Positions 1 through 64,000 of a stretch of DNA of 64,000 bases are shown here, piece by piece. The notes under the pieces are model-generated. The model was given only the letters and a program-made list of their open reading frames with translations, did no database searches and was not told the DNA's origin. This DNA comes from Natrialba sp. SSL1. GTDB lineage: Archaea; Halobacteriota; Halobacteria; Halobacteriales; Natrialbaceae. Numbering within the stretch: position 1 is the first letter of the stretch; each line of letters begins with the position of its first letter. The stretch covers positions 1-64,000 of the forward strand of contig NZ_MASN01000034.1 in assembly GCF_001861355.1 (NCBI RefSeq), written 5' to 3'. The position numbers and the translations under genes were made by a program.

Positions 1-54
1 CTCCCAGCCTTTCCCTTCAGCTTCGAGTCGTTGGAAATACTCAATGCATTGCAT
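1..54 (-). repeat. Left arm of 54-bp inverted repeat inside the methyltransferase gene
   Basis: The reverse complement of 1-54 is identical to 1522-1575. The match stops exactly at 55/1521 on the inner side and may extend beyond base 1 on the outer side. It lies in coding sequence in frame in both copies, as expected for a recombination site that swaps gene ends. Confidence 0.9.
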
Positions 55-1359
55 GTATAGGTCCATCAGCACCTCCTGTGCGGCGAGCAGGAAGGCGCCA
101 CTTCCTACAGCGGGATCGAGAATGTGCGCTTCCTTCAGAATATCGTGGTAGAGAGTCTCCACATGGCTGGTCTGGACGTTTTCCGTTGGAACTTGCTGAG
201 TTATGGTTCCGCCATCGGCAACAGCTTCTGCGCTACTATCTGCCTCGAGCACGGGGAATCCGAACACATTGTCGATCTCGTCGTAGTCTGCGTCCACAGC
301 CTTGTTGAGTTGATCGAGTAGATATGGATGGATCGTCCGTCGGGCCATGAACCCCGTGATCTCTTCCGGTGTGTAGTACGCCCCCATCTCCTTCTGATTG
401 ACCGTTTGCTCGAAGATGTGACCCAAGATCGCTGGGGAGAGGTTCTTGGGATCGACGATGTCGAGTCGTTCGTCTACGTTCCAATTCCAGTCGGAGAGGA
501 AGTCGAGGATATCGTCGAAGAGCCCGTTCGTTTCCTCGGCAGAGCCACCTAATTTCGCGTCCTCAAACTCCTCTTCGACAGGATTCCTTGCGAACAAGCC
601 ACCGTTCAGGTACGGAAGACTACCGAAGTCAGGGTTCTGTTTGTCTTCTGCAAGGTATTCGAAGAAGAGCGGTTCGTAGAACTCTTCGTAGTGGTCACCA
701 CCCTCGTCAACGACTTCATTCGGCTGTTCATGAAGGTAATTCGGGTTCCGATCAAGAAGGCGTTTTTCCTGGATGAAGTATAGGAAGATCATCCGGTCAA
801 GAATGACCTGCACATATCGTTGCTTCGCATCACCACGATCGTCAGGGATGCCTGTAACCTCTTGAATGAGATCTGTCCGGAGTTCCTCGAACTGTTCATA
901 GAACTCCTTGACGACTTGTTGCGTGTCGTAGAGCGTATCATAAATCGCAGCAGAGGAACCGTACTCGATCGAGTTCAGCTTCTGGAGAATAGTGTTCTTC
1001 TCTCCGCTGTCCCGCGTGAACTGCTCCTTCGAGAACGAAATCTTTTGATGCTTAATTCGACCGTGCTGCTGCCCCTCCCAGCTTCGGACTCGCGTAATGA
1101 AGGTGAAGGTCTCGAAATCGTTGGTGGCAACAAGGTTGGTATGCCGTGAGCGATTTTCCGGTTTGAAGTCCGTGGCAGTCTCACCGGGGCCAGCATTGAC
1201 AATGACGATGAATTCGTCATCATCAAGCTGGACTACGAGTTCGTTATCGCCCCCAAGTTTCGGGCGTGGTTTGAGCCCGCGTTTTTCAAAGGAGTTCGCT
1301 ATATCCTGTAAAGAGTCCCAGCCCGCGATATCGGATGCGGTGATCTGCTGGAGAGTCAT
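1..1359 (-). CDS. N-terminal half of a PglX/Eco57I-like adenine DNA methyltransferase (runs off the left edge)
   Basis: The minus strand is open from an ATG at 1359 to base 1 (453 codons, no stop) and continues past the window edge. It carries two N6-adenine methyltransferase landmarks, MGAYYTPEEIT (motif X region) and ILDPAVGSGAF (motif I, SAM binding), but not the NPPW catalytic motif, which lies in the C-terminal half of this family. The last visible codons are the same sequence that begins the plus-strand reading frame at 1522, so this half can join either a left-hand tail outside the window or the right-hand tail at 1522-3828. Family knowledge: PglX/type IIG-like enzymes of about 1,200 residues modify host DNA in restriction or BREX-like defence. 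The left-hand partner cannot be seen. Confidence 0.85.
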   Translation of the reverse strand, partial: MTLQQITASDIAGWDSLQDIANSFEKRGLKPRPKLGGDNELVVQLDDDEFIVIVNAGPGETATDFKPENRSRHTNLVATNDFETFTFITRVRSWEGQQHGRIKHQKISFSKEQFTRDSGEKNTILQKLNSIEYGSSAAIYDTLYDTQQVVKEFYEQFEELRTDLIQEVTGIPDDRGDAKQRYVQVILDRMIFLYFIQEKRLLDRNPNYLHEQPNEVVDEGGDHYEEFYEPLFFEYLAEDKQNPDFGSLPYLNGGLFARNPVEEEFEDAKLGGSAEETNGLFDDILDFLSDWNWNVDERLDIVDPKNLSPAILGHIFEQTVNQKEMGAYYTPEEITGFMARRTIHPYLLDQLNKAVDADYDEIDNVFGFPVLEADSSAEAVADGGTITQQVPTENVQTSHVETLYHDILKEAHILDPAVGSGAFLLAAQEVLMDLYMQCIEYFQRLEAEGKGWE

Positions 1360-1521
1360 ACCACCTGAAAGTTGCTTTACTCATATGAAAATGATGGATA
1401 TGATGGTGGCTTTCGACTGCACTGGTCAATACACTTGTTGAATAGATTGTAAGAAGCAGCTTGTATTTCACCGGCAATCGTAGATAAAGTCGAAAACAGC
1501 CAATAGCGAGACGATCAGTTG
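55..1521. other. Predicted invertible segment carrying the methyltransferase start
   Basis: The segment lies between the two 54-bp arms. It holds the first 435 codons of the methyltransferase on the minus strand plus 160 bases of upstream DNA with an AT-rich TATA-like stretch near 1382-1392. Inverting it would join codon 435 in frame to the ATG at 1522 and give one open frame of 1,203 codons, the usual size for this family. No recombinase gene is recognisable near it in the window, so the enzyme would lie to the left or act in trans. Confidence 0.7.
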
Positions 1522-1575
1522 ATGCAATGCATTGAGTATTTCCAACGACTCGAAGCTGAAGGGAAAGGCTGGGAG
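1522..1575 (+). repeat. Right arm of 54-bp inverted repeat
   Basis: Identical, in inverted orientation, to bases 1-54. It encodes the first 18 residues of the plus-strand C-terminal half. Confidence 0.9.
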
Positions 1576-3828
1576 CTAGAATCCAGAACGCGAGAAGAGA
1601 TAGAGGAAATCGAATCTGGAAAAGGCTCCTCATCATTGTACGCAAAGCGAACGGCCATCCTCAACAATTTGTACGGAGTCGATATCGACGAAGGTGCTGT
1701 TGAGATCTGCAAGCTCAGGCTCTGGTTGTCGATGGTCGCTGATATCGAGGATGAACCGAGCGAGGTGGAGCCGCTCCCCAACATCGATTTCAACGTACGA
1801 CAGGGCAACAGCCTAATCGGTCAACTAGATACGGACATCGAGAGTAACGAAGACGGAGACAGCGATCTCGATTCTTGGGAGGTGAAAACTCGTTTTGAGG
1901 ACGTGAAAGAAGCCATCAAGAAGCACAAGAAAGCGGAGACCAGTATTGAAGCTCAAGAATGGCGGAAGGAGGCAGAAGACAGAATAGAGGAACACCGGGA
2001 CAAATTTGATGAAATCCTTCGGCGAGAATTCCAAGACGCTGGCTTTGACGACATTACGATCGAGGAAATTCGGGAGTGGTCCCCCTTCCACTGGCCGTTG
2101 GAGTTCGCCGACGTCTTCGAGAAAGGTGGATTCGACGTATTCATCGGGAACCCACCATGGGACATGCTCTACGCGAATCGCGACGACTTCTTCATCCGCT
2201 ACGATGAGCAGTTCCGTACCTATCAGTCGGAGGAAAAAGACGGTGTGATGGAAGACCTCCTCTCAAGCCCTGAAGTTGCGTGGGAATGGGAGGACTACAA
2301 GGACTCAATGGAAACTCAGGCAAACTTCTTCACGCAAGGAGATGTCTATAAGCTTCAATCTCCGGTGGTGGGCGGTCGAACGATGCCGACAAAGAACGAA
2401 CTTTCGGCTCTTTTTCTTGAGCGGGTCTTCAGACTCTCCAAAGACGGCGTGAAGGTGAGTCTGCTCCTCCCGGGGACTATTTTCGGGGGAGTGATGGGGA
2501 AAGACCTTCGAACGCATCTACTGGACCACACGGACGTGGAGAATCTCATCGGGTTTGAGAACAAGGGTATCTTTGAGGCTATCGACGATAGATACCGGTT
2601 CGCGATTCTGACGTTCGAATATGGGGGGAAGACATCAGCTCTTCGGGGGATATTCAACCAACGTGACATGGATATAGTCTACAGGATCGAAGATGAGGCA
2701 GTCAACATTCCGCGCGACGTACTCGTCAGTTATTCTCCAGAAGGGAAAATCTTCCCATCCATCACCTCGCAGATCGAAGTAGGCGTCTTGGAGAAGGTAG
2801 TTGAGCAGCCTTCCTTGGATGAAGATTTAGAGGAGGCTTGGACAGTTGATATGCTCACTAAGGAGTTCGTTGAATCGACTGATAAGGATAGGCTCCTGAC
2901 ATCGCCGGAGGAGGCCGACTATCCCGTCTATGGCGGCAAAAATATCCACCAGTTCCAGTACGATAATACCCACACAGATGCGTTAGATGGACCCCAGTAC
3001 TGGAGTCGGGGGATGTACGATCCACCGAATAGTGCTCAGTACCGTGTTCGAGAGAAGAAATTCAACAGAGGTAATCTCAAACGGGCAATCTACGACGCCT
3101 TTGGAGGTTCAGAGACGAGCAAGTCTCAAGTTCAATTCGTAGATGAACTACTCGACGAACACCGTAGTCACGGACTTGAGGAAGAAGATGTCCTGCTCGA
3201 TTGCACTGAATACCGAATCGGCATTCGAGACGTTTCTCGATCCCGGGACGAGCGGACGATAATAGCGACGGTACTTCCGAAGGACGTCATCTGTCTCCAC
3301 ACCATTAACACGTTCAAGCCGTTCGCTATTGAACCGGAAGAGAAACACCTCACAGAGTCCCCACTTCGGTCACCCTACGTCCGGCGATTTACGGATCAAG
3401 AACTCTTCGTGGCAACGGGGCTCCTGAACAGCATTGCGTTCGATTTCCTGATGCGAACTAAAGTCGAGACGCACATCGTCAAGCGCGAGCTATTGGAATC
3501 CCAGCTACCACGGCTCACCGACGGAGATGACTGGTTCCATTATATCGCTGAACGAGCTGCCCGATTGAACTGTTACGGGAAAGAATTCAAAGAAATGCGT
3601 GAGCGACTCGGCGGAATCGAGACAGCGGTAGAAGATCAAGAACGCAGAGAATTACAGGCTGAAATCGACGCGGCCGCATTCCACGCGTATGGCCTGGAAC
3701 GTCGTGACGTGAAGTTTATTCTCGACGACTTCCATCGCGTTGAGAATCCGAAGCTGATGGACGAGATGTACTTCGATCTGGTCTTGGAGAAATATGATTT
3801 ACTGGATCAGAAGGGGCCCCTACCGTAG
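1522..3828 (+). CDS. C-terminal half of PglX/Eco57I-like methyltransferase (apparently silent cassette)
   Basis: This 768-residue frame has the catalytic motif IV, FIGNPPWDM, near residue 210, followed by a long region that in this family contains the target recognition domain and a C-terminal helical part. It lacks motif I (DPAVGSGAF), which is on the oppositely oriented N-terminal half at 1-1359. It has no obvious start of its own: the ATG at 1522 is an internal codon of the inverted repeat, and the promoter-like region points the other way. Alone it should be inactive. It is most simply an alternative specificity half that becomes expressed after inversion of 55-1521. It ends 8 bases before the convergent helicase gene. 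An old inversion that simply killed the gene is the alternative. Confidence 0.85.
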   Translation: MQCIEYFQRLEAEGKGWELESRTREEIEEIESGKGSSSLYAKRTAILNNLYGVDIDEGAVEICKLRLWLSMVADIEDEPSEVEPLPNIDFNVRQGNSLIGQLDTDIESNEDGDSDLDSWEVKTRFEDVKEAIKKHKKAETSIEAQEWRKEAEDRIEEHRDKFDEILRREFQDAGFDDITIEEIREWSPFHWPLEFADVFEKGGFDVFIGNPPWDMLYANRDDFFIRYDEQFRTYQSEEKDGVMEDLLSSPEVAWEWEDYKDSMETQANFFTQGDVYKLQSPVVGGRTMPTKNELSALFLERVFRLSKDGVKVSLLLPGTIFGGVMGKDLRTHLLDHTDVENLIGFENKGIFEAIDDRYRFAILTFEYGGKTSALRGIFNQRDMDIVYRIEDEAVNIPRDVLVSYSPEGKIFPSITSQIEVGVLEKVVEQPSLDEDLEEAWTVDMLTKEFVESTDKDRLLTSPEEADYPVYGGKNIHQFQYDNTHTDALDGPQYWSRGMYDPPNSAQYRVREKKFNRGNLKRAIYDAFGGSETSKSQVQFVDELLDEHRSHGLEEEDVLLDCTEYRIGIRDVSRSRDERTIIATVLPKDVICLHTINTFKPFAIEPEEKHLTESPLRSPYVRRFTDQELFVATGLLNSIAFDFLMRTKVETHIVKRELLESQLPRLTDGDDWFHYIAERAARLNCYGKEFKEMRERLGGIETAVEDQERRELQAEIDAAAFHAYGLERRDVKFILDDFHRVENPKLMDEMYFDLVLEKYDLLDQKGPLP

Positions 3829-3836
3829 CTCCCGAA

Positions 3837-6800
3837 TCACTGTCCGACAACCCCCCAGCATACGAGCTTCGCTTGTACATCACTCTCTCCCATCAGTTTC
3901 GTCTGGTATTCAGTAGAGGCTTCGACGTTCTCTTCCAAGAACTCCTCAAGCTGACTGAGGAACTCCCCGGTCGGCCACTCTGGGAAAGAGTCGTACTGCT
4001 CGTTCTGGCGAAAGATCTCTCGTAGGATTCGGTCTTCATCCGTGTTCGCCAGCTTTACCTCCTGCAGCCGCTCTTCGATGTCGGTAGCCCATTCTCCTAC
4101 CGTTTCGAACTCTTCGACAGGAGCCGGCTCATTGCCGTGATTCGGCTGAACGTAGTGACTGATGAAATCGAGGATCGTCTCCTGTTCCTTCGAGAAGGCC
4201 TCCCCCTGTTTGAAAGCACCCTCAACTTGGCCTTCTCGAATCACCTCCAGACGCTCGTCAAGCACTGCTTGAATCTCACCGCGATTCGATAACACCGTAT
4301 CTGGATTTCCAGTAATCGGTTCGCCGTCAACTGAAGGGTCAATGTTGAGCGTGCTCACGGGCCGCTCTTTGACCTCGTCGGCGAAGGGCTTGTAGTAGAA
4401 AGCACGACGGACGCGACCAAGCGGGGACTCGTGGTCATCATCGTCGAACCAGAGGTGGGCAAGGGCGAATACGCCCGGACGAGGACCGGCATCGTGGTCA
4501 GTTACATTTGTGTAGAGGAATTCCCGTTCTTCGGGCGGGTCATCGAAGAAGTCCTCAGCGTACTCGAAGTCTTCCGCAGTTAGGTCATAATCCTCGTTCA
4601 GTTCTCGCTTCAGAAGGTACCGCTCGAACGCAGCGTGTTCATTACTCCCAGCATTGCGGAGGAGCGGATTCTTGCTCGTGTCGTCGAGTTCATTCACGTC
4701 GTCAATTTCACGGGACTTCTGGAGAGAGTCCTCAATCTCGTCCACCTGTAATTCCCCGATTGTCTTCTCCGTGTCTACACCTGTCTTTTCGAGAATCTGG
4801 TCTTCGTTCGGATCAAGGATATTGTTCTCCTTTCCGACGATGAGCGCGATATCGTTGATCTTTGCCTGCAGGCGTTTCAGGAGCTTAATCGCCGCCTCGA
4901 TGTCGCCGTCCGGGTAGAAGTTGTGGACGTGTTTCTCGGCGGTACTCCCGATCCGGTCGACTCGCCCGACACGCTGGACAATCCGCATCGGGTTCCACGG
5001 CAGGTCGTAATTGACCACCACATGAACGTCCTGGAGATTAACCCCTTCACTCAGCGTGTCAGTGGCCACTACGTACTGTAGCTCTGAGTCCCCCGACTCG
5101 GCGAGCGTTTGCTGGTAGCCTGACGCCTCGGGGGCAAAGCGTTGAATGATGTCCTGTTTATTCTCGTCGCCACCCTTGACGACGGCACTGTTCGCCTCTG
5201 TGAGTGGTGAATCCTCGTTGTCACAGAGGGTTCGATAGACGTAGTCTGCAGTTGCCCGATACTGCGTGAAGATGAGCACCTTCTGATCGTGGTTAGTGAG
5301 GACATCTGCAAGTCGGTCGATCTTCGGGTCGCGGAACTCACGGAGTGAAAAGACGGCCTCGTAAAAGTCGCGTGTGGCAGGGTCGACTTCACTCAGGTCA
5401 CTATTCGGGTAGAGAATCGGATTCATCTCTTCTTCAGGAATATCGGGGAGGACACCAGCACCGTGGTCAGCGAGCCATTGCCGCGTGGAAACCGCATAAT
5501 CGCTCACATCACCCGCATCACGGGCGACATCACCGATGAACTGCGAGAGGAAATACGAGAGAAGGGTGAGGTCCTCCCTGATGTACGTTTTCACCTCGCC
5601 GATGGTGGCGTCTGCCAGTTCATCTCCCTCGGTATCAGCTCCGTCTTCCGATTGAATAGCGGTGGTATCGAAACCGAATTCTTCGAGTGTTTGTTCGAGA
5701 TCTTCAGCAGCGTCGGCTCCTTCGACAAAGTCACCGAGTTCAGAGTCATCCCCTTCCCGAACAGTTCGGAGCATATCGATGTCTTCGTCCTCGGGAAGTT
5801 CGCCAAGAAGGCCGAGAAGCTGGCGTTCGCTCTGATGTAGCGTCTCGATCGACTGGACGAACGCGTACGTTGAGGACTCGAGCCGTTTGAGGAGGTTCAG
5901 CTTGTAGAGAGCTTTCAGCGTGCTCCCTGCTTTCGGGTTTTTGACTGTGATGTGGGGTAGGTGGAGGGCGTCCATCACGTCGGGAAGCATCCGATATATT
6001 GGCTGGTAGGCCGCCGGCAGGGAGTACTGTTGCTTGTTGAGTTTCGGCGGCTTGAAGCTCATCTCGAAGTCTTCGCTGTCCTGTATCTGGTCTTTGACGT
6101 GCTTGCGCGTCCGGAGAACCATCACTTCGTTAAGGATATTCGATATCTCAGAGGAGTGTCGCTGGAGCTGCTCGGTGATTTCTTGCTGTTCGTCGTCGCC
6201 GACTTCCTCTTTCCCGGCTGCGATGCGTTTTCGCGTCTCCGAGAGCTCGATATATTCGTCGAACGCATCAAAGTCGAGTGACGCCTTGTTCCGAAGTTCC
6301 TCCGGGCTGGTGAACAAGCTGATGAGGTTCTTCAGGTCGGTAGCGCTGTTATTGATCGGGGTCGCGGTCAGCATTATCATCGTCTTTCCGCGGAGCTGCC
6401 TGAGATTCGCGTGTCGTCGCGTCCCCTTGTAGTCGTCATCGTGGTCCGGGTTCGGTCGCCACTTTCCGTAGTTCCGGAACCGGTGAGCCTCGTCGATAAG
6501 CAGGACGTCGAACTCGTCTTTGAGGTCCTGCACCTCGTCGTAGGAGAGATTCTGGAACTTACTGATACTAATCACGTCAAGGTGCGTGCCGTCTACCTCT
6601 AACCCGAAGTACGGATTGCCGTCTTCGTCAGTGTCGTTCTGGAGTAGGTCTTCCCACTGATCAGTCAGGTTGGCCGGGACAATGAGGAGACAGTGGTCGC
6701 CACGTTGGCGGTAGTCGTGGAGGAGTTCACCCCCAATAAATGATTTCCCCAGGCCGACCGAGTCGGAAACGATGCACCCGTTGAACTGGGAGAGCTTCTC

Positions 6801-7643
6801 CTTTGCACTCTCGTACCCGAGCTTCTGGAAGTAGTACAGTGGGCTGTCACGGATGTTGACGTTCCCACTTAGTTCGTCGTAGGCGAGCAGCTTGTAGAGC
6901 TCGAACGGTTCGAGATACGTGCCCAGCCCCTCAGATGACGTCTTCTTTTCGGACTCGTCCTCCTGCTGTTCCTTCCAGTCCTGGTACTCCTCGCTATTCT
7001 CGATGATTCGGATGATCTCCTCACTGAACTCCTCAGCGTTGGCCCACTGGTTGTCGTACCACTCCTCGAACGCTTCGGCCTTGTGTCGGTCCTGACTCGT
7101 GAGGTTCAGTTCGATGTTGTTCTGGTGGCCGCTCTTGGTGAAGTTCGAGGAGCCGACAACTGTAGCGCATGGGCGGGTGTCTTCATCCTCGTCTTGTCCC
7201 CAATCTTCGTCATCTTTGAGTGGCGCTCGAAATGATGCACCCTTTGCGTGGAAGTAACCGTTCTCAGGATTTCGCACACGCACGCTCACCTCGCCTTCGG
7301 CGATAAAGTCTCGTAGCCGGTCTAGTCGCCCGATCTGAGCGTTATTCAGCTCCGAGATGCTTTCTCTCACCTCTCTTTTGAGTTCCGCTTTGAGATTCTG
7401 CCCCTCACCGATTTCGTCAGCAGTTCCCTTATTCGTCTGACGACCCATCAAGATCCGAAGCGGAGCGTGGCCGAGCTCGTCGGGGTCAGCCAGGTTCTCA
7501 AGATCTTCCCGGTAGAGGTCGAATCCTGAGAGGTAAAAGTATCCAGTTGCGATACGGCCCTCCTCGATCTGGGGAATAATTCGCTTGTAAGCGTCTTCTA
7601 GTGTTCTATTGGCGTTATCGACAAGCGGAGGAAGCGAGAGCAT
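3837..7643 (-). CDS. PLD-nuclease/SNF2-type helicase fusion, likely defence partner of the methyltransferase
   Basis: A 1,268-residue protein. The N-terminal part has a phospholipase D-like nuclease half-site (YFHAKG, then VVGSSNFTKSG, roughly residues 128-170). The centre is an SF2/SNF2 (RapA/HepA-like) helicase with P-loop SVGLGKSF, Walker B LLIDEAHRF, motif III MLTATPINN and motif VI QRVGRVDRIGS. A long C-terminal region has no clear motif. SNF2 helicases and PLD nucleases accompany adenine methyltransferases in DISARM (DrmD, DrmC) and type ISP-like systems. Here both activities are in one chain, convergent with the methyltransferase tail (gap 8 bases). DrmA and DrmB are not in the window. 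I infer that it restricts unmodified DNA. Confidence 0.8.
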   Translation of the reverse strand: MLSLPPLVDNANRTLEDAYKRIIPQIEEGRIATGYFYLSGFDLYREDLENLADPDELGHAPLRILMGRQTNKGTADEIGEGQNLKAELKREVRESISELNNAQIGRLDRLRDFIAEGEVSVRVRNPENGYFHAKGASFRAPLKDDEDWGQDEDEDTRPCATVVGSSNFTKSGHQNNIELNLTSQDRHKAEAFEEWYDNQWANAEEFSEEIIRIIENSEEYQDWKEQQEDESEKKTSSEGLGTYLEPFELYKLLAYDELSGNVNIRDSPLYYFQKLGYESAKEKLSQFNGCIVSDSVGLGKSFIGGELLHDYRQRGDHCLLIVPANLTDQWEDLLQNDTDEDGNPYFGLEVDGTHLDVISISKFQNLSYDEVQDLKDEFDVLLIDEAHRFRNYGKWRPNPDHDDDYKGTRRHANLRQLRGKTMIMLTATPINNSATDLKNLISLFTSPEELRNKASLDFDAFDEYIELSETRKRIAAGKEEVGDDEQQEITEQLQRHSSEISNILNEVMVLRTRKHVKDQIQDSEDFEMSFKPPKLNKQQYSLPAAYQPIYRMLPDVMDALHLPHITVKNPKAGSTLKALYKLNLLKRLESSTYAFVQSIETLHQSERQLLGLLGELPEDEDIDMLRTVREGDDSELGDFVEGADAAEDLEQTLEEFGFDTTAIQSEDGADTEGDELADATIGEVKTYIREDLTLLSYFLSQFIGDVARDAGDVSDYAVSTRQWLADHGAGVLPDIPEEEMNPILYPNSDLSEVDPATRDFYEAVFSLREFRDPKIDRLADVLTNHDQKVLIFTQYRATADYVYRTLCDNEDSPLTEANSAVVKGGDENKQDIIQRFAPEASGYQQTLAESGDSELQYVVATDTLSEGVNLQDVHVVVNYDLPWNPMRIVQRVGRVDRIGSTAEKHVHNFYPDGDIEAAIKLLKRLQAKINDIALIVGKENNILDPNEDQILEKTGVDTEKTIGELQVDEIEDSLQKSREIDDVNELDDTSKNPLLRNAGSNEHAAFERYLLKRELNEDYDLTAEDFEYAEDFFDDPPEEREFLYTNVTDHDAGPRPGVFALAHLWFDDDDHESPLGRVRRAFYYKPFADEVKERPVSTLNIDPSVDGEPITGNPDTVLSNRGEIQAVLDERLEVIREGQVEGAFKQGEAFSKEQETILDFISHYVQPNHGNEPAPVEEFETVGEWATDIEERLQEVKLANTDEDRILREIFRQNEQYDSFPEWPTGEFLSQLEEFLEENVEASTEYQTKLMGESDVQAKLVCWGVVGQ

Positions 7644-7724
7644 CGTAATGCCGAGATGTATTCAGTACGCTAACTTAGTGTTTAGTGAACTTAGACTACA
7701 GAGGTGGCACCAGACAATAGCCAA

Positions 7725-7958
7725 TCAAACTGGCCGAAGATCCCGCCAGCGGACGTCAACGGTGTCACCATTGGCGATTTCAACCCGGAAAAGATAGCCT
7801 TCTCGTTGATCACCAGTCACAGTTCCTGCATCGTCTGAGAGGATCTCAACGATTGTTCCTCGACGTCCATGGAGACGCTCGTGATCTGGATCTGTCACGT
7901 CCGGGATATCGATTCGGACCGTGTCTCCAATATCGAATCGTTTCATAGTAGGTGTCAT
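7725..7958 (-). CDS. Small SH3/KOW-like haloarchaeal protein (DUF8139-like)
   Basis: 77 residues from ATG 7958. The stop of the upstream RipA-like gene overlaps this ATG (TGATG), so translation is probably coupled. A second ATG at 7946 is possible. The repeated hydrophobic-basic pattern (FDIGDTVRIDIPD, then HGRRGTIVEIL and a VRWRDLRPV end) resembles short beta-barrel haloarchaeal proteins I know as DUF8139. The function is unknown. Being last in the TIR/RipA operon suggests an accessory role there, which is inference only. Confidence 0.7.
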   Translation of the reverse strand: MTPTMKRFDIGDTVRIDIPDVTDPDHERLHGRRGTIVEILSDDAGTVTGDQREGYLFRVEIANGDTVDVRWRDLRPV

Positions 7959-8737
7959 CAGCTCCGAATCCAGAATAGCCCTATCGAACCAGCCATAACG
8001 GTCGCACCGGTTATTAGCCCGACTGCCGTCGGAGACGGCAGAGAATAGCCTGCACCCGTGAGCAAAGGAGTTAGAATGAACCCGCCAGCGTATCCTCCGA
8101 CAGTAAGATATCCAGCGGCAAGGAGACGGACAAACCACTGTTCGACAATCGTATGCGAGCGGTGATCTGTGTCGTCATCAGGTCGGGGCTCAACGATTTC
8201 CGGATCGGGCTTTTCCCGCTTGAGGTATCGCCATTCATCAAGATACATTCGGACAGGAAGGGCAGACTCGATTTGGTTGAGAATAGCATATCGGGCCTTG
8301 TTCAGCCGGCGATACGACTGTAAACTCTGATACCAAAAGTAACAGATCAGACTTCCAAATCCAGAGGCGAATAGAACGATTGCAGCACTCGTAGTCGTCA
8401 AATTTCCTCGGGCGAGAGCGAAGAGTCCGGCTAGTATCGACGTCAATATCAAGCCGAAAAATCGGTTCATCTGAACCCGCTGATTCGCAGTCTCGATTGC
8501 CACCTCCCCATAGTGGATGTATTGATCCATCAAGCGATCCGTCTCTTCGTCGTTCAGATTCGTTAACGGCCCATTCTCTACGGCATTGGGCTCGGCCGAT
8601 TCGGTCGGGTCTCCCCCAGTAACCTCTTCGGGGTGTTCCGGCTCTGTTTCAGGCGTGTCTTTGTCCTCGGTATTTTCGCCAAGATTTGCATTATTCGGCT
8701 CGCTCTCGCCAGAGGTCTCGTCAGTTGATTCAGACAT
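7958..8737 (-). CDS. RipA-like membrane protein, putative effector of TIR operon
   Basis: 259 residues: an acidic disordered N-terminus (1-66), two membrane segments (about 93-110 and 117-136), a conserved cytosolic stretch (YQSLQSYRRLNKARY, then IESALPVRMYLDEW), and two further hydrophobic segments (about 201-225 and 237-257). This pattern matches proteins annotated as the RipA family of octameric membrane proteins, by recall of the family and not by a search. It sits directly behind the TIR gene with 8-bp overlaps. A TIR-like sensor followed by a small multi-span membrane protein is a layout seen in abortive-infection systems with membrane effectors. The defence role is inferred. Confidence 0.65.
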   Translation of the reverse strand: MSESTDETSGESEPNNANLGENTEDKDTPETEPEHPEEVTGGDPTESAEPNAVENGPLTNLNDEETDRLMDQYIHYGEVAIETANQRVQMNRFFGLILTSILAGLFALARGNLTTTSAAIVLFASGFGSLICYFWYQSLQSYRRLNKARYAILNQIESALPVRMYLDEWRYLKREKPDPEIVEPRPDDDTDHRSHTIVEQWFVRLLAAGYLTVGGYAGGFILTPLLTGAGYSLPSPTAVGLITGATVMAGSIGLFWIRS

Positions 8738-8957
8738 ATTCCGCTAAGGTGTCGGCGAATGATGCTTTGCGCCATTCTAAGAATAGGGGACCGTAGAAAC
8801 AGTTCAGATCCAAACGCTGTTCGGTCGCCATTACGCTTTCTGTGTAGTGCCTGTACTGATTGATGAGCGTCTTATCACGCTCTGGCCGTCTGGGTGAAGA
8901 TCGTGTACTGCCATCCCCCTGTCTTGGGCCATACTCGACCGAGGGTGAATCATGCAT
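8730..8957 (-). pseudogene. Truncated paralogue of the RipA-like protein (75 codons)
   Basis: Residues 31-52 (INQYRHYTESVMATEQRLDL, then NCFYG) align with the start of the conserved region of the next gene (MDQYIHYGEVAIETANQRVQ, then MNRFFG). The frame then breaks off before the first membrane segment is complete. It overlaps the TIR stop and the RipA-like start by 8 bases each, so its position in the coupled operon is intact although the protein is not. The simplest origin is tandem duplication followed by deletion. It could still serve as a coupling peptide or a partial-subunit regulator. Confidence 0.55.
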
Positions 8958-9783
8958 GCTTCGCGATGGCGTTCACGATAGACTTCTGCCGCCAACCGAC
9001 AATCTCATCGGCTTCCTCCTTTACCACAGCTGGAAGTCGCTCGTTCCCGTTCGGTCGCACACCGATAATAGGTTTCTCGAAATGGTCTGCCATCTCTATC
9101 TCCTCCTCGATCCATTCGCTGTGCGAGACGTACATCCCAGCGACGACGACGACCACATTTGCCTGCCCAACCTGCTGATAGAGCTGCTGACGAAGATCAT
9201 TCTTATCTTCAAACTCCATCGGATCGTCCTCTGGGACACTGAAGTTCTGCCAGTCCAGCCGATTTTCATCATCGAGGAACTCCTCAATACGTTCACGCTG
9301 TTCGGAGTACTTCCACGAGTGACTCACAAACACCCGATACGGCCGATCTTCCAGAGGGAGACGCGGCTGCGTCGACGTGCCGGTCTCATCTGTTGTTGAA
9401 CCAGATGAAACTAGGCCACCAAGTCCTTGAGCGCCCTTGTATGTGAAATAGCCTGCCACGGCGGCAGCGATAATGAGTTCAGGGGCGTCGTGCCAAAGGT
9501 AACGAAGTGGATCATCGTGTGGATCATGATCAACTTGTCCATCTTTCCAGTCGGCGTATCCGGCGAGGAGGTCTTTTCCGAGATCGACGACATCGGTGTT
9601 TTGTTGGTTTGTGGTTGGAACGGATGTCGTATCGGAGCCTCCAGTAGTGTCCTCAAACAGGCCGGCAAACGGATCGTCTTCCCCGTTTGATTTGATAAGG
9701 GCATTCACGTCAAGGCTTCCGGTGGGGCTTTGAACCTCGACGGTCGGCACGCTGGTGACAGGGTCGTTTTCGTTGGGTGTCAC
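8950..9783 (-). CDS. TIR-like (DUF1863/MTH538-type) domain protein
   Basis: 277 residues from GTG 9783. A poorly structured N-terminal half with a short hydrophobic helix is followed by a TIR-like domain at about residues 149-277: YRVFVSHSW at the start, VVVVVAGMYVSHSEWIEEEI in the middle and KPIIGVRPNG near the end. This is the pattern of ThsB/DUF1863 TIR-like proteins that make NAD-derived signals in Thoeris-type defence. The frame is open upstream to an ATG at 9900, but a TATA box at 9806-9813 lies inside that extension, 26 bases before the GTG, so I prefer the short form. It is the first gene of a four-gene coupled operon. Confidence 0.75.
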   Translation of the reverse strand: MTPNENDPVTSVPTVEVQSPTGSLDVNALIKSNGEDDPFAGLFEDTTGGSDTTSVPTTNQQNTDVVDLGKDLLAGYADWKDGQVDHDPHDDPLRYLWHDAPELIIAAAVAGYFTYKGAQGLGGLVSSGSTTDETGTSTQPRLPLEDRPYRVFVSHSWKYSEQRERIEEFLDDENRLDWQNFSVPEDDPMEFEDKNDLRQQLYQQVGQANVVVVVAGMYVSHSEWIEEEIEMADHFEKPIIGVRPNGNERLPAVVKEEADEIVGWRQKSIVNAIAKHA

Positions 9784-9805
9784 ACGCGATACATCGCAAT
9801 TTGGA

Positions 9806-9813
9806 TATTTAAA
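9806..9813 (-). promoter_or_regulatory. TATA box of the TIR/RipA operon
   Basis: TTTAAATA on the minus strand, centred about 26 bases upstream of the GTG at 9783. That is the spacing of haloarchaeal leaderless promoters, and it decides the start choice for the TIR gene. Confidence 0.6.
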
Positions 9814-9967
9814 CCCAAGGGGATATTCGCTATTCAGGAAGGTTTGTGTTTCCGTGAACTTCCGAAAAGCCACCACGACAGATTCCTTCTGAATCACCAC
9901 AAAGAGACCCGGTATTCAACCGATGACCAATTGGTGAGATTTGCTTTCCGGAAACAACCCGGTCACG

Positions 9968-9974
9968 TATTTAT
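9968..9974 (+). promoter_or_regulatory. TATA box of the first Orc1/Cdc6 gene
   Basis: TATTTAT, 34-40 bases before the ATG at 10008, implying a very short leader. The TIR operon promoter diverges from it. Confidence 0.5.
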
Positions 9975-10007
9975 GGTCTGACGCAGAACCAGTCACTCAC
10001 TAACACA

Positions 10008-11036
10008 ATGATCCGCGATGCTCGCGTTCTACGCGCCGGGTTCGTCCCTCGAGAAGTTGAGCATCGCGACGCCGAAGTCAACCATCTCTCCAGCGTTCTC
10101 GAGCCCATCACGAGCGGTGAACCCGCCGACACAGCCATCGTCACCGGACCCAGCGGCACCGGCAAGACGTGCATCTCGCAATTCGTCACCGAGCGACTCC
10201 GGGAAGAGGTCCTCGACGTCGAGACGACCTACGTCAACTGCTGGCGCAACTACACCCGGTTCCGCACGCTCTATCAGATCCTCGACGACCTCGGCGCGAC
10301 CATCGACATCCACCGGCAGTCGACACCCCACGACGAACTCGTCGACCGCCTCCAGCAGCATGACGGCCCGCGAACCGTCGTCATCCTCGACGAGGTTGAT
10401 CAGCTTGAAGACCCCGGCGTCATCTACGACCTCCACAGCCTCCCGCAGTTCGCGATCATCTGCATCGCGAACAAGGAAGAGGAGCTGTTCAGCCGCGTCG
10501 ACGACCGCCTCGTGAGCCGGCTGCGCTCTAGCGAACACGTCCGGATGGACAAGTACCACGACGAGCAGCTGTACGACATTCTGAGTTCGCGGGCGAAGTG
10601 GGGGCTCGACGAGGACGTCATCACCGACGACCAGCTATATCGAATCGCCGACGCGGCCGCCGGCGACGCCCGCCTCGCAATCGGCATCCTCCGAACGGCC
10701 GCCGGCAAGGCCGATCGCGAGAACCATGAGCGCATCACCGACGACATTCTCCTGAACGCCGCCGAGGATGCTCGGGCCCAGATCAAGCAGAAGAGCCTCG
10801 ACTCGCTCACGCCGCACCAGCGCGTCGTCTACGACATCGTTCGCGAGCACGGCCCGGTCGGGCCGAGCGAGATTCACGAGCGCTATACCGAGGACGTCGA
10901 TGATCCGCGGACGAAGCGGACTATCCGAACGTACCTCTCGAAGATGGAGCAGTACAACCTCCTCGAGGCGGAAGGGACGAGTCGGGACCGAGAGTACTCG
11001 CTCGTCGATTCGGCGTCGGCGTCGCCGATGCAGTGA
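10008..11036 (+). CDS. Orc1/Cdc6-type AAA+ ATPase
   Basis: 342 residues. Walker A VTGPSGTGKT (about residues 44-53), Walker B VVILDEVDQL, a sensor-1 IICIANK and an arginine-finger-like DRLVSRL give the AAA+ core. The C-terminus has a winged-helix region (VYDIVREHGPVGPSEIHERY). This is the archaeal replication initiator family. It is shorter and more divergent than the initiator at 16619, and I see no ORB repeats beside it, so it may be a plasmid-type initiator with other sites or a regulator. A truncated second copy of its first 63 codons lies at 40019-40276. Confidence 0.8.
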   Translation: MIRDARVLRAGFVPREVEHRDAEVNHLSSVLEPITSGEPADTAIVTGPSGTGKTCISQFVTERLREEVLDVETTYVNCWRNYTRFRTLYQILDDLGATIDIHRQSTPHDELVDRLQQHDGPRTVVILDEVDQLEDPGVIYDLHSLPQFAIICIANKEEELFSRVDDRLVSRLRSSEHVRMDKYHDEQLYDILSSRAKWGLDEDVITDDQLYRIADAAAGDARLAIGILRTAAGKADRENHERITDDILLNAAEDARAQIKQKSLDSLTPHQRVVYDIVREHGPVGPSEIHERYTEDVDDPRTKRTIRTYLSKMEQYNLLEAEGTSRDREYSLVDSASASPMQ

Positions 11037-11054
11037 CCGTGACGCCGTCACCGA

Positions 11055-11741
11055 TCAGGAACTGAACTCGCCGAGGCCCGATTGCTCGTGGTCCAGCGGC
11101 TCGATGACCTGAGGATCGTCGTTGTCGGGGTTGTTGACCCTCGTCGAGATCTCGTAGGCGTCCAGATCGTCCTTCGGGTAAGGCTGGCACAGTTCCTTGC
11201 GGGTGTCCGGGTCTGCGGCGAGCCAGTCAGATTCCGCGTCCTGCGAGAGGACGACCGGCATCCGGTCGTGAATGGAGTTCATCAAGTCGTTCGGCTCCGT
11301 CGTGAGAATCGTGACGCATGAGACCGTCTCGTCGTCGCCCTCCCAGACGTCCCAGAGCCCGGCCATCGCGAATGCGGGGTCGTCCTCCCGGTAAATCCGG
11401 TAGGGCTGTTTCGACCCGCCGTTCGGCGATTTCCACTCGTAGAAACCTGACGAGGGGACGAGGCAGGGACGTGATTCCCACGCCCGCTCGAAGACACGTT
11501 TCTCGCTAGCAGTCTCGGAGCGAGCGTTGATGATGCCTTCCTCGGGTTCGTCCGCCCAGAACGGAATCAGCCCCCAGTGGTAGGCGTCGATCTCGTCGGA
11601 GGCCTCGTTCGTGATGAGGTGTAGATCGTCGCCGGGTGCAATGTTGTATCGGGGTGTGTACCCGCCGTCCGTGACGACCTCGGCATCGAAGCGGGCCTCG
11701 AGGTCAGCCTGGTCGATGAAGAGGGAGTTTCGGCCACACAT
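11055..11741 (-). CDS. SRAP (YedK/HMCES-type) abasic-site DNA-protein crosslink protein
   Basis: 228 residues when started at ATG 11741, which places the catalytic cysteine at position 2 (MCGRNSLF). The usual SRAP landmarks follow: PRYNIAPG, WGLIPFWA, INARSETA, RPCLVPSSGFYEW and IHDRMPVVL. The family covalently traps abasic sites in single-stranded DNA through Cys2. It diverges from the RecA-like/PolB operon across one of the TTAACCAACA inverted repeats, which suggests shared control with a DNA damage-tolerance function. A longer reading from 11771 would bury Cys2 and is unlikely. Confidence 0.9.
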   Translation of the reverse strand: MCGRNSLFIDQADLEARFDAEVVTDGGYTPRYNIAPGDDLHLITNEASDEIDAYHWGLIPFWADEPEEGIINARSETASEKRVFERAWESRPCLVPSSGFYEWKSPNGGSKQPYRIYREDDPAFAMAGLWDVWEGDDETVSCVTILTTEPNDLMNSIHDRMPVVLSQDAESDWLAADPDTRKELCQPYPKDDLDAYEISTRVNNPDNDDPQVIEPLDHEQSGLGEFSS

Positions 11742-11808
11742 AACGAGTAGTTCGGGGGGAGGCATCTTCAACGTGGTCGCACAGGAATCTTGTCAGCAGC
11801 AACGTCTT

Positions 11809-11850
11809 TAACCAACAAACAACCACGAAGAATCGGGGAATGTTGGTTAA
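11809..11850. repeat. Inverted repeat IR-1 (TTAACCAACA family) between SRAP and PolB operon
   Basis: Arms at 11809-11818 and 11841-11850 are perfect 10-bp complements separated by 22 bases. It is 68 bases upstream of the SRAP start and 165 upstream of the plus-strand gene at 12015. Confidence 0.8.
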
Positions 11851-12014
11851 CTGAGCGGGTCCGACTAGTCTGGTTCTGGAAACGTTCTCGGAAACAGTCA
11901 ATCGTCCGCAGAAACACGACGACTGAGGGAGGATTACCATCTATCTCGTGCCTTTTCCTGAAACGCGGAAGCGCCACGCCGCGGCTTATCGGGAAGGTAG
12001 ACAACTAGTCGAGT

Positions 12015-12959
12015 ATGAGAGAACACTCAACGTCGAACCGATTGGCGGTGGACCAGCCAACTCGGGGTGCAGACCGCAATCGGTCTCTTGCGGACCAGGC
12101 CGATCCGGCTACCGACGAGATGCTGTTGCCGTCACTCGAGGACGGCATCACGCTGCTCGACGTCGAGGGAGGCCGCGGCGTCCCGATCCTGCAGTCGCTC
12201 GTACTCGACCATCTCCTCCTGCACGACGGGCCCGCCTTCTGGGTCGAAGCAAACGGACACGCGACGACGACGACACTCGCCCAGATCGCGCCCAGTCAAC
12301 GGTTGCTCAACCGAATCCACGTCGCACGCGGATTTACCGCCTACCAGCACTACGGCGCCGTCTGTGATCTCCCAACAGCGGTGAACAAGGCAATCCAGGC
12401 GTCCACCGCCGATTCCGGGGCGGCCGGTCGAAGGGCACCAAGTCGTGACGAGGACACGTCGCCCCACACGCCCGCCCTCATCGTCGCGCCGGCCGTCGAC
12501 GCCCAGTATCGCGCCGACGATACCCTCGGCGAAACCCACGCGGGAACCCTTCAGGCTCGAACTCTCGCTCGGTTGGCAACCTACGCCGAGGGGTACGACA
12601 TCCCGGTGCTCGTTACGCGAAACGAACGAAACGAATTCACCGAGTCAGTCGCGACGGTCGCCGACCACCACCTGGAGTGCGAGCAGACTCGGATGGGGCC
12701 ACGGGTCGTCGGCAAAGACTTCGAGACGCTCGTCTATCCCGTCGACGACGGCGCGTACTACCAGACGACGTTCGCGTACTGGCGGCAGCTGCTCGCGGCA
12801 CGCGCCACGCAGGTCGGCGTGGAACCGACAACGTCGACGCCGTCGACGCCGACTCCGGAGGGTGTCGGGACAGGCGTCACAGCTGACGGTGAGACGGTGG
12901 CGGCCACTGCGGACCCCTTGCTCGATGCGTGGACGGCGACCGGGACAGGAGGCCGATAG
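12015..12959 (+). CDS. RecA/RadA-like protein with degenerate P-loop, PolB-operon accessory
   Basis: 314 residues. The centre reads like a RecA/KaiC-fold protein: ITLLDVEGGRGVPILQSL occupies the place of the P-loop but has no GKT/S, and PALIVAPAVDAQYR follows in the Walker B region. The tail is Thr/Pro-rich and probably disordered. It is followed at 2-base gaps by a small coiled-coil gene and a family-B polymerase. The layout recalls bacterial mutasome cassettes in which a degenerate RecA-like protein (ImuA) accompanies an error-prone polymerase. That comparison is inference from gene order and motif loss, not from sequence identity. Confidence 0.6.
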   Translation: MREHSTSNRLAVDQPTRGADRNRSLADQADPATDEMLLPSLEDGITLLDVEGGRGVPILQSLVLDHLLLHDGPAFWVEANGHATTTTLAQIAPSQRLLNRIHVARGFTAYQHYGAVCDLPTAVNKAIQASTADSGAAGRRAPSRDEDTSPHTPALIVAPAVDAQYRADDTLGETHAGTLQARTLARLATYAEGYDIPVLVTRNERNEFTESVATVADHHLECEQTRMGPRVVGKDFETLVYPVDDGAYYQTTFAYWRQLLAARATQVGVEPTTSTPSTPTPEGVGTGVTADGETVAATADPLLDAWTATGTGGR

Positions 12960-12961
12960 CG

Positions 12962-13267
12962 ATGGGGCGCACAAACCCGACGTACCGGGATGCGCTCCGG
13001 GCCATCGAAGAGCGCTGGGCAGAGTTCCGCCGGGCACTGCGACGTCGCGACCAGCCGCGCTTCGACCGGCTGTTCGAGTACGCCCGCGAGCACGCCGACG
13101 CGAGCGGGCTGTTGAACCACCAGAATCCGCTGCTGCCGGCGCTGCTCAGCATCGATCTCGAACAGGAGGCCCGCCTCGACGACCACGAGGAACGCCTCGA
13201 GGAGCTCGAAGCCGCGGTCGCAGCACGCGATGACCAGGAGAGTACCCCACCGGACTCGAACCCGTGA
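12962..13267 (+). CDS. Small charged coiled-coil protein between RecA-like and PolB genes
   Basis: 101 residues from ATG 12962, two bases after the previous stop. It is rich in Arg, Glu and Ala, with long predicted helices (RDALRAIEERWAEFRRALRR; LDDHEERLEELEAAVAARDD). No catalytic motif. It probably bridges the two neighbouring DNA-metabolism proteins, which is inference from operon position. Confidence 0.7.
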   Translation: MGRTNPTYRDALRAIEERWAEFRRALRRRDQPRFDRLFEYAREHADASGLLNHQNPLLPALLSIDLEQEARLDDHEERLEELEAAVAARDDQESTPPDSNP

Positions 13268-13269
13268 CG

Positions 13270-15435
13270 ATGCCGTTCAGTATCGACTTTCTGGACGACG
13301 GCCGCGTCCTGGAGTGGGAGGCAACCGCCGACGGCGCCGTCGCGACCGAGCGCGATGACTACACCCCACGCTTCTACGTCGCCGCTCGCGACCCTGATGC
13401 CGACCTCGACCTCACGATACTCCAGTCAGTGTACGACCAGCACCCGGACGTCGTCGCGACCGAGATGGTTACGCGACGCCCCGGCTTTCGACGAGACGAG
13501 GAGGCCGTCCTCACCGTCGACGTCGTCCACATCAACCGCGTCACTCCACTCGCCCGGCAAGCGCGCCAGCTGTCGGACTATCCAGTCGGGGATCTCGCCT
13601 GCTTCAACGTGGACTTTTCGCGAGAGTTCCGGTACTGTCTGGAGACCGGCGCCGATCCGACGCCGGCGAGCGAGCTGTCGACGCTCCGGCTCAGCGTCCC
13701 GGTGACCGAAACGAGCAACGACGTCTATGGGGAGCTGTCCGTCGCAGGCGACACCGTCACTGGCTCGCCGACGGATATTCTGACCGCCGTCCAGGGGGCG
13801 CTCGAAGAATACCATCCGGATGTCCTGGTCTGCTCGACGAGCGAGATCGTCCCAACCCTCCACGAGATGGCGACGGACGCTAGCGTCGACGACTTCTCGC
13901 TGAGTCGGTGGCCGGACGTCGACTACCAGCAGCTCGCAAGCCTGTCTACGTACTCGAGCTACGGTCGCGTCGGCCACTCACCGGCGCGGTACAACGTACC
14001 CGGCCGCGCGATCATCGACAGGTCGAACACGTTCTTCTACGGGGAGACGAACCTTGACGGCGTCCTCGACCTCGTCTCACGGTCGAAAAAGCCCGTCCAG
14101 GAGCTCGCGTGGGCGTCGATCGGGAACGTGCTCACGGCGATCCAGATTTGCGAGGCCCACGACCGCGGCGTTCTCGTGCCATGGAACTCCTGGCGTCACG
14201 AGTTCTACAAGCCCATGGGGACGCTCCACGATGCCGACCGCGGCGGCTTCATCTTCGCGCCCGAGGTCGGGCTTCACGAGAACGTCCACGAACTCGACTT
14301 CTCCTCGTTGTACCCGAACATCATCTGTACCCGGAACGTCTCGCCGGACGTTATACGGTGTGACTGCCACAGCGACCGCGAAGACGTCCCCGGCCTCGGG
14401 TACTCGATCTGCGACGACCGGGGCTACCTCGTCGACGTGCTGCAGCCGATCATCGACGCTCGCGACGAGATCAAGGCGGCCATACGTCGCGAGAAGGAAC
14501 GAGACGACCCCGATGAGGACCGACTGGCAGAACTCGAGGGACGATCGGGAGCGCTGAAGTGGATCCTCGTCGCCTGCTTCGGCTATCAAGGGTTTAGCAA
14601 CGCGAAGTTCGGCCGCATCGAGTGCCACGAGGCAATCAACGCGTTCGCTCGCGAGATTCTCCTGACGGCGAAACAGCGGCTGGAAGCCGGCGGCTGGCGC
14701 GTCGTCCACGGCATCGTCGACTCCATCTGGGTGACTCCGGACCCCGACGTCAACGACGATGACCGCGAGGACCTCAAGACACTCGCGACGGAGATCACCG
14801 ACTGCGTCGAGATTCGGCTCGAACACGAAGCCCACTACGACTGGGTGGCGTTCGTGCCGCAGCGCGAGAGCGACGCCGGCGCGTTGACGAAGTACTTCGG
14901 GAAGGTCGACGGCGACGACGACTTCAAGATACGCGGTATCGAAGCCCGGCAACGCTCAACCCCACCGTTCATCGAGGACGTCCAGCGAGACTCACTCGAA
15001 CGGCTCGATGCAACTCGATCTCCTGACGCCGTCCTCGACTGTCTTCAGGACGCGATCAAGCGCCTCCACGCTGGAATGGTGCCGGTCGAGCAGCTCGTCG
15101 AACGGAATCGTGTCTCCAAACCGCTGGAGGGCTACACGCAGACCACTCAGAACGTGGCGGCGCTGAAGCGGGCTCGAGAGCAGGACCTCGCCATCCATCC
15201 GGGACAGGATATCGAGTACGTAGTTGTCGACGACGAGAAGCGCTCGCGAGAGCGGGTCGCGTTAGCTTACGAAGAGATAGAGTCGTACGATGCGTCGTAC
15301 TACGAGACGCAACTCGTCAGAGCTGTCGAGAGTGTGCTGTCACCGTTTGGCTGGGATCGGACGGAGATTCAACGCGAGATCGCGGAAACTCGGGAAACGG
15401 ACTTGGCCGCCTTCACTGAGATTGAGAGATTTTAA
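13270..15435 (+). CDS. Family-B DNA polymerase with degenerate exonuclease and altered motif C
   Basis: 721 residues from ATG 13270 (a GTG at 13264 is also in frame). Motif A is intact (LDFSSLYPNII, about residue 340). Motif B is recognisable as LKWILVACFGYQGFSNAKFG. Motif C reads GIVDSIWV (about residue 481) where YxDTDS is usual, keeping only the second aspartate. I see no DxE exonuclease I motif in the N-terminal third. This fits a PolB2-like or translesion-type enzyme without proofreading. It is the last gene of the RecA-like/coiled-coil/PolB operon, and its TAA stop lies inside the left arm of inverted repeat IR-2. Confidence 0.85.
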   Translation: MPFSIDFLDDGRVLEWEATADGAVATERDDYTPRFYVAARDPDADLDLTILQSVYDQHPDVVATEMVTRRPGFRRDEEAVLTVDVVHINRVTPLARQARQLSDYPVGDLACFNVDFSREFRYCLETGADPTPASELSTLRLSVPVTETSNDVYGELSVAGDTVTGSPTDILTAVQGALEEYHPDVLVCSTSEIVPTLHEMATDASVDDFSLSRWPDVDYQQLASLSTYSSYGRVGHSPARYNVPGRAIIDRSNTFFYGETNLDGVLDLVSRSKKPVQELAWASIGNVLTAIQICEAHDRGVLVPWNSWRHEFYKPMGTLHDADRGGFIFAPEVGLHENVHELDFSSLYPNIICTRNVSPDVIRCDCHSDREDVPGLGYSICDDRGYLVDVLQPIIDARDEIKAAIRREKERDDPDEDRLAELEGRSGALKWILVACFGYQGFSNAKFGRIECHEAINAFAREILLTAKQRLEAGGWRVVHGIVDSIWVTPDPDVNDDDREDLKTLATEITDCVEIRLEHEAHYDWVAFVPQRESDAGALTKYFGKVDGDDDFKIRGIEARQRSTPPFIEDVQRDSLERLDATRSPDAVLDCLQDAIKRLHAGMVPVEQLVERNRVSKPLEGYTQTTQNVAALKRAREQDLAIHPGQDIEYVVVDDEKRSRERVALAYEEIESYDASYYETQLVRAVESVLSPFGWDRTEIQREIAETRETDLAAFTEIERF

Positions 15436-15472
15436 CCAACACTATCGAGGTATCGGGAGGATTGTTGGTTAA
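15432..15472. repeat. Inverted repeat IR-2 at the PolB stop codon
   Basis: Arms 15432-15441 and 15463-15472 are separated by 21 bases. The left arm contains the polymerase stop codon. It marks the border between the PolB operon and the origin region. Confidence 0.8.
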
Positions 15473-16618
15473 TGCTGAGTGGAGACACGGAAGGGAGTTG
15501 GAGAATACTTCGCCCACACACCCCTCGTCCAGAGTGAAAACCAATCAGAAGAGTGGGGTGGGGTCCACGGGAAACGGTGGTTCTTGTGGGGAGAAAGCCA
15601 CGGGGATCGCGGAAAGACTGCTTGAGACGGGAGAACACGGAGGAAATGGAACAGTGAACACGAGCAGCGGTTCGAAACCACCCGGACGAATGCCGCTTTC
15701 GTCCTTCTTCTCGTGCTGAATGCACTTGGAGAGTGGTAGGAAGTGGGTAGTAATAAAACCTCTAGGTAATGCTATGAAGATTGGTATGTTTAGAGGATCT
15801 TCGACTGTGTGACGACCGCTGTTAGAGGGATACACGCCTCACGTCTTGTGATTTCAGTACTTCCCAGCCGACTCGTCGTGTGGTTTCCACCCGGTGAGCT
15901 GTGGGACTCTCGTAGCGTTTCACTCTGGACGAGGGGTGTGGGGGTTCGATTCCGTCGTCCGTGTATTATGAGACGTTGAAGGAACAATCGTCATTCTGAC
16001 TATTCGTCAACCAGCGAAGCGGCACCAAAGCCGAAATCGGGATTAGTATCTCCCGACCTTCCTCGTCAACCGGAATCAGGAGGCCCAATCCCAACAGTTC
16101 CGATTGTACCCTGCTTTGCTTCGGCTGGAGATCTGACCTGCGTCTTCACTCTTGATTGGGGGTGCCGACGAACGCTCGACACCATCACTCGAGGTTCACA
16201 CTCCACTCCAGCTCGTCACACCGGCGCTTTCACTCTGGACGAGGGGTGTCTGCCGTGCGTCAGACGCCCAGGGCCGATGTGTCCTCTCATAGATATGATT
16301 GATTACCCGGTTCGGGAGATACACTCTGGACAGGGGGTGTCGTCTCAACCAAGTACGCTGCTCCCGGATGGAGGACTATTCACTCTTGACCAGGGGTGTG
16401 TCAAACCCGCTCCAGTCCGGCGTTTTCACTCTGGATTAGGGGTGCCGGTCTGCGTCAGTAACTCTCGCTCCGAATCCGATTTCACTCGGGACCGGCTCGA
16501 CTCTTTGTGAGGATGATACGCCAGCGACAAAACATCAGAAGACGACCATAGCCCGATTTACACTCTGGTCGAGGTAGCCAAATCATTAAGTAGGTCCCAT
16601 CCGCGATGTCTGATATTG
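15473..16618. other. Replication origin with ORB repeats
   Basis: This 1.1-kb stretch has no credible gene. It contains repeated 22-bp boxes of the form TTTCACTCTGGACGAGGGGTGT. Plus-orientation copies are at 15918-15939, 16144-16165, 16228-16249, 16319-16340, 16378-16399 and 16424-16445, with degenerate ones near 16480-16500 and 16558-16579. One copy in the opposite orientation is at 15518-15539, and another lies beyond the initiator gene at 17918-17939. The inverted pair at 15518 and 15918 brackets an AT-richer stretch (about 15725-15800) suited to duplex opening. Boxes with a G-string next to an orc1/cdc6 gene are the standard haloarchaeal origin layout. Confidence 0.85.
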
Positions 16619-17896
16619 ATGGCTGAGGAACCGTCCCAACTCTCTGACTTCGACGGCCGCTACGAGGATCCCGCTGACGATCCCCTCTTTGACTTTGATG
16701 AAGACGACCCCGACCGCGCCAACATTTTCGCTCGCAAAGAGCTGCTTAAGGTGGGCCACGTCCCTGAAAGTGGCCGTATCGTCGGCCGGGATGGCGAGAT
16801 CAAGGCCGTTGCTGCTGAACTCAGACCGATCGTTCGTGGCGATCCGCCCAACAACGTGATTATTTACGGCAAAACGGGAACCGGGAAGTCACTCGTTGCC
16901 CGTCACGTCACCGAGCGAGCCCGGCGAGCCGCGGAGTCGAACGGTGTGTCCGTCGGCACGGTCTACGTCGACTGCGCGCAGCACAACACACAGACACGCG
17001 TCGCGAGGACAGTGACTCGTTCACTCAACGAGACGGACGAGACTGACTTCGATATTCCACGCGCAGGGATTGGCAGCGGTGAATACTACGACTATCTCTG
17101 GGAGATTCTGGATACTGCCTACGAGTCAGTAATCATCATCCTCGACGAGGTGGACCGACTCGATGACGATGATATTCTTATGCAGCTCTCGCGGGCTCGC
17201 GAATCGGGGAAAGCGGATTGCCACCTGGGCGTCATCGCAGTCAGCAACAAGATCGAGTATCGCGACCAGCTGAACGAACGCGTCAAGTCCAGTCTTCGCG
17301 AGGAGGAGTTCGTCTTCCAACCCTACGACGCGAATCAACTGCGCGAGATTATGAAGCACCGACGGGACGCGTTCCACGATGGGGTTCTCTCGGATGATGT
17401 GATCCCGCTGACGGCGGCACTAGCCGCTCAAGAACACGGTGACGCCAGAAAGGCCATCGAAATTCTTCGTCACGCCGGCGAACTGGCCGAACGAGAAAAC
17501 GTCGATACAGTCGTCGAGGAACACGTTCGCGATGCCCAGGAGTGGGCTGAAATCGATCGCTTCGAGGAGCTTCTCCGTGGATCGACGACCCAAGTCAAAT
17601 TCATCCTCTATTCGCTCGCGCTGCTCACCGAAGAGAATCCGAACGAGGACGGGTTTTCGACCAACCGTATTTTCGAACGGTATCAGGCGACGACAGAGAA
17701 GGCTGATGCGAAGACTCTCAGCGAGCACCGCGTCTACGAGCTGTTGAAAGAGCAGGCGTTCCTCGGTGTCGTTGAATCAACTCGGACCGGGGGTGGCCGG
17801 GGTGAGGGCAGTTATCTCGAGCACCGGCTGGTTCAGGACACCGGTATCGTGTTGAAATCTGTCCTCCGAGACAGTCGGTTGGAGGACTTGGCCTAG
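16619..17896 (+). CDS. Orc1/Cdc6 replication initiator of the adjacent origin
   Basis: 425 residues from ATG 16619 (a TTG just before it is less likely). AAA+ core: Walker A VIIYGKTGTGKS, Walker B VIIILDEVDRL, sensor 1 GVIAVSNK and LNERVKSSL. The C-terminal winged helix begins around residue 320 (VKFILYSLALLTEENP) and would bind the ORBs. It has the usual length for the family. The nearest degenerate ORB ends 40 bases before the start, so initiator binding could also regulate the gene. Confidence 0.93.
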   Translation: MAEEPSQLSDFDGRYEDPADDPLFDFDEDDPDRANIFARKELLKVGHVPESGRIVGRDGEIKAVAAELRPIVRGDPPNNVIIYGKTGTGKSLVARHVTERARRAAESNGVSVGTVYVDCAQHNTQTRVARTVTRSLNETDETDFDIPRAGIGSGEYYDYLWEILDTAYESVIIILDEVDRLDDDDILMQLSRARESGKADCHLGVIAVSNKIEYRDQLNERVKSSLREEEFVFQPYDANQLREIMKHRRDAFHDGVLSDDVIPLTAALAAQEHGDARKAIEILRHAGELAERENVDTVVEEHVRDAQEWAEIDRFEELLRGSTTQVKFILYSLALLTEENPNEDGFSTNRIFERYQATTEKADAKTLSEHRVYELLKEQAFLGVVESTRTGGGRGEGSYLEHRLVQDTGIVLKSVLRDSRLEDLA

Positions 17897-17917
17897 CCCT
17901 CGGTTCGGTCGCTCGCC

Positions 17918-17939
17918 ACACCCCTGGTCACGAGTGTAT
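17918..17939 (-). repeat. ORB downstream of the initiator gene
   Basis: ACACCCCTGGTCACGAGTGT on the plus strand is the reverse orientation of the ORB consensus upstream of the gene, with the CCCC/GGGG string intact. It lies 22 bases after the Orc1/Cdc6 stop codon. Confidence 0.65.
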
Positions 17940-17984
17940 CTCTCGATACGTCGGACTCGTGGGGTGGGTGTGTATCTGCTTCGA

Positions 17985-18308
17985 CTACTCGTCTGGGTTA
18001 ACTGGACTCTTGTACTTCGACTTCACTTTGTCACCTTCCCGCCACTGCCAGTAGTAGTAGCGGTTGTCGTTGATTTCCTTGATCGTGATCGTCGCCTTCG
18101 CCGGCACGTCGTCTGGGAGGTCATCGGGGCGCTTCTCGACCTCTTCTTGATCTGCCGACTCCTCGAGACGGGCCTCTCGTTCCTTGTGCTCGGCGAGCGC
18201 CTCAGCATACGTCGCAACATCTCGGAGCTGCTCCGGATCCGACTCGTTGAGCGTGGTGACGATCTCCGTCGGAAGGTTCGCCGGTGGGGTCGGGGGTTCG
18301 TAGGACAT
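17985..18308 (-). CDS. Small haloarchaeal protein of unknown function
   Basis: 107 residues. Acidic helical N-terminal two thirds, then a basic aromatic C-terminus (NRYYYWQWREGDKVKSKYKS, ending PVNPDE). This ending resembles a short beta-hairpin domain common in haloarchaeal plasmid proteins, but I cannot name a function. The start is only 14 bases from inverted repeat IR-3, so its promoter must overlap the repeat. It diverges from the HTH-nucleotidyltransferase pair. Confidence 0.7.
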   Translation of the reverse strand: MSYEPPTPPANLPTEIVTTLNESDPEQLRDVATYAEALAEHKEREARLEESADQEEVEKRPDDLPDDVPAKATITIKEINDNRYYYWQWREGDKVKSKYKSPVNPDE

Positions 18309-18322
18309 CGGCTCCTCTCGTG

Positions 18323-18363
18323 TTAACCAACACTGCCCACAGGTCCATAGTTTTGTTGGTTAA
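18323..18363. repeat. Inverted repeat IR-3 in a divergent promoter region
   Basis: Arms 18323-18332 and 18354-18363 with a 21-base spacer. It lies between the starts of the genes at 18308 (minus) and 18447 (plus). Confidence 0.8.
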
Positions 18364-18416
18364 GACGATGGAGGCGGTTCTTGCGATTGCTGCCTGTAAC
18401 ACTACTCGAAACTTCT

Positions 18417-18424
18417 TTATATAC
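18417..18424 (+). promoter_or_regulatory. TATA box of the HTH-nucleotidyltransferase pair
   Basis: TTTATATA centred 27 bases before the in-frame GTG at 18447. The spacing supports a leaderless transcript and the GTG start. Confidence 0.65.
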
Positions 18425-18446
18425 AAGTTTCGTACTATGTTACACC

Positions 18447-19370
18447 GTGCTCCGGCGCATCGAACTCGAGGTCCTCGCCACGGTCGACCGCGGCGACACG
18501 ATCTCTGAGCTCGCGACGAAGCTCGACCACAGCGAGAGTTACCTCTCTCGTGCTGTCGCCGACCTCGTCGAGAAGGGGCTCGTCTACACGGAACGCGACG
18601 GGCGGCGAAAACGAGTCGTCCCGTCGGACGCTCGTGCCGTCGAACTCTACCAGGACCTCGTTCGTCAGCACTCCCACATTGACTTCCCCGAGCTACTGAC
18701 CGGCAAGGCACTCGAGGTGCTGTACTACCTCGACCAGCCGCGAACCGTCTCCGAAATCGCTGACCGGAGCGACAACTACCGCAACACGGTTAACCGCGTC
18801 CTCAAGCGGTTTCGTGACCGTGGTCTCGTCGGGACGGCCGACGGCCACTACGAGTTCAACGCCGACTTCGACCGCCTCCACGAGTTCGCCCGTGAACTCG
18901 CACACCAACTGCATCGCCAGCGCCTCGAAGCCGTCGCCCCGAAGGGGACGATTCTCTGGGATGACTACGACGAATTCCTCGCGCAGGCCGAGAAGGAGAT
19001 CGACGCAGAGGGGTTCCACGAAACCGGCCTCGCTCGATTCGCGGCCTTCGACCTCCAGTTCCTACTCACCGGCCACCGCTACTACGTCTACTCCGAAGAC
19101 CTCGACGCAGTCTCGCCGGCGGAGCTCTGCTGTCACACGCTGCTGATCGACGACGGCAGTCGCCACCGCTCGTACTGTCTCCTCCTGCTCAGCCACGTCG
19201 ACGTCGACGAGGCGGACCTCCGAGAGCAGGCGGCGAAGTATGGCCTCGAAGACGAAATCGACGCCTTGCTCCGCTACCTCGAGACGCACGGCGAGGACGA
19301 CGACGACCGGCTTCCGGAGTGGGACGAGTTCCAGGAGTTGGCGGCTGACTACGAGGTGCCACTACCATAA
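18447..19370 (+). CDS. MarR-like double winged-helix protein of an HTH-nucleotidyltransferase module (copy 1)
   Basis: 307 residues from GTG 18447. Two winged-helix units are visible: residues about 1-60 (ELATKLDHSESYLSRAVADL) and about 85-130 (SEIADRSDNYRNTVNRVLKR). A conserved domain follows, with FDLQFLLTGHRYYVYSED and SPAELCCHTLLIDDGS. Its stop overlaps the next ATG (TAATG). The same two-gene arrangement with the same domain order occurs at 46446-44630. A DNA-binding protein coupled to a nucleotidyltransferase is typical of toxin-antitoxin or abortive-infection pairs. The HTH protein would be the antitoxin/repressor, which is inferred. Confidence 0.75.
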   Translation: MLRRIELEVLATVDRGDTISELATKLDHSESYLSRAVADLVEKGLVYTERDGRRKRVVPSDARAVELYQDLVRQHSHIDFPELLTGKALEVLYYLDQPRTVSEIADRSDNYRNTVNRVLKRFRDRGLVGTADGHYEFNADFDRLHEFARELAHQLHRQRLEAVAPKGTILWDDYDEFLAQAEKEIDAEGFHETGLARFAAFDLQFLLTGHRYYVYSEDLDAVSPAELCCHTLLIDDGSRHRSYCLLLLSHVDVDEADLREQAAKYGLEDEIDALLRYLETHGEDDDDRLPEWDEFQELAADYEVPLP

Positions 19371-20173
19371 TGAGACCAACATTCGGACGCGAGTACATCG
19401 AGAACGAATTCCAGCGCATCGGGGATGGTCTCTCAGCCCCGCTCACGGTCTACCTGATTGGTGGTGGCGCGATGTCGCTGCGCGACCTCAAGGGGGCGAC
19501 GAAAGACATCGACCTGGTCGTCCCGGATGGCGACGCATACGGTCAGCTGTGGGCGGTTCTGATGGACCTCGGGTATGCGGAGGTTCAATCGCTGGATCCA
19601 GATTACCGGGCGCTGGGGGCGACGAGCTGCGTCGAGAACGACGACGGGTGTCGCCTCGACATCTTCAACCAGCAGGTCGCGAACAAGCTCGTGCTCACCG
19701 ACGGGATGCAAGAGCGCAGCGAGCCGTTCCTCGACACGGATCGACTGACGGTCCGGTTAGTCAGCAACGAGGATATCTTCCTGTTCAAGGCGATCGCCGG
19801 CCGAGACGACGACATTGAGGACATGAATATGCTCGTGCAGGCCGGCCTCGATTACGACGTCGTCCGGGCTGAACTCGAAGCCCAGATCGAACGCCTGGGT
19901 GACGATCAGTTCGCCACGTTCGCGAACGAGGCCCTGGTCGAACTCGAGGAGCGGTACGGAGTGACCACGCCGATCGAGGGCCACGTCCAAGAGCTCACGA
20001 ATAGGTACTACCGGGGGCTCGAAGTCCTCCAGGCACTCGATAGGCCGAAAACTATCGAAGAATTATCTAGTGAGCTCAACCGGGATACCAGTGAGATTTC
20101 GAGGCGAATCAAATATCTTGAGGAATTTAACCGAGCTTCCTTAGAAGGGCAGACTGTACACAGAGTCGACTAA
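19370..20173 (+). CDS. Nucleotidyltransferase-like protein (DUF6036-type), putative toxin (copy 1)
   Basis: 267 residues. A nucleotidyltransferase-fold signature, YLIGGGAMSLRDLK then TKDIDLVVPD (residues about 24-50), gives the G-G and D-x-D features, and GCRLDIFNQQV supplies a likely third acidic residue. The C-terminal 60 residues form an added winged helix (IEELSSELNRDTSEISRRIK). Translationally coupled to the HTH gene. Family comparison: AbiEii/MenT-like toxins add nucleotides to tRNA or protein. Whether this one is toxic is unknown. Confidence 0.7.
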   Translation: MRPTFGREYIENEFQRIGDGLSAPLTVYLIGGGAMSLRDLKGATKDIDLVVPDGDAYGQLWAVLMDLGYAEVQSLDPDYRALGATSCVENDDGCRLDIFNQQVANKLVLTDGMQERSEPFLDTDRLTVRLVSNEDIFLFKAIAGRDDDIEDMNMLVQAGLDYDVVRAELEAQIERLGDDQFATFANEALVELEERYGVTTPIEGHVQELTNRYYRGLEVLQALDRPKTIEELSSELNRDTSEISRRIKYLEEFNRASLEGQTVHRVD

Positions 20174-20280
20174 CACCCTATGGTCGTGTTTCCCTCTCCC
20201 TCAAATTAGCTCCACAGAAAGTTTCCCGTTTGATTTATATCTCAATACGGCTACTACTGAAGTAGCTCTTTGAGACATTA

Positions 20281-22125
20281 ATGAATACACAAACAGTCTC
20301 ACCGCAGAAATCCGATGATAGCGACCGAGAAGCCTACCGCCGAAGCCTTAAGCTGTTTATTTCGGCTGAAGCGGAAGCTGACCGTGAGGCCAATAAGCAG
20401 ATTTTTGAGAAAAACACAAATCCGAGGATTCTAGAATTAGATAACAACTTCGGGTACATTCCGACGGCGATGCTCACCAGGAACTATCGACAGATCTTTT
20501 TCTCATTTCAGGTTCCGATAGAGGAACATGAGGACTTTGATGAGGTGAATATTCCTGACCGATATGATATTTACCCTGAGAATGAGGTGCTGGTTCGCCC
20601 ATTCTGGACTAATGCACATGGAGATCGAGAAACTGGAAACCCATATGAAGCGATAGTCTCAGACATTTCCAATGCTACTATTTCCGTTTCGTTACATAAG
20701 CTGGGAGGCTCTGACCAAGAGCTCAAACAAGCACGTGAGGCGATAACCGATGCCGAAGATGTTGAGATTGGGGAACTTCTAAATAGAACTCCCTACGATC
20801 GCGAAAGACAGGCTGTCAATGCACTCCCGAACGAATACTGTGATATTCTTCTAGGGGACCGAGACGTCACCTTCGAGTCGAACTCTGTACCCCAGTCTTC
20901 GAGAAAGGACGACCAGCTATATGAGAATGCTTCACAGATGAGAGGAATCGAAAAGGCACTATCTGCAGATAAAATTGCTTGTCTCCAAGGCCCACCTGGA
21001 ACCGGGAAAACACGCGTTATTGTGGAGCTTGTAAGAAGATTTGTTGAGGCTGGGAAGCGTGTATTGGTAACCGCAGAAACAAACAAAGCAGTTGATAACA
21101 TTTTGTTCGGTGATTCTTCTGTACAGGAAATTAGTGATACTTGTCTACACTACTATGATCGAACTGAGGGGCTGGGAGTTGCGAGAGCGAATCCCGATGC
21201 TAGTCTCAATCCTCTAGTGCATCAACTCTATGGACAGGGTGTGAAGGGACGTGAGAGTGTGATTTTATCCACCAATAATAGTGCTGCGGGAATTGAATCA
21301 GTTCCTCTTGGAAAGGAGTGGTTCGATGTGGCAATTATTGACGAAGCGACCCAAGCAACTCAATCATCAGCAGCGATTCCAATGAGTCTTGCAGCCACTA
21401 CAATTCTAGTCGGCGATCACAAACAGCTTGGACCAGTGCGCAACTCAGACCAGCATGAAGAGGAAACCGTATCAAGTCATATTTCACCATTCACACGGCT
21501 GTATGGGGAAGAGGGACTGTATGGAAACGATCTAGGTGTAATGTTCAATACACAATATCGAATGCATGAAGATATCGCAGCATTCCCGAATCAGGAATTC
21601 TACGGTGGTCAGCTTTTGAACGGGGGAGCGGTTGAACCGCTTGGAAACATTGCACCGATTTTGATTTCTCATGTTGACGGATGTGAAGAGAGGGATGGCA
21701 CTTCTCGATATAATCAGAAAGAGATCGAAGAGGTTGTTGAGTATGCCTCAAGACTTCTCAAAAATACCGGTTTGGAAGGAAGCGATCTCGGAATCGCAGC
21801 AGCATATCGGGCTCAGGCTGATCGGTTACAGCGCAAAGTGAACTCGCTTGAAAACGAGGATTGTCAAGACATAGATGTTTCTACATTTGACGCATTCCAA
21901 GGTAGTGAGCGGGAAGCAATGATACTCTCGTTCACTGTATCGAACAATAAAGGCAATCTCGGTTTTCTATCTAAAGGCCAGGGTGCAAGAAGACTAAACG
22001 TTGCAATGACCCGCGCTAAAAAACATCTTGCTCTGTTTGGTGACTGGGATACGCTCCGAAGTGACCCTGAAAATCAATTCGAACGGCTGTATCAAACCGT
22101 AAGTGATAGGGGGAAAGTCATCTGA
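20281..22125 (+). CDS. SF1B (UPF1/IGHMBP2-like) DNA/RNA helicase
   Basis: 614 residues with a complete SF1 set: Walker A CLQGPPGTGKT (about residue 239), IIDEATQAT (motif II), ILVGDHKQLGPV (motif III), QYRMHEDIAAFP (motif IV), STFDAFQGSERE (motif V) and RLNVAMTRAKKHL (motif VI). The N-terminal 200 residues lack the usual 1B signature I could name. The gene uses many A/T-ending codons (AGA, ATA, AAT), unlike its GC-rich neighbours, which suggests separate acquisition. A TATA box (20233-20240) and a small inverted repeat (GCTACT...AGTAGC, 20250-20266) precede it. It could act in repair or phage defence. Confidence 0.85.
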   Translation: MNTQTVSPQKSDDSDREAYRRSLKLFISAEAEADREANKQIFEKNTNPRILELDNNFGYIPTAMLTRNYRQIFFSFQVPIEEHEDFDEVNIPDRYDIYPENEVLVRPFWTNAHGDRETGNPYEAIVSDISNATISVSLHKLGGSDQELKQAREAITDAEDVEIGELLNRTPYDRERQAVNALPNEYCDILLGDRDVTFESNSVPQSSRKDDQLYENASQMRGIEKALSADKIACLQGPPGTGKTRVIVELVRRFVEAGKRVLVTAETNKAVDNILFGDSSVQEISDTCLHYYDRTEGLGVARANPDASLNPLVHQLYGQGVKGRESVILSTNNSAAGIESVPLGKEWFDVAIIDEATQATQSSAAIPMSLAATTILVGDHKQLGPVRNSDQHEEETVSSHISPFTRLYGEEGLYGNDLGVMFNTQYRMHEDIAAFPNQEFYGGQLLNGGAVEPLGNIAPILISHVDGCEERDGTSRYNQKEIEEVVEYASRLLKNTGLEGSDLGIAAAYRAQADRLQRKVNSLENEDCQDIDVSTFDAFQGSEREAMILSFTVSNNKGNLGFLSKGQGARRLNVAMTRAKKHLALFGDWDTLRSDPENQFERLYQTVSDRGKVI

Positions 22126-22138
22126 CCGACTTCTCGGT

Positions 22139-22948
22139 TTAGGGAAGGCGGCCGTCTGGTCGGGGCACGCGACCCCGTTTGATCTCGTGGTCGACGCGAC
22201 GCAGATGCTTGCAGCCACCCTCAGGTGAGCGCTGCTGCCAGTCTGGACAGGTACACGACTCGTCGACGACGTCGACTTCGTACCTGTTGCCGGACGTGGA
22301 CTGCACCTCGTAGCGGCCACCTTTCGAGAGGAGTGAGACGTCCATCGCTTCGGCGACGGCACGCTTCGTGCGGGGCTCGAGATCGTCCTGTGACTCTGGG
22401 TTCTTGTCGACGACCAGCCGGTCGCGAACGTCGCCCGTTCGGCCACCGTCGGGAGCGACGGCTTCCGCAGGGCCACTGAGCCGCTCGTGGAGAAGGTCCT
22501 CGACTGAATGCCCTTCCGGCCAAAGGTAGTGGACTTCACGACGATCGCGATGGTCGTAGGACCCGCACGCGGCTGCGCTCCCGGTCCACACTCGCCAGGC
22601 ACCGAGTGCGGTCATCACGTCGACGATGTTGCGGGGAACCGTCTGGTGGTCGTCCGGAAAGAACACTCGGAAGCGGGTACACGCTTCTTGTGGCGGGACG
22701 GTCTCCCACCAGTCTTCACTGGAGCCCCAGCTGTCGCACATCGCGTCGTCGCTGCCGTATCCGACGGTCACGCCGTCGATCGGCGTCCAGTCCGTCGGCA
22801 GGTGGTCTGCCTGTCCTTCGAGCACTCGGAGGACGGCGTATCGAAGATACTCGTGGGCTTGGTTGTCCGCCGTTCGAGCGACCTGGTCATGCTGCTCGGC
22901 AACGTGCTCGGCTTCCTCGAGGACCATCGTGAGATAGCGATCAGTCAT
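22139..22948 (-). CDS. SWIM zinc-finger protein
   Basis: 269 residues from ATG 22948. The C-terminus carries a SWIM finger, CTCPDWQQRSPEGGCKHLRR, with the C-x-C...C-x-H ligands, and ends in a basic tail. SWIM domains bind DNA or protein partners. The N-terminal region has no recognised domain. A second protein at 57756-58316 shares the same C-terminal 60 residues but a different N-terminus. The gene heads away from inverted repeat IR-4 and has a leader stem-loop 20 bases before its ATG. Confidence 0.75.
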   Translation of the reverse strand: MTDRYLTMVLEEAEHVAEQHDQVARTADNQAHEYLRYAVLRVLEGQADHLPTDWTPIDGVTVGYGSDDAMCDSWGSSEDWWETVPPQEACTRFRVFFPDDHQTVPRNIVDVMTALGAWRVWTGSAAACGSYDHRDRREVHYLWPEGHSVEDLLHERLSGPAEAVAPDGGRTGDVRDRLVVDKNPESQDDLEPRTKRAVAEAMDVSLLSKGGRYEVQSTSGNRYEVDVVDESCTCPDWQQRSPEGGCKHLRRVDHEIKRGRVPRPDGRLP

Positions 22949-22968
22949 GATTCGACGGAGGTCTGAAT

Positions 22969-22992
22969 GCGCCTCCGCCCCTCGGCGGGCGC
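22969..22992 (-). promoter_or_regulatory. Leader stem-loop of the SWIM gene
   Basis: Stem GCGCC/GGCGC, transcript-sense loop CGCCGAGGGGCGGA, ending 20 nt before the ATG at 22948. A T-run (TTTTT) and then IR-4 lie directly upstream. Confidence 0.6.
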
Positions 22993-23000
22993 TGAAAAAC

Positions 23001-23042
23001 TTAACCAACAGAACGGAAGGAATCCATCCCTCTGTTGGTTAA
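23001..23042. repeat. Inverted repeat IR-4 upstream of the SWIM gene
   Basis: Arms 23001-23010 and 23033-23042, spacer 22. The right arm includes the stop codon of the ArdC gene, as IR-2 includes the PolB stop. Confidence 0.8.
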
Positions 23043-23986
23043 CTATGTTGGGACGAGGATTCGCCTTCGAGCACGTCGATGAGCTCTTCTGCTGTGGAAC
23101 TAATCCGTCCGAGCCGCTCGCGAACGACCTCGGGATCGTCCGACTCCCACGCAGCCAGGTAGAACGCCGACCCACTGGTGTCGAGCCCGCAGTAGCGCCC
23201 GACGACGTAGGCTACCGCCTCGGCCTCGACTTCACGTTTCGACCGTTCGGTGCCGTCGTCGACATCGAAGTGGAGCAGGGCGTGCGCGTACTCGTGAATC
23301 AGCGTTCGGACGAGGTCGGCGTCGTTCTCCCGGGCGCGAACCTCGACACGCGGCTGCATATCGACGAGACTGAGATGTTCGCAGATGCCCTTCGCTTCAC
23401 CATGCGTCCACTCGCCTTCAGGAACGATCCGAACCGTCACACCGAGTTCATCCGCGATATCGGTCAGCCGGTCGACGAGGTCACCGGCGTCACCGGTTGC
23501 TTCAGTCTCGAGTTCAGGGAGCGGTTCACCCTCGGTCTGGGAGACGTCGAACACCGGGGCGGGCTTGAACCCGACCAGGCCCTTCGACCACTCCTTGGGG
23601 GGCGTTTCGTCGTAATCGCAGTCGCTTTTCTCGTGATAGTTCGGCGAGTTCTCGCACTCAGGGCACTGTTTCGTGATGATCGGTGCCCAGATCCAGATGG
23701 CCGACTCACCTTCCTTCACGTGCCGCTCGAACTCCTCTTGCCAGGTTCGGTAGCCCGCCACGCGTGTCGCCTCGGGACACTGGTGTTTGATCAGGAGCGT
23801 GTTTCGATACGAGTAGTCATGGAAGCGACTCTGAATATCGAGCCACTCCTGGAACTCCGCGCTGGCTTGCGCGTCGTCGACGCCGTCGACGAGGTCGTCA
23901 ATCCACTGTTTGATGGTACTGTTCATCTCGTCCGATCGCGTGTCGGTCTCTTCGAAGGAGACCGACGAGTCACTGGTTGTAGCCAT
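23039..23986 (-). CDS. ArdC-like antirestriction protein (ssDNA-binding plus metallopeptidase)
   Basis: 315 residues from ATG 23986. The N-terminal half fits the ArdC single-stranded DNA-binding domain (FQEWLDIQSRFHDYSYRNTL and GYRTWQEEF). A zinc ribbon-like pair (CPECENSP...) follows, then an IrrE-like metallopeptidase motif HEYAHALLH at about residue 227, with a downstream EAEAVAYVVG glutamate. ArdC proteins protect incoming single-stranded plasmid DNA from host restriction during transfer, which agrees with the conjugation-type ATPase at the right end of the window. A leader stem-loop lies 46 bases upstream. Confidence 0.85.
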   Translation of the reverse strand: MATTSDSSVSFEETDTRSDEMNSTIKQWIDDLVDGVDDAQASAEFQEWLDIQSRFHDYSYRNTLLIKHQCPEATRVAGYRTWQEEFERHVKEGESAIWIWAPIITKQCPECENSPNYHEKSDCDYDETPPKEWSKGLVGFKPAPVFDVSQTEGEPLPELETEATGDAGDLVDRLTDIADELGVTVRIVPEGEWTHGEAKGICEHLSLVDMQPRVEVRARENDADLVRTLIHEYAHALLHFDVDDGTERSKREVEAEAVAYVVGRYCGLDTSGSAFYLAAWESDDPEVVRERLGRISSTAEELIDVLEGESSSQHS

Positions 23987-24032
23987 TATGTTCACCAAAT
24001 CGAGTTTACTGCGACTGTGGCAGTTCAGAACG

Positions 24033-24052
24033 CGCCGCACGCCTTCGGGGCG
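24033..24052 (-). promoter_or_regulatory. Leader stem-loop of the ArdC gene
   Basis: Stem CGCC/GGCG with loop CCGAAGGCGTGC in transcript sense. An alternative pairing ACGCC/GGCGT is possible. Preceded by TTTTTT. 46 nt before ATG 23986. Confidence 0.5.
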
Positions 24053-24073
24053 TACAAAAAACCGCCCTCTCGG

Positions 24074-24421
24074 TTACCGGAGTTCGTGGGTTTCGTCAGC
24101 GAAGCCGAGCGTGACCAGGTACTCGAGGAACTCGTCGAACCGTTCGACGTCACTAGGCGTCTCGGTCGCCAGATGACGCGTCCATTCGATGGCCCACCGG
24201 AATGCGGGATCCGATCCGCCCTTACCATGAATGTACCACCAGCGAGCCGCCTTGAGAACGACCAGTGGGTTTGTCGGCGGCTGCTCGCTCGCTAGACCAT
24301 GGGTAATCGACTCGATTTCCGCGGGCACTTCGGCTGGCTCGATTTCCCCGGATTGGGTGTTCGAGATATCGATTGGGATCTCATCGACTGAAACGTCGTT
24401 TGCAGTTTGTTGCTGACTCAC
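24074..24421 (-). CDS. Small conserved protein of unknown function
   Basis: 115 residues, starting with GTG 24421. An acidic N-terminus (1-50) is followed by a helical part with aromatic residues (LKAARWWYIHGKGGSDPAFR; WTRHLATETPS). I do not recognise a family. It sits between the DUF6610-like gene and ArdC, with its own leader stem-loop 30 bases before the start, which argues that it is a real gene. Confidence 0.6.
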   Translation of the reverse strand: MSQQQTANDVSVDEIPIDISNTQSGEIEPAEVPAEIESITHGLASEQPPTNPLVVLKAARWWYIHGKGGSDPAFRWAIEWTRHLATETPSDVERFDEFLEYLVTLGFADETHELR

Positions 24422-24451
24422 GGGAATTCACCTCTGGAGAAGACTCACGAA

Positions 24452-24478
24452 CGAGCCTCCGCCCTCTCCCGGGGCTCG
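24452..24478 (-). promoter_or_regulatory. Leader stem-loop of the gene at 24421
   Basis: Stem CGAGCC/GGCTCG (6 bp), loop CCGGGAGAGGGCGGA. TTTTT upstream begins only 12 bases after the stop codon of the preceding gene. 30 nt before the GTG. Confidence 0.65.
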
Positions 24479-24495
24479 AAAAACAGAACGCTGCG

Positions 24496-25497
24496 TTACG
24501 CTGGCGGGATGTAGACGCTCTGCTCGCCGGCGATTTCCTCAAGGTTGTTTCGATGGCGGTGTGAAAAGTAACACTCGTAGCTACAGTATCCACAGACTGC
24601 CCCGGTATCGTATTCGGCGACATAGGGGCCACGACGAGTTCGCCAGACGTTCGTACCGCACTCAGTGCAGGCGGCCTGCTCAAGATCAGCTGGTTTTGAT
24701 CCCTCGTACTCAACGTTCAACCCGTCGTCTTGCGGTGTCGATTCAGGCCAGATACCGTGGGATTTCCAGAATTCACGGATTCGGGCGAGACTATGGCGCA
24801 CCGTCTTCCGAACGGTGACGTGATCGGCGTCGCGACCGCTATCGTCCCAGCCGTTCGCCGTCCAGAACTCGCCGAACTGCGCGCCTCGATGAATCCCGTT
24901 CCAGTCGACGCCAACGATGTCGGCCGGCGGGTCGTCCGTGAGCGTCGGTCGGGTCAGCTGCTGGATAACGTCGAACTGTTTGAGTGGGCTCCCACCGAGG
25001 ATGTGGACACGACGGCCGCGCCAGTCTGTCGGATCGGAGAACTCGTACGCCAACCGGTCAGCGTAGCCACGCGAATACCCAAGAACGATGTCCTCGGGAA
25101 TCTCGTCGATCACCGCTTGGCACTTCGGGACGATGATGAGTTCGGCCCCGGGGTAGCTACCCTGAATCTCGCGAGCGGCAGCGACGTGGTCGTCGACGTC
25201 AGCAGGTTCGTAGATGTCGCCGATGACACCGACCTGTGGCTCGTGCTCGAAGAACCGATCGACGAATCGATCCAGATCGGGATTTCGGAAGTCGTTGTCG
25301 AGCATTCCGACAGGAATCTTGAGGTTCAGGTACTGGCCTGTCTGATACCCACAGTCCTCGCGAAAGCCGGGAAGGAAGCCGAGAGCAAATGCATCGGCGA
25401 CAAACGGCGCTCGATGAAGGAACGCTACATGGTTAGCTTGTCTGGCGGTGGCGATTTCGCTAGTCGTGCTGGCGTTAGCACTCAGATCGAGGGACAT
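24496..25497 (-). CDS. DUF6610-like haloarchaeal plasmid protein with C-terminal zinc ribbon
   Basis: 333 residues. The middle looks like an alpha/beta (possibly TIM-barrel) protein: VGVIGDIYEPADVDDHVAAA, ELIIVPKCQAV, RRVHILGGSPLKQF and ADIVGVDWNGIHRGAQFG resemble the strand ends of tRNA-guanine transglycosylase-like barrels. The C-terminus has a cysteine cluster (CTECG...CGYCSYECYF) followed by His residues, probably a zinc ribbon. I know related proteins only as DUF6610 from haloarchaeal plasmids and viruses, with no assigned function. It is first behind inverted repeat IR-5. Confidence 0.65.
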   Translation of the reverse strand: MSLDLSANASTTSEIATARQANHVAFLHRAPFVADAFALGFLPGFREDCGYQTGQYLNLKIPVGMLDNDFRNPDLDRFVDRFFEHEPQVGVIGDIYEPADVDDHVAAAREIQGSYPGAELIIVPKCQAVIDEIPEDIVLGYSRGYADRLAYEFSDPTDWRGRRVHILGGSPLKQFDVIQQLTRPTLTDDPPADIVGVDWNGIHRGAQFGEFWTANGWDDSGRDADHVTVRKTVRHSLARIREFWKSHGIWPESTPQDDGLNVEYEGSKPADLEQAACTECGTNVWRTRRGPYVAEYDTGAVCGYCSYECYFSHRHRNNLEEIAGEQSVYIPPA

Positions 25498-25526
25498 GAC
25501 TGGATTCGGGAGGCCGGTGTTGGCTG

Positions 25527-25544
25527 CCCCGCACCCCTCCAGGG
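25527..25544 (-). promoter_or_regulatory. Leader stem-loop of the DUF6610-like gene
   Basis: Stem CCC/GGG, extendable by weak pairs, loop TGGAGGGGTGC. TTTTT upstream. 29 nt before ATG 25497. Confidence 0.5.
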
Positions 25545-25568
25545 AATAGAAAAACGAGGCAACGCGAA

Positions 25569-25610
25569 TTAACCAACAATCGCTGAAGATCTGCGCAGTC
25601 TGTTGGTTAA
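25569..25610. repeat. Inverted repeat IR-5 upstream of the DUF6610-like gene
   Basis: Arms 25569-25578 and 25601-25610, spacer 22. It starts 72 bases upstream of the ATG at 25497 and 10 bases after the preceding gene. Confidence 0.8.
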
Positions 25611-25619
25611 GAAAGGCGC

Positions 25620-25835
25620 TTACTCTTCATTCTCACGTAGCTCCTCGGCTCTCCACTTGAGCCGTCGCAAAATCTGCGTCCGATTCTGGTGGGCGTTCTC
25701 GTAGGCAACACACTCCCGAAGCGTCTCCATATCGGGGATCGTCGCGATTCCAGCGTCAATTAGGCGTGTTCTCGGTGCTTCTAGACGTTTCTCTGGTGGA
25801 AACTCATCATTCTCTCCATCGTCAGTTGTCTCCAT
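25620..25835 (-). CDS. Small acidic helical protein of unknown function
   Basis: 71 residues from ATG 25835. The first part is acidic. The rest contains LIDAGIATIPDMETLRECVA and ends in a charged helix (ILRRLKWRAEELRENEE). No family recognised. An upstream in-frame ATG at 25868 would put the leader stem-loop inside the coding sequence, so the shorter form is preferred. It is the last backbone gene before the metal island. Confidence 0.6.
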   Translation of the reverse strand: METTDDGENDEFPPEKRLEAPRTRLIDAGIATIPDMETLRECVAYENAHQNRTQILRRLKWRAEELRENEE

Positions 25836-25842
25836 CTCAGAA

Positions 25843-25863
25843 GGCCTCTGCCTCTTGAGGGCC
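25843..25863 (-). promoter_or_regulatory. Leader stem-loop of the gene at 25835
   Basis: Stem GGCC/GGCC, loop CTCAAGAGGCAGA, preceded by GTTTTGT. Only 7 nt from the ATG. Confidence 0.5.
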
Positions 25864-25922
25864 GACAAAACAACACTCTGTGCGACGTGGTCTTTCTAAC
25901 AGATCTTGTTCTAACCCGACGC

Positions 25923-27377
25923 TTACTCGATACAGCAACTCATCGTTGACGTGTCCCTGCGGAACGACTGGCAGGCCTGTTTGAACGCTTCGGAGAATGT
26001 CGGGAACGGATGAACTGTATCGATGATGTCGTCCACGGTCAGTCCGAATTTCACAGCCAGTGTGGCTTCCATGATCATGTCGGCGGCACGTGGGCCGACC
26101 ATGTGAACACCGACGATATCGTCAGTCTCGTGGTGCTTCACCACCTGGACGACTCCATCCCTGTTCTTGACGGCTTTTGCACGAGGGACATCTTCCATCT
26201 GAACCGTCCGGCAGGAACAGGTACCGTGTTCGTCCATACATTCGCGTTCAGTTGTCCCAACGGTTGCTACCTCGGGACTGGTGAAGACGACTGCCGGGAC
26301 GGCGTCGTAGTCAATGCTCACGCTTTCGTCGCCGAAGGCATTCTTGACAGCGTGATTGCCTTCCTTGGCGGCAACCGTCTCCAGTTCGGGTTCGCCGATC
26401 ACGTCGCCAGCCGCATAGATGTTGGGATTCGTCGTCTGGAAATGCTCGTTGACGCGAATCGCGCCATCGGATTCGGTCTCGACGCCGACTGCTTCCAAGC
26501 CGATGTCCTCGCTGTTGGGCTGGACGCCGGTTGCGACGAATAACGCCTCTGCGGTGAACGCTCCCTTCTCGCCCTCGATGACAGTCTCCACAGCGACGCC
26601 CTTCTGACCAGGGTCAGCACCACTGTCGGTAGCTACATCCTGAACCTGCTGCAAGTCGTTACTGGTCACGACGTCGATTCCCTCCTCGTGGAAGGCTCGT
26701 TGCATCTCCCGGCCGAGCTGACCTTCCATATCTGAGAGCACGTTACCGGAGCGCTGTAGAATCGTCACGTCGACACCAACGCGGTGGAGGATCTGACCCC
26801 ACTCAAGCGCGATGTAGCCCCCGCCGAGCATCAGGATACTCCCTGGGAGGTCGCGCTCCTCGAGGATGGTCTCGCTTGTATAGTAGTCGACGTCGTCGAG
26901 GCCGTCGATGGGTGGCGCCCACGGTGAACTTCCTGCCGCGACGAGCGCCTTCTCCCCAGTGATGCGCGCGCCCTTGTCGGCGCCGTCGACGACCTCGATG
27001 GTCGTGTCGTCGACCAGCTGGCCGTAGCCCTCGTAGATGTCGGTCTCGAAGTGGTCGGCGACGTCGACGTAGTTCTCCTGCCGGAACCGTTCGACGAGTT
27101 CGTCGGTGCCGTCGAGGGCGTCGGCCCAGTTGACGGTCGGCTCCTCGGGGTATCGAACGGCGTCGAAGGGATTCTCCGTCGCTGCAGCACCGCTCTCGGC
27201 GACGGCGAGCAGATGCTTACTCGGGACACAGCCGACGTTCACGCACGTCCCACCGATTGGCAGGCCGGTGTTCACCATCGCCGTTAAAAGATCTCGGCGG
27301 CTCGCTTCAGTGATTGCAGCGAAGGCTGCGGCGCCACCGCCGAGAATCACGAGATCGTATTTAGAGTCGTTCTTCAT
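25923..27377 (-). CDS. merA: Mercury(II) reductase
   Basis: 484 residues, a class I pyridine nucleotide-disulfide oxidoreductase: FAD-binding GGGAAAFAA at the N-terminus, redox-active GGTCVNVGCVPSK, NADPH site LMLGGGYIALEWG, YAAGDVIG and the dimer-interface HPFPTFSE. The C-terminal MSCCIE supplies the vicinal cysteine pair that hands Hg(II) to the active site and separates MerA from dihydrolipoamide dehydrogenases. There is no N-terminal NmerA domain, as in many archaeal MerA. It reduces Hg2+ to volatile Hg0 with NADPH. It diverges from an HxlR regulator and has a TATA box at 27405-27412. Confidence 0.93.
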   Translation of the reverse strand: MKNDSKYDLVILGGGAAAFAAITEASRRDLLTAMVNTGLPIGGTCVNVGCVPSKHLLAVAESGAAATENPFDAVRYPEEPTVNWADALDGTDELVERFRQENYVDVADHFETDIYEGYGQLVDDTTIEVVDGADKGARITGEKALVAAGSSPWAPPIDGLDDVDYYTSETILEERDLPGSILMLGGGYIALEWGQILHRVGVDVTILQRSGNVLSDMEGQLGREMQRAFHEEGIDVVTSNDLQQVQDVATDSGADPGQKGVAVETVIEGEKGAFTAEALFVATGVQPNSEDIGLEAVGVETESDGAIRVNEHFQTTNPNIYAAGDVIGEPELETVAAKEGNHAVKNAFGDESVSIDYDAVPAVVFTSPEVATVGTTERECMDEHGTCSCRTVQMEDVPRAKAVKNRDGVVQVVKHHETDDIVGVHMVGPRAADMIMEATLAVKFGLTVDDIIDTVHPFPTFSEAFKQACQSFRRDTSTMSCCIE

Positions 27378-27404
27378 GAATACCAGTACTTAACGACGGC
27401 GAGC

Positions 27405-27412
27405 GTTTATAC
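27405..27412. promoter_or_regulatory. TATA box in the merA/HxlR divergent region
   Basis: GTTTATAC (GTATAAAC on the minus strand) lies 32 bases upstream of the merA ATG and 47 upstream of the regulator ATG, so it could serve either direction. A regulator bound here would control merA directly. Confidence 0.5.
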
Positions 27413-27455
27413 TTCGGAGTCCAAAGCTATGGAGTAAGTTGGAGGCTACAGAGCT

Positions 27456-27800
27456 ATGGCAGATACCACCGCAGAAGCCCCAGTCTGTGACGTCGACGGC
27501 AAATGCTACTGTCCGCTAACCGGTGTCATCAACATATTGAGCCGAAAATACGCGATGCAGCTCGTCAGCATTATCGGCGCACACGACTCGCTACGATTCG
27601 CAGAAATCGAGGAACACCTGCCGACGGCGAGTACGTCCACAATTTCGAAGCGGCTGGACGAGTTCGAAGATACGAACCTCGTTTCACGGACGCAGTACAA
27701 CGAAATCCCACCGCGTGTAGAGTATTCGCTCACCGAGGATGGGCACGAACTCGGGGAACGACTCGAACCACTTCTCGAGTGGGCCGAACAGCGGACCTGA
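27456..27800 (+). CDS. HxlR-family regulator with cysteine-rich N-terminus, probable mer regulator
   Basis: 114 residues. Winged-helix core of the HxlR type (SRKYAMQLVSIIGAHDSLRF; TISKRLDEFEDTNLVSR; RVEYSLTEDGHELG). The N-terminus has CDVDGKCYCPLTG, three cysteines in 8 residues. One Cys near this place is common in HxlR proteins, and three suggests metal sensing. Divergent from merA with 78 bases between starts, so control of merA by mercury is the obvious hypothesis. Confidence 0.8.
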   Translation: MADTTAEAPVCDVDGKCYCPLTGVINILSRKYAMQLVSIIGAHDSLRFAEIEEHLPTASTSTISKRLDEFEDTNLVSRTQYNEIPPRVEYSLTEDGHELGERLEPLLEWAEQRT

Positions 27801-27830
27801 CTCTCTCGGTACGGTGGTTATGGGCTCCGA

Positions 27831-28193
27831 CTACGCTGGTTTGTTATCCTGCCGAAGGTTCTTACGCCTTCTCTCGAATTCTTCATCCGAGATTTCTCCT
27901 CGTGCATATACTCGCCGGAGCTCCTCTACCGCCTCGTCTGCTTGCTCGGTAGTCTCCGTTCCGAGTGACTGATAGACAAGGTATCCGATCCCGATCACGA
28001 CGAGTAGGGGAATACCCATCAGCAGCACCATCGTTACCCACCCGCCGGAACTGTCCCACATCCAGCCACCCATATGCGACCAGCCGAACGCGCCCATCAT
28101 TGGCATCATTACCAGCATCATCACTAGCGGGATGGCTAAGAGACCGAGCAGTACCAACAGTATCGTCCGAGTCAGGGGTTCTGTTTGAGTCAT
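27831..28193 (-). CDS. Met-rich membrane protein with SHOCT domain (paralogue 1)
   Basis: 120 residues: membrane segment with many methionines (about 9-35, including MMLVMMPMMG), a WSHMGGWMW loop outside, a second membrane segment (about 52-75), and a cytosolic SHOCT motif (AVEELRRVYARGEISDEEFE). The Met/His-rich loop could bind Cu(I). It lies 12 bases after the CopZ stop and probably shares its transcript. A paralogue stands before copB at 35688-36038. Confidence 0.75.
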   Translation of the reverse strand: MTQTEPLTRTILLVLLGLLAIPLVMMLVMMPMMGAFGWSHMGGWMWDSSGGWVTMVLLMGIPLLVVIGIGYLVYQSLGTETTEQADEAVEELRRVYARGEISDEEFERRRKNLRQDNKPA

Positions 28194-28205
28194 AATGGAT
28201 TCATC

Positions 28206-28412
28206 TCAGGCTTCAGCGTCTGTTGCTTCGTATCCGGCTTCCTCGACAGCAGTAGTGAGGACATCGGAGTGTGCCGTCCCTTCGACCGTCGCTGTCTCAG
28301 CGTCGTGGTCGGCAGTTGCGGATGTAACCCCGTCAAGAGCTTCGAGGACGTCCTCGACCGTTTGCTCGCAGTGTTCACAGGACATCCCTTTCACGGTGAT
28401 TGTCTGACTCAT
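28206..28412 (-). CDS. copZ: CopZ-like heavy-metal-associated domain protein (copper chaperone)
   Basis: 68 residues from ATG 28412 (ATG 28418 is also possible). It is a single HMA domain: ITVKGMSCEHCEQTVEDVL has the MxCxxC metal site at residues 10-15, and AVEEAGYEA closes the fold. The family carries Cu(I) to P-type ATPases, so CopA at 29229 is the natural partner. Divergent from the Lrp-TRASH regulator. Confidence 0.88.
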   Translation of the reverse strand: MSQTITVKGMSCEHCEQTVEDVLEALDGVTSATADHDAETATVEGTAHSDVLTTAVEEAGYEATDAEA

Positions 28413-28468
28413 ATCCATCTGAATATAGGGGATGCTATTCTTTGTGAGTTGCTGCTTGAATTCCAAAG

Positions 28469-28475
28469 TATATAA
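28469..28475 (+). promoter_or_regulatory. TATA box of the Lrp-TRASH regulator
   Basis: TATATAA about 74 bases before the ATG at 28546, which would give a leader of roughly 45 nt. Confidence 0.45.
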
Positions 28476-28545
28476 CCACCTGAACCCGCCCGATCAAAGG
28501 CATATTATCGAGAACACTATTGTGTCCGGCGTGAGTAGTGAGGCT

Positions 28546-29136
28546 ATGCGCAACTTGGACGAGACTGACCTGAAGATCCTCTCGATGTTGGCCGAAAACG
28601 CGCGCCGATCGTTCAGCGAAATCGGCGACGAGGTCGACCTGTCGGGGCCAGCCGTCTCCGATCGAGTCACGCGGTTGCAGGAAGCCGGCATCATCAACCA
28701 TTTCACGATCGATGTCGACCGATCACAGCTGCGAGCCGGTATTCCCGTCTTGATCCAAGTCGAACTCCCGCCCGGATCACACGAAACCGCTCGGGAACGC
28801 GTTCGTGATTCCGACGGCATCGAGCACGTCTTCGTCACCTCCGAAGGCGACATCTGGTTCTATGCCCGCGTCGAAGCACAGAACGTCCGTGTGTGGGTGG
28901 AATCGCTTTTCGACGAGATCGAACCTATCGATTACACCGTTACATTGGTCGACGATGTCGAGTGGACGCCATCGGTCGAGGGCGTCGAGTTCGCGCTCAC
29001 CTGTGCCGAATGTAGCAATACGGTCGACAACGAAGGTGAAACGACTCGTATCGACGGTGAAATCTATCACTTCTGCTGTCCGTCTTGCTTGGCTCGCTTC
29101 GAGGAGCGATATCGACGCTTGGAAGAGGGCGCATAG
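28546..29136 (+). CDS. Lrp/AsnC-type regulator with C-terminal TRASH metal-binding domain
   Basis: 196 residues from ATG 28546. The N-terminal HTH is of Lrp/AsnC type (ETDLKILSMLAENARRSFSE; AVSDRVTRLQEAGIINHF). A middle dimer/ligand domain is followed by a TRASH finger at about 150-188 (LTCAECSNTV, then YHFCCPSCLARF). TRASH domains bind heavy metals, and HTH-TRASH proteins regulate copper export genes in archaea (CopR/CopT family). It is placed between copZ and copA, so copper-responsive control of both is likely. Confidence 0.85.
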   Translation: MRNLDETDLKILSMLAENARRSFSEIGDEVDLSGPAVSDRVTRLQEAGIINHFTIDVDRSQLRAGIPVLIQVELPPGSHETARERVRDSDGIEHVFVTSEGDIWFYARVEAQNVRVWVESLFDEIEPIDYTVTLVDDVEWTPSVEGVEFALTCAECSNTVDNEGETTRIDGEIYHFCCPSCLARFEERYRRLEEGA

Positions 29137-29228
29137 CACGCTTTGCAATCGAAAATTTCTGAGGGGCGGTAGCCCTTGTCTCGAAACAACAAATCGCCTA
29201 AATATGGGGTGCGTAGGGTAATACGAGC

Positions 29229-31865
29229 ATGAACACCCGAACAACCAATCTCGACATCCGAGGGATGTCCTGTGCGACGTGTGCCTCGACCATCGAGGAT
29301 ACCGTCGCCGATCTCGAGGGGGTGGCGTCGGTCGACGTCAACTTCGCGACCGACGAAGCGACCCTCAAATACGAACCCGACGAGGTCGTCCTCGATGAAA
29401 TCTACAGCGCGATCGAGGATGCCGGCTACGAACCCGATCGGACGAAGACGACCATCGGGATCGCGGGGATGACGTGTGCGACGTGTGCGGAGACGAACGC
29501 CGAGGCGATCGAGAACGTGCCGGGCGTCCTCGACGCCGACGTCAACTTCGCGACTGACGAGGCGACCGTCGCGTTCAACCCACACGACACGTCGCTGTCG
29601 GCGATCTACGACGCGATCGAAGACGCCGGCTACGAACCGGATCGCCAAGTCGACGAGCACGGCGACGACCTGACCGAAGAACGGGAGAGCGCCGTCGAGC
29701 GCGAACTCCGAACGAAGCGCAAGTGGGTCATCATCGGCGGGATCTTGGCGTCACCGTTCCTGTTGGTGATGGTCGATATGTTCTATCCGGGCTTTTTGCC
29801 GGAGACCATCCTCGGGATCAACACCGGCTGGTACGAGTTCGTCCTCGCGACCGGTCTGATGGCAACGTTGGGCTGGCACTTTCTCAAGGGCGCGTACAAG
29901 TCGCTGGTCAATAACCGGCAGGCGAACATGGACACGCTTGTCGCCGTCGGTACCTCCGCTGGCTATCTCTACAGTACCGCCGTCCAGCTCGATCTGATCG
30001 TCGGCGGCCTCTACTACGAGGCGGTCGCGATCATCCTCTGGTTCATCTACGTCGGCGTCTGGCTCGAAGCCCGATCGAAGGCCCGTGCCAGCGCGGCGCT
30101 CCGTGAACTGCTCGAGATGCAGGCCACGGAGGCGACCATCATCGTCGACGGCGAGGAACAGGTCGTCCCGATCGAGAACATCGAGGTCGGCGACGTGATG
30201 AAGGTTCGACCCGGCGAGAAGATTCCCACGGACGGTGTGGTCGTCGACGGACAGAGTGCCGTCGACGAGTCGATGGTCACCGGCGAGTCCGTCCCCGTCG
30301 AGAAGAGTGAGGACGATCAGGTGGTCGGGAGCACGATCAACGAGAACGGCGTACTCTTAGTCGAAGCGACGAACGTCGGCGAGGACACGGCTATCCAACA
30401 GATTGTCCAGCGGGTCAAGGAGGCGCAGGCGCGCCAGCCCGACATCCAGCGACTGGTGGACAAGTTCACCGCCTACTTCGTCCCGGCGGTGATCGCCAAC
30501 GCGGTTTTGTGGTCGATTCTATGGCTGGTCTTCCCCGAAGCCCTCCACGGCGTCTCCGCGTCGCTCGGGTCGTGGATTCCGCTGCTCGAACCGGTCGGTG
30601 GCGGCCCCGTCGCGGGCGGCGTTCCCGTGTTCGAATTCAGTATCGTCGTCCTCGCATCGGCGATCCTGATCGCGTGTCCCTGTGCGCTGGGGCTGGCGAC
30701 GCCGATGGCGACGATGGTCGGCTCGACGATCTCGGCGAAAAACGGTGTCCTATACAAGGGTGCAGACATCCTCGAGAAGGCCCGCGGCATCGACGTCGTG
30801 GTCTTCGACAAGACGGGGACGCTCACCCACGGCGAGATGCGACTGACCGACGTCGTTCCGATCGACGAAGCGGTTGGAACTGACGGCGGCTCGGGGATCG
30901 CCGACGGTGGAGTCGTCCAAGAGGAGACGATTGCGGACGAAGCGTTCGTTCTCTCCGTTGCGGCAAGCGCCGAATCGGGATCCGAACATCCGCTCGCGCA
31001 GGCGATCGTCGAGGGGGCAGCGGAACGCGATCTGCGGCTCGAAGAACCGACGGCGTTCGAGAACGTTCCCGGCCACGGCATTCGGGCAGAAATTCCTCAG
31101 GGAGACGTGCTGGTCGGGAATCGGAAGCTCATGCGGGACAACGACATCGACCCGGCTCCCGTTGAGAAAACGATGGAACAGCTCGAGCGTGACGGGAAGA
31201 CGGCGATGCTCGTCGCCCTTGACGGCGAACTCCTCGGCGTCGTTGCGAACGCCGACACGGTTCGCGAGAGTGCCAAGGAGACGGTCGCCGAACTTCACCG
31301 GCGCGGCTACGAAGTGATGATGCTGACCGGCGACAACGAGCGTACCGGGCGGGCGATCGGCGAGCAGCTTGGCATCCCTGAGGAGAACGTTCACGCCGAA
31401 GTGCTTCCCGAGGACAAAGCCGACGAGATCGACGCGATTCAGGCAGACGGCTCGCGAGCCATCATGGTCGGCGACGGGGTTAACGACGCCCCCGCGTTGA
31501 CCACCGCGCACGTCGGCGTCGCGATCGGCTCGGGAACGGACGTGGCCATCGAGAGCGGCGACATCACGCTGATGCGGGACGACCCGATCGACGTGATCAA
31601 GGCGATGCGGATCGCCGACGCGACGATCTCGAAGGTGCGCCAGAACCTGTTCTGGGCGTTCGCCTACAACGCGACGCTGATCCCGATCGCGTCGCTCGGA
31701 TTGCTCAATCCCGCCTTGGCGGGGATCGCGATGGCCGCCTCCAGCGTCTCGGTCGTCTCGAACAGCCTCGCGTTCATGAAGTGGGATCCCCACGACGACT
31801 ACGTCTTCCTACCGTTCCGGCCGTTCGTATGGGCGTACGACCAACTCGCTGGGATTTCGAAATGA
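29229..31865 (+). CDS. copA: Copper-exporting P1B-type ATPase CopA with two HMA domains
   Basis: 878 residues. Two N-terminal HMA domains ([10 protein letters not shown] near residue 12, [10 protein letters not shown] near 85), A-domain [10 protein letters not shown], membrane metal site [12 protein letters not shown] (CPC near 483), phosphorylation site [11 protein letters not shown] (near 527), SEHPLAQAI (HP motif), [10 protein letters not shown] and a C-terminal [14 protein letters not shown] (MxxSS). These define P1B-1 Cu(I) exporters. A TATA-like CTAAATAT lies about 28 bases before the start. The next gene begins one base after its stop. Confidence 0.95.
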
Positions 31866-31866
31866 G

Positions 31867-32574
31867 GTGCATTTATCCGTGACCGAAGCTCCCTCTCATC
31901 GGTTGTTCGCTGCGATATACGATCCGGCGACGCGGCTCGTAGAGCGCATAATACTCCGTCACCATCGTGAGTATCTCGTGGAGAATCTCGAGGGACGCGT
32001 TCTTGATCTCGGGGCAGGTACCGGAGCGATGTTTCCGTACTTCGCCGAAGCCGTCAGCTCTGAGTACTTTTTCGACGTTTCTGCTATCGAGCCTGATCCC
32101 CACATGCGAAAACAAGCACAGAACCGAGCCGAGAGGCTCGATCTGGACGTCGAAATCCGATCCGGTGTGGCCAAGTCGTTGCCCTATGCTGACGACTCGT
32201 TCGACATCGTCATCGCTTCGATGGTGTTCTGTACGATTCCCAACGTCGAGACGGCAATCAATGAAGTCGTTCGCGTCCTCAAACCGGGTGGCGAGTTCCG
32301 GTTTCTCGAACACCTCGCCGATGACGGGTGGCGACGGCGACTACAGGGCGTGCTCGCACCGCTCTGGAAGACGGTCGCCGGCGGCTGTCATTTGACACGT
32401 CGAACGCCATCACTATTCGCTCAGGTGGAGGAACTCGATATCGTCGAACTCGAACGGATGTCGATTGGCGTGACGCCAGTTCGTCCATTCGTTCGTGGAC
32501 GGCTCGTACATAGACGGAGGGAGGGACTCGTCCGTGGATCAACAGCGATCAAGAATGCGTTCGTGAAACCATGA
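31867..32574 (+). CDS. Class I SAM-dependent methyltransferase (METTL7-like)
   Basis: 235 residues, GTG start one base after the copA stop (GTG 31879 is an alternative). SAM-binding motif I VLDLGAGTGAMFPYF, an acidic motif II (SAIEPDPHM) and motif IV-like DIVIASMVFCTIPN with VLKPGGEF. Small-molecule methyltransferases of this type are frequent beside metal and arsenic genes, but no substrate is evident. There is no Cys triad of the ArsM kind. Confidence 0.8.
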   Translation: MHLSVTEAPSHRLFAAIYDPATRLVERIILRHHREYLVENLEGRVLDLGAGTGAMFPYFAEAVSSEYFFDVSAIEPDPHMRKQAQNRAERLDLDVEIRSGVAKSLPYADDSFDIVIASMVFCTIPNVETAINEVVRVLKPGGEFRFLEHLADDGWRRRLQGVLAPLWKTVAGGCHLTRRTPSLFAQVEELDIVELERMSIGVTPVRPFVRGRLVHRRREGLVRGSTAIKNAFVKP

Positions 32575-32668
32575 TCACTACGCGAAGATCAATCAAAACG
32601 CCGCAACGAATTGCGATGGGCTGGATAGAGACTGTCACTATCAACTGGCTACTGGAGGGTGCTGACAG

Positions 32669-33206
32669 ATGATTTGGGAGATACTGACGACGATCGCGGA
32701 GGGAGTCGTCCTTGCAGGTGACTTCCTGTGGCAGGCGCTGTGGGCCCTGTTACTCGGATTTATGATCTCAGGCGCGATCCAAGCGTTCGTCTCCAAAGAA
32801 GGGATGGTCAACTACATGGGTGAGCCCGATCTGAAATCCGTCCTCTATGCGATGGGTTTCGGTACCGCCTCGACCTCCTGCTCGTTCGGGGACATCGCCG
32901 CGACGAAAACGCTGTTCAAGAAAGGGGCACACATCATTCCGGCCGTCGCGTTCAAGATTGCCTCGACGAACTTCGTCATCGGGCTGACGTTCGTCATCTG
33001 GGCGTTGTTGGGCTGGGAGTTCGCGGTCGCGCAGGCGGTCGGCGCGCCGATCTTCATCCTGATCGCGATCGTTCTCGTCCACCTCTGGATCCCATACGAC
33101 GAAACCCAACAGGCCAGAGAACGGCTCCTCGAGGAGGAACAGCCGGTCGTTACGGATCCGGTCTGTAAGATGCGTCTCAACCGCGAAAACGGGATTCCAG
33201 TCGAAC
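32669..33206 (+). pseudogene. Permease (DUF318/COG0701-like) 5' part, interrupted by an IS element
   Basis: 179 codons plus one base before the insertion. There are membrane segments at about 10-35, 85-105 and 110-135, with TASTSCSFGDIAATKTLF typical of COG0701 permeases that expel metal(loid)s. A YHS/TRASH-type metal site starts at DPVCKMRLN. The IS enters at 33207, and translation would run only four codons into it before a stop. Removing the IS and one 8-bp target duplication restores the frame exactly to 34155 onward. Confidence 0.85.
33199..33206 (+). repeat. 8-bp target site duplication, left copy
   Basis: AGTCGAAC, repeated at 34147-34154 on the other side of the IS. Confidence 0.85.
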
Positions 33207-34146
33207 GGCCGTGTTGAATCGCCATAAGGCGGTGGAACTCACTGTTTCACGGCTCGCTTGATGTTATAGACGACACACATCAGGGCGATTTCTCGGAATT
33301 CACGGAACCAGGACCGCGCTCGCACGGCGAAGCCGAGCGAGCGCTTGACAGCCGAATTCACGGTTTCAGTCATAGACCGCTGATTGTAGCGTTGTTCGTC
33401 GATTCTGGCGTTGTGCGCGTGATCGTAGGACGCGAAGATACGATGTTTGATCAGCGGTCTAATGTCGAGATCGCGTAGCGCTTTGCGGAGTGATTGTTTG
33501 TCGTAGCCCTTATCGGCGGCGAGGGACCGCAGATCGCCCGCATTCCGGCGGGCGATCTGCTCAGCCAAGTCTGCATCGCTTCCTTCTCGGTTCGTTGAGC
33601 AGTGTACGTCAAGGACGGCTTGGGACTCTGTATCGACGAGTTTCGTGACTTTGAGCTTCTGAACGCGGTAGCTTATTCGCTGACAGTAGTGGCGGCTCGC
33701 GGCAGATCGTTCGTAGAATGTTGCGTCAACAGCACCGTGTTCCGAGGGATCGTGCAGCTGCGCCGACTGGCGCAGCAGCACTCGGCAGACGCTCATACTG
33801 ATCCGGTCGAACGCTTTACATAGCGTGGATGGAGAGGGGAGATCGGCCGCGCTGAGGCCGATCTCCCCGGTTATTTGTGGCATCTCTTTCAGCAGGTCAA
33901 TCGTCATCCGGTAAGACGTATCGAGGTAAATCCGCAGACAATGCAGGGAAACAAGGGCATAGTCGGCGAATCCGCCGCCACCTTTCGGAGCGGCGGATTC
34001 GTCTCCATCGCCAGTAACGTTTTGAGCAACCGGCACAACTTCCCCAATGAAGCGGGAGATTTGGGTCATGAACAACTGAAGTCTCCCGCTTCAAGACCTT
34101 CGATTTAGCGAACCATTCCACCGCCATCTAGTGATTCAACACAGCC
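33207..34146 (-). mobile_element. IS5-family insertion sequence, 940 bp
   Basis: Bounded by near-perfect terminal inverted repeats (left end GGCCGTGTTGAATC, right end GGCTGTGTTGAATC read inward, one mismatch in 14) and by an 8-bp target duplication AGTCGAAC. It contains one transposase gene on the minus strand. The duplication is intact and the broken gene shows no other damage, so the insertion looks recent. Confidence 0.9.
33239..34075 (-). CDS. IS5-family DDE transposase
   Basis: 278 residues. The catalytic acidic residues can be placed at GAVDATFYER (first D), SLAADKGYD (second D) and NQRSMTETVNSAVKRSLG (E). A basic stretch follows. Complete for a haloarchaeal IS5-group transposase, with no frameshift, so the element may be active. 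Confidence 0.9.
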   Translation of the reverse strand: MFMTQISRFIGEVVPVAQNVTGDGDESAAPKGGGGFADYALVSLHCLRIYLDTSYRMTIDLLKEMPQITGEIGLSAADLPSPSTLCKAFDRISMSVCRVLLRQSAQLHDPSEHGAVDATFYERSAASRHYCQRISYRVQKLKVTKLVDTESQAVLDVHCSTNREGSDADLAEQIARRNAGDLRSLAADKGYDKQSLRKALRDLDIRPLIKHRIFASYDHAHNARIDEQRYNQRSMTETVNSAVKRSLGFAVRARSWFREFREIALMCVVYNIKRAVKQ

Positions 34147-34154
34147 AGTCGAAC
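34147..34154 (+). repeat. 8-bp target site duplication, right copy
   Basis: AGTCGAAC, identical to 33199-33206. Confidence 0.85.
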
Positions 34155-34984
34155 ACAAAAACGAGACGGTCTACTTCTGCTCGGAGGGATGTAAACGACT
34201 CTTCGAGCAGAACCCGGACACGCACACGACGTCTTGGAAGGAGAAGATCACGTCGGTGAACGGGTGGGTCGAAGCCGCGAACCAGACGAAGAAGGATCTC
34301 AAGATGCTCTGGAAGGAGCTGGCGATCGGTTTCCTGTTGGCGGGACTCGTCGCAGCCGCCGTTCCCCAGACCATCTGGACGCTCCTGTTCGAGGGCGGCG
34401 GCGCGGGCGTGACGCAGGTCGCCTACAACAGCGTGCTCGGGCCGCTCATCTCGGTGGCGACGTTCGTCGGCTCGATGGGGAACGTCCCGCTCGCTGCGGT
34501 ACTGTGGGGTTCGGGGTTCGCCTTCGCGGGTGTCATCGCGTTCCTGTACGCCGACCTGATCGTCCCGCAGTTAATTCGTATCTACCGGAAGATTTGGGGG
34601 AAGAAAATCGGGACGCGTATTTCCATCATCCTCTTCGTGTCGATGGCGACGACCGGGTTCATCGTGTATTACCTGTTCGCTGCGGTCGGTCTCATTCCCG
34701 ATACCACATTAGAACCAACGGGAGAGGGCGTGACGATTCTCGGCTTCGAACCCGTGACGATCCTGAACGTGATATTCCTCTTGATCGGTGCAGGGTTCCT
34801 CGCATTACTTATGAGAGGCAGAAAAGGCGCTCCCGGCGATCGCGTCGTGGAAGACCCGGTTACCGGAACCGACATCACGGTCAAGAACGCCGATTACTGT
34901 ACGGTTCACGACGAATCGATCTACTACTTCGAAAGCGACGATTCACGAACACAATTCCAAGATTCTCCAGAGGCATATCTGTAA
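34155..34984 (+). pseudogene. Permease (DUF318/COG0701-like) 3' part, separated by the IS
   Basis: Continues the gene broken at 33206. The second half of the first YHS finger (TVYFCSEGCKRLFEQN) is followed by membrane segments and LISVATFVGSMGNVPLAAVL, the second half of the permease, and a further YHS-like tail (DPVTGTDITVKNADYC, then YFESDD). An ATG at 34256 could allow separate translation of a 242-residue piece, but no promoter is evident. The uninterrupted protein would be about 456 residues with two metal-binding inserts. Confidence 0.8.
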
Positions 34985-35052
34985 TCGATTCTCGCTGTCT
35001 TGTGAAGCGTTCTTCTGAACGAGGAAAAGTGTCTTCGGTTGGTTTCGCTCGA

Positions 35053-35505
35053 TTACTCCTCCTCGACCGGCGTTTTGACGATCGTCACTGGTCGCTCTGC
35101 CATATTGGCGACCCGCTCGGCAACACTTCCGAGTAATCGCCGGTACTCACCGGATCGGTTCTTCGAACCGATTACGGTCAGGTCGATGTTCGCCTCGTCG
35201 ATATACTGGAGGATTTCAGCGTGCGGGACGCCGTGACGGATGATCGGTTCCGTCTCGACACCCTCGTTTTTCGCTCGGTCGGTGATCTCTTCGACGGCAT
35301 CCTGTCCGGCCTGTTCGAGAGCCTTTTCTAACCCCTCGAATTCGTGGACGTATTCGTCGCCGGGGTACGAGCTGTATGCCTCCGAATCAACGACGTAGAG
35401 GACGTGTAACTCCGCATCGTACCGTTGAGCAGCGTCAATTGCGTGGTCGATTGCACGGTCAACACCGGGACTCATGTCCGTCGGCAGCAGAAGTCGATCG
35501 TACAT
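35053..35505 (-). CDS. Universal stress protein, UspA family
   Basis: 150 residues. It starts YDRLLLPTDMSPG and has the ATP-binding signature GSKNRSGEYRRLLGSVAERV (G-x2-G-x9-G-S/T type) near the C-terminus, ending in a short hydrophobic strand. Single Usp domain of usual length. It faces left between the broken permease and the SHOCT/copB pair, a frequent companion of metal resistance genes. Confidence 0.9.
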   Translation of the reverse strand: MYDRLLLPTDMSPGVDRAIDHAIDAAQRYDAELHVLYVVDSEAYSSYPGDEYVHEFEGLEKALEQAGQDAVEEITDRAKNEGVETEPIIRHGVPHAEILQYIDEANIDLTVIGSKNRSGEYRRLLGSVAERVANMAERPVTIVKTPVEEE

Positions 35506-35687
35506 CGCTCGATCTCATCCTACGCGTACCCACTACTTGATTTTACTCACGGCTTGAAATGTTCCAGAAGAAACTCCGGCTCTGGTGTCCCCAAACAGGT
35601 CGTCAAACTTCTTGTACCAACGGCATTCTTGGCGTCATCCGGCAAATCAGGCCAGCTATTATGACTACTCGGAGCAAATCGGTTTAT

Positions 35688-36038
35688 ATGTCAACCACAG
35701 ATCCACTCGCACGCACGCTACTGATCATCGTTGCCATCGTTCTTATCGTCCCGTTTCTCATGATGCTCCTCGCGATGCCGATGATGGGAATGGTCGGTTG
35801 GGGCCATATGGGTGATTGGAACGGCACTGGCGGAATGTGGTGGTCGTGGCTACTCATGTGGGCGTTTTTCCTTCTAATCGTCCTTGGGGGTGGGTACTTG
35901 TTAGTCAGGACGATTCGTTCGCAGGATGGATACCGAACGGACGAAGCGATCGAAGAGCTACGACTCGCGTACGCTCGTGGCGATCTCTCCGAGGAGGAGT
36001 TTGAGCAGCGAAGAGAACGCCTCCGGCGAGATGAGTAG
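35688..36038 (+). CDS. Met-rich membrane protein with SHOCT domain (paralogue 2)
   Basis: 116 residues from ATG 35688 (an ATG at 35661 is also in frame). Same layout as the protein at 27831: Met-rich membrane segment ([20 protein letters not shown]), a Trp/Met loop, a second membrane segment, and a SHOCT motif ([20 protein letters not shown]). Its stop is 14 bases before copB, indicating one transcript. Confidence 0.75.
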
Positions 36039-36052
36039 GTGAGTCAAGCTCA

Positions 36053-38344
36053 ATGTCCGACCACAGCCACGAACACGACGGCCACACCGAAGAGCATGCT
36101 CCAGACTCACAGGAACCCGACGAGCGATTGACGGATCGGCGTTGTCCTTGTTGTCGAGTCTGTAATCTGAACGTCGAAGACGAGACCGACGACGAGCGGT
36201 TGGAAGAGACGGACGCCGAATACACCGCTCGTCACGAGGCGGAACCCGATGCAGAAGACGGGCACGCGCCCCATCACGATCACGACGCACACGCGGACGA
36301 CCACGACCACGACCACGGCGCTCACGTCGACCACTCCGGCCACGAGGAGATGTTCAAACGGCGGTTCTTCGTCAGCTTCGTCCTCGCGATACCGGTGTTA
36401 GCGTATAGTCCGATGCTACAGGAGTGGTTTGGGTTCACCGCACCGACGTTCCCAGGAAGCGTGCTCGTCGGCCCGGTACTCGGCACGCTCGTATTCCTCT
36501 ACGGCGGGATCCCATTCCTCCGGATGGGGGCTGCCGAGGCCCGCAAACGCGAACCAGGGATGATGCTGTTGATCTCGCTGGCGATAACCGTCGCGTTCGT
36601 CTACAGCGCGGCTGCCGTCGCCTTCGATATCGGCGAGCCGTTCTTCTGGGAGCTCGTGACGCTGGTCGTCATCTTCCTGCTCGGTCACTGGATCGAGATG
36701 CGCAGCGTCCGTCGAGCGTCGGGCGCGCTGGACGAGCTGGCTGAATTGATGCCCGACACGGCCGAGCGTATCACGGAGAGCGGCGACACTGAGGACGTTC
36801 CCGTCGACGAGCTAGCGGCTGATGATCTCGTGCTCGTCCGGCCGGGGGCGAACGTTCCGGCCGATGGCATCGTCGAAGAGGGCGAGTCCAACGTCAACGA
36901 GGCGATGATCACCGGTGAGTCTCGTCCCGTTGGGAAGGAGCCGGGCGACGAGGTGATCGGTGGGACGACCAACGGCGACGGCAGTCTGCGTGTTCGCGTG
37001 ACCGCGACGGGTGACGAGACGACCTTGTCGGGGATCGTGCGACTGGTTGAGGAAGCCCAACAGAGCAAGTCGCGCACGCAGGTGCTCGCCGACAGGGCAG
37101 CAGGATGGCTGTTCTACGCCGCCCTCGGCGTCGCCGCGCTCACCGCCGTGGCGTGGACGATCGCGGTCGGCTTCGGGCTGCCGGTCGTCGAACGTGTCGT
37201 CACGGTACTCGTCATCGCGTGTCCGCACGCACTCGGCCTCGCCGTCCCGCTGGTGGTCGCGATTAACACGACGATGGCCGCCAACAACGGGATGCTTATT
37301 CGGGATCGGATCGCGATGGAGGAGGCCCGCAACCTCGATACCATCGTCTTCGACAAGACAGGCACGCTCACCAAAGGCGAGCAAGGCATCGTTGACGTCG
37401 AGACGACGACTGACTGGGATGAGGATGACGTCCTTTCGCTGATGGCGGCCGTCGAGAGCGACTCCGAACACATGATCGCCGAAGCGATCCGAGACGCCGC
37501 CCGGGAGCGGGAACTGGACGTCCCCGACGCCCACGGCTTCGAGGCGCTGAAGGGTCGGGGCGTCCGTGCGACCGTCGAGCTGGAAGCCGCTGCCCTTCCC
37601 GACGCGGAGGCGAGCGGTGGACAAGATGGGGAGACGGTGTACGTCGGTGGCCCGAACCTGCTTCGCCACCTCGACGTCGATCCCAGTGATGAGCTCAAGG
37701 CGTTCAGCGACGAGGCCGGCGAACGCGGACAGGGCGTTGTCTATCTGATCCGCGACGGCGAGGCAATCGGGGCGGTTGCCCTCGCGGACGTCATTCGCGA
37801 GGAGAGCCGCGAGGCGATCGACGCGCTTCACGCGATGGGTGTCGAGGTGGCGATGCTGACCGGCGATAGCGAAGATGTCGCTCGCGCCGTCTCCGAAGAA
37901 CTCGGCATTGACACGTACTTCGCGGAGGTGTTGCCCGACGACAAGGACAAGAAGATCATCGAGCTGCAAGAACAGGGCAATCTCGTAGCGATGGTCGGCG
38001 ATGGTGTCAACGACGCCCCTGCGTTGACCCGTTCGGACGTGGGCATCGCGATCGGTTCCGGAACGGACGTCGCCGTCGAAGCGGCCGACGTCGTCCTCGT
38101 TGAAAACGACCCGCGGGACGTGGTGAAACTCGTCCGGTTGAGTCGCAAGAGCTACCGGAAGATGCAGGAGAACCTCGTCTGGGCAGCCGGCTACAACGTG
38201 TTCGCGTTGCCGCTGGCAGCGGGCGTTCTTGCGCCGATCGGGATCTTGCTCTCGCCGGCCGTGGGTGCCGTGTTGATGTCCGCGAGTACGGTCATCGTCG
38301 CGATCAACGCCCAGTTCCTCAAACGCGCAGATCTCTCTGGGTGA
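36053..38344 (+). CDS. copB: CopB-type P1B ATPase with His-rich N-terminus
   Basis: 763 residues. The N-terminus has a Cys cluster ([11 protein letters not shown]) and a long His/Asp-rich stretch (residues about 65-100) in place of HMA domains. Core motifs: [10 protein letters not shown], membrane site [12 protein letters not shown] (CPH near 391), [20 protein letters not shown] (HM where HP is usual), [10 protein letters not shown] and a C-terminal [13 protein letters not shown]. The CPH site and His-rich tail define P1B-3 (CopB-like) Cu/Ag pumps. With CopA this gives the island two distinct copper ATPases. Confidence 0.92.
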
Positions 38345-38350
38345 TCTCCG

Positions 38351-38674
38351 ATGACAGAACCCCACTGACTCTCGAGGCTACCGGAGACGCTTCTCGCGCT
38401 CTTTGGCGGCCTCGTCTTCGGGTGGCTCGCCTCCCAACAGCTCAGCTGACTCTTGGTGATTCCGCTGAGCGTCGCAGTTCTGGCCGGAGTACATCTGTTC
38501 GCACCCAAGGGAAGGCCGACGCAGATCGGTCGCGCGGTCGCGTATCTCGTGGGCGGTCTCCTTGCCGGGTTTTGCTGCTGGGTTTCATGGTCTCTGGTGG
38601 AATCCCCGACGAATACGAGGCCTATGCACGCGTGGCGACACCGAATGACGAACGCCTCAAAAAAAGCTGTCCTG
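38351..38674 (+). pseudogene. Degraded small membrane protein
   Basis: One plus-strand frame from ATG 38351 encodes two hydrophobic segments (LLALFGGLVFGWLAS and VAVLAGVHLF, later AVAYLVGGLLAGFCCW) but is broken by TGA codons at 38366 and 38450. No intact alternative start covers both segments. It follows copB by 7 bases, so it may be the decayed last gene of that operon. Confidence 0.4.
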
Positions 38675-38684
38675 CCCAGCCAAT

Positions 38685-39845
38685 TCAGCTCAACGCGGCC
38701 TGGAATCGCTCGCGGAGAGCATCCTCACGCTCTTCGAACTGGTCGACCTTCTCCTGCAGATCGTTTCTGACCCGCTCGATGCTCGCCAGCGCTCGTTCGC
38801 CGGCCAGCGGCGCCTGCGATCCGTCGTCTCCGTCCGCCTCCAGCTGCTCCTCGTAGGCTCGTTCGACGCGCTCGATGGTTCCCTCCGGGTTGAATAGGAT
38901 GTCGTTGGCCGTACGAACGTAGCCGTCCAGCGACGCCCCCTCTTTCCCCTGGAAGAAGTGGGTGAGCGCGTACGTCGCGCCGGAATGTAGCGTCCACATG
39001 TCGATCTCGAAGGGTGAGACCGAATTTGCTTCCGCATCGCTCGCGGCGCGCTCGGCCAAGTAGTCAGGGAAGCCCAGCAGGCTGTAGAACTCCGTAACGG
39101 TGAACGGAAGCTCCGAGAAATCGAGCTCGATGTCTTGGGCATCCCTGATGAACTCGAAGAGATCGTCGGCGACGAGTTCGACCTGCGCGAGGATCTCCTC
39201 CCACCACGTCCGGAAGTTCCCCACGTCGCCGACGTGCTTGATGACCTCCTTGTCGGTGAGCGAGCGCATCGTGTTCGAACAGTAGCCGTCCTGAGCGAAA
39301 CCCTCCACGTAGACCGCATGCTCGCCGAAGAAGTCGTAGCCCGACGTGACACCCATCGTGATCGGGTCCGATCGGCCGGGGAGGCGGACCTCGAGACCAT
39401 CGAACATAATGTCCATGTGGACCTCACCCCCGCCTCGGTAGCATCGCATCTCTCCGAACATCACGTCGCCCAGCGGTGCTCCATCGATGGTCTCCTCGCG
39501 AAGGACCTCTTCTAGCGGGCCGTACACGTCGACTGGGTTGATTACCGAGTACGAATTTGTCGGGACGTGGAAGAGGGGATCCGTTTCTGCATCCCCATCA
39601 CGGGCCTGCGTACGAGCCCGACCCGGTTCGACGAGGGCATTGAATCGCTCCGTCTCGACCCACTCGTCGGTGTAGGGGTTCTGGTAGGCCACGGTGGTTT
39701 CGACGGCCTGCGGAAGGTCACGGACCGCCTCGGCGAATGTAACGGGTTCTATGCCCGCTCGCCGCTGCTGATACCACTCGGGCAGTTCGGTGTCGGTACG
39801 TCCATCGACGCCAGCGAAGATGGTTCTGGACTCTGGGTCTTTCAT
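38685..39845 (-). CDS. DUF932-family phage/plasmid protein
   Basis: 386 residues from ATG 39845, which has a Shine-Dalgarno-like GAGGTGA 5 bases upstream; the GTG at 39854 sits within that sequence. The pattern ADLPxW-like start (DTELPEWYQQ), YSVINPVDVYGPLEEVL and the central FGEMRCYRGGGEVHMDIMFD with GVTSGYDFFGEH matches the DUF932 family found in phages and plasmids, whose members are often near single-strand DNA metabolism genes. C-terminal coiled coil (about 340-386). It follows IR-6 and a leader stem-loop. Confidence 0.75.
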   Translation of the reverse strand: MKDPESRTIFAGVDGRTDTELPEWYQQRRAGIEPVTFAEAVRDLPQAVETTVAYQNPYTDEWVETERFNALVEPGRARTQARDGDAETDPLFHVPTNSYSVINPVDVYGPLEEVLREETIDGAPLGDVMFGEMRCYRGGGEVHMDIMFDGLEVRLPGRSDPITMGVTSGYDFFGEHAVYVEGFAQDGYCSNTMRSLTDKEVIKHVGDVGNFRTWWEEILAQVELVADDLFEFIRDAQDIELDFSELPFTVTEFYSLLGFPDYLAERAASDAEANSVSPFEIDMWTLHSGATYALTHFFQGKEGASLDGYVRTANDILFNPEGTIERVERAYEEQLEADGDDGSQAPLAGERALASIERVRNDLQEKVDQFEEREDALRERFQAALS

Positions 39846-39896
39846 TTCAGTCACCTCGAATCAGGAACGCTCGTCGACGGGCGACTGCGTCGTCTC

Positions 39897-39922
39897 GCGC
39901 CCTGCGCCCCTCTGCCGGGCGC
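39897..39922 (-). promoter_or_regulatory. Leader stem-loop of the DUF932 gene
   Basis: Stem GCGCCC/GGGCGC (6 bp), loop GGCAGAGGGGCGCA, preceded by TTTTTT. 51 nt before ATG 39845. Confidence 0.65.
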
Positions 39923-39938
39923 AAAAAACGACACCTCG

Positions 39939-39980
39939 TTAACCAACATCTGGACTGGAGAGCGGTTGACTGTTGGTTAA
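39939..39980. repeat. Inverted repeat IR-6 upstream of the DUF932 gene
   Basis: Arms 39939-39948 and 39971-39980, spacer 22, 94 bases upstream of ATG 39845. Confidence 0.8.
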
Positions 39981-40018
39981 CACGGGTTCCGAGGCGAGGG
40001 TGTAGTCGGAGTTCGTTG

Positions 40019-40276
40019 CTACTCGGCGGCGGACTGCCGGAGCCGGACCTGCTCGGGATTCGGGACCCACGGGTGAGCCTCCCAGCAGTGAAGTGCGCGG
40101 ATCTGGGCGATGCACGTTTTCCCTACACCGGACGGACCGTGCAATAACGCAGGATCAGCACGCCCTCCGTTAGTTATCGGGTTGAGGACATTGGAGAGGT
40201 AGTTGACCTCCGCGTCTCGATGCTGGACTTCTCGTGGAATGAATTCAGGCTGCAAGACGCGCGCATCGGTAATCAT
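40019..40276 (-). pseudogene. Truncated Orc1/Cdc6 fragment
   Basis: The first 60 or so codons ([20 protein letters not shown] onward, through Walker [16 protein letters not shown]) match the initiator at 10008 (MIRDARVLRAGFVPREVEHR), then similarity stops and an unrelated 26-residue tail follows. Walker B, sensors and winged helix are gone. A TATA-like TTTATTAC lies about 33 bases before the ATG, as at the intact gene, so promoter and 5' end were copied together. Likely debris of recombination at the edge of IR-6. Confidence 0.75.
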
Positions 40277-40392
40277 AGGTTCGGGTGTCGACACAGTATT
40301 AGCAGTAATAAATGGAAGCGTGTCATTTCCGAATTTCCAGAATCATGTTTTACCCGAACATCAGCTACGATTCCAAAAAATCCGACCCAGTA

Positions 40393-42297
40393 TCACCCTC
40401 GTCTCACTCGCAACCCGTTCCCAATCGCCAATAATTCAGACCCTTCATGGGCGATTACGGCCCCGACGATTCCGATCACACCAAGTACTGCACCTGGAAT
40501 GAGTACAGCTAGTACGAGTAGTGAGAACACGATGTTTTGACGGCTAATCCGCTGTGCTCGTTGTCCGAGTGACAGTGCGTACGTCACTTTCGTGATGTCA
40601 TCCGCCATCAGTGCGATATCAGCCGCCTCAATCGCAGCATCTGTCCCCGCAGTCCCCATGGCGATCCCGACCGTTGCTTGGGCCAATGCTGGCGCATCAT
40701 TGATTCCGTCACCCACCATGGCGACTGCCCCGTACTTCGTGGTGAGTTCTTTGACCGCTTCGACCTTCTCTTCTGGCTTTAAATCGGCTCGAACATCGTC
40801 AATACCGAGTTCTGTCGCGATTGCTTGCGCCGTTTCCTTATTATCCCCCGTCAGCATCAACACCTCAACGTCTCTCTCGTGAAGTTCCTGAATGACGCCT
40901 TTCGCTTCTGGTCGCGGCTCATCACGAAGCGCAATTACTCCCATGATTCGTTCCGGTGTCCCAACAAGGACAACCGTCTTCCCTTCTTTTTGAAGCTCCT
41001 CGGCTTCTGCAATCCCATCCACGTCATGATTGAATCGTTCGAAAAGCCCTGGTTTCCCAACGTAAACGGTCTCCTCGATGAGTTGAGCTTGCGCCCCGTA
41101 TCCCGTTATTGAACTGAATTCAGACGCCTCAGTGTGTTGAATTCCGCGTTCAGCAGCAGCATTCATGATCGCTTCACCAAGATGGTGTTCAGAGTACTGC
41201 TCCACACTCGCCGCTTGTCTCAGGACATCATCTTCGGTTCCCTCATACGCAACGACGTCCGTGACCACCGGCTCGCCCCGAGTCAGCGTCCCGGTCTTAT
41301 CGAACGCAATTGCTTCGATTTTCCCTAAGTTTTCAAGATGAATACCACCCTTGACCAGTACTCCTTCTCGACCCGCTCGACCGATTCCGGAGGCAATGGC
41401 AATCGGGGTTGACATGACTAAGGCACAGGGTGCTGCCGCGACAAGCAGGACAATAGCACGTTCCGCCCAGTAGCCCGGAAGGCCAGCAATGAACGGCGCA
41501 CCCATGAGCCCGAGCGCGACCAAGAGAACGAGCGGTGAATAGACACCACCGAACTTCTCAATGAACAGCTGAGATTTCCCTTTCTCTTCTTGCGCCTCCT
41601 CAACGAGATGGATCATCTTTGAAAGCGTATTATCCTCGAATGTCGTGGTGGCTTCCACTTCGAGGACACCCTCCTGGTTTACAGAGCCAGCAAACACCTC
41701 ATCGCCTTCTCGCTTATCGACAGCCGTAGATTCACCGGTGACTGCCGCCTGATCAACCGTGGAACGCCCATCGACAATACGTCCATCAGTTGGAACTGAT
41801 TCCCCAGGCTTGACCCGAAAAACATCACCGATATCTAACTCTCGTGCTGGAACCATTCGTGTGCTGCCATTTGTGACCAGGCGAGCTTCTTCGGGTGCGA
41901 GATCAAGCAAACTCCGGATTGAGGCGCGTGTCCGGACGAACGTGTATTCTTCGACGCCTTCGGCAGCGCCGTACAGGATAGCGAGGATGGCTGCCTCCTC
42001 CCAGAGGCCGAAGAAGACTGCGCCACCGGTGGCGGCTAACATCAAAATCTCGATATCGATTTCGTGTTCTCCAACGAGCTCCTCGATTCCTTCTCGCGCC
42101 CAGTGGAACCCTCCAAGCACCATTGCTACCGCGTACAGGCCGTTTTCCGCTATCGCTGGAAGGTAATTCAAGAAGCCGAACGTAAACGTGAGAACAGCTA
42201 TCACAGCAGCAAGAAGCGCATTCCGAATTGGAGGGAAGAGGTACCACGGTCCGCTCCACTGAGCGTGTCCTTCGTCCTCGTTATCTGAATCTCTCAT
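40393..42297 (-). CDS. P1B-type heavy-metal ATPase (APC-motif, Zn/Cd/Co-like)
   Basis: 634 residues with no N-terminal HMA domain. A-domain AAVTGESTAVDK, membrane site VAAAPCALVMSTPIA (APC in place of CPC/SPC), [22 protein letters not shown] (the usual HP dipeptide is HH), and GDGINDAPALAQA. Short P1B pumps with this transmembrane cysteine motif belong to the Zn/Cd/Co branch (P1B-4-like), so the likely substrate is a divalent metal and not Cu(I). It follows a perfect 18-bp palindrome at 42332-42349, and its bat-type neighbour at 42369 is transcribed in the same direction. Confidence 0.85.
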   Translation of the reverse strand: MRDSDNEDEGHAQWSGPWYLFPPIRNALLAAVIAVLTFTFGFLNYLPAIAENGLYAVAMVLGGFHWAREGIEELVGEHEIDIEILMLAATGGAVFFGLWEEAAILAILYGAAEGVEEYTFVRTRASIRSLLDLAPEEARLVTNGSTRMVPARELDIGDVFRVKPGESVPTDGRIVDGRSTVDQAAVTGESTAVDKREGDEVFAGSVNQEGVLEVEATTTFEDNTLSKMIHLVEEAQEEKGKSQLFIEKFGGVYSPLVLLVALGLMGAPFIAGLPGYWAERAIVLLVAAAPCALVMSTPIAIASGIGRAGREGVLVKGGIHLENLGKIEAIAFDKTGTLTRGEPVVTDVVAYEGTEDDVLRQAASVEQYSEHHLGEAIMNAAAERGIQHTEASEFSSITGYGAQAQLIEETVYVGKPGLFERFNHDVDGIAEAEELQKEGKTVVLVGTPERIMGVIALRDEPRPEAKGVIQELHERDVEVLMLTGDNKETAQAIATELGIDDVRADLKPEEKVEAVKELTTKYGAVAMVGDGINDAPALAQATVGIAMGTAGTDAAIEAADIALMADDITKVTYALSLGQRAQRISRQNIVFSLLVLAVLIPGAVLGVIGIVGAVIAHEGSELLAIGNGLRVRRG

Positions 42298-42331
42298 ACC
42301 AGTAAAAGGAGGACGATCAGAATAAGACTTA

Positions 42332-42349
42332 ATTTGGAATATTCCAAAT
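42332..42349. promoter_or_regulatory. Perfect 18-bp palindrome upstream of the metal ATPase (putative operator)
   Basis: ATTTGGAATATTCCAAAT is fully self-complementary. It ends 34 bases upstream of the ATG at 42297, just outside where the core promoter should lie. An ArsR-type or bat-type metal regulator is a plausible ligand. Confidence 0.65.
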
Positions 42350-42368
42350 GTAGTTTAGAGCATACCAA

Positions 42369-43115
42369 TTACGATGAACGAGTCATATCCATGGCGGTTT
42401 CATTGGTTGTGAGTTGTTTGATTATCTGGGCTTCAGCTCGCCGTACCCGATACGTAAGCGTTGATCGCGGCATATCGAGTTTTTCAGCAAGCTCCCCGAG
42501 ATTAGTCTCCCGAGGGGTCTTGTAATATCCGTGCTCAACAGCGGCGGTCAGCGCTTCTCGTTGCTTATTAGTCAACATATCATCAACGTTGAATCTGGTA
42601 GTAGTCGGAGGGGAGAGGCCTGTGAGGCTGAGCATTTCAACATCAATCTCGGAAGGGAGTTCTGCGTGCAGTGCGTCGAAGAAGCCGTGGATGGCTGCAC
42701 CCTCTGGGTGGATGATTCGCCATGTGTGGCGGCGCTGTTCATGCTGGGTTTCGAAGAGGAGTCCGTCACCGAGGTGTTCAAGCGCGAGATGCGGGATAGA
42801 TTCGCAGACTTGTGTTCGCTGCCAGTACGTGTAGAGGACGAGCGTATCGTCTGTTCGATCAAGAACTTGTGTTTCGGACTCTGCACCACACGGATTGGCG
42901 GCGAGACAGTCTGCATAGTAGTCGGCTGTGAGAACCGCATCCTCAATTGCGGGAAGGGCTTCTGATGAGCCAGTGGCATGATCGACGCGCCAGAGACTCT
43001 CTGCTGTAGCGTGAAGAGATAGTGACCGGACGCGAGCATCGGGATGGTCAGCGAGAACGTCCGCAAGCGTGTTCCTCCCGGGTTCGTAGTCGAGGGCAAA
43101 GACGAGCTCTCTCAT
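42369..43115 (-). CDS. Bat-type HTH transcription regulator
   Basis: 248 residues from ATG 43115, starting with the RELVFALDYEPG strand usual for this group; ATGs at 43136-43142 are also in frame. The C-terminus is an HTH_10 (bat-like) domain: LTNKQREALTAAVEHGYYKT, then NLGELAEKLDMPRSTLTYRV. The N-terminal domain is a small-ligand or metal-binding fold of unknown specificity, with two cysteines near DCLAANPCG. Directly upstream of the metal ATPase on the same strand, 71 bases apart, so it may regulate it. Confidence 0.8.
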   Translation of the reverse strand: MRELVFALDYEPGRNTLADVLADHPDARVRSLSLHATAESLWRVDHATGSSEALPAIEDAVLTADYYADCLAANPCGAESETQVLDRTDDTLVLYTYWQRTQVCESIPHLALEHLGDGLLFETQHEQRRHTWRIIHPEGAAIHGFFDALHAELPSEIDVEMLSLTGLSPPTTTRFNVDDMLTNKQREALTAAVEHGYYKTPRETNLGELAEKLDMPRSTLTYRVRRAEAQIIKQLTTNETAMDMTRSS

Positions 43116-43212
43116 ACGGGTTGGGAGGCTTTCCATCATCAAAACACACCGGTATTCTACCTATGGTCAATCTGTGTTGCTCTTTGACCGAATCATATGT
43201 ACCATCGAATAA

Positions 43213-43488
43213 TTAGATGGGATCGTCAGGATCGTGGTTTTCGGCCATTCGAATCGCCTCGGTTGCATATTGTTCCCGCTCGGCTTCATCATCAACAGTC
43301 CCTAAGTTTTCGGGATTGACAGCCAGTGCAGCTGTTGTGTCGCGCATATCGGTGAAACTCGTGAGAGCGCGTTCCTTTCTGAAATATTGCTCTCCATCAG
43401 GTGTCGCGTAGACAAGGATGATCAAGTTCTGTTCGTCGTCAGAGTATGTCCGCTCAACTAACCAAACTCGAACCGTCTCGTCTTCCAT
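43213..43488 (-). CDS. Small haloarchaeal protein of unknown function
   Basis: 91 residues. A beta-rich first half (TVRVWLVERTYSDDEQNLII; TPDGEQYFRKERAL) and an acidic helical second half. Haloarchaeal in composition, but I know no function. It precedes the bat-type regulator on the same strand. Confidence 0.6.
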   Translation of the reverse strand: MEDETVRVWLVERTYSDDEQNLIILVYATPDGEQYFRKERALTSFTDMRDTTAALAVNPENLGTVDDEAEREQYATEAIRMAENHDPDDPI

Positions 43489-43789
43489 ACACCATTTTTG
43501 GAGGCGTGGAGTGAAAGGCGTTCAGTTGTTTTATTCCAAACTCGGATTAAAATGTGGGAATAGCAGCGTCATTTTCGGAGCAGATACTGGTATCCTTACT
43601 CCGAAGAACTCCTCTTCATAATCGAACTGTTGCCAATTCATCGAGCACAACCCGTGCGTAGATAGATCTGATTCAAATTCATGTTTGAAAATTAGTGGTT
43701 TGTAGAATCACAAACAGTCAAGTTAGGGAGCGCCTCGATACCGCGATCGACGAGCTGGTGAGTGGCTCGCGACAACCGAAGGATCTCCA
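43489..43789. other. 301-bp AT-richer intergenic stretch
   Basis: No credible gene. Contains a small perfect hairpin GTTTGT-AGAATC-ACAAAC at 43698-43715 and otherwise nothing I can identify. It separates the metal ATPase block from the backbone genes. Confidence 0.4.
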
Positions 43790-44476
43790 TCAGTCCTCCC
43801 TCATCGTCGGCGGGATGAGGTCGTTGCTCTCCTCCGCGAGGTCGCGGATGGCTTGGTCAATATCGGTGTCGACCCGAACCGTCCGACTCGCCAACGGGGC
43901 CGGATAGGCTTGATCTCCCTGGCTACACAGGATGATGAGCCACTCGCCGACACCCTCTCCGAGAACGATGTAATGGTCGCGATCATTCCGCTGGAACACT
44001 TGTCGATCGGGTCGGGAAACAGTCCGCCAGTTCTCGGGCAACGACGGCGCCGGAAGACCACCGTCCGGAACGGGGACGACGTCGTCGGTGATGGCTCTGA
44101 GTGCGGCGTCGATCTCCTCTCCGGTGAGGTGCCAGCACTCCGCGGGTCCGACACACTCTAGATGACTGATCACCTGATTCTGGAATTCGATGTAATGCTC
44201 TCGCACGAACTGCTCGTCGTCGTAATAGTCGAGGAGGAGCGCACAGGCGAGCTGTGCGGGCCCGCTTCCGATATATCCCCACTCGAAGCCACCCGGACTG
44301 TGATTGACGAGTTGGAGGCTCCGCTTGAGGGAGAGCCGCCGATGCTCCGAGAGGTTCAGGACGACGGTGTTGCCGTCAACACGAAAGCCGACGTATTCAA
44401 CTGTCTTTCGGTAGTTCTGAGCGAACTGTTCTGACTGTACTCCTTCTGAGGGTGTTGGTGGTTCGTTCGCGTTCAT
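43790..44476 (-). CDS. DUF6166-domain haloarchaeal protein
   Basis: 228 residues from ATG 44476. The central region contains the DUF6166 pattern (FEWGYIGSGPAQLACALLLD, then YIEFQNQVIS), which in this family lies near the N-terminal third. The C-terminal half (GVGEWLIILCSQGDQAYPAP) looks like a second small alpha/beta domain. Function unknown. A clear leader stem-loop with T-run precedes it. Confidence 0.75.
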   Translation of the reverse strand: MNANEPPTPSEGVQSEQFAQNYRKTVEYVGFRVDGNTVVLNLSEHRRLSLKRSLQLVNHSPGGFEWGYIGSGPAQLACALLLDYYDDEQFVREHYIEFQNQVISHLECVGPAECWHLTGEEIDAALRAITDDVVPVPDGGLPAPSLPENWRTVSRPDRQVFQRNDRDHYIVLGEGVGEWLIILCSQGDQAYPAPLASRTVRVDTDIDQAIRDLAEESNDLIPPTMRED

Positions 44477-44500
44477 CGATGTTTCGCGGGAGGGCCGATG

Positions 44501-44523
44501 ACCCCCACACCCCTCTCGGGGGT
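44501..44523 (-). promoter_or_regulatory. Leader stem-loop of the DUF6166 gene
   Basis: Stem ACCCCC/GGGGGT (6 bp), loop GAGAGGGGTGT, with TTTTTT upstream. 24 nt before ATG 44476. Confidence 0.65.
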
Positions 44524-44629
44524 TAAAAAACGGAACGAAGGATCCAGTCCGGTAGATTTGCAAGCGATCACTGTGGGCACTGTCAGCGCACCGGATGCGG
44601 GTGTATTGTGCTTCTCACAGAGGTTCTGC

Positions 44630-45499
44630 TCACCGAACTCCAATCGTCTCCCCTTCGTGCTCGAGAATCTGCTTTGCGACCAGTCGATCAATCGCGTCGT
44701 CGACGGCGTCTTTTTGTTCGTTTGAAAGCGCCCGCACATTCGAGAGGACTCGCTCTCGGATTGCCTCAAGATCGTTGATCCCATCTTCGACAGCCCCCAG
44801 AACGGTATATTCGACCTCGAACTCCGTCGCGAACTCTGCGATACGGGTGGTGAACATGTTCGGAAGCCCGGAGAGTGAATCTACCGCCATCTCGATCGCA
44901 AACAACGGGTGTGAGCGGTCACGGATCTGTCGTGTTTCAGTCGTACCGGTGTTAAAGGGTCGCTGCTCATCGATCTCGATTAGAATCACTTCGTAGTCCA
45001 ACCCTCGTTGAGCGTACGTCCGCATGTCCTCGATATCACGCCGGCGGCCACTCGCCAGATCCCCGCCGGAAACTGCCTTCAGCAGAAACATATCCTCATC
45101 AGAGAGAACGCATGCCGTCACGTGATGGCCGACCCAGAACTCTTCAGCTCGGTCGTGCATTCGATCGGTGATCCACACCTTCCCGACGACCTGCTGTTCG
45201 AAGATATCGATCTGGAAGCCACGGTCTTCATGATGCAGTTCGATGGTTTTACCCACACCCTCGAACGACTCAGTTGGCTCGTCGACGACGGTGAATCCTT
45301 GTGACTGGAGTGTCTGATAGACGTGCTCGAACTCGGAAACAACTCCGAGCGCGAGATCGATATCCTCGGTCTGGTCCTTTAAGCCTCGAGCCGTCATCGC
45401 AGACCCACCGAGGAGATATACTGTTACGGACTCCGACAACCAGCTGTCGAACTCTTCGAGAAACGATTTGATCGCCTCTCCGCCTGTAAACGCGGTCAT
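44630..45499 (-). CDS. Nucleotidyltransferase-like protein, putative toxin (copy 2)
   Basis: 289 residues. YLLGGSAMTARGLK and TEDIDLALGV give the nucleotidyltransferase G-G and D-x-D signature (residues about 29-52), with FQIDIFEQQVVGKVWITDRM as the third-acid region. It is a divergent paralogue of the protein at 19370, with the same order of motifs and a C-terminal helical region. Its ATG overlaps the stop of the HTH gene (ATGA). Role as toxin inferred from pairing. Confidence 0.7.
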   Translation of the reverse strand: MTAFTGGEAIKSFLEEFDSWLSESVTVYLLGGSAMTARGLKDQTEDIDLALGVVSEFEHVYQTLQSQGFTVVDEPTESFEGVGKTIELHHEDRGFQIDIFEQQVVGKVWITDRMHDRAEEFWVGHHVTACVLSDEDMFLLKAVSGGDLASGRRRDIEDMRTYAQRGLDYEVILIEIDEQRPFNTGTTETRQIRDRSHPLFAIEMAVDSLSGLPNMFTTRIAEFATEFEVEYTVLGAVEDGINDLEAIRERVLSNVRALSNEQKDAVDDAIDRLVAKQILEHEGETIGVR

Positions 45500-46446
45500 G
45501 CGACACCATACTGGTCTTTGAGTGCCATAAATTCTGATTCACTCGGAAGGACGACAGGGGATTCCTCTGAGACATCGAACTCGCCCTGAAGTGGCCGATA
45601 CATCGCACTAATTTCGGACTCCAAGTCGTACCATTGCGCAGTCTCGGTGAGCGTTTCCCGATCGATGTCCTCCTTCTCGATCAGGAGCATTGCATAGCTG
45701 ACGCGACGGGACCCGCTATCGAGGACGAGCGTGTGGCACACCACCTCGGCAGGAGAGAGTGCTTCATCAGGGGCATACCAGAACGCGGGTTCGCCTGCGA
45801 GGAAGAACTGCAGGCCGTACTTCTCAAATCGAGCGAGCCCGGTCAGCCGCCAGTCAGGGGCTGTCTGTAATGCGTCCGTATCCTCGGCTGTCTGTACACG
45901 GACGAGGGCTCGCTTCGGATCGCACCACTCAACCGTCGCACTCGGGGCGAGTTCCCGGACTCGCGATCGGTGCTCGTGTGTCACGACGGCACGAGCGAAC
46001 GCCAGTAGTGGTGAGAGATCCTCACTCAAGGCGTACTCGGGGCCGGACGGTGACAGCATTGCTCGATGTTTGAGCGGTGACAACGCATTATGGACGCCTT
46101 GTCGGCTCATCCCGAGTCGTTCTGCGATATTGGTGACGCGACGCGGTTCGTCGAGATACCAGCACACCCGAAGTGTGGCTGGCGAGAGAAGGTCACCCCA
46201 GTCAACGTGGCCGAGTCCCGACCGTAGCGTCCGATACGCTTCAGTGACCGAGTGATCTGCGAGATGGACTCGCCGCTGGTTTTTACGACCCCGAGTCTCC
46301 ATGAGGAGCCCTGCTGCGAGCAACTCATCGAGTACGTCGTAGAGATGGGCCTGTGAATATCCGGTTTCCATCGCGAGTACCTCTGGAGTCGCCTCCCGGC
46401 CGGTGCTAAGTACGTCAATGACAGCGAGTCCGGCCTTCGTAATCAT
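45496..46446 (-). CDS. Winged-helix protein of an HTH-nucleotidyltransferase module (copy 2)
   Basis: 316 residues. First HTH about 14-55 (EVLAMETGYSQAHLYDVLDE), second about 100-130 (NIAERLGMSRQGVHNALSPL), then the conserved domain FEKYGLQFFLAGEPAFWYAP and SPAEVVCHTLVLDSGSRRVS, matching the protein at 18447 in every segment. TATA box TATAAATA at 46472-46479. Probably the antitoxin/repressor of the pair. Confidence 0.75.
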   Translation of the reverse strand: MITKAGLAVIDVLSTGREATPEVLAMETGYSQAHLYDVLDELLAAGLLMETRGRKNQRRVHLADHSVTEAYRTLRSGLGHVDWGDLLSPATLRVCWYLDEPRRVTNIAERLGMSRQGVHNALSPLKHRAMLSPSGPEYALSEDLSPLLAFARAVVTHEHRSRVRELAPSATVEWCDPKRALVRVQTAEDTDALQTAPDWRLTGLARFEKYGLQFFLAGEPAFWYAPDEALSPAEVVCHTLVLDSGSRRVSYAMLLIEKEDIDRETLTETAQWYDLESEISAMYRPLQGEFDVSEESPVVLPSESEFMALKDQYGVA

Positions 46447-46471
46447 CTATGTATTCCCTAGAGCTAAATCG

Positions 46472-46479
46472 TATAAATA
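46472..46479 (-). promoter_or_regulatory. TATA box of HTH-nucleotidyltransferase module 2
   Basis: TATTTATA on the minus strand, about 30 bases upstream of ATG 46446. Confidence 0.55.
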
Positions 46480-46499
46480 TGTTTCTGGATTCTACTTGA

Positions 46500-47081
46500 C
46501 TATCTGGTTTCGACAGCGAGCTCTCCGAATGCGTTCTTCAGGGATCCGCGGAACTGCCACGTGGCTCGTTCGAAGGCTTCCTCAGTCGGTCCGTCCCATC
46601 GAGGAAAGCCGTTGTGAGCGCTTACTTTGACGGTCCACTCGGCGGGTTCGTCGAATGGATTCTGTGTCGGCAGTTCCACGACGTAGAGGTACTCCTCGTC
46701 ACCGTGAATGCCGTCCGCTGGATTTTCGACGCCGTGACCGAGGAGAAACAGCGGCTGATCCAGATGCTCCATGTTGGACGGATCCAACAGATCCTCCGGT
46801 TGGTCAGCATCGATACTTCGATCACGGCCTTCATCCACGTACAGATCCATCGTTCGGAGCTTCCCGAGAAACACGAAGACGGCTGCTGTGTACGATGGTC
46901 CTCGCTCCGCTCGCGTTTCATCGAGGAGCTGTTTCAACTGGACTAAATCTCGAAGGACACTCGAAGGATATCCGTCGGAGTGTCGGTAGACTTGCGCGAT
47001 CCGGTCATAGGCGTTCGGCTCATCTGTTTTGGAATTCGGTTCGACTCGTTGAACGAATCGGAGTTGACTCCGTGTCGACAT
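46500..47081 (-). CDS. Haloarchaeal plasmid protein of unknown function
   Basis: 193 residues from ATG 47081. N-terminal helices (RIAQVYRHSDGYPSSVLRDL; LKQLLDETRAERGP), a middle FLLGHGVENPADGIHGDEEY, then beta-rich YLYVVELPTQNPF and WTVKVSAHNGFPRW. The last part resembles a small barrel. No enzyme motif. Its leader stem-loop is identical in sequence to that of the gene at 48498. Confidence 0.6.
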   Translation of the reverse strand: MSTRSQLRFVQRVEPNSKTDEPNAYDRIAQVYRHSDGYPSSVLRDLVQLKQLLDETRAERGPSYTAAVFVFLGKLRTMDLYVDEGRDRSIDADQPEDLLDPSNMEHLDQPLFLLGHGVENPADGIHGDEEYLYVVELPTQNPFDEPAEWTVKVSAHNGFPRWDGPTEEAFERATWQFRGSLKNAFGELAVETR

Positions 47082-47101
47082 CAATACTCTCCGGCACGTG
47101 T

Positions 47102-47124
47102 GCGCCGGCACCCATCGCCGGCGC
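47102..47124 (-). promoter_or_regulatory. Leader stem-loop of the gene at 47081
   Basis: Perfect 8-bp stem GCGCCGGC/GCCGGCGC with loop GATGGGT. The 23 bases are repeated exactly at 48554-48576. 20 nt before the ATG. Confidence 0.7.
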
Positions 47125-47164
47125 AACAACAACGACCACGTAATCGCCGAGAAATCGAATTCCT

Positions 47165-47560
47165 CTACGCCAGATGCGACACCTCGTCCGGCTCGTCGAC
47201 GTCGTCGAACTCACCACGTTCGACCGGCTCCCACTCATCACCCGGCTCCGGACTCCACCAGTCGACCTCGTAGGCACCCGGTGCGCCGAGAATCTTCACT
47301 CGCGCCGACCCATCTGGCAGATCGTGACGGAGCTTCTTGTCGACGTGGAGGTTCCAGGTCGTGTCCGTGTCGAAGCACGCGATCACGGCATCTTCGTACC
47401 CACGATCTTCTATGGGTTCCTGGAATTCGACCCGCGTGTTGCAGTTCTTGCAAAACACCCCTTCGAAGAGAATGTTGGTGAATACCTCGTGCCCGCAAAC
47501 GGGACACCAGAGGAACTCGAACAGTGCCTCACTGTGTCGGTCGAGTACTTCGAGACTCAT
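47165..47560 (-). CDS. Zinc-ribbon protein (DUF7567-like)
   Basis: 131 residues from ATG 47560. A clear zinc ribbon: LWCPVCGHEVF then GVFCKNCNTRVEF (C-x2-C and C-x2-C, residues about 18-45). A beta-rich remainder with an acidic tail. No known activity. Probably a nucleic-acid or protein-binding accessory factor of the plasmid. Confidence 0.7.
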   Translation of the reverse strand: MSLEVLDRHSEALFEFLWCPVCGHEVFTNILFEGVFCKNCNTRVEFQEPIEDRGYEDAVIACFDTDTTWNLHVDKKLRHDLPDGSARVKILGAPGAYEVDWWSPEPGDEWEPVERGEFDDVDEPDEVSHLA

Positions 47561-47579
47561 TGGTGGACTGACCCGGCTT

Positions 47580-47606
47580 GATCGGGTCAATTTCTCTTGC
47601 CCGATC
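47580..47606 (-). promoter_or_regulatory. Leader stem-loop of the zinc-ribbon gene
   Basis: Stem GATCGGG/CCCGATC (7 bp), loop CAAGAGAAATTGA, the least G-rich loop of the set. TTTTTT upstream. 19 nt before ATG 47560. Confidence 0.6.
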
Positions 47607-47638
47607 GAAAAAACAACTCCAAGCGCGTGTTCGTACAG

Positions 47639-48004
47639 TCAGCGCTCGGCCCCGTACACGATTCGTGAGGGGGCTTCGTATCCGCAGTTCCGACACTCGT
47701 ACCAGCGCTGGACTTTTGCGCCGTCAGCCGCTTTCCCACCGATAACGATAGCCTCGTTCAGACACTCCGGGCAGCTTAGCTCGGGCGCTGGCCTGTCCCG
47801 AAGCGCATCCCGGAACGTGGTCGCCTCCTTCGTCTCGTACCCTCTCGACCAGACCGGGTAGCCATCAACGAGGATCACTCCACGCCATTTGTAGCGGTAG
47901 GAGTCAGGGGCTCGATGCAGGATAGCTCGAGCGCCGGTTTCGGTGTTCCGATACCTAAGCGCCGGCGTACGGCTCTCGCGCCGCCAGTTGGAGATTCGGG
48001 GCAT
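47639..48004 (-). CDS. Zinc-ribbon protein (DUF7568-like)
   Basis: 121 residues. Basic N-terminus (ISNWRRESRTPALRYRN), a beta-rich middle (RYKWRGVILVDGYPVWSRGY) and a zinc ribbon LSCPECLNEAIV...WYECRNCGYEAP. It starts two bases after the stop of the upstream gene, so it is translated from the same message with no leader stem-loop of its own. Function unknown. Confidence 0.7.
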   Translation of the reverse strand: MPRISNWRRESRTPALRYRNTETGARAILHRAPDSYRYKWRGVILVDGYPVWSRGYETKEATTFRDALRDRPAPELSCPECLNEAIVIGGKAADGAKVQRWYECRNCGYEAPSRIVYGAER

Positions 48005-48006
48005 TG

Positions 48007-48498
48007 TTAGAAGTGGACGTCCGCAGGCACGATCCAGGGGTTTTCGCTTTCCTCGAGGATTCGATCCAGCTGCCCGCGATGACGGATACCGCTCGCGTGC
48101 TCGGTGTACAAGAACACCATCGGCCCATCGTATGCGCCCACTTGGTGGAACGCATGCCGAGCGAGATCTTCGTCGCGCATGATTTCCTCGTTAGAGAACT
48201 CGTCGAGTGCCTCCCTCACCCGTTCGAGATTGCGCTCGAATTCCTCCTTCGTTGCTTCCCAGCCCCGATCGAGTAACTCCTCCCCATCGTCGGAGTCGAC
48301 GGGGACTGCAGTCGGGAGATCGCCCCACCGCGCCTTACCAGCGACGGACGTATCCTCTTCTTCGAACGTGACGTAATAGTCGAACACGGCGCAGGAGTGC
48401 GCGTCTGTACCAACCAGACGGTCGAACACTGTCTTTCCTGCAGCCAATGCTTCGTCCTTTGTCGATGCCTCTACGAGGGCGTATATCACCATGTGCAT
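48007..48498 (-). CDS. Haloarchaeal plasmid protein of unknown function
   Basis: 163 residues from ATG 48498. Opens as an alpha/beta ferredoxin-like strand-helix (MHMVIYALVEASTKDEALAA), then YVTFEEEDTSVAG and a charged helix (EFERNLERVREALDEFSNEE). The ORF is open further upstream, but that part crosses the leader stem-loop and has no haloarchaeal composition. Pairs with the downstream zinc-ribbon gene. Confidence 0.6.
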   Translation of the reverse strand: MHMVIYALVEASTKDEALAAGKTVFDRLVGTDAHSCAVFDYYVTFEEEDTSVAGKARWGDLPTAVPVDSDDGEELLDRGWEATKEEFERNLERVREALDEFSNEEIMRDEDLARHAFHQVGAYDGPMVFLYTEHASGIRHRGQLDRILEESENPWIVPADVHF

Positions 48499-48553
48499 CT
48501 TGATCACTTTGAGACGCCGACGATCCGGGGTTGCTCGCTGCTGCTCAGTTGAT

Positions 48554-48576
48554 GCGCCGGCACCCATCGCCGGCGC
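48554..48576 (-). promoter_or_regulatory. Leader stem-loop of the gene at 48498
   Basis: Same 23 bases as at 47102-47124 (8-bp stem, loop GATGGGT). A seven-base T-run lies just upstream. 55 nt before the ATG. Confidence 0.7.
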
Positions 48577-48620
48577 TCGAAAAAAACCTGCTCTGGCGTG
48601 GATTCTCAGGGCTCGTCTGC

Positions 48621-49028
48621 TCATTTGACAGTGATGGTCAGGTCTCCGGATTCGTAGTTCGCTTCGAAGTCGACGGTGAACGCGTCTGAGTCGTAGGCGG
48701 CGTGGTAGGCCCGGTGAAGTTCAAGCGAACCGGTCGCTTTGAAGTGGAAAAACGCGGCGGCAGTGTAGGGCTTGCTCTGAGTTTCGATCTGCGTCTCGAC
48801 CGAGGCTGGGAGTGCGATTTGGGGCGTGTCGGTGTCGATACTCGACGCGAATCCTTTCGCTTCGTCGACGGTTGCTCGTGAATGCGCTGGTGTCTCCCCG
48901 GTTAACACGTTTACCGGCGTCTCCGTGTCGTCAGTGAACAGGACATCTTCGAAGGTTCGCGTCCCGAGGATCGCGTCGGGATCCAACTCGCAATCGTGGA
49001 ATGGATCGTCGGCTGGTTCTTCGGTCAT
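48621..49028 (-). CDS. Small acidic haloarchaeal protein of unknown function
   Basis: 135 residues, acidic throughout. Sections such as IALPASVETQIETQSKPYTA and AFTVDFEANYESGDLTITVK suggest beta structure at the C-terminus. No motif recognised. The stop lies about 120 bases before the next start, leaving room for the next leader. Confidence 0.6.
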   Translation of the reverse strand: MTEEPADDPFHDCELDPDAILGTRTFEDVLFTDDTETPVNVLTGETPAHSRATVDEAKGFASSIDTDTPQIALPASVETQIETQSKPYTAAAFFHFKATGSLELHRAYHAAYDSDAFTVDFEANYESGDLTITVK

Positions 49029-49043
49029 CGAATCATGAGCCTA

Positions 49044-49068
49044 CGGGGGCTCAGTCCTTTTGCCCCCG
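49044..49068 (-). promoter_or_regulatory. Leader stem-loop of the gene at 49028
   Basis: Stem CGGGGGC/GCCCCCG (7 bp, with the strand polarity of G and C opposite to most others), loop AAAAGGACTGA, TTTTTT upstream. 15 nt before the ATG. Confidence 0.65.
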
Positions 49069-49099
49069 AAAAAACAGCCACTGCCTCGAAGCAGATCGC

Positions 49100-49762
49100 C
49101 TACGAGTGTCCGACACTCGCACTTTCGAACGGCGATTCGCCGGTCGGGATGAGCAATTCCTGTCGATCGCTGACCCACTCGGCCAGCTTCCGCTTGAGAT
49201 ATTGCCTCGCCGTCGACGGTGTGAAGACGTCCTTGTCGATCATGTCGCCGACGACGTCCTTGAGCGCCTGGAACTGGCCCTGTAGATGGCCGTCGCCAAC
49301 CGGCTCACCGTCGTACCAGCGCACGGTAGCGAGCGCGTCGTTCCCGACTGTCTCGTCTTGTTCGATTGTCTCCGAGTCATACTGCAGACCGAACCATAGC
49401 GTCCGATACGCGGCTATCTCGAACGTCGTCGACACCACGTAGAACGCCTCGTGATGCAGGTAGTCAAGATGATCGGCGACGATCTCGTCGAGGGAGAGTC
49501 CCGTAGCTCGAGGTTTCGGCTCGATGACGGTCGATGGTCGGCCCTCGTCAGCCAGGTAACCGTCGACGGCATCTGCCTCGAGGCCATCGGCCAGCTCTGC
49601 GAGGAGTTGTTTCGCCCACTTGGAGTCGGTGTCCTTGCCACCGAACGGCGATTCAGCCGAGATTCGGTGCTTCAATTTGAGGTTCGCTGCACCCCAATGA
49701 CTGTAGTGGAGCGTGTACTGTCCGTCGGTTCGTTCGTACGCAACGAGTGCGCGATGTCCCAT
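49100..49762 (-). CDS. DUF6735-like haloarchaeal protein
   Basis: 220 residues. Begins MGHRALVAYERTDGQYTLHY and HWGAANLKLKHRI, a pattern I associate with the haloarchaeal family DUF6735. The middle has EAFYVVSTTFEIAAYRTLWF and the C-terminus KRKLAEWVSDRQEL. Function unknown. An SD-like GAGGTGA lies about 9 bases before the ATG. Confidence 0.7.
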   Translation of the reverse strand: MGHRALVAYERTDGQYTLHYSHWGAANLKLKHRISAESPFGGKDTDSKWAKQLLAELADGLEADAVDGYLADEGRPSTVIEPKPRATGLSLDEIVADHLDYLHHEAFYVVSTTFEIAAYRTLWFGLQYDSETIEQDETVGNDALATVRWYDGEPVGDGHLQGQFQALKDVVGDMIDKDVFTPSTARQYLKRKLAEWVSDRQELLIPTGESPFESASVGHS

Positions 49763-49769
49763 GATTCAA

Positions 49770-50210
49770 TCACCTCACGAGGCGATGCTTGTGCTGTGTC
49801 ACCCCGCACCCCTCCTGGGGGAGAACAACGCTACACGTCGATCGACTCGATGGAACTGAGATCCGGCGGAGGACTTCGCCATCGCGGATGACGTACCGCT
49901 TTGCGAGGACTGGGAACCGACATTTCGTGAACCCAGCTGTCTGGATGTCGAGTTCTTCGTTAGGCTCGAGATAGCCGGCGAGTGTTTGGAGGAACTCGTG
50001 CGTCACAAGACCACCTTTGTAGTCGGGAAGGCCGTCTTCACGGGCTTTGTAGACCTCGAGGGCGTCGTATCCCCAGATGATGAACTCTCCTTCTTCGTCC
50101 ACTTCCCAATTCAGGGTCCCGAAGCAATGTGCTTCGCAGAGCTGGCGGACTGCCTGTGCATTCGTTACGATCGCACCGGTCGATGTCGTCGCTGCTTGGA
50201 GCGTTGCCAT
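49770..50210 (-). CDS. Haloarchaeal plasmid protein of unknown function, possible C-terminal frameshift
   Basis: 146 residues. Recognisable segments are VTNAQAVRQLCEAHCFGTLN, FIIWGYDALEVYKARED and GGLVTHEFLQTLAGYLEP. The last 30 residues run through the leader stem-loop of the next gene (49802-49820) and are Ser/Cys/Arg-rich, unlike the rest. In the neighbouring frame the protein would end with LSSIESIDV at a TAG (49831-49833), just before the leader, which looks more natural. A one-base indel near 49850-49880 is therefore suspected. Confidence 0.6.
   Translation of the reverse strand: MATLQAATTSTGAIVTNAQAVRQLCEAHCFGTLNWEVDEEGEFIIWGYDALEVYKAREDGLPDYKGGLVTHEFLQTLAGYLEPNEELDIQTAGFTKCRFPVLAKRYVIRDGEVLRRISVPSSRSTCSVVLPQEGCGVTQHKHRLVR
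49802..49820 (-). promoter_or_regulatory. Leader stem-loop of the DUF6735-like gene
   Basis: Stem CCCC/GGGG, loop AGGAGGGGTGC. GTTGTT replaces the usual T-run. 39 nt before ATG 49762. Confidence 0.5.
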
Positions 50211-50236
50211 TGTTTGTACTCGAGGGCGTTCTCCTG

Positions 50237-50255
50237 CCCCTCACCCATTCGGGGG
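50237..50255 (-). promoter_or_regulatory. Leader stem-loop of the gene at 50210
   Basis: Stem CCCC/GGGG, loop GAATGGGTGA, preceded by GTTTGTT. 26 nt before the ATG. Confidence 0.55.
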
Positions 50256-50318
50256 TAACAAACTCCCTCCGAGGCGGATCAAGACGAACCGCTACTCAAG
50301 GGTCGTATAGTCTGGATT

Positions 50319-50498
50319 TTATCTAGACCTGACATCCTCTGCGGCAGCTGGTCGAGTGAGGCGCCTCACCTGCTCCAAGAGCGTCATCGCTGCGTCGATC
50401 CGGTCTCGATCGGCGGGATTTAATTGATCGATGTCGATACTGGTGAGATTGCTGAGCGCGCGGTGGATTCGGTAACTGGGTGTGTCTCGCGGGTCCAT
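50319..50498 (-). CDS. Very small helical protein of unknown function
   Basis: 59 residues from ATG 50498: YRIHRALSNLTSIDIDQLNP and RDRIDAAMTLLEQVRRLTRP predict two helices, with a basic end. Its hairpin leader and position behind IR-7 support it as a gene. No function recognised. Confidence 0.55.
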   Translation of the reverse strand: MDPRDTPSYRIHRALSNLTSIDIDQLNPADRDRIDAAMTLLEQVRRLTRPAAAEDVRSR

Positions 50499-50509
50499 GT
50501 GTGCGTCTC

Positions 50510-50524
50510 CGCCGATTATCGGCG
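50510..50524 (-). promoter_or_regulatory. Leader hairpin of the gene at 50498
   Basis: CGCCGA/TCGGCG with a 3-base loop; a larger GCG...CGC pairing encloses GGAGA on the 3' side. It departs from the common loop. GTTTGT upstream; 11 nt before the ATG. Confidence 0.4.
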
Positions 50525-50585
50525 CGGACAAACGCCGACGGACTGAGAGCAGGTATCTCCGGGGTGGTTCTGAATTGGTCTTTAG

Positions 50586-50627
50586 TTAACCAACAATTCC
50601 AGAGATTCGCCCCCGAGTGTTGGTTAA
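50586..50627. repeat. Inverted repeat IR-7
   Basis: Arms 50586-50595 and 50618-50627, spacer 22. Upstream of the gene at 50498 and 14 bases beyond the stop of the gene at 51532. Confidence 0.8.
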
Positions 50628-50641
50628 GATCACTATCTCGC

Positions 50642-51532
50642 CTACCGATCTCCTTCAGGCTCGGGTCCGTATCGGGGCGTTCCGCACACGTGGCACTCCC
50701 ACATCGGCTGGCCAGTCCACTCCACATCGGGGACGGCCTCGAATCGTTGGAACCGATGCTCGGTCTTCCGGTGGCACTCTCGACACTCGAAGTGATCTCT
50801 GTTCGGGTTCTCACGTTGCGGGCTCTCGGTACTGCTATCCTCGACGGAGCGCTGGAGCGCAATCGCTGGCACCAGCCAGATGTCGTCTGCATCTTCTAGG
50901 AGGGCCGCAAGACGATCCTCGTCGTGAATTACTCTCCCGGTTTCCTCGTAGAGGAACGTTGCATGCTCGCCGTCACGACGCGACTCTGTCTTGCATCCCC
51001 ACGTTGTCCGTTCACGAGCAGTCTCGAGCAATTGTTCACCGTGCTCTGAAGTGATCCGTGCTGCTGAGGGGAGCGAGGGCCACTGCTCGGCAAGCTGCGT
51101 TGCAGGCTCTTCGTTGAGGTCGTAGATGGGCCGGCAGTTGTCGATCGCAGGGTCGGAATCCGACTTCGCCAGGAGAGAGGCTGCAGCAGATCCCTTTGCG
51201 ACGGCGCCGTAGAACGTTCGCGACTCGACGAGAGCATGGATGACGTGGAGGAGATCACACTCCGAATCAGGGGTGTCTTGTACATCGGTGGCTGCATCAA
51301 GATGATTCGTGAGACAGAACCGGCACTTCGTCTGACCAGCGGGGATCGACGCGCCACAGGAAGTACACTCGGCCGCCATTGGCGTCGTGGCGTCTGGATA
51401 GCCTGCGTCGACTGGACCCGTTCGGTGACGTCGGGATTCTCCCTCGCCACTACTGGTGAGTTTCTCGTCGGGAATGTGCGTCGCTTCGCCAAGCGGTCGT
51501 AGTTCTTTGTAGTCAGAGTACCGTCCGGTCAT
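50642..51532 (-). CDS. Two-zinc-ribbon protein of unknown function
   Basis: 296 residues from ATG 51532. One zinc ribbon at about 56-75 (ECTSCGASIPAGQTKCRFCL), a helical middle (LLHVIHALVESRTFYGAVAK), and a second C-terminal ribbon (HFECRECHRKTEHRF, then WECHVCGTPRYG). No enzymatic motif. Possibly a nucleic-acid-binding factor. It lies between IR-7 and the TFB gene and has no leader stem-loop that I can see. Confidence 0.65.
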   Translation of the reverse strand: MTGRYSDYKELRPLGEATHIPDEKLTSSGEGESRRHRTGPVDAGYPDATTPMAAECTSCGASIPAGQTKCRFCLTNHLDAATDVQDTPDSECDLLHVIHALVESRTFYGAVAKGSAAASLLAKSDSDPAIDNCRPIYDLNEEPATQLAEQWPSLPSAARITSEHGEQLLETARERTTWGCKTESRRDGEHATFLYEETGRVIHDEDRLAALLEDADDIWLVPAIALQRSVEDSSTESPQRENPNRDHFECRECHRKTEHRFQRFEAVPDVEWTGQPMWECHVCGTPRYGPEPEGDR

Positions 51533-51628
51533 AGAGTGGTCTGGTCGCAACATGCTTCGTCTTCAGTTTTAAAGGATTGCTATCCGTCGATTCCTCCACA
51601 AACACCCAAATCAACAAAAGGAGCGTCT

Positions 51629-52555
51629 TTAGACAGATAGTTCGTCCAGTGCGTCCTGGTGGGTTCGGACGGTTACCGGTGAGACGTTCGCGACCTCTGC
51701 GACGTCCGACTGTGTGAGCAACTGGCCCTGTTCGCGCCCCGCTTTGTACAGGCAGGCAGCGGCGAATCCTGACGGGCGGACTCCCGTGGTAACTCCCGCC
51801 GATTCGGAATTTTCCGCCAACCTCCGGGCCTGCTGCCGGATCTGATCTGGGACGTCGAGTTCTGACGCGAACCGAGGAACGAACGCACTGGGCGTCACGG
51901 GCTGGGCCGGGAGGTCGAGTTCCGTGTTCAACGTCTTGTACGCGTTCGTCACGCGCGACTGCTCGACGCGCGCCGGGTCGGTGACGTCGCCGAGGGTTCG
52001 CGAGAGCCCGTTGCACCGACACGCCCCATAGACGCTCGCTGCGGCCATCGCTTCGATCGATCGCCCAGGGAGGAGATTGTCGTTCTGAGCACTGCGGAAG
52101 AGCTGGCATGCTTGGTCACGAATTGTCTCGGACAGCTCGAGTGCGCTCACGATCCGGCGGACCTCCCCCAGACCGTGCGCGAGATTGCGTTCGGCTTTGG
52201 ACTGAAACCGTCCTCGGGTCTGCTCACGGCGCATCCGGGCCACCTGCTGGCGTTTCCGTCCAGAAAGTGTATTCCCATTCGCATCGGTACCCCAACCGAT
52301 CTCGGTCGATAGGCCCCGGTCGTGCCGCGTCGTCGTGAGTGGTGCACCGGTTCGTTCACGTTCGTCCTCGTCGAATGCTCGCCATTCAGGCCCGTGGTCG
52401 ATTCGCTGCTCGTCGACGACGAGACCACACTCCTCGCAGACGGTTTCGACCGCATTGGTGGTGATCCGCCCGTTGCACTCGGGACACTGGTTTGCGCTTG
52501 AGTCAGTCTGGACATCTTCGTCGAACGTCGTCTCGTAGATCTCTCTCGTTGCCAT
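51629..52555 (-). CDS. Transcription initiation factor TFB (TFIIB)
   Basis: 308 residues. N-terminal zinc ribbon CPECNGRITTNAVETVCEEC, a B-finger-like stretch (RAFDEDERERTGAPLTTTRH), then two cyclin repeats with AAASVYGACRCNGLSRTL and FAAACLYKAGREQGQLLT and a recognition helix-like VSPVTVRTHQDALDEL. Full length for the family. Haloarchaea carry several TFBs with different promoter preferences, so an element-borne TFB may favour the element's own promoters. Confidence 0.93.
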   Translation of the reverse strand: MATREIYETTFDEDVQTDSSANQCPECNGRITTNAVETVCEECGLVVDEQRIDHGPEWRAFDEDERERTGAPLTTTRHDRGLSTEIGWGTDANGNTLSGRKRQQVARMRREQTRGRFQSKAERNLAHGLGEVRRIVSALELSETIRDQACQLFRSAQNDNLLPGRSIEAMAAASVYGACRCNGLSRTLGDVTDPARVEQSRVTNAYKTLNTELDLPAQPVTPSAFVPRFASELDVPDQIRQQARRLAENSESAGVTTGVRPSGFAAACLYKAGREQGQLLTQSDVAEVANVSPVTVRTHQDALDELSV

Positions 52556-52600
52556 GGTAACTCACGAGGGACAGTACAATGAATCGTACATCTCGGAACG

Positions 52601-52618
52601 CCCCTCACCCATCAGGGG
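52601..52618 (-). promoter_or_regulatory. Leader stem-loop of the TFB gene
   Basis: Stem CCCC/GGGG, loop TGATGGGTGA, preceded by GTTTAT. 45 nt before ATG 52555. Confidence 0.55.
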
Positions 52619-52768
52619 CAGATAAACACCCAACGGTACGAAGCCAGCGCAGTGTTCTGCTGTGGCGAAAGCCCGGCGGCTCTGTGAGCCGCCCGGAACG
52701 TGGAGGTTGGGTGGGGCGGTGGGAAGCGGGTGAACGGGCAGCAGCAAAAAGAAGGCCGCGTTAGCTGC

Positions 52769-53665
52769 CTACTCCCACCACCGACCGCGCTCTGGGAACA
52801 ACACGGTGCTCCACCCAGTCAGGGCCACTGAGACGCGCCCCTGGTACCAATTCCGCGCCGCCCCGTGAATCCGCACTCGCTCGCCTTCTTCCATCCACGG
52901 TTGATCGCTCGCGACCCAGGATGTGAACTTCGTTCGCCCGCTCTTGTCCTCGATGAGCCCGACTTGCTGAATTGCCGAAGAATCCGCATCCCACAACTGG
53001 GTTACAGTCCCTTCGATGCTCACCTCCTTTCGGTTCACGTCCTCGACTGTCCCGATCGGGATCACCTGACCCGGCGCCGTCTGGAGCTCCTCGAACACGC
53101 CGACGACTGCACTCATTATGTCTTTCCCGTTGACGACCGCCTCGGCCAGCCGCCGACTGATCGCCGCCCGCGACCAGCCATTCAGCTTCTCGGCCAATCG
53201 CATCGACTGTTCGTTCACAGCCGCCAACTGCTCCTGTTCGAGTTCTGCACGCGGATCCGGCCGATCCGGGTCCGCCATCGGATTCACGCTCGCTCTCCGC
53301 TTCTGGAACGTCATCCGCCGCTCAGCGCTCCGTTTTGCCGCGATGTCTCGCGTCCGCTTCTCTCGACCCTCCTGTGTCCCGAGTTCAGCCTGGGCACTGA
53401 TGCGCTCTAGCTCGGCCTCCCGCGCCTTGATGCGTTCTTCCTGTTCGAGGGTCTTCCCGAACATGTGATCCGGCCCTTCCTCGACGCGCGCGTCCGGATG
53501 GTTTGAATCGACCTTTGCCTGCACTTCCATCTGCACCGTCGCCTGGAACTCCGGGGTCTCGTCGACGACTTTGAAGCCGTCCTCGTCGAACTCCGCTTCG
53601 TCCGCTTTTTCGAATGCCTGTTCATCGACCGAAACTACTTCACTGGTGACGTTCTTACTCGACAT
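52769..53665 (-). CDS. RPA-like OB-fold single-stranded DNA-binding protein
   Basis: 298 residues. N-terminal acidic and coiled-coil regions (EQEERIKAREAELERISAQA), a middle helical block (AVVNGKDIMSAVVGVFEELQ) and a C-terminal OB-fold (VSIEGTVTQLWDADSSAIQQ; VGLIEDKSGRTKFTSWVASD; GERVRIHGAARNWYQGRVSV). This matches haloarchaeal RFA/RPA-type proteins. It would coat single strands in replication or conjugal transfer. A perfect 8-bp hairpin precedes it. Confidence 0.8.
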   Translation of the reverse strand: MSSKNVTSEVVSVDEQAFEKADEAEFDEDGFKVVDETPEFQATVQMEVQAKVDSNHPDARVEEGPDHMFGKTLEQEERIKAREAELERISAQAELGTQEGREKRTRDIAAKRSAERRMTFQKRRASVNPMADPDRPDPRAELEQEQLAAVNEQSMRLAEKLNGWSRAAISRRLAEAVVNGKDIMSAVVGVFEELQTAPGQVIPIGTVEDVNRKEVSIEGTVTQLWDADSSAIQQVGLIEDKSGRTKFTSWVASDQPWMEEGERVRIHGAARNWYQGRVSVALTGWSTVLFPERGRWWE

Positions 53666-53703
53666 TGGTCTTACCTGACCTGAAGGCGCTCACGCGCCCG
53701 ACA

Positions 53704-53725
53704 CCGCGATGCTACAACATCGCGG
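53704..53725 (-). promoter_or_regulatory. Leader hairpin of the RPA-like gene
   Basis: Perfect stem CCGCGATG/CATCGCGG with a 6-base loop (TTGTAG in transcript sense). Position (38 nt before the ATG) is as in the other leaders but the loop is not purine-rich. Confidence 0.5.
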
Positions 53726-53760
53726 GTTTCTCAACGACTACGACCGACAGAACCATCTGC

Positions 53761-53810
53761 GCGCTCTCGCTCGCGCCTTCGCGAGCGCCCTTGGGCGCAA
53801 GCGAGAGCGC
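53761..53810. repeat. 50-bp cloverleaf-like palindrome (three-way junction)
   Basis: The outer arms GCGCTCTCGCT (53761-53771) and AGCGAGAGCGC (53800-53810) are perfect 11-bp complements. Between them are two further hairpins, CTCGCG-CCTT-CGCGAG (53770-53785) and GCGCCC-TT-GGGCGC (53785-53798). Extruded, this forms a three-armed structure in DNA or RNA. It opens a gene-free GC-rich stretch and could be a transfer or replication site. Confidence 0.65.
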
Positions 53811-54334
53811 GCCCGAGGAGGCCAATCATCCAGCACCGCGCGCTGACCCGCCCGGAGCGAGCGGCCAGCGGGATATGCCCGTTCGTGTCCGGCCCGGGCT
53901 GCGGGTCCGTGTCCAGGGCGACTGTCGCCGAGCACGCGCGCCGCGGTGTGGCGCGCAACAGCGCAGGCGGCACAAAGCGCTGGAACGCGAAAGCCCGCGA
54001 GGGGCGCAACCGACGGGGATACCCGCTGGCGTCGAGACCAGACGCCCGGAACGGACGCTCGCGGTGCGGAGAGCGCCCGCATGCCCGGAATGGTCGGTCG
54101 CGAGCGACGCGGAGGGCGGAACGCGGCGAGCGGGGCGGGCCGTCGAGAAACATCCGGCCATCCAGTTCCGACGCTCGGTGACCCCCCACCTCCTGGTGGA
54201 CTCAGAAAGGGCGAGGCCGTCTCGGTCGTCCCCCGACCCCGCAAGCACCGCAGGAACAAGGAGCGCAGCGGCGGTCGCGGGATGCCGAGCGGCCGAGGGC
54301 TTTCAGGGTGTGTCAGATACTGACCCCGATTCAG
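53811..54334. other. GC-rich gene-free region
   Basis: About 520 bases, open in several frames on both strands, but every frame gives Arg/Pro/Gly-rich basic protein, unlike the acidic proteins of this genome, so I take it as noncoding. It contains scattered short GC palindromes. Candidate roles are an origin of transfer, a structured RNA, or old foreign DNA. I cannot decide between them. Confidence 0.5.
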
Positions 54335-54595
54335 TTACGGGTTCGGTGGAATGGACTCCTCGTCGATTAGGACGTCGACGCTCTCCGGCGTCACCGCGAG
54401 CCGAACTCCCTCCACTGTGAACTGTACTTCCACGTCCTCAGTCGACGAGTTCAAAATCTGCTCGAGCGCTTCGACGTCGATGGAGTCATACAGCTGGTAC
54501 TCATCCCGATCCACTCCACATGCTTCGAGCGTCTCGATGATGTCGACCAAGAGGTCAGCCGATTCCCCAGACCCAGTCATTGACGAGCGATCCAT
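54335..54595 (-). CDS. HalOD1 output-domain protein
   Basis: 86 residues from ATG 54595. The sequence LLVDIIETLEACGVDRDEYQ, then LYDSIDVEALEQIL and VEVQFTVEGVRLAVTPESVD is the HalOD1 domain, which in haloarchaea is the output part of signalling proteins and also occurs alone. A TTTAAA box lies about 32 bases upstream. The partner is unknown. Confidence 0.8.
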   Translation of the reverse strand: MDRSSMTGSGESADLLVDIIETLEACGVDRDEYQLYDSIDVEALEQILNSSTEDVEVQFTVEGVRLAVTPESVDVLIDEESIPPNP

Positions 54596-54710
54596 TGTAG
54601 CGTCCAACGCTTAGGACGAGTACCGTTTAAAAGGTTGGGAGTCAACTGAAATTGCTCTAAGCTTTTCCAATTGACTTAGCGCGTTTGGGATAGCGTCGGC
54701 GCAACCAGAG

Positions 54711-54977
54711 ATGATTATGCGCTTTGACGCCGACTGGATGTCACGTGCCGATGATCGCATTCTGGAGCATCTTGCTGAAGAGGGTCCCGATACCCCGAAG
54801 GAAATGGCTGACAGTGACCGCGTCCGCTTCTCTCGACAGCACATCAACGCCCGTTGTAAAACACTCGTCACCTACGGTCTCCTCGTTCATCTCGGGAACG
54901 GTGTCTACGATATCACTCGTGAGGGGAAACAGTATCTCGCCGGCGAACTCGACGCTCGTGACCTCGAGGGCGAATGA
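54711..54977 (+). CDS. PhiH1 repressor-like winged-helix protein
   Basis: 88 residues (ATG 54711, or 54717). Winged helix: RADDRILEHLAEEGPDTPKE, then SRQHINARCKTLVTYGLLVH and NGVYDITREGKQYLAGELD. This is the pattern of small haloarchaeal repressors related to the phiH1 immunity repressor. It stands alone, convergent with the PIN/RHH pair two bases away, and may control viral or plasmid functions. Confidence 0.8.
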   Translation: MIMRFDADWMSRADDRILEHLAEEGPDTPKEMADSDRVRFSRQHINARCKTLVTYGLLVHLGNGVYDITREGKQYLAGELDARDLEGE

Positions 54978-54979
54978 AC

Positions 54980-55552
54980 CTACTCCGCCAGAAGTGCCAC
55001 CAACTGGGCGACGTATGGGCTGTTGTCCCAGCTTCGGTGGGGGCTGATCGCGCTAAGTAGCGTTCGTGCCTCCTCGTGGGTCATATGCCCGTTCCGGGCG
55101 TAATCACAGATGAGCCGTGGTGTCGGGACGATTCGTGGTCCTTGGAGTACCGCGTGGATGAGCGGGAAGTTCGTCCCACCAAACTCGTCGGTGAGAAAGC
55201 CGTCGACGTCAAGCGCGTTCGCGAGCACGATCCCGTCAGTTTCGCCATCATCGAGCCCGAATGTGGGCCTCGTGTCCGGTGTTTCGTCACGCTCGTACGG
55301 ATCTTCGACTGCGTAGTGGTCGCGAGCCGCGAGCACATTCGTTGCTGCGGCAGCGTGGATATCCTGATACTGCATGATGTCACGGAGCTCTGCGACGACC
55401 TCGGGTGGCACGAACACGTCACACGAGGTGAGCAGATACTGAAGGGGGTCCGGGGCGGATTCAGTATCGTACGCTGCGTCGGCGCGCGGCACGGCCAAAC
55501 TGACCAGCGCGCTGGTGTCGGCAACGACCGTTCGCAGACGTGGACTGCTCAT
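54980..55552 (-). CDS. PIN-domain toxin (VapC-like)
   Basis: 190 residues. PIN nuclease acids: VVADTSALVSLA (first D), PPEVVAELRDI (E), LDDGETDGIVLANALDVDGF (D/E) and LTDEFGG (D). Longer than the usual 130-residue VapC because of an insert after residue 75. Starts inside the stop of the RHH gene (ATGA overlap). The family cleaves RNA when freed from its antitoxin. Confidence 0.8.
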   Translation of the reverse strand: MSSPRLRTVVADTSALVSLAVPRADAAYDTESAPDPLQYLLTSCDVFVPPEVVAELRDIMQYQDIHAAAATNVLAARDHYAVEDPYERDETPDTRPTFGLDDGETDGIVLANALDVDGFLTDEFGGTNFPLIHAVLQGPRIVPTPRLICDYARNGHMTHEEARTLLSAISPHRSWDNSPYVAQLVALLAE

Positions 55553-55917
55553 CGATCGTCGTCGGTCGCGGTGTCGACCGTTGTCGCGTCGCCATCGTAG
55601 ACGTCGACGTCGTCGGGGGTAGCGAGATCGAGTGGCTCGTCCTCGAGATCGGCTTTGAGGAGGCGGAGTCGCTGGGCGGTCTCGGCGCCGACCAGTTGTT
55701 TGACCGTCTCGAACTCGAGTTGGTCGTCGTAGTACTTCGTTGCGACCAGCTCCTGGAACGTCTCGCTGTCAGCGGTCTCTTCGATGTACTCGCGGATGGC
55801 CTCGACGAGGAGATCCGTCCGATCTTTGTCGAAGAGATCGGCGATCGCGTCAAGTCGGTCGACGAGATACTCCGGGGACTGGAAATGGACTCGGCGTGGG
55901 TCATCGCTCGCGCTCAT
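55549..55917 (-). CDS. Ribbon-helix-helix antitoxin (VapB-like)
   Basis: 122 residues from ATG 55917. N-terminal ribbon-helix-helix: RRVHFQSPEYLVDRLDAIAD and RTDLLVEAIREYIEETADSE. The acidic C-terminal half would neutralise the toxin encoded next. Two palindromic boxes directly upstream suggest autoregulation. Confidence 0.8.
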   Translation of the reverse strand: MSASDDPRRVHFQSPEYLVDRLDAIADLFDKDRTDLLVEAIREYIEETADSETFQELVATKYYDDQLEFETVKQLVGAETAQRLRLLKADLEDEPLDLATPDDVDVYDGDATTVDTATDDDR

Positions 55918-55921
55918 TCTA

Positions 55922-55938
55922 TGTGCAAGTTCTGCACA
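55922..55938. promoter_or_regulatory. Operator box 1 of the RHH/PIN operon
   Basis: TGTGCA-AGTTC-TGCACA: 6-bp arms, 5-base centre. It starts 5 bases upstream of the antitoxin ATG. Confidence 0.7.
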
Positions 55939-55962
55939 CAGGAGGATAACCGTTTCGGCATA

Positions 55963-55979
55963 TGTGCAGACCTTGCACA
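55963..55979. promoter_or_regulatory. Operator box 2 of the RHH/PIN operon
   Basis: TGTGCA-GACCT-TGCACA: same arms as box 1, centres 41 bases apart. The TATA-like GGTTATCC (minus strand, near 55943-55950) lies between the boxes, so repressor bound to both would cover the promoter. Confidence 0.7.
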
Positions 55980-56029
55980 TTGTCTCAAGACAGAGGATAG
56001 GCCCGTCGAGTCACGACGTGGAGTTTGCT

Positions 56030-56395
56030 TCAGTGCACGTCGACGTCGAGTGCGTCGAGCGATGCTTCCGGCGTCGCGACGACGTGTTCCTCGAGGTCGC
56101 GCGTCCAGTATGTAGCTGGCCCACCGGGGCTACAGCGGTCGCGGATCTGGAGGGGTCCTTCGAGGTGACCGAATTCCACCCGGAACCGCGTGAGCGCTGC
56201 GAGCGCGTCGACCACGAGTCCGCAGCCGTCGCAGGCGTGATGATCGCGTTCGTCGTGATCCGGCCGCGTCTGGGTGGCACAGTCGACACAGATCGGGTGG
56301 GTGACCCGCTCGTCCTGCCCCCAGGTATGCGCCTCACCGGCCTCGGTGCCGGGCGGGGCGTCACAGAAGGCACAGCCAACGAGCGTCTGCTGCAT
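56030..56395 (-). CDS. Cys-rich zinc-finger protein (DUF7558-like)
   Basis: 121 residues. Three Cys pairs in the first 60 residues (VGCAFCDAPPG; PICVDCATQT; HACDGCGLVV) with several His between them indicate one or two zinc sites. The rest is beta-rich and acidic. Its ATG overlaps the upstream stop (TAATG). Haloarchaeal plasmid protein of unknown function. Confidence 0.65.
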   Translation of the reverse strand: MQQTLVGCAFCDAPPGTEAGEAHTWGQDERVTHPICVDCATQTRPDHDERDHHACDGCGLVVDALAALTRFRVEFGHLEGPLQIRDRCSPGGPATYWTRDLEEHVVATPEASLDALDVDVH

Positions 56396-56685
56396 TACTT
56401 GTCCTCCTCGCCGCTATCGCGGGCGGCCGTCCAGCCGCGATGGAAGACAGCTAGCTGCCAGATCGAATCAAACGCTTCGCCACGTGGTTCGTGAACGAGC
56501 ACTCGCTGTTCGGAATCCGGGATGACCACATCGTCTTCGAGGAGAGCACCAACGAGGCATCGGGCGGTCGTTTCGTCGACGTCTGCCGTCGAGACGTAAG
56601 TCGTAGCCTGGTCTTGAGCGAGGAGTCCGGTTTTAAGCCGTCTGTGATCGTCAGCTGTGTTATTGATTGCATCTGAACCAGTCAT
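56395..56685 (-). CDS. Small haloarchaeal protein of unknown function
   Basis: 96 residues from ATG 56685: TADDHRRLKTGLLAQDQATT, YVSTADVDETTARCLVGALL, VIPDSEQRVLVHEPRG, then WQLAVFHRGWTAA. A compact alpha/beta protein without known motif, coupled to the zinc-finger gene that follows. A stem-loop and IR-8 lie upstream. Confidence 0.6.
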   Translation of the reverse strand: MTGSDAINNTADDHRRLKTGLLAQDQATTYVSTADVDETTARCLVGALLEDDVVIPDSEQRVLVHEPRGEAFDSIWQLAVFHRGWTAARDSGEEDK

Positions 56686-56714
56686 GAGGATCAGTTCGAG
56701 CACGCTATTCGAGC

Positions 56715-56735
56715 GCGCCTCGCGCCTCCAGGCGC
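56715..56735 (-). promoter_or_regulatory. Leader stem-loop of the gene at 56685
   Basis: Stem GCGCC/GGCGC, loop TGGAGGCGCGA, no T-run. 29 nt before the ATG. Confidence 0.55.
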
Positions 56736-56795
56736 CGATAGACTCGTATATCGGTAGCAGATGAAGTGGTAGAACAAGGTCTAGCTCCGTGAGTA

Positions 56796-56838
56796 TTAAC
56801 CAACAAAACTGGGGACACCACTCGGAACTGTTGGTTAA
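56796..56838. repeat. Inverted repeat IR-8
   Basis: Arms 56796-56805 and 56829-56838, spacer 23 (the longest). 110 bases upstream of ATG 56685. Confidence 0.8.
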
Positions 56839-56935
56839 AGTTAGTCTCCCTTCTTCAGAACTGCAGAAGAGGCCCAACTCAAAGGTAGATACAAAGAGTC
56901 TACCTCCGACGAGCGACTAGGCTGAGTACGTTGGC

Positions 56936-57241
56936 TTACCCCCCGCTGTTGCGGTGCTCAGGATCGAGCCGAGCATACGCATCTGCGGTGGAACCCAGTT
57001 CAGTGAGCGAACTGTTGAGCGTCATCGGTTCGGGGAGTCGCTCATCAATCTCGCAGAGGGCTTGTTCGGCCTCGAGGAGTGCCTCGTGAAGATCGTCGAT
57101 GGGAACGTGACCGCCATCAACAGCGTCACGTTCCGGGTGGTACCCCTGATCACCGTACTCCGAGTCGGGAACCGGATCATCGACACCGAGTGCGCGGTCG
57201 AATCCAGGGATGTCGTGTGGATCAGGATCATCTGGTGTCAT
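56936..57241 (-). CDS. Small acidic protein, last gene of a four-gene micro-operon
   Basis: 101 residues. Highly acidic first half with a His-containing PDDPDPHDIPGF stretch, then a helix (LHEALLEAEQALCEIDERLP). No motif. Its ATG overlaps the stop of the previous gene. Confidence 0.6.
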   Translation of the reverse strand: MTPDDPDPHDIPGFDRALGVDDPVPDSEYGDQGYHPERDAVDGGHVPIDDLHEALLEAEQALCEIDERLPEPMTLNSSLTELGSTADAYARLDPEHRNSGG

Positions 57242-57438
57242 CGGTTGAACACCTCGACGTCGGGATTTGCACCGGCTGGACCAGCGACCGCTTTCGCATG
57301 CTCGAGTTCGCGGAGCTCTCGCTGGGCCTGGCGTTCGAGTGCGGCTGCTCGCTGACAGCGTCTGACTCCCGCTTCGTCGCGGGTGCTGCCGTCAACAATC
57401 GTGAAGCGCTTGCCACGGTGGTCGATCTGCTCGAGCAT
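57238..57438 (-). CDS. Small charged helical protein, third gene of the micro-operon
   Basis: 66 residues from ATG 57438, which overlaps the preceding stop (TGATG). Beta-hairpin start (HRGKRFTIVDGSTRD) followed by a long Arg/Glu/Ala helix (RRCQRAAALERQAQRELREL). An in-frame extension upstream is Arg/Gly-rich and covers the zinc-finger gene in another frame, so it is rejected. Confidence 0.55.
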   Translation of the reverse strand: MLEQIDHRGKRFTIVDGSTRDEAGVRRCQRAAALERQAQRELRELEHAKAVAGPAGANPDVEVFNR

Positions 57439-57593
57439 CAGCACGCATCCTCCTGAGCGGCATCTCGATCGTCCGCCTGCAGGTGGTCGTATCGGACCTC
57501 GCAGCTGTCCGAACAGAACCGGCCAGCGTATCCTGCCCGATCGCGAGTGCGTGCCGAACAATTCGGCATTCGGCACGCGTTGCGATTGGTCAT
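57438..57593 (-). CDS. 51-residue zinc-finger protein
   Basis: The frame from ATG 57593 contains CRMPNCSARTRDRAGYAGRF followed by CSDSCEVRYDHL. C-x4-C and C-x3-C pairs spaced like a TRASH/treble-clef finger, then an acidic tail. The start overlaps the stop of the upstream 25-codon frame (ATGA) and the end overlaps the next start, so the whole set is coupled. Probably DNA- or protein-binding. Confidence 0.65.
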   Translation of the reverse strand: MTNRNACRMPNCSARTRDRAGYAGRFCSDSCEVRYDHLQADDRDAAQEDAC

Positions 57594-57667
57594 CTGGCGA
57601 TACCTCGCTTCAGGAACCGAGTCGTCTCAGCGTCTGATGACGCTGTTGCTCCGTCAGCTGTTCTCAT
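57590..57667 (-). CDS. 25-residue small ORF heading the micro-operon
   Basis: ATG 57667 to TGA at 57590, ending RFLKRGIAR. Too short to classify. Its position 26 bases after a leader stem-loop and its overlap with the zinc-finger start argue that it is translated, perhaps as a coupling leader peptide. Confidence 0.4.
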   Translation of the reverse strand: MRTADGATASSDAETTRFLKRGIAR

Positions 57668-57693
57668 GAATTGCTGCGGTGGGCTTCATTGAG

Positions 57694-57716
57694 CCCCCCG
57701 CAGCCCTTCCGGGGGC
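57694..57716 (-). promoter_or_regulatory. Leader stem-loop of the micro-operon
   Basis: Stem GCCCCC/GGGGGC (allowing one bulged base), loop GGAAGGGCTGC, preceded by GTTTGT. 26 nt before ATG 57667. Confidence 0.6.
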
Positions 57717-57755
57717 GACAAACCATCTCGAGCGAACGACCAGTTCAACCCGCAG

Positions 57756-58316
57756 TCACCGGTTGAACGTCCCATCCGGAGCGGGGATGATCCCAGTTCG
57801 GATCTCGAGATCAACGCGTCTGAGATGTTTGCAGCCACCGGCAGGCTGGCGTTGTTCACAATCCGGACAGGTACACGTCTCTGCCTCAATATCGACCGTG
57901 TAGGTGTTCCCGCTCTCGCTGACAACCTCGTAGGTTGAGCCCACACTGACGAAGCGAACGTCCATATCCCCGCTGAGTGCCCGGCGGGTTCGCGGCTCGT
58001 CGATCGAGTAGTCGCCTGCCTCGAGCGGAGTCGGTGGGTCTGGTGCCTCGCAGGGATCGCTGAACTCGCGACGGCGGTTTCGTTCTTGGCCACAGTTCCG
58101 GCAGTGCCAGTAGCGCGTTCGGTACTCGTATCCATCGGTGAGGTCAATCTCGTATGGTGTTGGTTCCGTGCCGGGTAGCCACTCGTCGACGGCAACGAGT
58201 TCGTGCCCATTCAGATGAGCGACATCGCCGGAATACTGTCGCTTTCGGTCGCTGGTGTTGCAGTTCTGGTAGTGTTCCTGGTGTTGCTTGCGTTGAATTG
58301 ATCGATCTGTACTCAT
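57756..58316 (-). CDS. Second SWIM zinc-finger protein
   Basis: 186 residues. A zinc ribbon-like part (YWHCRNCGQERNRR) in the middle and a C-terminal SWIM finger (CTCPDCEQRQPAGGCKHLRR) followed by LEIRTGIIPAPDGTF. The last 60 residues closely parallel the protein at 22139 (same ligands, same KHLRRVD stretch, same PAPDG/PRPDG ending). The two proteins probably bind the same kind of partner through this tail. Confidence 0.75.
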   Translation of the reverse strand: MSTDRSIQRKQHQEHYQNCNTSDRKRQYSGDVAHLNGHELVAVDEWLPGTEPTPYEIDLTDGYEYRTRYWHCRNCGQERNRRREFSDPCEAPDPPTPLEAGDYSIDEPRTRRALSGDMDVRFVSVGSTYEVVSESGNTYTVDIEAETCTCPDCEQRQPAGGCKHLRRVDLEIRTGIIPAPDGTFNR

Positions 58317-58342
58317 GGATAATCTCGAGGCACACGTGGTCG

Positions 58343-58362
58343 CGCCTCACCTCTTGGGTGCG
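58343..58362 (-). promoter_or_regulatory. Leader stem-loop of the second SWIM gene
   Basis: Short stem CGC/GCG or inner CACC/GGTG, loop AAGAGGTGA, TTTTTT upstream. 26 nt before ATG 58316. Confidence 0.45.
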
Positions 58363-58544
58363 AAAAAACGATTCCCGGACTGGCCGATTGATAGGGGAAG
58401 CGCAAGGGCTGACTGGAAAGAAAGAGAGTCGCTCATTCGAATGCGGGCTTCGAGTCTGTTAGTTGCCCCGCGAAGCCGGTTCTACTCCCACAGTGGGGTA
58501 TTCTTAAGCAACTCGATACTGAAGAATCCAGGTACGAAGACGAG

Positions 58545-58808
58545 ATGCACGACAGCACTGATCCACGACCGCCGCTTTCGGAGTGGATTCTAGACGCATA
58601 CGATGTCCTTTGTACGCACAGTCTCAACTCGGACGATCATGACGATGTGCAGTCGGTCCCTCGAGAGCAAGCACTCGAGATCCTTCTTAGAAGTAATGAA
58701 TTGGCCCTTGAACCTGAAGACGCGAACTTTGCGCTCATCCGGCTGCTCGAGCGAGGCTACTTCTATGAGGTCGACGATGAACTCCGTGTGACAGCGCCGG
58801 AAAATTGA
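58545..58808 (+). CDS. Small acidic haloarchaeal protein of unknown function
   Basis: 87 residues: LSEWILDAYDVLCTHSLNSD, QALEILLRSNELALEPEDAN and LIRLLERGYFYEVDDELRVT form a winged-helix-like all-helix then beta-hairpin pattern. It may be a small DNA-binding protein. One of few plus-strand genes in this part. Confidence 0.55.
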   Translation: MHDSTDPRPPLSEWILDAYDVLCTHSLNSDDHDDVQSVPREQALEILLRSNELALEPEDANFALIRLLERGYFYEVDDELRVTAPEN

Positions 58809-58914
58809 CTTCGGATTGCAGACCGAGACGTATCGCTCACTACACGTGCGGATTGATCAAATCGGTGTTTGAGCTTCCCGAAGACATATGGCGACTCACC
58901 TCAAATATTTGACT

Positions 58915-59391
58915 ATGAATCGACGGAAATTTCTTGCTGTCGGTGGTCTCGGTCTTGGAGTGGGGTATGCATGGAACAGGTCTCGATCTCCGTCAATCCC
59001 CAGTGGTATGACTGTAGATACGCTATACTACGAAGGGAATATTTTCGATGCGCGTGATGTATTTGGGCCAAGAGAAGAGTCACACACGATAATAACAGAC
59101 GAAGAAACCGCAGCCAGCGAATTTAGAGCTGTTGAACAACTGTCCCATTTTACCGAAGAGACTGATTTTGATGAATCATATACTCTTGTCGTTCAAAATG
59201 GAATGCGATCAGAAGACGATCTCGAATTAGATTCGATTGAACGCATTGGAGACGGCCTTCGGGTTGCTATTTCTATAGATAAGCCACTAATCCCCGACCA
59301 TGACGACCTTATAACACATACTCTCCTTATCAGGATTACTGATGAGAAAAGCGTCCTCGATTCAGTAGATATCAATATAGAAGGCTATTGA
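58915..59391 (+). CDS. Tat-exported protein of unknown function
   Basis: 158 residues from ATG 58915. Signal peptide of Tat type: NRRKFLAVGGLGLGVGYAW with the twin arginine at residues 3-4 and a short hydrophobic core. The mature part is acidic and beta-rich without a lipobox cysteine, so probably a soluble or Tat-anchored surface protein. A/T-ending codons are frequent, unlike the neighbours, which suggests separate origin. Confidence 0.65.
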   Translation: MNRRKFLAVGGLGLGVGYAWNRSRSPSIPSGMTVDTLYYEGNIFDARDVFGPREESHTIITDEETAASEFRAVEQLSHFTEETDFDESYTLVVQNGMRSEDDLELDSIERIGDGLRVAISIDKPLIPDHDDLITHTLLIRITDEKSVLDSVDINIEGY

Positions 59392-59502
59392 TCATCGGAT
59401 TATTTTATCAAAATTCGATACTCTGTGTTGTGTAAATCACCTGTACTTATCACTCCACGCATTCAGTGTGGAGGGATCTTACTCATCGGTAGCGGTCAGT
59501 CA

Positions 59503-59960
59503 TCACCTGCTTTGTGAAGCAGTTCGAAGTTGCCACATGGGTTTCACCTCGAATGTGTTGGACTCCTCAACGGGAGCAGCATGACTTCGATTTGTTGCCG
59601 ATGATATGGACCGTGAGAGGTGATTGACCAGCTCATTGCGTACGTCCTGGCGAGAAAGCGTCTGCTTGTGCCAGCCGAGTCGTTCGTCGTAATGCTGCTT
59701 CGTGAACGTCTGGCCGGTCGCATCGGCTGCGAGGTACTGTGTCTTTTTGATACCCAGTTGTTTGAGGAGCGATACTCGCCACCGACGTCCTCGTGTGTCA
59801 GCTCGACGAGGGCACACTCGACGAACGTGATGATCGATTTCTTGCTTCGACCGTTTGGAACTGAAAGATGGAGACCGAACCAGAGCGGTGCAGATATATT
59901 TGGATGGGCTAGTGCTCTATCGATACCACGGTCTCGTTGGTGCTGTTGCTTGGAAGTCAT
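59503..59960 (-). pseudogene. Frameshifted haloarchaeal plasmid gene
   Basis: From ATG 59960 the frame reads PLWFGLHLSVPNGRSKKSII and TFVECALVELTHEDVGGEYR, then turns into Ser/Arg-rich low-quality protein. A neighbouring frame carries on with SLLKQLGIKKTQYLAADATG and DERLGWHKQTLSRQDVRNEL down to a stop at 59503. The two join sensibly at about 59760, so a one-base indel has split the gene (or the assembly has an error there). It keeps its leader stem-loop. Confidence 0.6.
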
Positions 59961-59990
59961 CTGTTGTTCCGGGGCGGTTTGAGAGTCTCG

Positions 59991-60009
59991 TCACCTCCCT
60001 CCGGGGTGA
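59991..60009 (-). promoter_or_regulatory. Leader stem-loop of the frameshifted gene
   Basis: Stem TCACC/GGTGA, transcript-sense loop CCGGAGGGA, preceded by GTTTT. 30 nt before ATG 59960. Confidence 0.5.
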
Positions 60010-60027
60010 AAACACTATCTCGTGGCC

Positions 60028-61284
60028 TCAGCGGTCCTCAGAGCGACTTCCAAACAACCGTTTTGTCCGGCTCCACGCGGACGCACTCTCAGATACTTCA
60101 TCGGCCTTGTCGGTATTGGCGGCTTGCTCCTTGTCGGTGCGTCTTATCTCGCAATCGCGATCTGCACCTGCAGCTTTGAGGTCCTCGAGCTTCGTCTCGA
60201 GCTGGTCGATGCGTTCGTTCTTCCGTTTGAGTGTTTCCTCGAGCTCGTCAACACGGTCAGTCAACAATCGGTTCTTTTCAGCCAAATACGCGTGAGTTCG
60301 ACTCGATTTGTTACGGTCGGAATTCGAAGACGTCTCACTTGTTGTGAGAGAGGTCTGAGTAGCCTCGCCTCCGGAGTCTGGGTCGTAGAACTCCGATGTA
60401 TTCGCGATCGCTCGCTCGAGAGTCTTCTCACCGTACGTCGATCCATCGGCATAGTGGATCTCGTCCCATTTCTCTCGAAGAAGGCCGGACTGCCGGAAGA
60501 GCTTATCCATCCACATGGCGTCGCCGCCAGTCCAGAAGGCGAGCAGGAAACACAGCGCCATATCCGCCTCGGACTGACTCTCGTAGCTGAGTGTGTTCCC
60601 GTTCCAGAGGCGTTCGAACTTCTCCCCATTCGTCGCGTTGCACGCCTTTTCGAGGAGTTCCTCATCATCGAGGTCGATTTCCGCGCTGGGCTCTCCTGCT
60701 GCCTCATTAGGTGGATCACTGTCCCTATCGTCAGTCGCGTCGTCCTGAACGTACTCACGATGGACTGCTGTGAGCGCGTCTTGACGCGTCGCGACCGTTG
60801 TCGGCGTTTCGTCGACGTGCTCTCCAGTGACCGTAAAGAAGCGTGCTGAATCATACATCTCGATTGCTCCTTTCCGATTCCGGTCACCGTGGAGTTCCCC
60901 CTCTACGATGACGTGATACCCAGTTCCGGACGGTGATCGTTCGGTGTAGGAATCGAGCCGGTCGATGATATCTTGTGCTGCCTCGTCGATGGCGCCGGTG
61001 TCCAGGTCACGACAGTCGTCCAGGTCGATGCCGACAAACGAGTCGTTATCAGTAAAGACGAAGCCGATTCCGTCAGCGTTCCCTGCCTCGGTATACTCGA
61101 GGGCGTCGTCGAAGGTTGTCCACGTTTGATCGTCCGTCGACGAGGCAAACTCCCCCGTCGTTGGTGTGATCGGAACCTTTGTCGGTTTCCCATCGCGTTC
61201 CTGTTCGCGCCAGCAGATCCACTGATCGGACTCGACGAGCCCCGCCGGGAGTACCGATTCATCGAGCGTAAATTCATCAGTCAT
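60028..61284 (-). CDS. Archaeo-eukaryotic primase-polymerase-like protein (NrS-1/BT4734 type)
   Basis: 418 residues from ATG 61284. AEP-type core in residues 1-170: WICWREQERDGKPTKVPITP, then DGIGFVFTDNDSFVGIDLDD (catalytic acids), SGTGYHVIVEG (His) and MYDSARFFTVTGEHV. A helical bundle follows (ADMALCFLLAFWTGGDAMWM), typical of the helical domain of these primases, then a long coiled coil (RVDELEETLKRKNERIDQLE). No helicase domain is fused. It should prime or copy plasmid DNA. Iteron-like repeats lie just upstream. Confidence 0.85.
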   Translation of the reverse strand: MTDEFTLDESVLPAGLVESDQWICWREQERDGKPTKVPITPTTGEFASSTDDQTWTTFDDALEYTEAGNADGIGFVFTDNDSFVGIDLDDCRDLDTGAIDEAAQDIIDRLDSYTERSPSGTGYHVIVEGELHGDRNRKGAIEMYDSARFFTVTGEHVDETPTTVATRQDALTAVHREYVQDDATDDRDSDPPNEAAGEPSAEIDLDDEELLEKACNATNGEKFERLWNGNTLSYESQSEADMALCFLLAFWTGGDAMWMDKLFRQSGLLREKWDEIHYADGSTYGEKTLERAIANTSEFYDPDSGGEATQTSLTTSETSSNSDRNKSSRTHAYLAEKNRLLTDRVDELEETLKRKNERIDQLETKLEDLKAAGADRDCEIRRTDKEQAANTDKADEVSESASAWSRTKRLFGSRSEDR

Positions 61285-61306
61285 AATTCTAGAAAATCGC
61301 CGCTGG

Positions 61307-61330
61307 CGACCTCGATCCCCTTCGGGGTCG
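61307..61330 (-). promoter_or_regulatory. Leader stem-loop of the primase-polymerase gene
   Basis: Stem CGACC/GGTCG, loop CCGAAGGGGATCGA. 22 nt before ATG 61284. Confidence 0.55.
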
Positions 61331-61412
61331 ACGACAAACTGCCACCTGCTGGTCGCGTCGATCCAACCCTTTGGTTCCAACGGGGAACCCCCCTCCTATA
61401 CTAGTTGGTTTT

Positions 61413-61591
61413 TGGGTGGAACAGGAGCTATAAACAGAGGAAAATCGGAAGACGTGATGGTGTTCCACCCAGTGTAGTGCTGCTGTTCGTGTTCCACCCA
61501 AGATATCAATGGGTGGAACACGGTTCCATCCCGTGATTTTCGTTTCGACAACGAACCTGCTTGACTCCATCCCTCTGCCGTGGGTGGAACA
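61413..61591. repeat. Five TGGGTGGAACA repeats (iteron-like cluster)
   Basis: Exact 11-bp copies at 61413-61423, 61510-61520 and 61581-61591 (plus) and 61461-61471 and 61490-61500 (minus). The pair 61490-61520 forms an inverted repeat with 9 bases between. They fill the 363-base gap between the primase-polymerase gene and the conjugation-type ATPase, where I see no gene. Repeated boxes beside a primase gene suggest a replication origin or an autoregulatory operator. Confidence 0.75.
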
Positions 61592-61647
61592 GCGCGCTCT
61601 CGGGCGATTGTCTGCCTGTAGGCAGTTTGTATTCATCCCTCGCATCT

Positions 61648-64000
61648 CTATGATTCCGTCTCCTGCTGTGGTGCGAATCGGAAGCCAGTATAACAGCGGA
61701 CGAGTTCCCCATCACGTCTTTCCCGACCTGTCTCGAACTCGATATGATCGCCAAGTTTCCGGGAGAACCAACTCTTGTTAACTGGATCGATCTCATGCTC
61801 AGCCGCCCAGTCCGTGTACATGGTGTAGACCTCAGCTTTCGGAAGAGTCGTCTCGCCGTCTTCGATGAGAAATGCATCGACAAACGAAGCAAACGATACG
61901 TCAGTATGCTCCGCAGCCTCTTCTTTTTCCGTCTGGGAAGGCTGAGCAGCTGGTTTGTCGTTGAGTTGCTCTTGTTCTGTTTCGGTCGATGCTAATTGCA
62001 GTGTTCCTTCTACCAACGTTGAGAGCGGTCTCGTAGCGCCGTCTTCGTATACAACAGATTCACCGTCATCACGAAGGATCACGATACCGTACGATGATCG
62101 CTGATATCCTGGCACGGGTAATTCATCATCAGGGATGAATGGCTTCTTGATCCGAGTCCAGTCAGCCTCGAATGCATCTTTCGAGCCGTAGACGTGCTGC
62201 TCCCCCTGCTCGTACACGACGTACTCATCCGCTGCGTGGTCGTAGCTGTAGATGGCAGGGAATCGGCCCTTCGACGCGTCCGCGAGCGTCGGGAGTCGAG
62301 TGTACTCGATCCCATTGCCATCTCTGAGCACGAATTCGTCATCCTCACGCATCCAGACGGTTCGGCTTGAGTCCGTCTCACCAGTCGCGGGCCGGACGGC
62401 AGTCACGCCACCTTGTTCGGTCGCTCCTCCGCTGAAGGTGATATGTCCGTCGTGGGTATAGAATCGGGTTTCACCACTTGCGAGCTGTTGAACCGGCGGT
62501 GACAGAATCTGCTCAACTCGTTCAGCCCAGTAAGTTTCCGTATCGCCGGGGCGGACAACGAATAACGGAATGTGTTCAGCGTCCTGTGCTTTTCTGAGGT
62601 TGGTAAGAACCTTCACCGGGTTCTCCGGTGTCGTGGTTTCGGCCTCGATAGCAAATGTTTCATCAAGATCGGGATGCGTTGCTTTCGCGTCTGGCCGTTC
62701 GTTACCATCCTGCGTGAGAATCGTAACACGAAATTCGAGCGTCGTGAGTGCGGCCTCGATCTCCAGTAGCGCCGCATCGTGCGCCTCGCTTCCCGATGCT
62801 CTCACGTCACCGGTGTCTGGCGCTGCTGCAGTCTCTCCGATGTCGGTCAGACGGACCAGGAGTTCGTCGGCGGCTGTATCGAGGTCGACATTGAGAAGCC
62901 GTGATCGCTCCCGGATGTCCGCGAGCACATCGTAGTCTGGTGGATCACTATCTATTCCATCGAAGCATGCCCGCAGTTCGGCGTCGACGTCTTCGACGGC
63001 CACCCATCCATTCTCGTCGCGAACGCCATCTCGGAGTTGGATGATCCGAATCGTCTTCGCGAGCGCCTGATCGAGATCCTGATTTGCCGTGCCGAGGATC
63101 TCTTGTACTGCTTCGGGAGACCGTTCCGACGATGCGATTCCGGTTTCGGGTACACCGAACTCATCGCTCGTCTGCTCGTGAATGGTCGACAGCAACTCAT
63201 CAAAACGATCTTCTTCCGAGTCGGTCAACGGAGACTTGCTCTCGGGATGACCCGTAGGGATCGGCAACGGTTTCACGCTAAACGGATATGGGCCGGTTTC
63301 GCCGAACGTCGGACTCGGGAGCTGTGCGATCCACTCCCCGCGTGGCAGTGATCGAATCCGATTGGCGAACTCGGTCGGATCCATCTCCTCGTGAGCCATC
63401 GCCTTGGCCAGATCGCGGTCGACGTTGATCTTCCCGACAATCGGGCTGCCGATATCGTTCAGGACGTTCAGATACACTTTTCGCCCGCCTTCGGCTTCGA
63501 TCTGCTCCGGAAACTGCATCGACAATCCAACTGAAAGCCGGAAGCTCCGGCCCTTCTCGAGCAGATCGTTCATAATGTTGGAGACCACGACTGAGGCAGC
63601 CTCGTCGATGAGGAGGTTCACGACGTAGTCGTCCGGCTGCTGGTTCACCGCCCGCTTTTGCTCGCGGAGAGCGTCATCGAGGTTCGTAAGAATCACACCC
63701 GTCATGAGCCGTGCGGCTTCATTGCGGAGACCGCCAAGATCGAACAGAATGACCGTGTTCTCGTCGAGGGCGTCTCGGAAGTCGAACCGGGACTCGGTGT
63801 TGTTGAAGATCCGGCGCAGATGCGTATCCTGTGAGATATAGGCGAGACGATTCCCGACACCACCCATCACGTTCGCGAACGTATTCGGGTCGAGCTGCAG
63901 TTGACGGCGAATCGTCCGGCGGACTTCTTCGTCACTCGAGCGCGGCACTTCATCCTCTCGTGGATTTGGCGGTCCTGCCTGCCAGAGCTGGTCGACTATG
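61648..64000 (-). CDS. VirB4/HerA-like ATPase with nuclease-like and D5-type winged-helix C-terminal domains (5' end outside)
   Basis: 783 residues visible, and the frame is open to base 64000, so the N-terminus with Walker A is missing. The first part is the C-terminal half of a HerA/VirB4-type ATPase: ENTVILFDLGGLRNEAARLM, Walker B VVNLLIDEAASVV, GRSFRLSVGLSMQFPEQIEA. The middle has a possible PD-(D/E)XK-like core (DETFAIEAETTTPENPVKVL, then HIPLFVVRPG). The last 80 residues (FVDAFLIEDGETTLPKAEVY; TDWAAEHEIDPVNKSWFSRK) resemble the winged helix at the end of D5/P4-type primases. Probably drives DNA during conjugation. Confidence 0.75.
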   Translation of the reverse strand, partial: IVDQLWQAGPPNPREDEVPRSSDEEVRRTIRRQLQLDPNTFANVMGGVGNRLAYISQDTHLRRIFNNTESRFDFRDALDENTVILFDLGGLRNEAARLMTGVILTNLDDALREQKRAVNQQPDDYVVNLLIDEAASVVVSNIMNDLLEKGRSFRLSVGLSMQFPEQIEAEGGRKVYLNVLNDIGSPIVGKINVDRDLAKAMAHEEMDPTEFANRIRSLPRGEWIAQLPSPTFGETGPYPFSVKPLPIPTGHPESKSPLTDSEEDRFDELLSTIHEQTSDEFGVPETGIASSERSPEAVQEILGTANQDLDQALAKTIRIIQLRDGVRDENGWVAVEDVDAELRACFDGIDSDPPDYDVLADIRERSRLLNVDLDTAADELLVRLTDIGETAAAPDTGDVRASGSEAHDAALLEIEAALTTLEFRVTILTQDGNERPDAKATHPDLDETFAIEAETTTPENPVKVLTNLRKAQDAEHIPLFVVRPGDTETYWAERVEQILSPPVQQLASGETRFYTHDGHITFSGGATEQGGVTAVRPATGETDSSRTVWMREDDEFVLRDGNGIEYTRLPTLADASKGRFPAIYSYDHAADEYVVYEQGEQHVYGSKDAFEADWTRIKKPFIPDDELPVPGYQRSSYGIVILRDDGESVVYEDGATRPLSTLVEGTLQLASTETEQEQLNDKPAAQPSQTEKEEAAEHTDVSFASFVDAFLIEDGETTLPKAEVYTMYTDWAAEHEIDPVNKSWFSRKLGDHIEFETGRERRDGELVRCYTGFRFAPQQETES

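Follow-up and report, generated by a model that had tools for sequence, protein, structure and literature searches.

The window, by which we mean the whole stretch of 64,000 nucleotides that was analysed, belongs to a circular 153-kb haloarchaeal plasmid. The contig that carries it (C34) measures 153,008 bp, and since its first 25 bases are repeated about 55 bp before its end, the plasmid is probably a circle of about 152,953 bp. Our subject is a gap at 61285-61647, bounded by the start of a primase-polymerase gene (61284, minus strand) and by the end of an ATPase gene (61648). Exact copies of the iteron TGGGTGGAACA lie in it at 61413-61423 (plus strand; the proximal copy), 61461-61471 (minus), 61490-61500 (minus), 61510-61520 (plus) and 61581-61591 (plus; the distal copy). 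The third and fourth belong to the left and right arms of an inverted repeat, which is perfect over 13 bp (61488-61500/61510-61522) and has a 9-nt spacer. The exact sequence occurs six times in the 4.58-Mb genome, five of these inside 61413-61591, and a reversed-sequence control of this whole-genome count gave zero matches. The first-pass annotation had claimed five exact 11-bp repeats with one inverted pair, in a 363-base gap upstream of an AEP primase-like gene. This description holds: all the repeats are found, the borders are right, and the gene proves to be of the NrS-1 type (PDB 7rr3, 2.7e-38). The same iteron class (TGTTCCACCCA) is present in the relatives L017, L048, L057 and L064. What it did not contain is a conserved core at 61397-61411, a second motif at 61441-61453, and the four to five equally spaced sites in relatives with other iteron sequences.

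The primase-polymerase (60028-61284, minus strand) has a PrimPol core and a helix-bundle domain (HBD PF22763, 1.5e-30), as the NrS-1 type requires, and lacks a helicase domain. On the other side of the gap, a coupling-protein/HerA-type ATPase of 1440 amino acids is encoded on the minus strand from 61648 to 64000, continuing outside the window to C34:65970; its match to PF01935 is above the cut-off (2e-7) and that to TrwB_AAD_bind below it (0.002). The C-terminus of this ATPase is a D5/RFX-type winged helix (61675-61899, minus strand; PF03288 above the cut-off, model pLDDT 82, match to the RFX DNA-binding domain 1dp7 with E 7.6e-5), with KSWFSRKLGDH (61744-61776, minus strand) as its recognition helix. 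The winged helix occurs only once in the genome, adjoining the iterons. Further upstream in the protein, residues 1055-1140 (62551-62808, minus strand) form a predicted PD-(D/E)XK-like nuclease domain with conserved E, PD and ExE. Its predicted topology fits the alpha-beta-beta-beta-alpha-beta core with ExE replacing ExK, and its best fold matches are the Hjc, RecU and VRR_NUC nucleases (prob at most 0.97, E at least 0.04, from a weak model of pLDDT 52); Pfam and PDB sequence searches with the domain gave zero matches. Because the structural model is weak, we treat the putative nuclease as a lead only.

In the operon, the 1440-aa gene is preceded by genes for VirB6 (TrbL_3, 3e-204), a 372-aa protein and VirB4, so that the order is VirB6, VirB4, coupling ATPase, iteron site, PrimPol. 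The presence of VirB4 and VirB6/TrbL_3 beside the coupling ATPase identifies this as a conjugation operon. The gene order recurs on a complete 81-kb plasmid, where a 'transfer complex protein' and a 'conjugal transfer protein' are followed by a gene located where the PrimPol match falls. A separate arrangement on one plasmid (L183, NZ_CP095399.1, 25392-31629) consists of an ATP-binding protein, then a DNA primase, then a 'primase-associated protein', and is possibly a second transfer module likewise ending in a primase. Elsewhere on the present plasmid, similar long open reading frames, both starting MQCIEYFQRLEAEGKGWELESR, lie opposed at window 1522-3828 (plus strand) and C34:150659-153007 (minus strand), flank the junction of the plasmid sequence, and could be a large inverted duplication. 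Several reading frames whose beginnings resemble, by eye, P-type heavy-metal ATPases are found at window 29229-31865 and 36053-38344 and at C34:104554-106833, 107302-109584 and 131967-134360; they are probably metal-resistance cargo.

Aligning the upstream regions of relatives revealed that the proximal iteron touches a core with the consensus AAAACCAACTAGTATA, which here reads AAACCAACTAGTATA (61397-61411, minus strand) and is BRE/TATA-like. Allowing at most one mismatch, a search of 392 Halobacteriales genomes finds this invariant core at 104 places, spread over 76 of them. Among the loci compared, a PrimPol match accompanies 93 of 111 core matches (some duplicate loci counted), its usual start lying 105-146 bp downstream. 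The core is only one part of a composite site, the others being a dyad arm, an element X and four to five iterons. The arm, GTTGG (61377-61381, minus strand), stands at a fixed +30 from the core start and pairs with the CCAAC of the core. Where it is present the two halves agree, CCAAC/GTTGG in 44 loci and CCGAC/GTCGG in 7, with 0 mixed pairs; it is absent in 20 loci (17 with CCAAC and 3 with GCAAC). A stable single-stranded hairpin at the core dyad was considered and rejected, its folding z-scores being inconsistent and varying by locus from +0.17 to -3.4; therefore we limit our claim to the dyad itself. Element X (AAAATCGGAAGAC, 61441-61453, plus strand; consensus AAAANCGCANGAC) is found near -44 with at most two mismatches in 50 of 68 loci, versus about 0.8 expected by shuffling.

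From plasmid to plasmid the positions of the iterons are constant and their sequence is variable. In class A they lie near -175 (plus), -107/-116 (plus), -89/-98 (minus), -60/-68 (minus) and -10 (plus). Examples are TGTTCCACCCA, that of the present plasmid, TGTTACGGCA and TGTGACACCCA; our proximal copy has its counterpart in class A relatives, and our distal copy corresponds to the -175 site of several of them. Class B consists of direct repeats near -97, -78, -54 and -22, a minority of the sites being inverted, with TGTTCAGGGCA, TGTCCAGGGTA, TGTCCACGCA and GGTCAGGGG as examples. Element X has opposite orientations in the two classes and is absent from most loci of the TTACGGCA class. In Natrinema gelatinilyticum (L011, about 4600-5000) a transposase-like reading frame is apparently inserted in the site, and the TATA-side half of the core alone stands before the primase gene.

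Which protein, then, reads the iterons? We compared iteron class with protein distances by partial Mantel tests over 68 loci, in which the effect of the winged helix was corrected for those of the ATPase remainder and of the primase. Hand-written patterns defined the iteron classes, in place of an automatic consensus that was unreliable, and column-wise mutual information was set aside, being confounded by linkage. With phylogeny corrected only in part by such a test, iteron class correlates with the distance of the recognition helix (partial r 0.55-0.59, 0 of 2000 permutations) and of the winged helix (0.50-0.53, 0 of 2000), and not with that of the primase (-0.06 to -0.08) or of the remaining ATPase (0.03-0.06), N being 49-68 throughout; the winged-helix correlation persists without near-identical loci (N 63 and 49). 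In the predicted structure, which has an RFX-like fold, helix 3 is the recognition helix, and the covarying residues lie at its beginning. Immediately before the conserved WF of this helix stands serine in all 14 GGGCA loci and valine in all 12 GGGTA loci. A natural swap is seen between L039 and L033, whose primases are 97% identical, the ATPase remainder 76% and the winged helix 31%, and whose iterons are unrelated. Two more comparisons match this swap pattern; as all three concern the same two iteron classes, they may represent a single event.

In our opinion, this covariation strongly supports the view that the iterons are binding sites for the C-terminal winged helix of the coupling ATPase, in which case the ATPase of each plasmid would recognise its own DNA. 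We rejected the PrimPol as the reader, a role that it probably does not have, since iteron class shows no dependence on the PrimPol when the winged helix is controlled for. It is important to bear in mind that covariation of this kind speaks to the probable reader of the iterons and not to the effect of its binding.

Copies of the site are not confined to transfer modules. Six orphan sites lie in five regions (two in L184 and one each in L185, L187, L189 and L190) with no module genes recognised within about 19 kb; the site in L186 has a T4SS operon 2.8 kb off, and that in L188 has ATPase remnants nearby. Two megaplasmids share, in different surroundings, a 377-bp block that contains one site (93% identity). 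Comparison of elements with spacers in the orphan sites gave no significant difference, one comparison being probably out of register; as constraint on these copies was not detected, they may be remnants. The two orphans of L184 (7897 and 17593), on a 637-kb replicon, are separated by 10 kb and differ in iteron class; the flank of the second is found in L185 beside a site of the other class. A viral origin was rejected: the ATPase query found no relatives in viral contigs, and the PrimPol relatives there are distant (best 41% identity). Viral contigs also contain 28 exact core matches.

The T4SS operon adjoining the gap, the coupling ATPase as the apparent reader and the copies without neighbouring transfer genes together point to transfer initiation. 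We therefore regard the gap at 61285-61647 as probably, though by no means assuredly, a cis-acting transfer-initiation site, similar to oriT or clt, of a relaxase-less haloarchaeal conjugative plasmid, a reading derived from comparison of sequences. The relaxase profiles PF03432 and PF08751 have no match in the genome; relaxase-positive genomes number 7 of 99, and none of these is in the list of core-bearing genomes. According to PMC9905601, recognisable relaxases are absent from archaeal conjugative plasmids. We found no description of an archaeal transfer origin in the literature searched, which left out most subscription papers. The first-pass annotation had taken the gap for an iteron control region of a separate replication or transfer mode. 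It is indeed a cis-acting region of the iteron type, with an NrS-1-type primase-polymerase as its neighbour, and the adjoining T4SS operon favours transfer, while a second vegetative origin appears superfluous.

How such a site might work can be sketched. Iteron binding would load the hexameric ATPase motor beside the invariant core, where its predicted PD-(D/E)XK domain, or another nuclease, would cut or nick. The cut DNA would be handed to the VirB4/VirB6 channel, and the complementary strand would be begun by the primase-polymerase encoded next door. In its full form, this amounts to relaxase-free archaeal conjugation in which a single protein, at once motor, nuclease and sequence-specific winged helix, would read the iterons of its own plasmid, cut at the core and pump DNA into the T4SS, an NrS-1-type PrimPol would restore the second strand, and a joint swap of winged helix and iterons would alter transfer specificity. 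We offer this complete scheme tentatively, as something possible and not as something we expect to hold in every part.

A different reading sees in the gap a regulated promoter: the core would supply the BRE/TATA for transcription of the primase-polymerase gene, and the winged helix of the ATPase would use the iterons as operators. AAAACC-AAC-TAGTATA does resemble BRE plus TATA, the downstream gene is almost always a PrimPol, and several extra-module matches (e.g. L058, L060, L087, L094) look promoter-like by eye. However, a geometrically fixed array extending over as much as 175 bp, an element X and a covarying dyad together exceed the needs of a promoter, orphan copies exist without a PrimPol, and a coupling ATPase would be an unusual repressor, so that we hold this reading, taken as the whole explanation, to be rather unlikely. 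Given its resemblance to a haloarchaeal BRE/TATA promoter, the core may also drive expression of the primase. A further rival is a partition or incompatibility site, plasmid-specific iteron sequences being typical of such sites. Yet the ParA homologue of this plasmid is encoded near 146 kb, distant from the iterons, and one genome (L101-L104) carries four or more copies whose iteron classes are similar, with two of these sharing a 276-kb contig, which makes a role of this kind very improbable.

It is also conceivable, but in our judgement unlikely, that the gap is a second, conditional origin of replication, at which the winged helix would bind the iterons in the manner of the P4 alpha protein, the motor would open the DNA and the primase-polymerase would start synthesis. 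A de novo PrimPol and a winged helix of the D5 type do lie beside iterons here, and the winged helix of P4 alpha binds origin repeats in a protein that also unwinds and primes (PMC4234260). On the other hand, the plasmid encodes two Orc1/Cdc6 homologues (window 10008-11036 and 16568-17896; 26% and 38% to a Halomarina plasmid Orc1), and orc1/cdc6 is also present on two small complete relatives, plasmids of 81 kb and 94 kb; together with ParA, these genes make the site explicable without a second vegetative origin. Moreover, iteron class does not track the primase, and the ATPase sits in a T4SS operon. The start site of NrSPol, TTTGGTTA (PMC8718748), contains TTGGTT, which also occurs on the bottom strand at the core, but the core variant CCGAC destroys this likeness, and hence an NrSPol-like start site at the core is only a weak lead. 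NrSPol priming uses GTGG (PMC8718748); the GTGG of the iterons was rejected as a PrimPol priming signal, as classes such as TGTTACGGCA do not have it. We find no support for an origin that the primase would open.

The transfer-site reading bears on how archaeal conjugation selects and processes its DNA, relaxases being reported absent and a transfer origin not being found described. Candidates can now be named for the transfer site, its probable reader protein, the nuclease and the priming enzyme, and the pattern of specificity, serine or valine with C or T, is amenable to point mutation. If the reading is true, haloarchaeal plasmids could be typed for mobility, where current typing assigns 135 of 137 plasmid records to the non-mobilizable category, and a mobilisation site would become available for genetic tools.

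Several known systems resemble this one in part. In phage P4 the winged helix that binds the origin repeats is coupled to motor and primase (PMC4234260). There, however, alpha is a single replication protein, whereas our primase is a protein distinct from the motor, which is a conjugation-type one. The primase-polymerase of phage NrS-1 is homologous in its PrimPol and helix-bundle domains, but has a C-terminal helicase domain where the present primase has a coiled-coil-like tail. At an iteron replication origin the adjacent replication protein reads the iterons, while here their class follows the winged helix and not the PrimPol. VirB4, VirB6/TrbL_3 and a T4CP-like ATPase directly upstream recall a bacterial-type oriT, an element that has a relaxase gene, whereas none was found here with PF03432 or PF08751. 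TraB of Streptomyces is a hexameric DNA motor whose C-terminal winged helix reads the short clt/TRS repeats without a relaxase. To judge from sequence and model, here too a DNA motor apparently reads repeats by means of a winged helix at its C-terminus; however, TraB is FtsK-like and T4SS-free, and our motor is T4CP/HerA-like and lies within a VirB4/VirB6 operon. In its presumed working the site comes nearest either to an oriT with plasmid-specific accessory repeats or to TraB-clt, but since no relaxase was found and the motor is neither FtsK-type nor T4SS-free, it fails one defining feature of each. In the staphylococcal plasmids of the pWBG749 family the oriT has diverged into subtypes, and a DNA-binding protein encoded by the plasmid, SmpO, determines their specificity; mimics of these oriTs occur on non-conjugative plasmids, and specificity has switched more than once (PMC8136818). 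Those plasmids have a relaxase and leave specificity to a small accessory protein, whereas here the coupling ATPase is the apparent reader and a relaxase was not found; what the two have in common is plasmid-specific accessory repeats and diverged subtypes.
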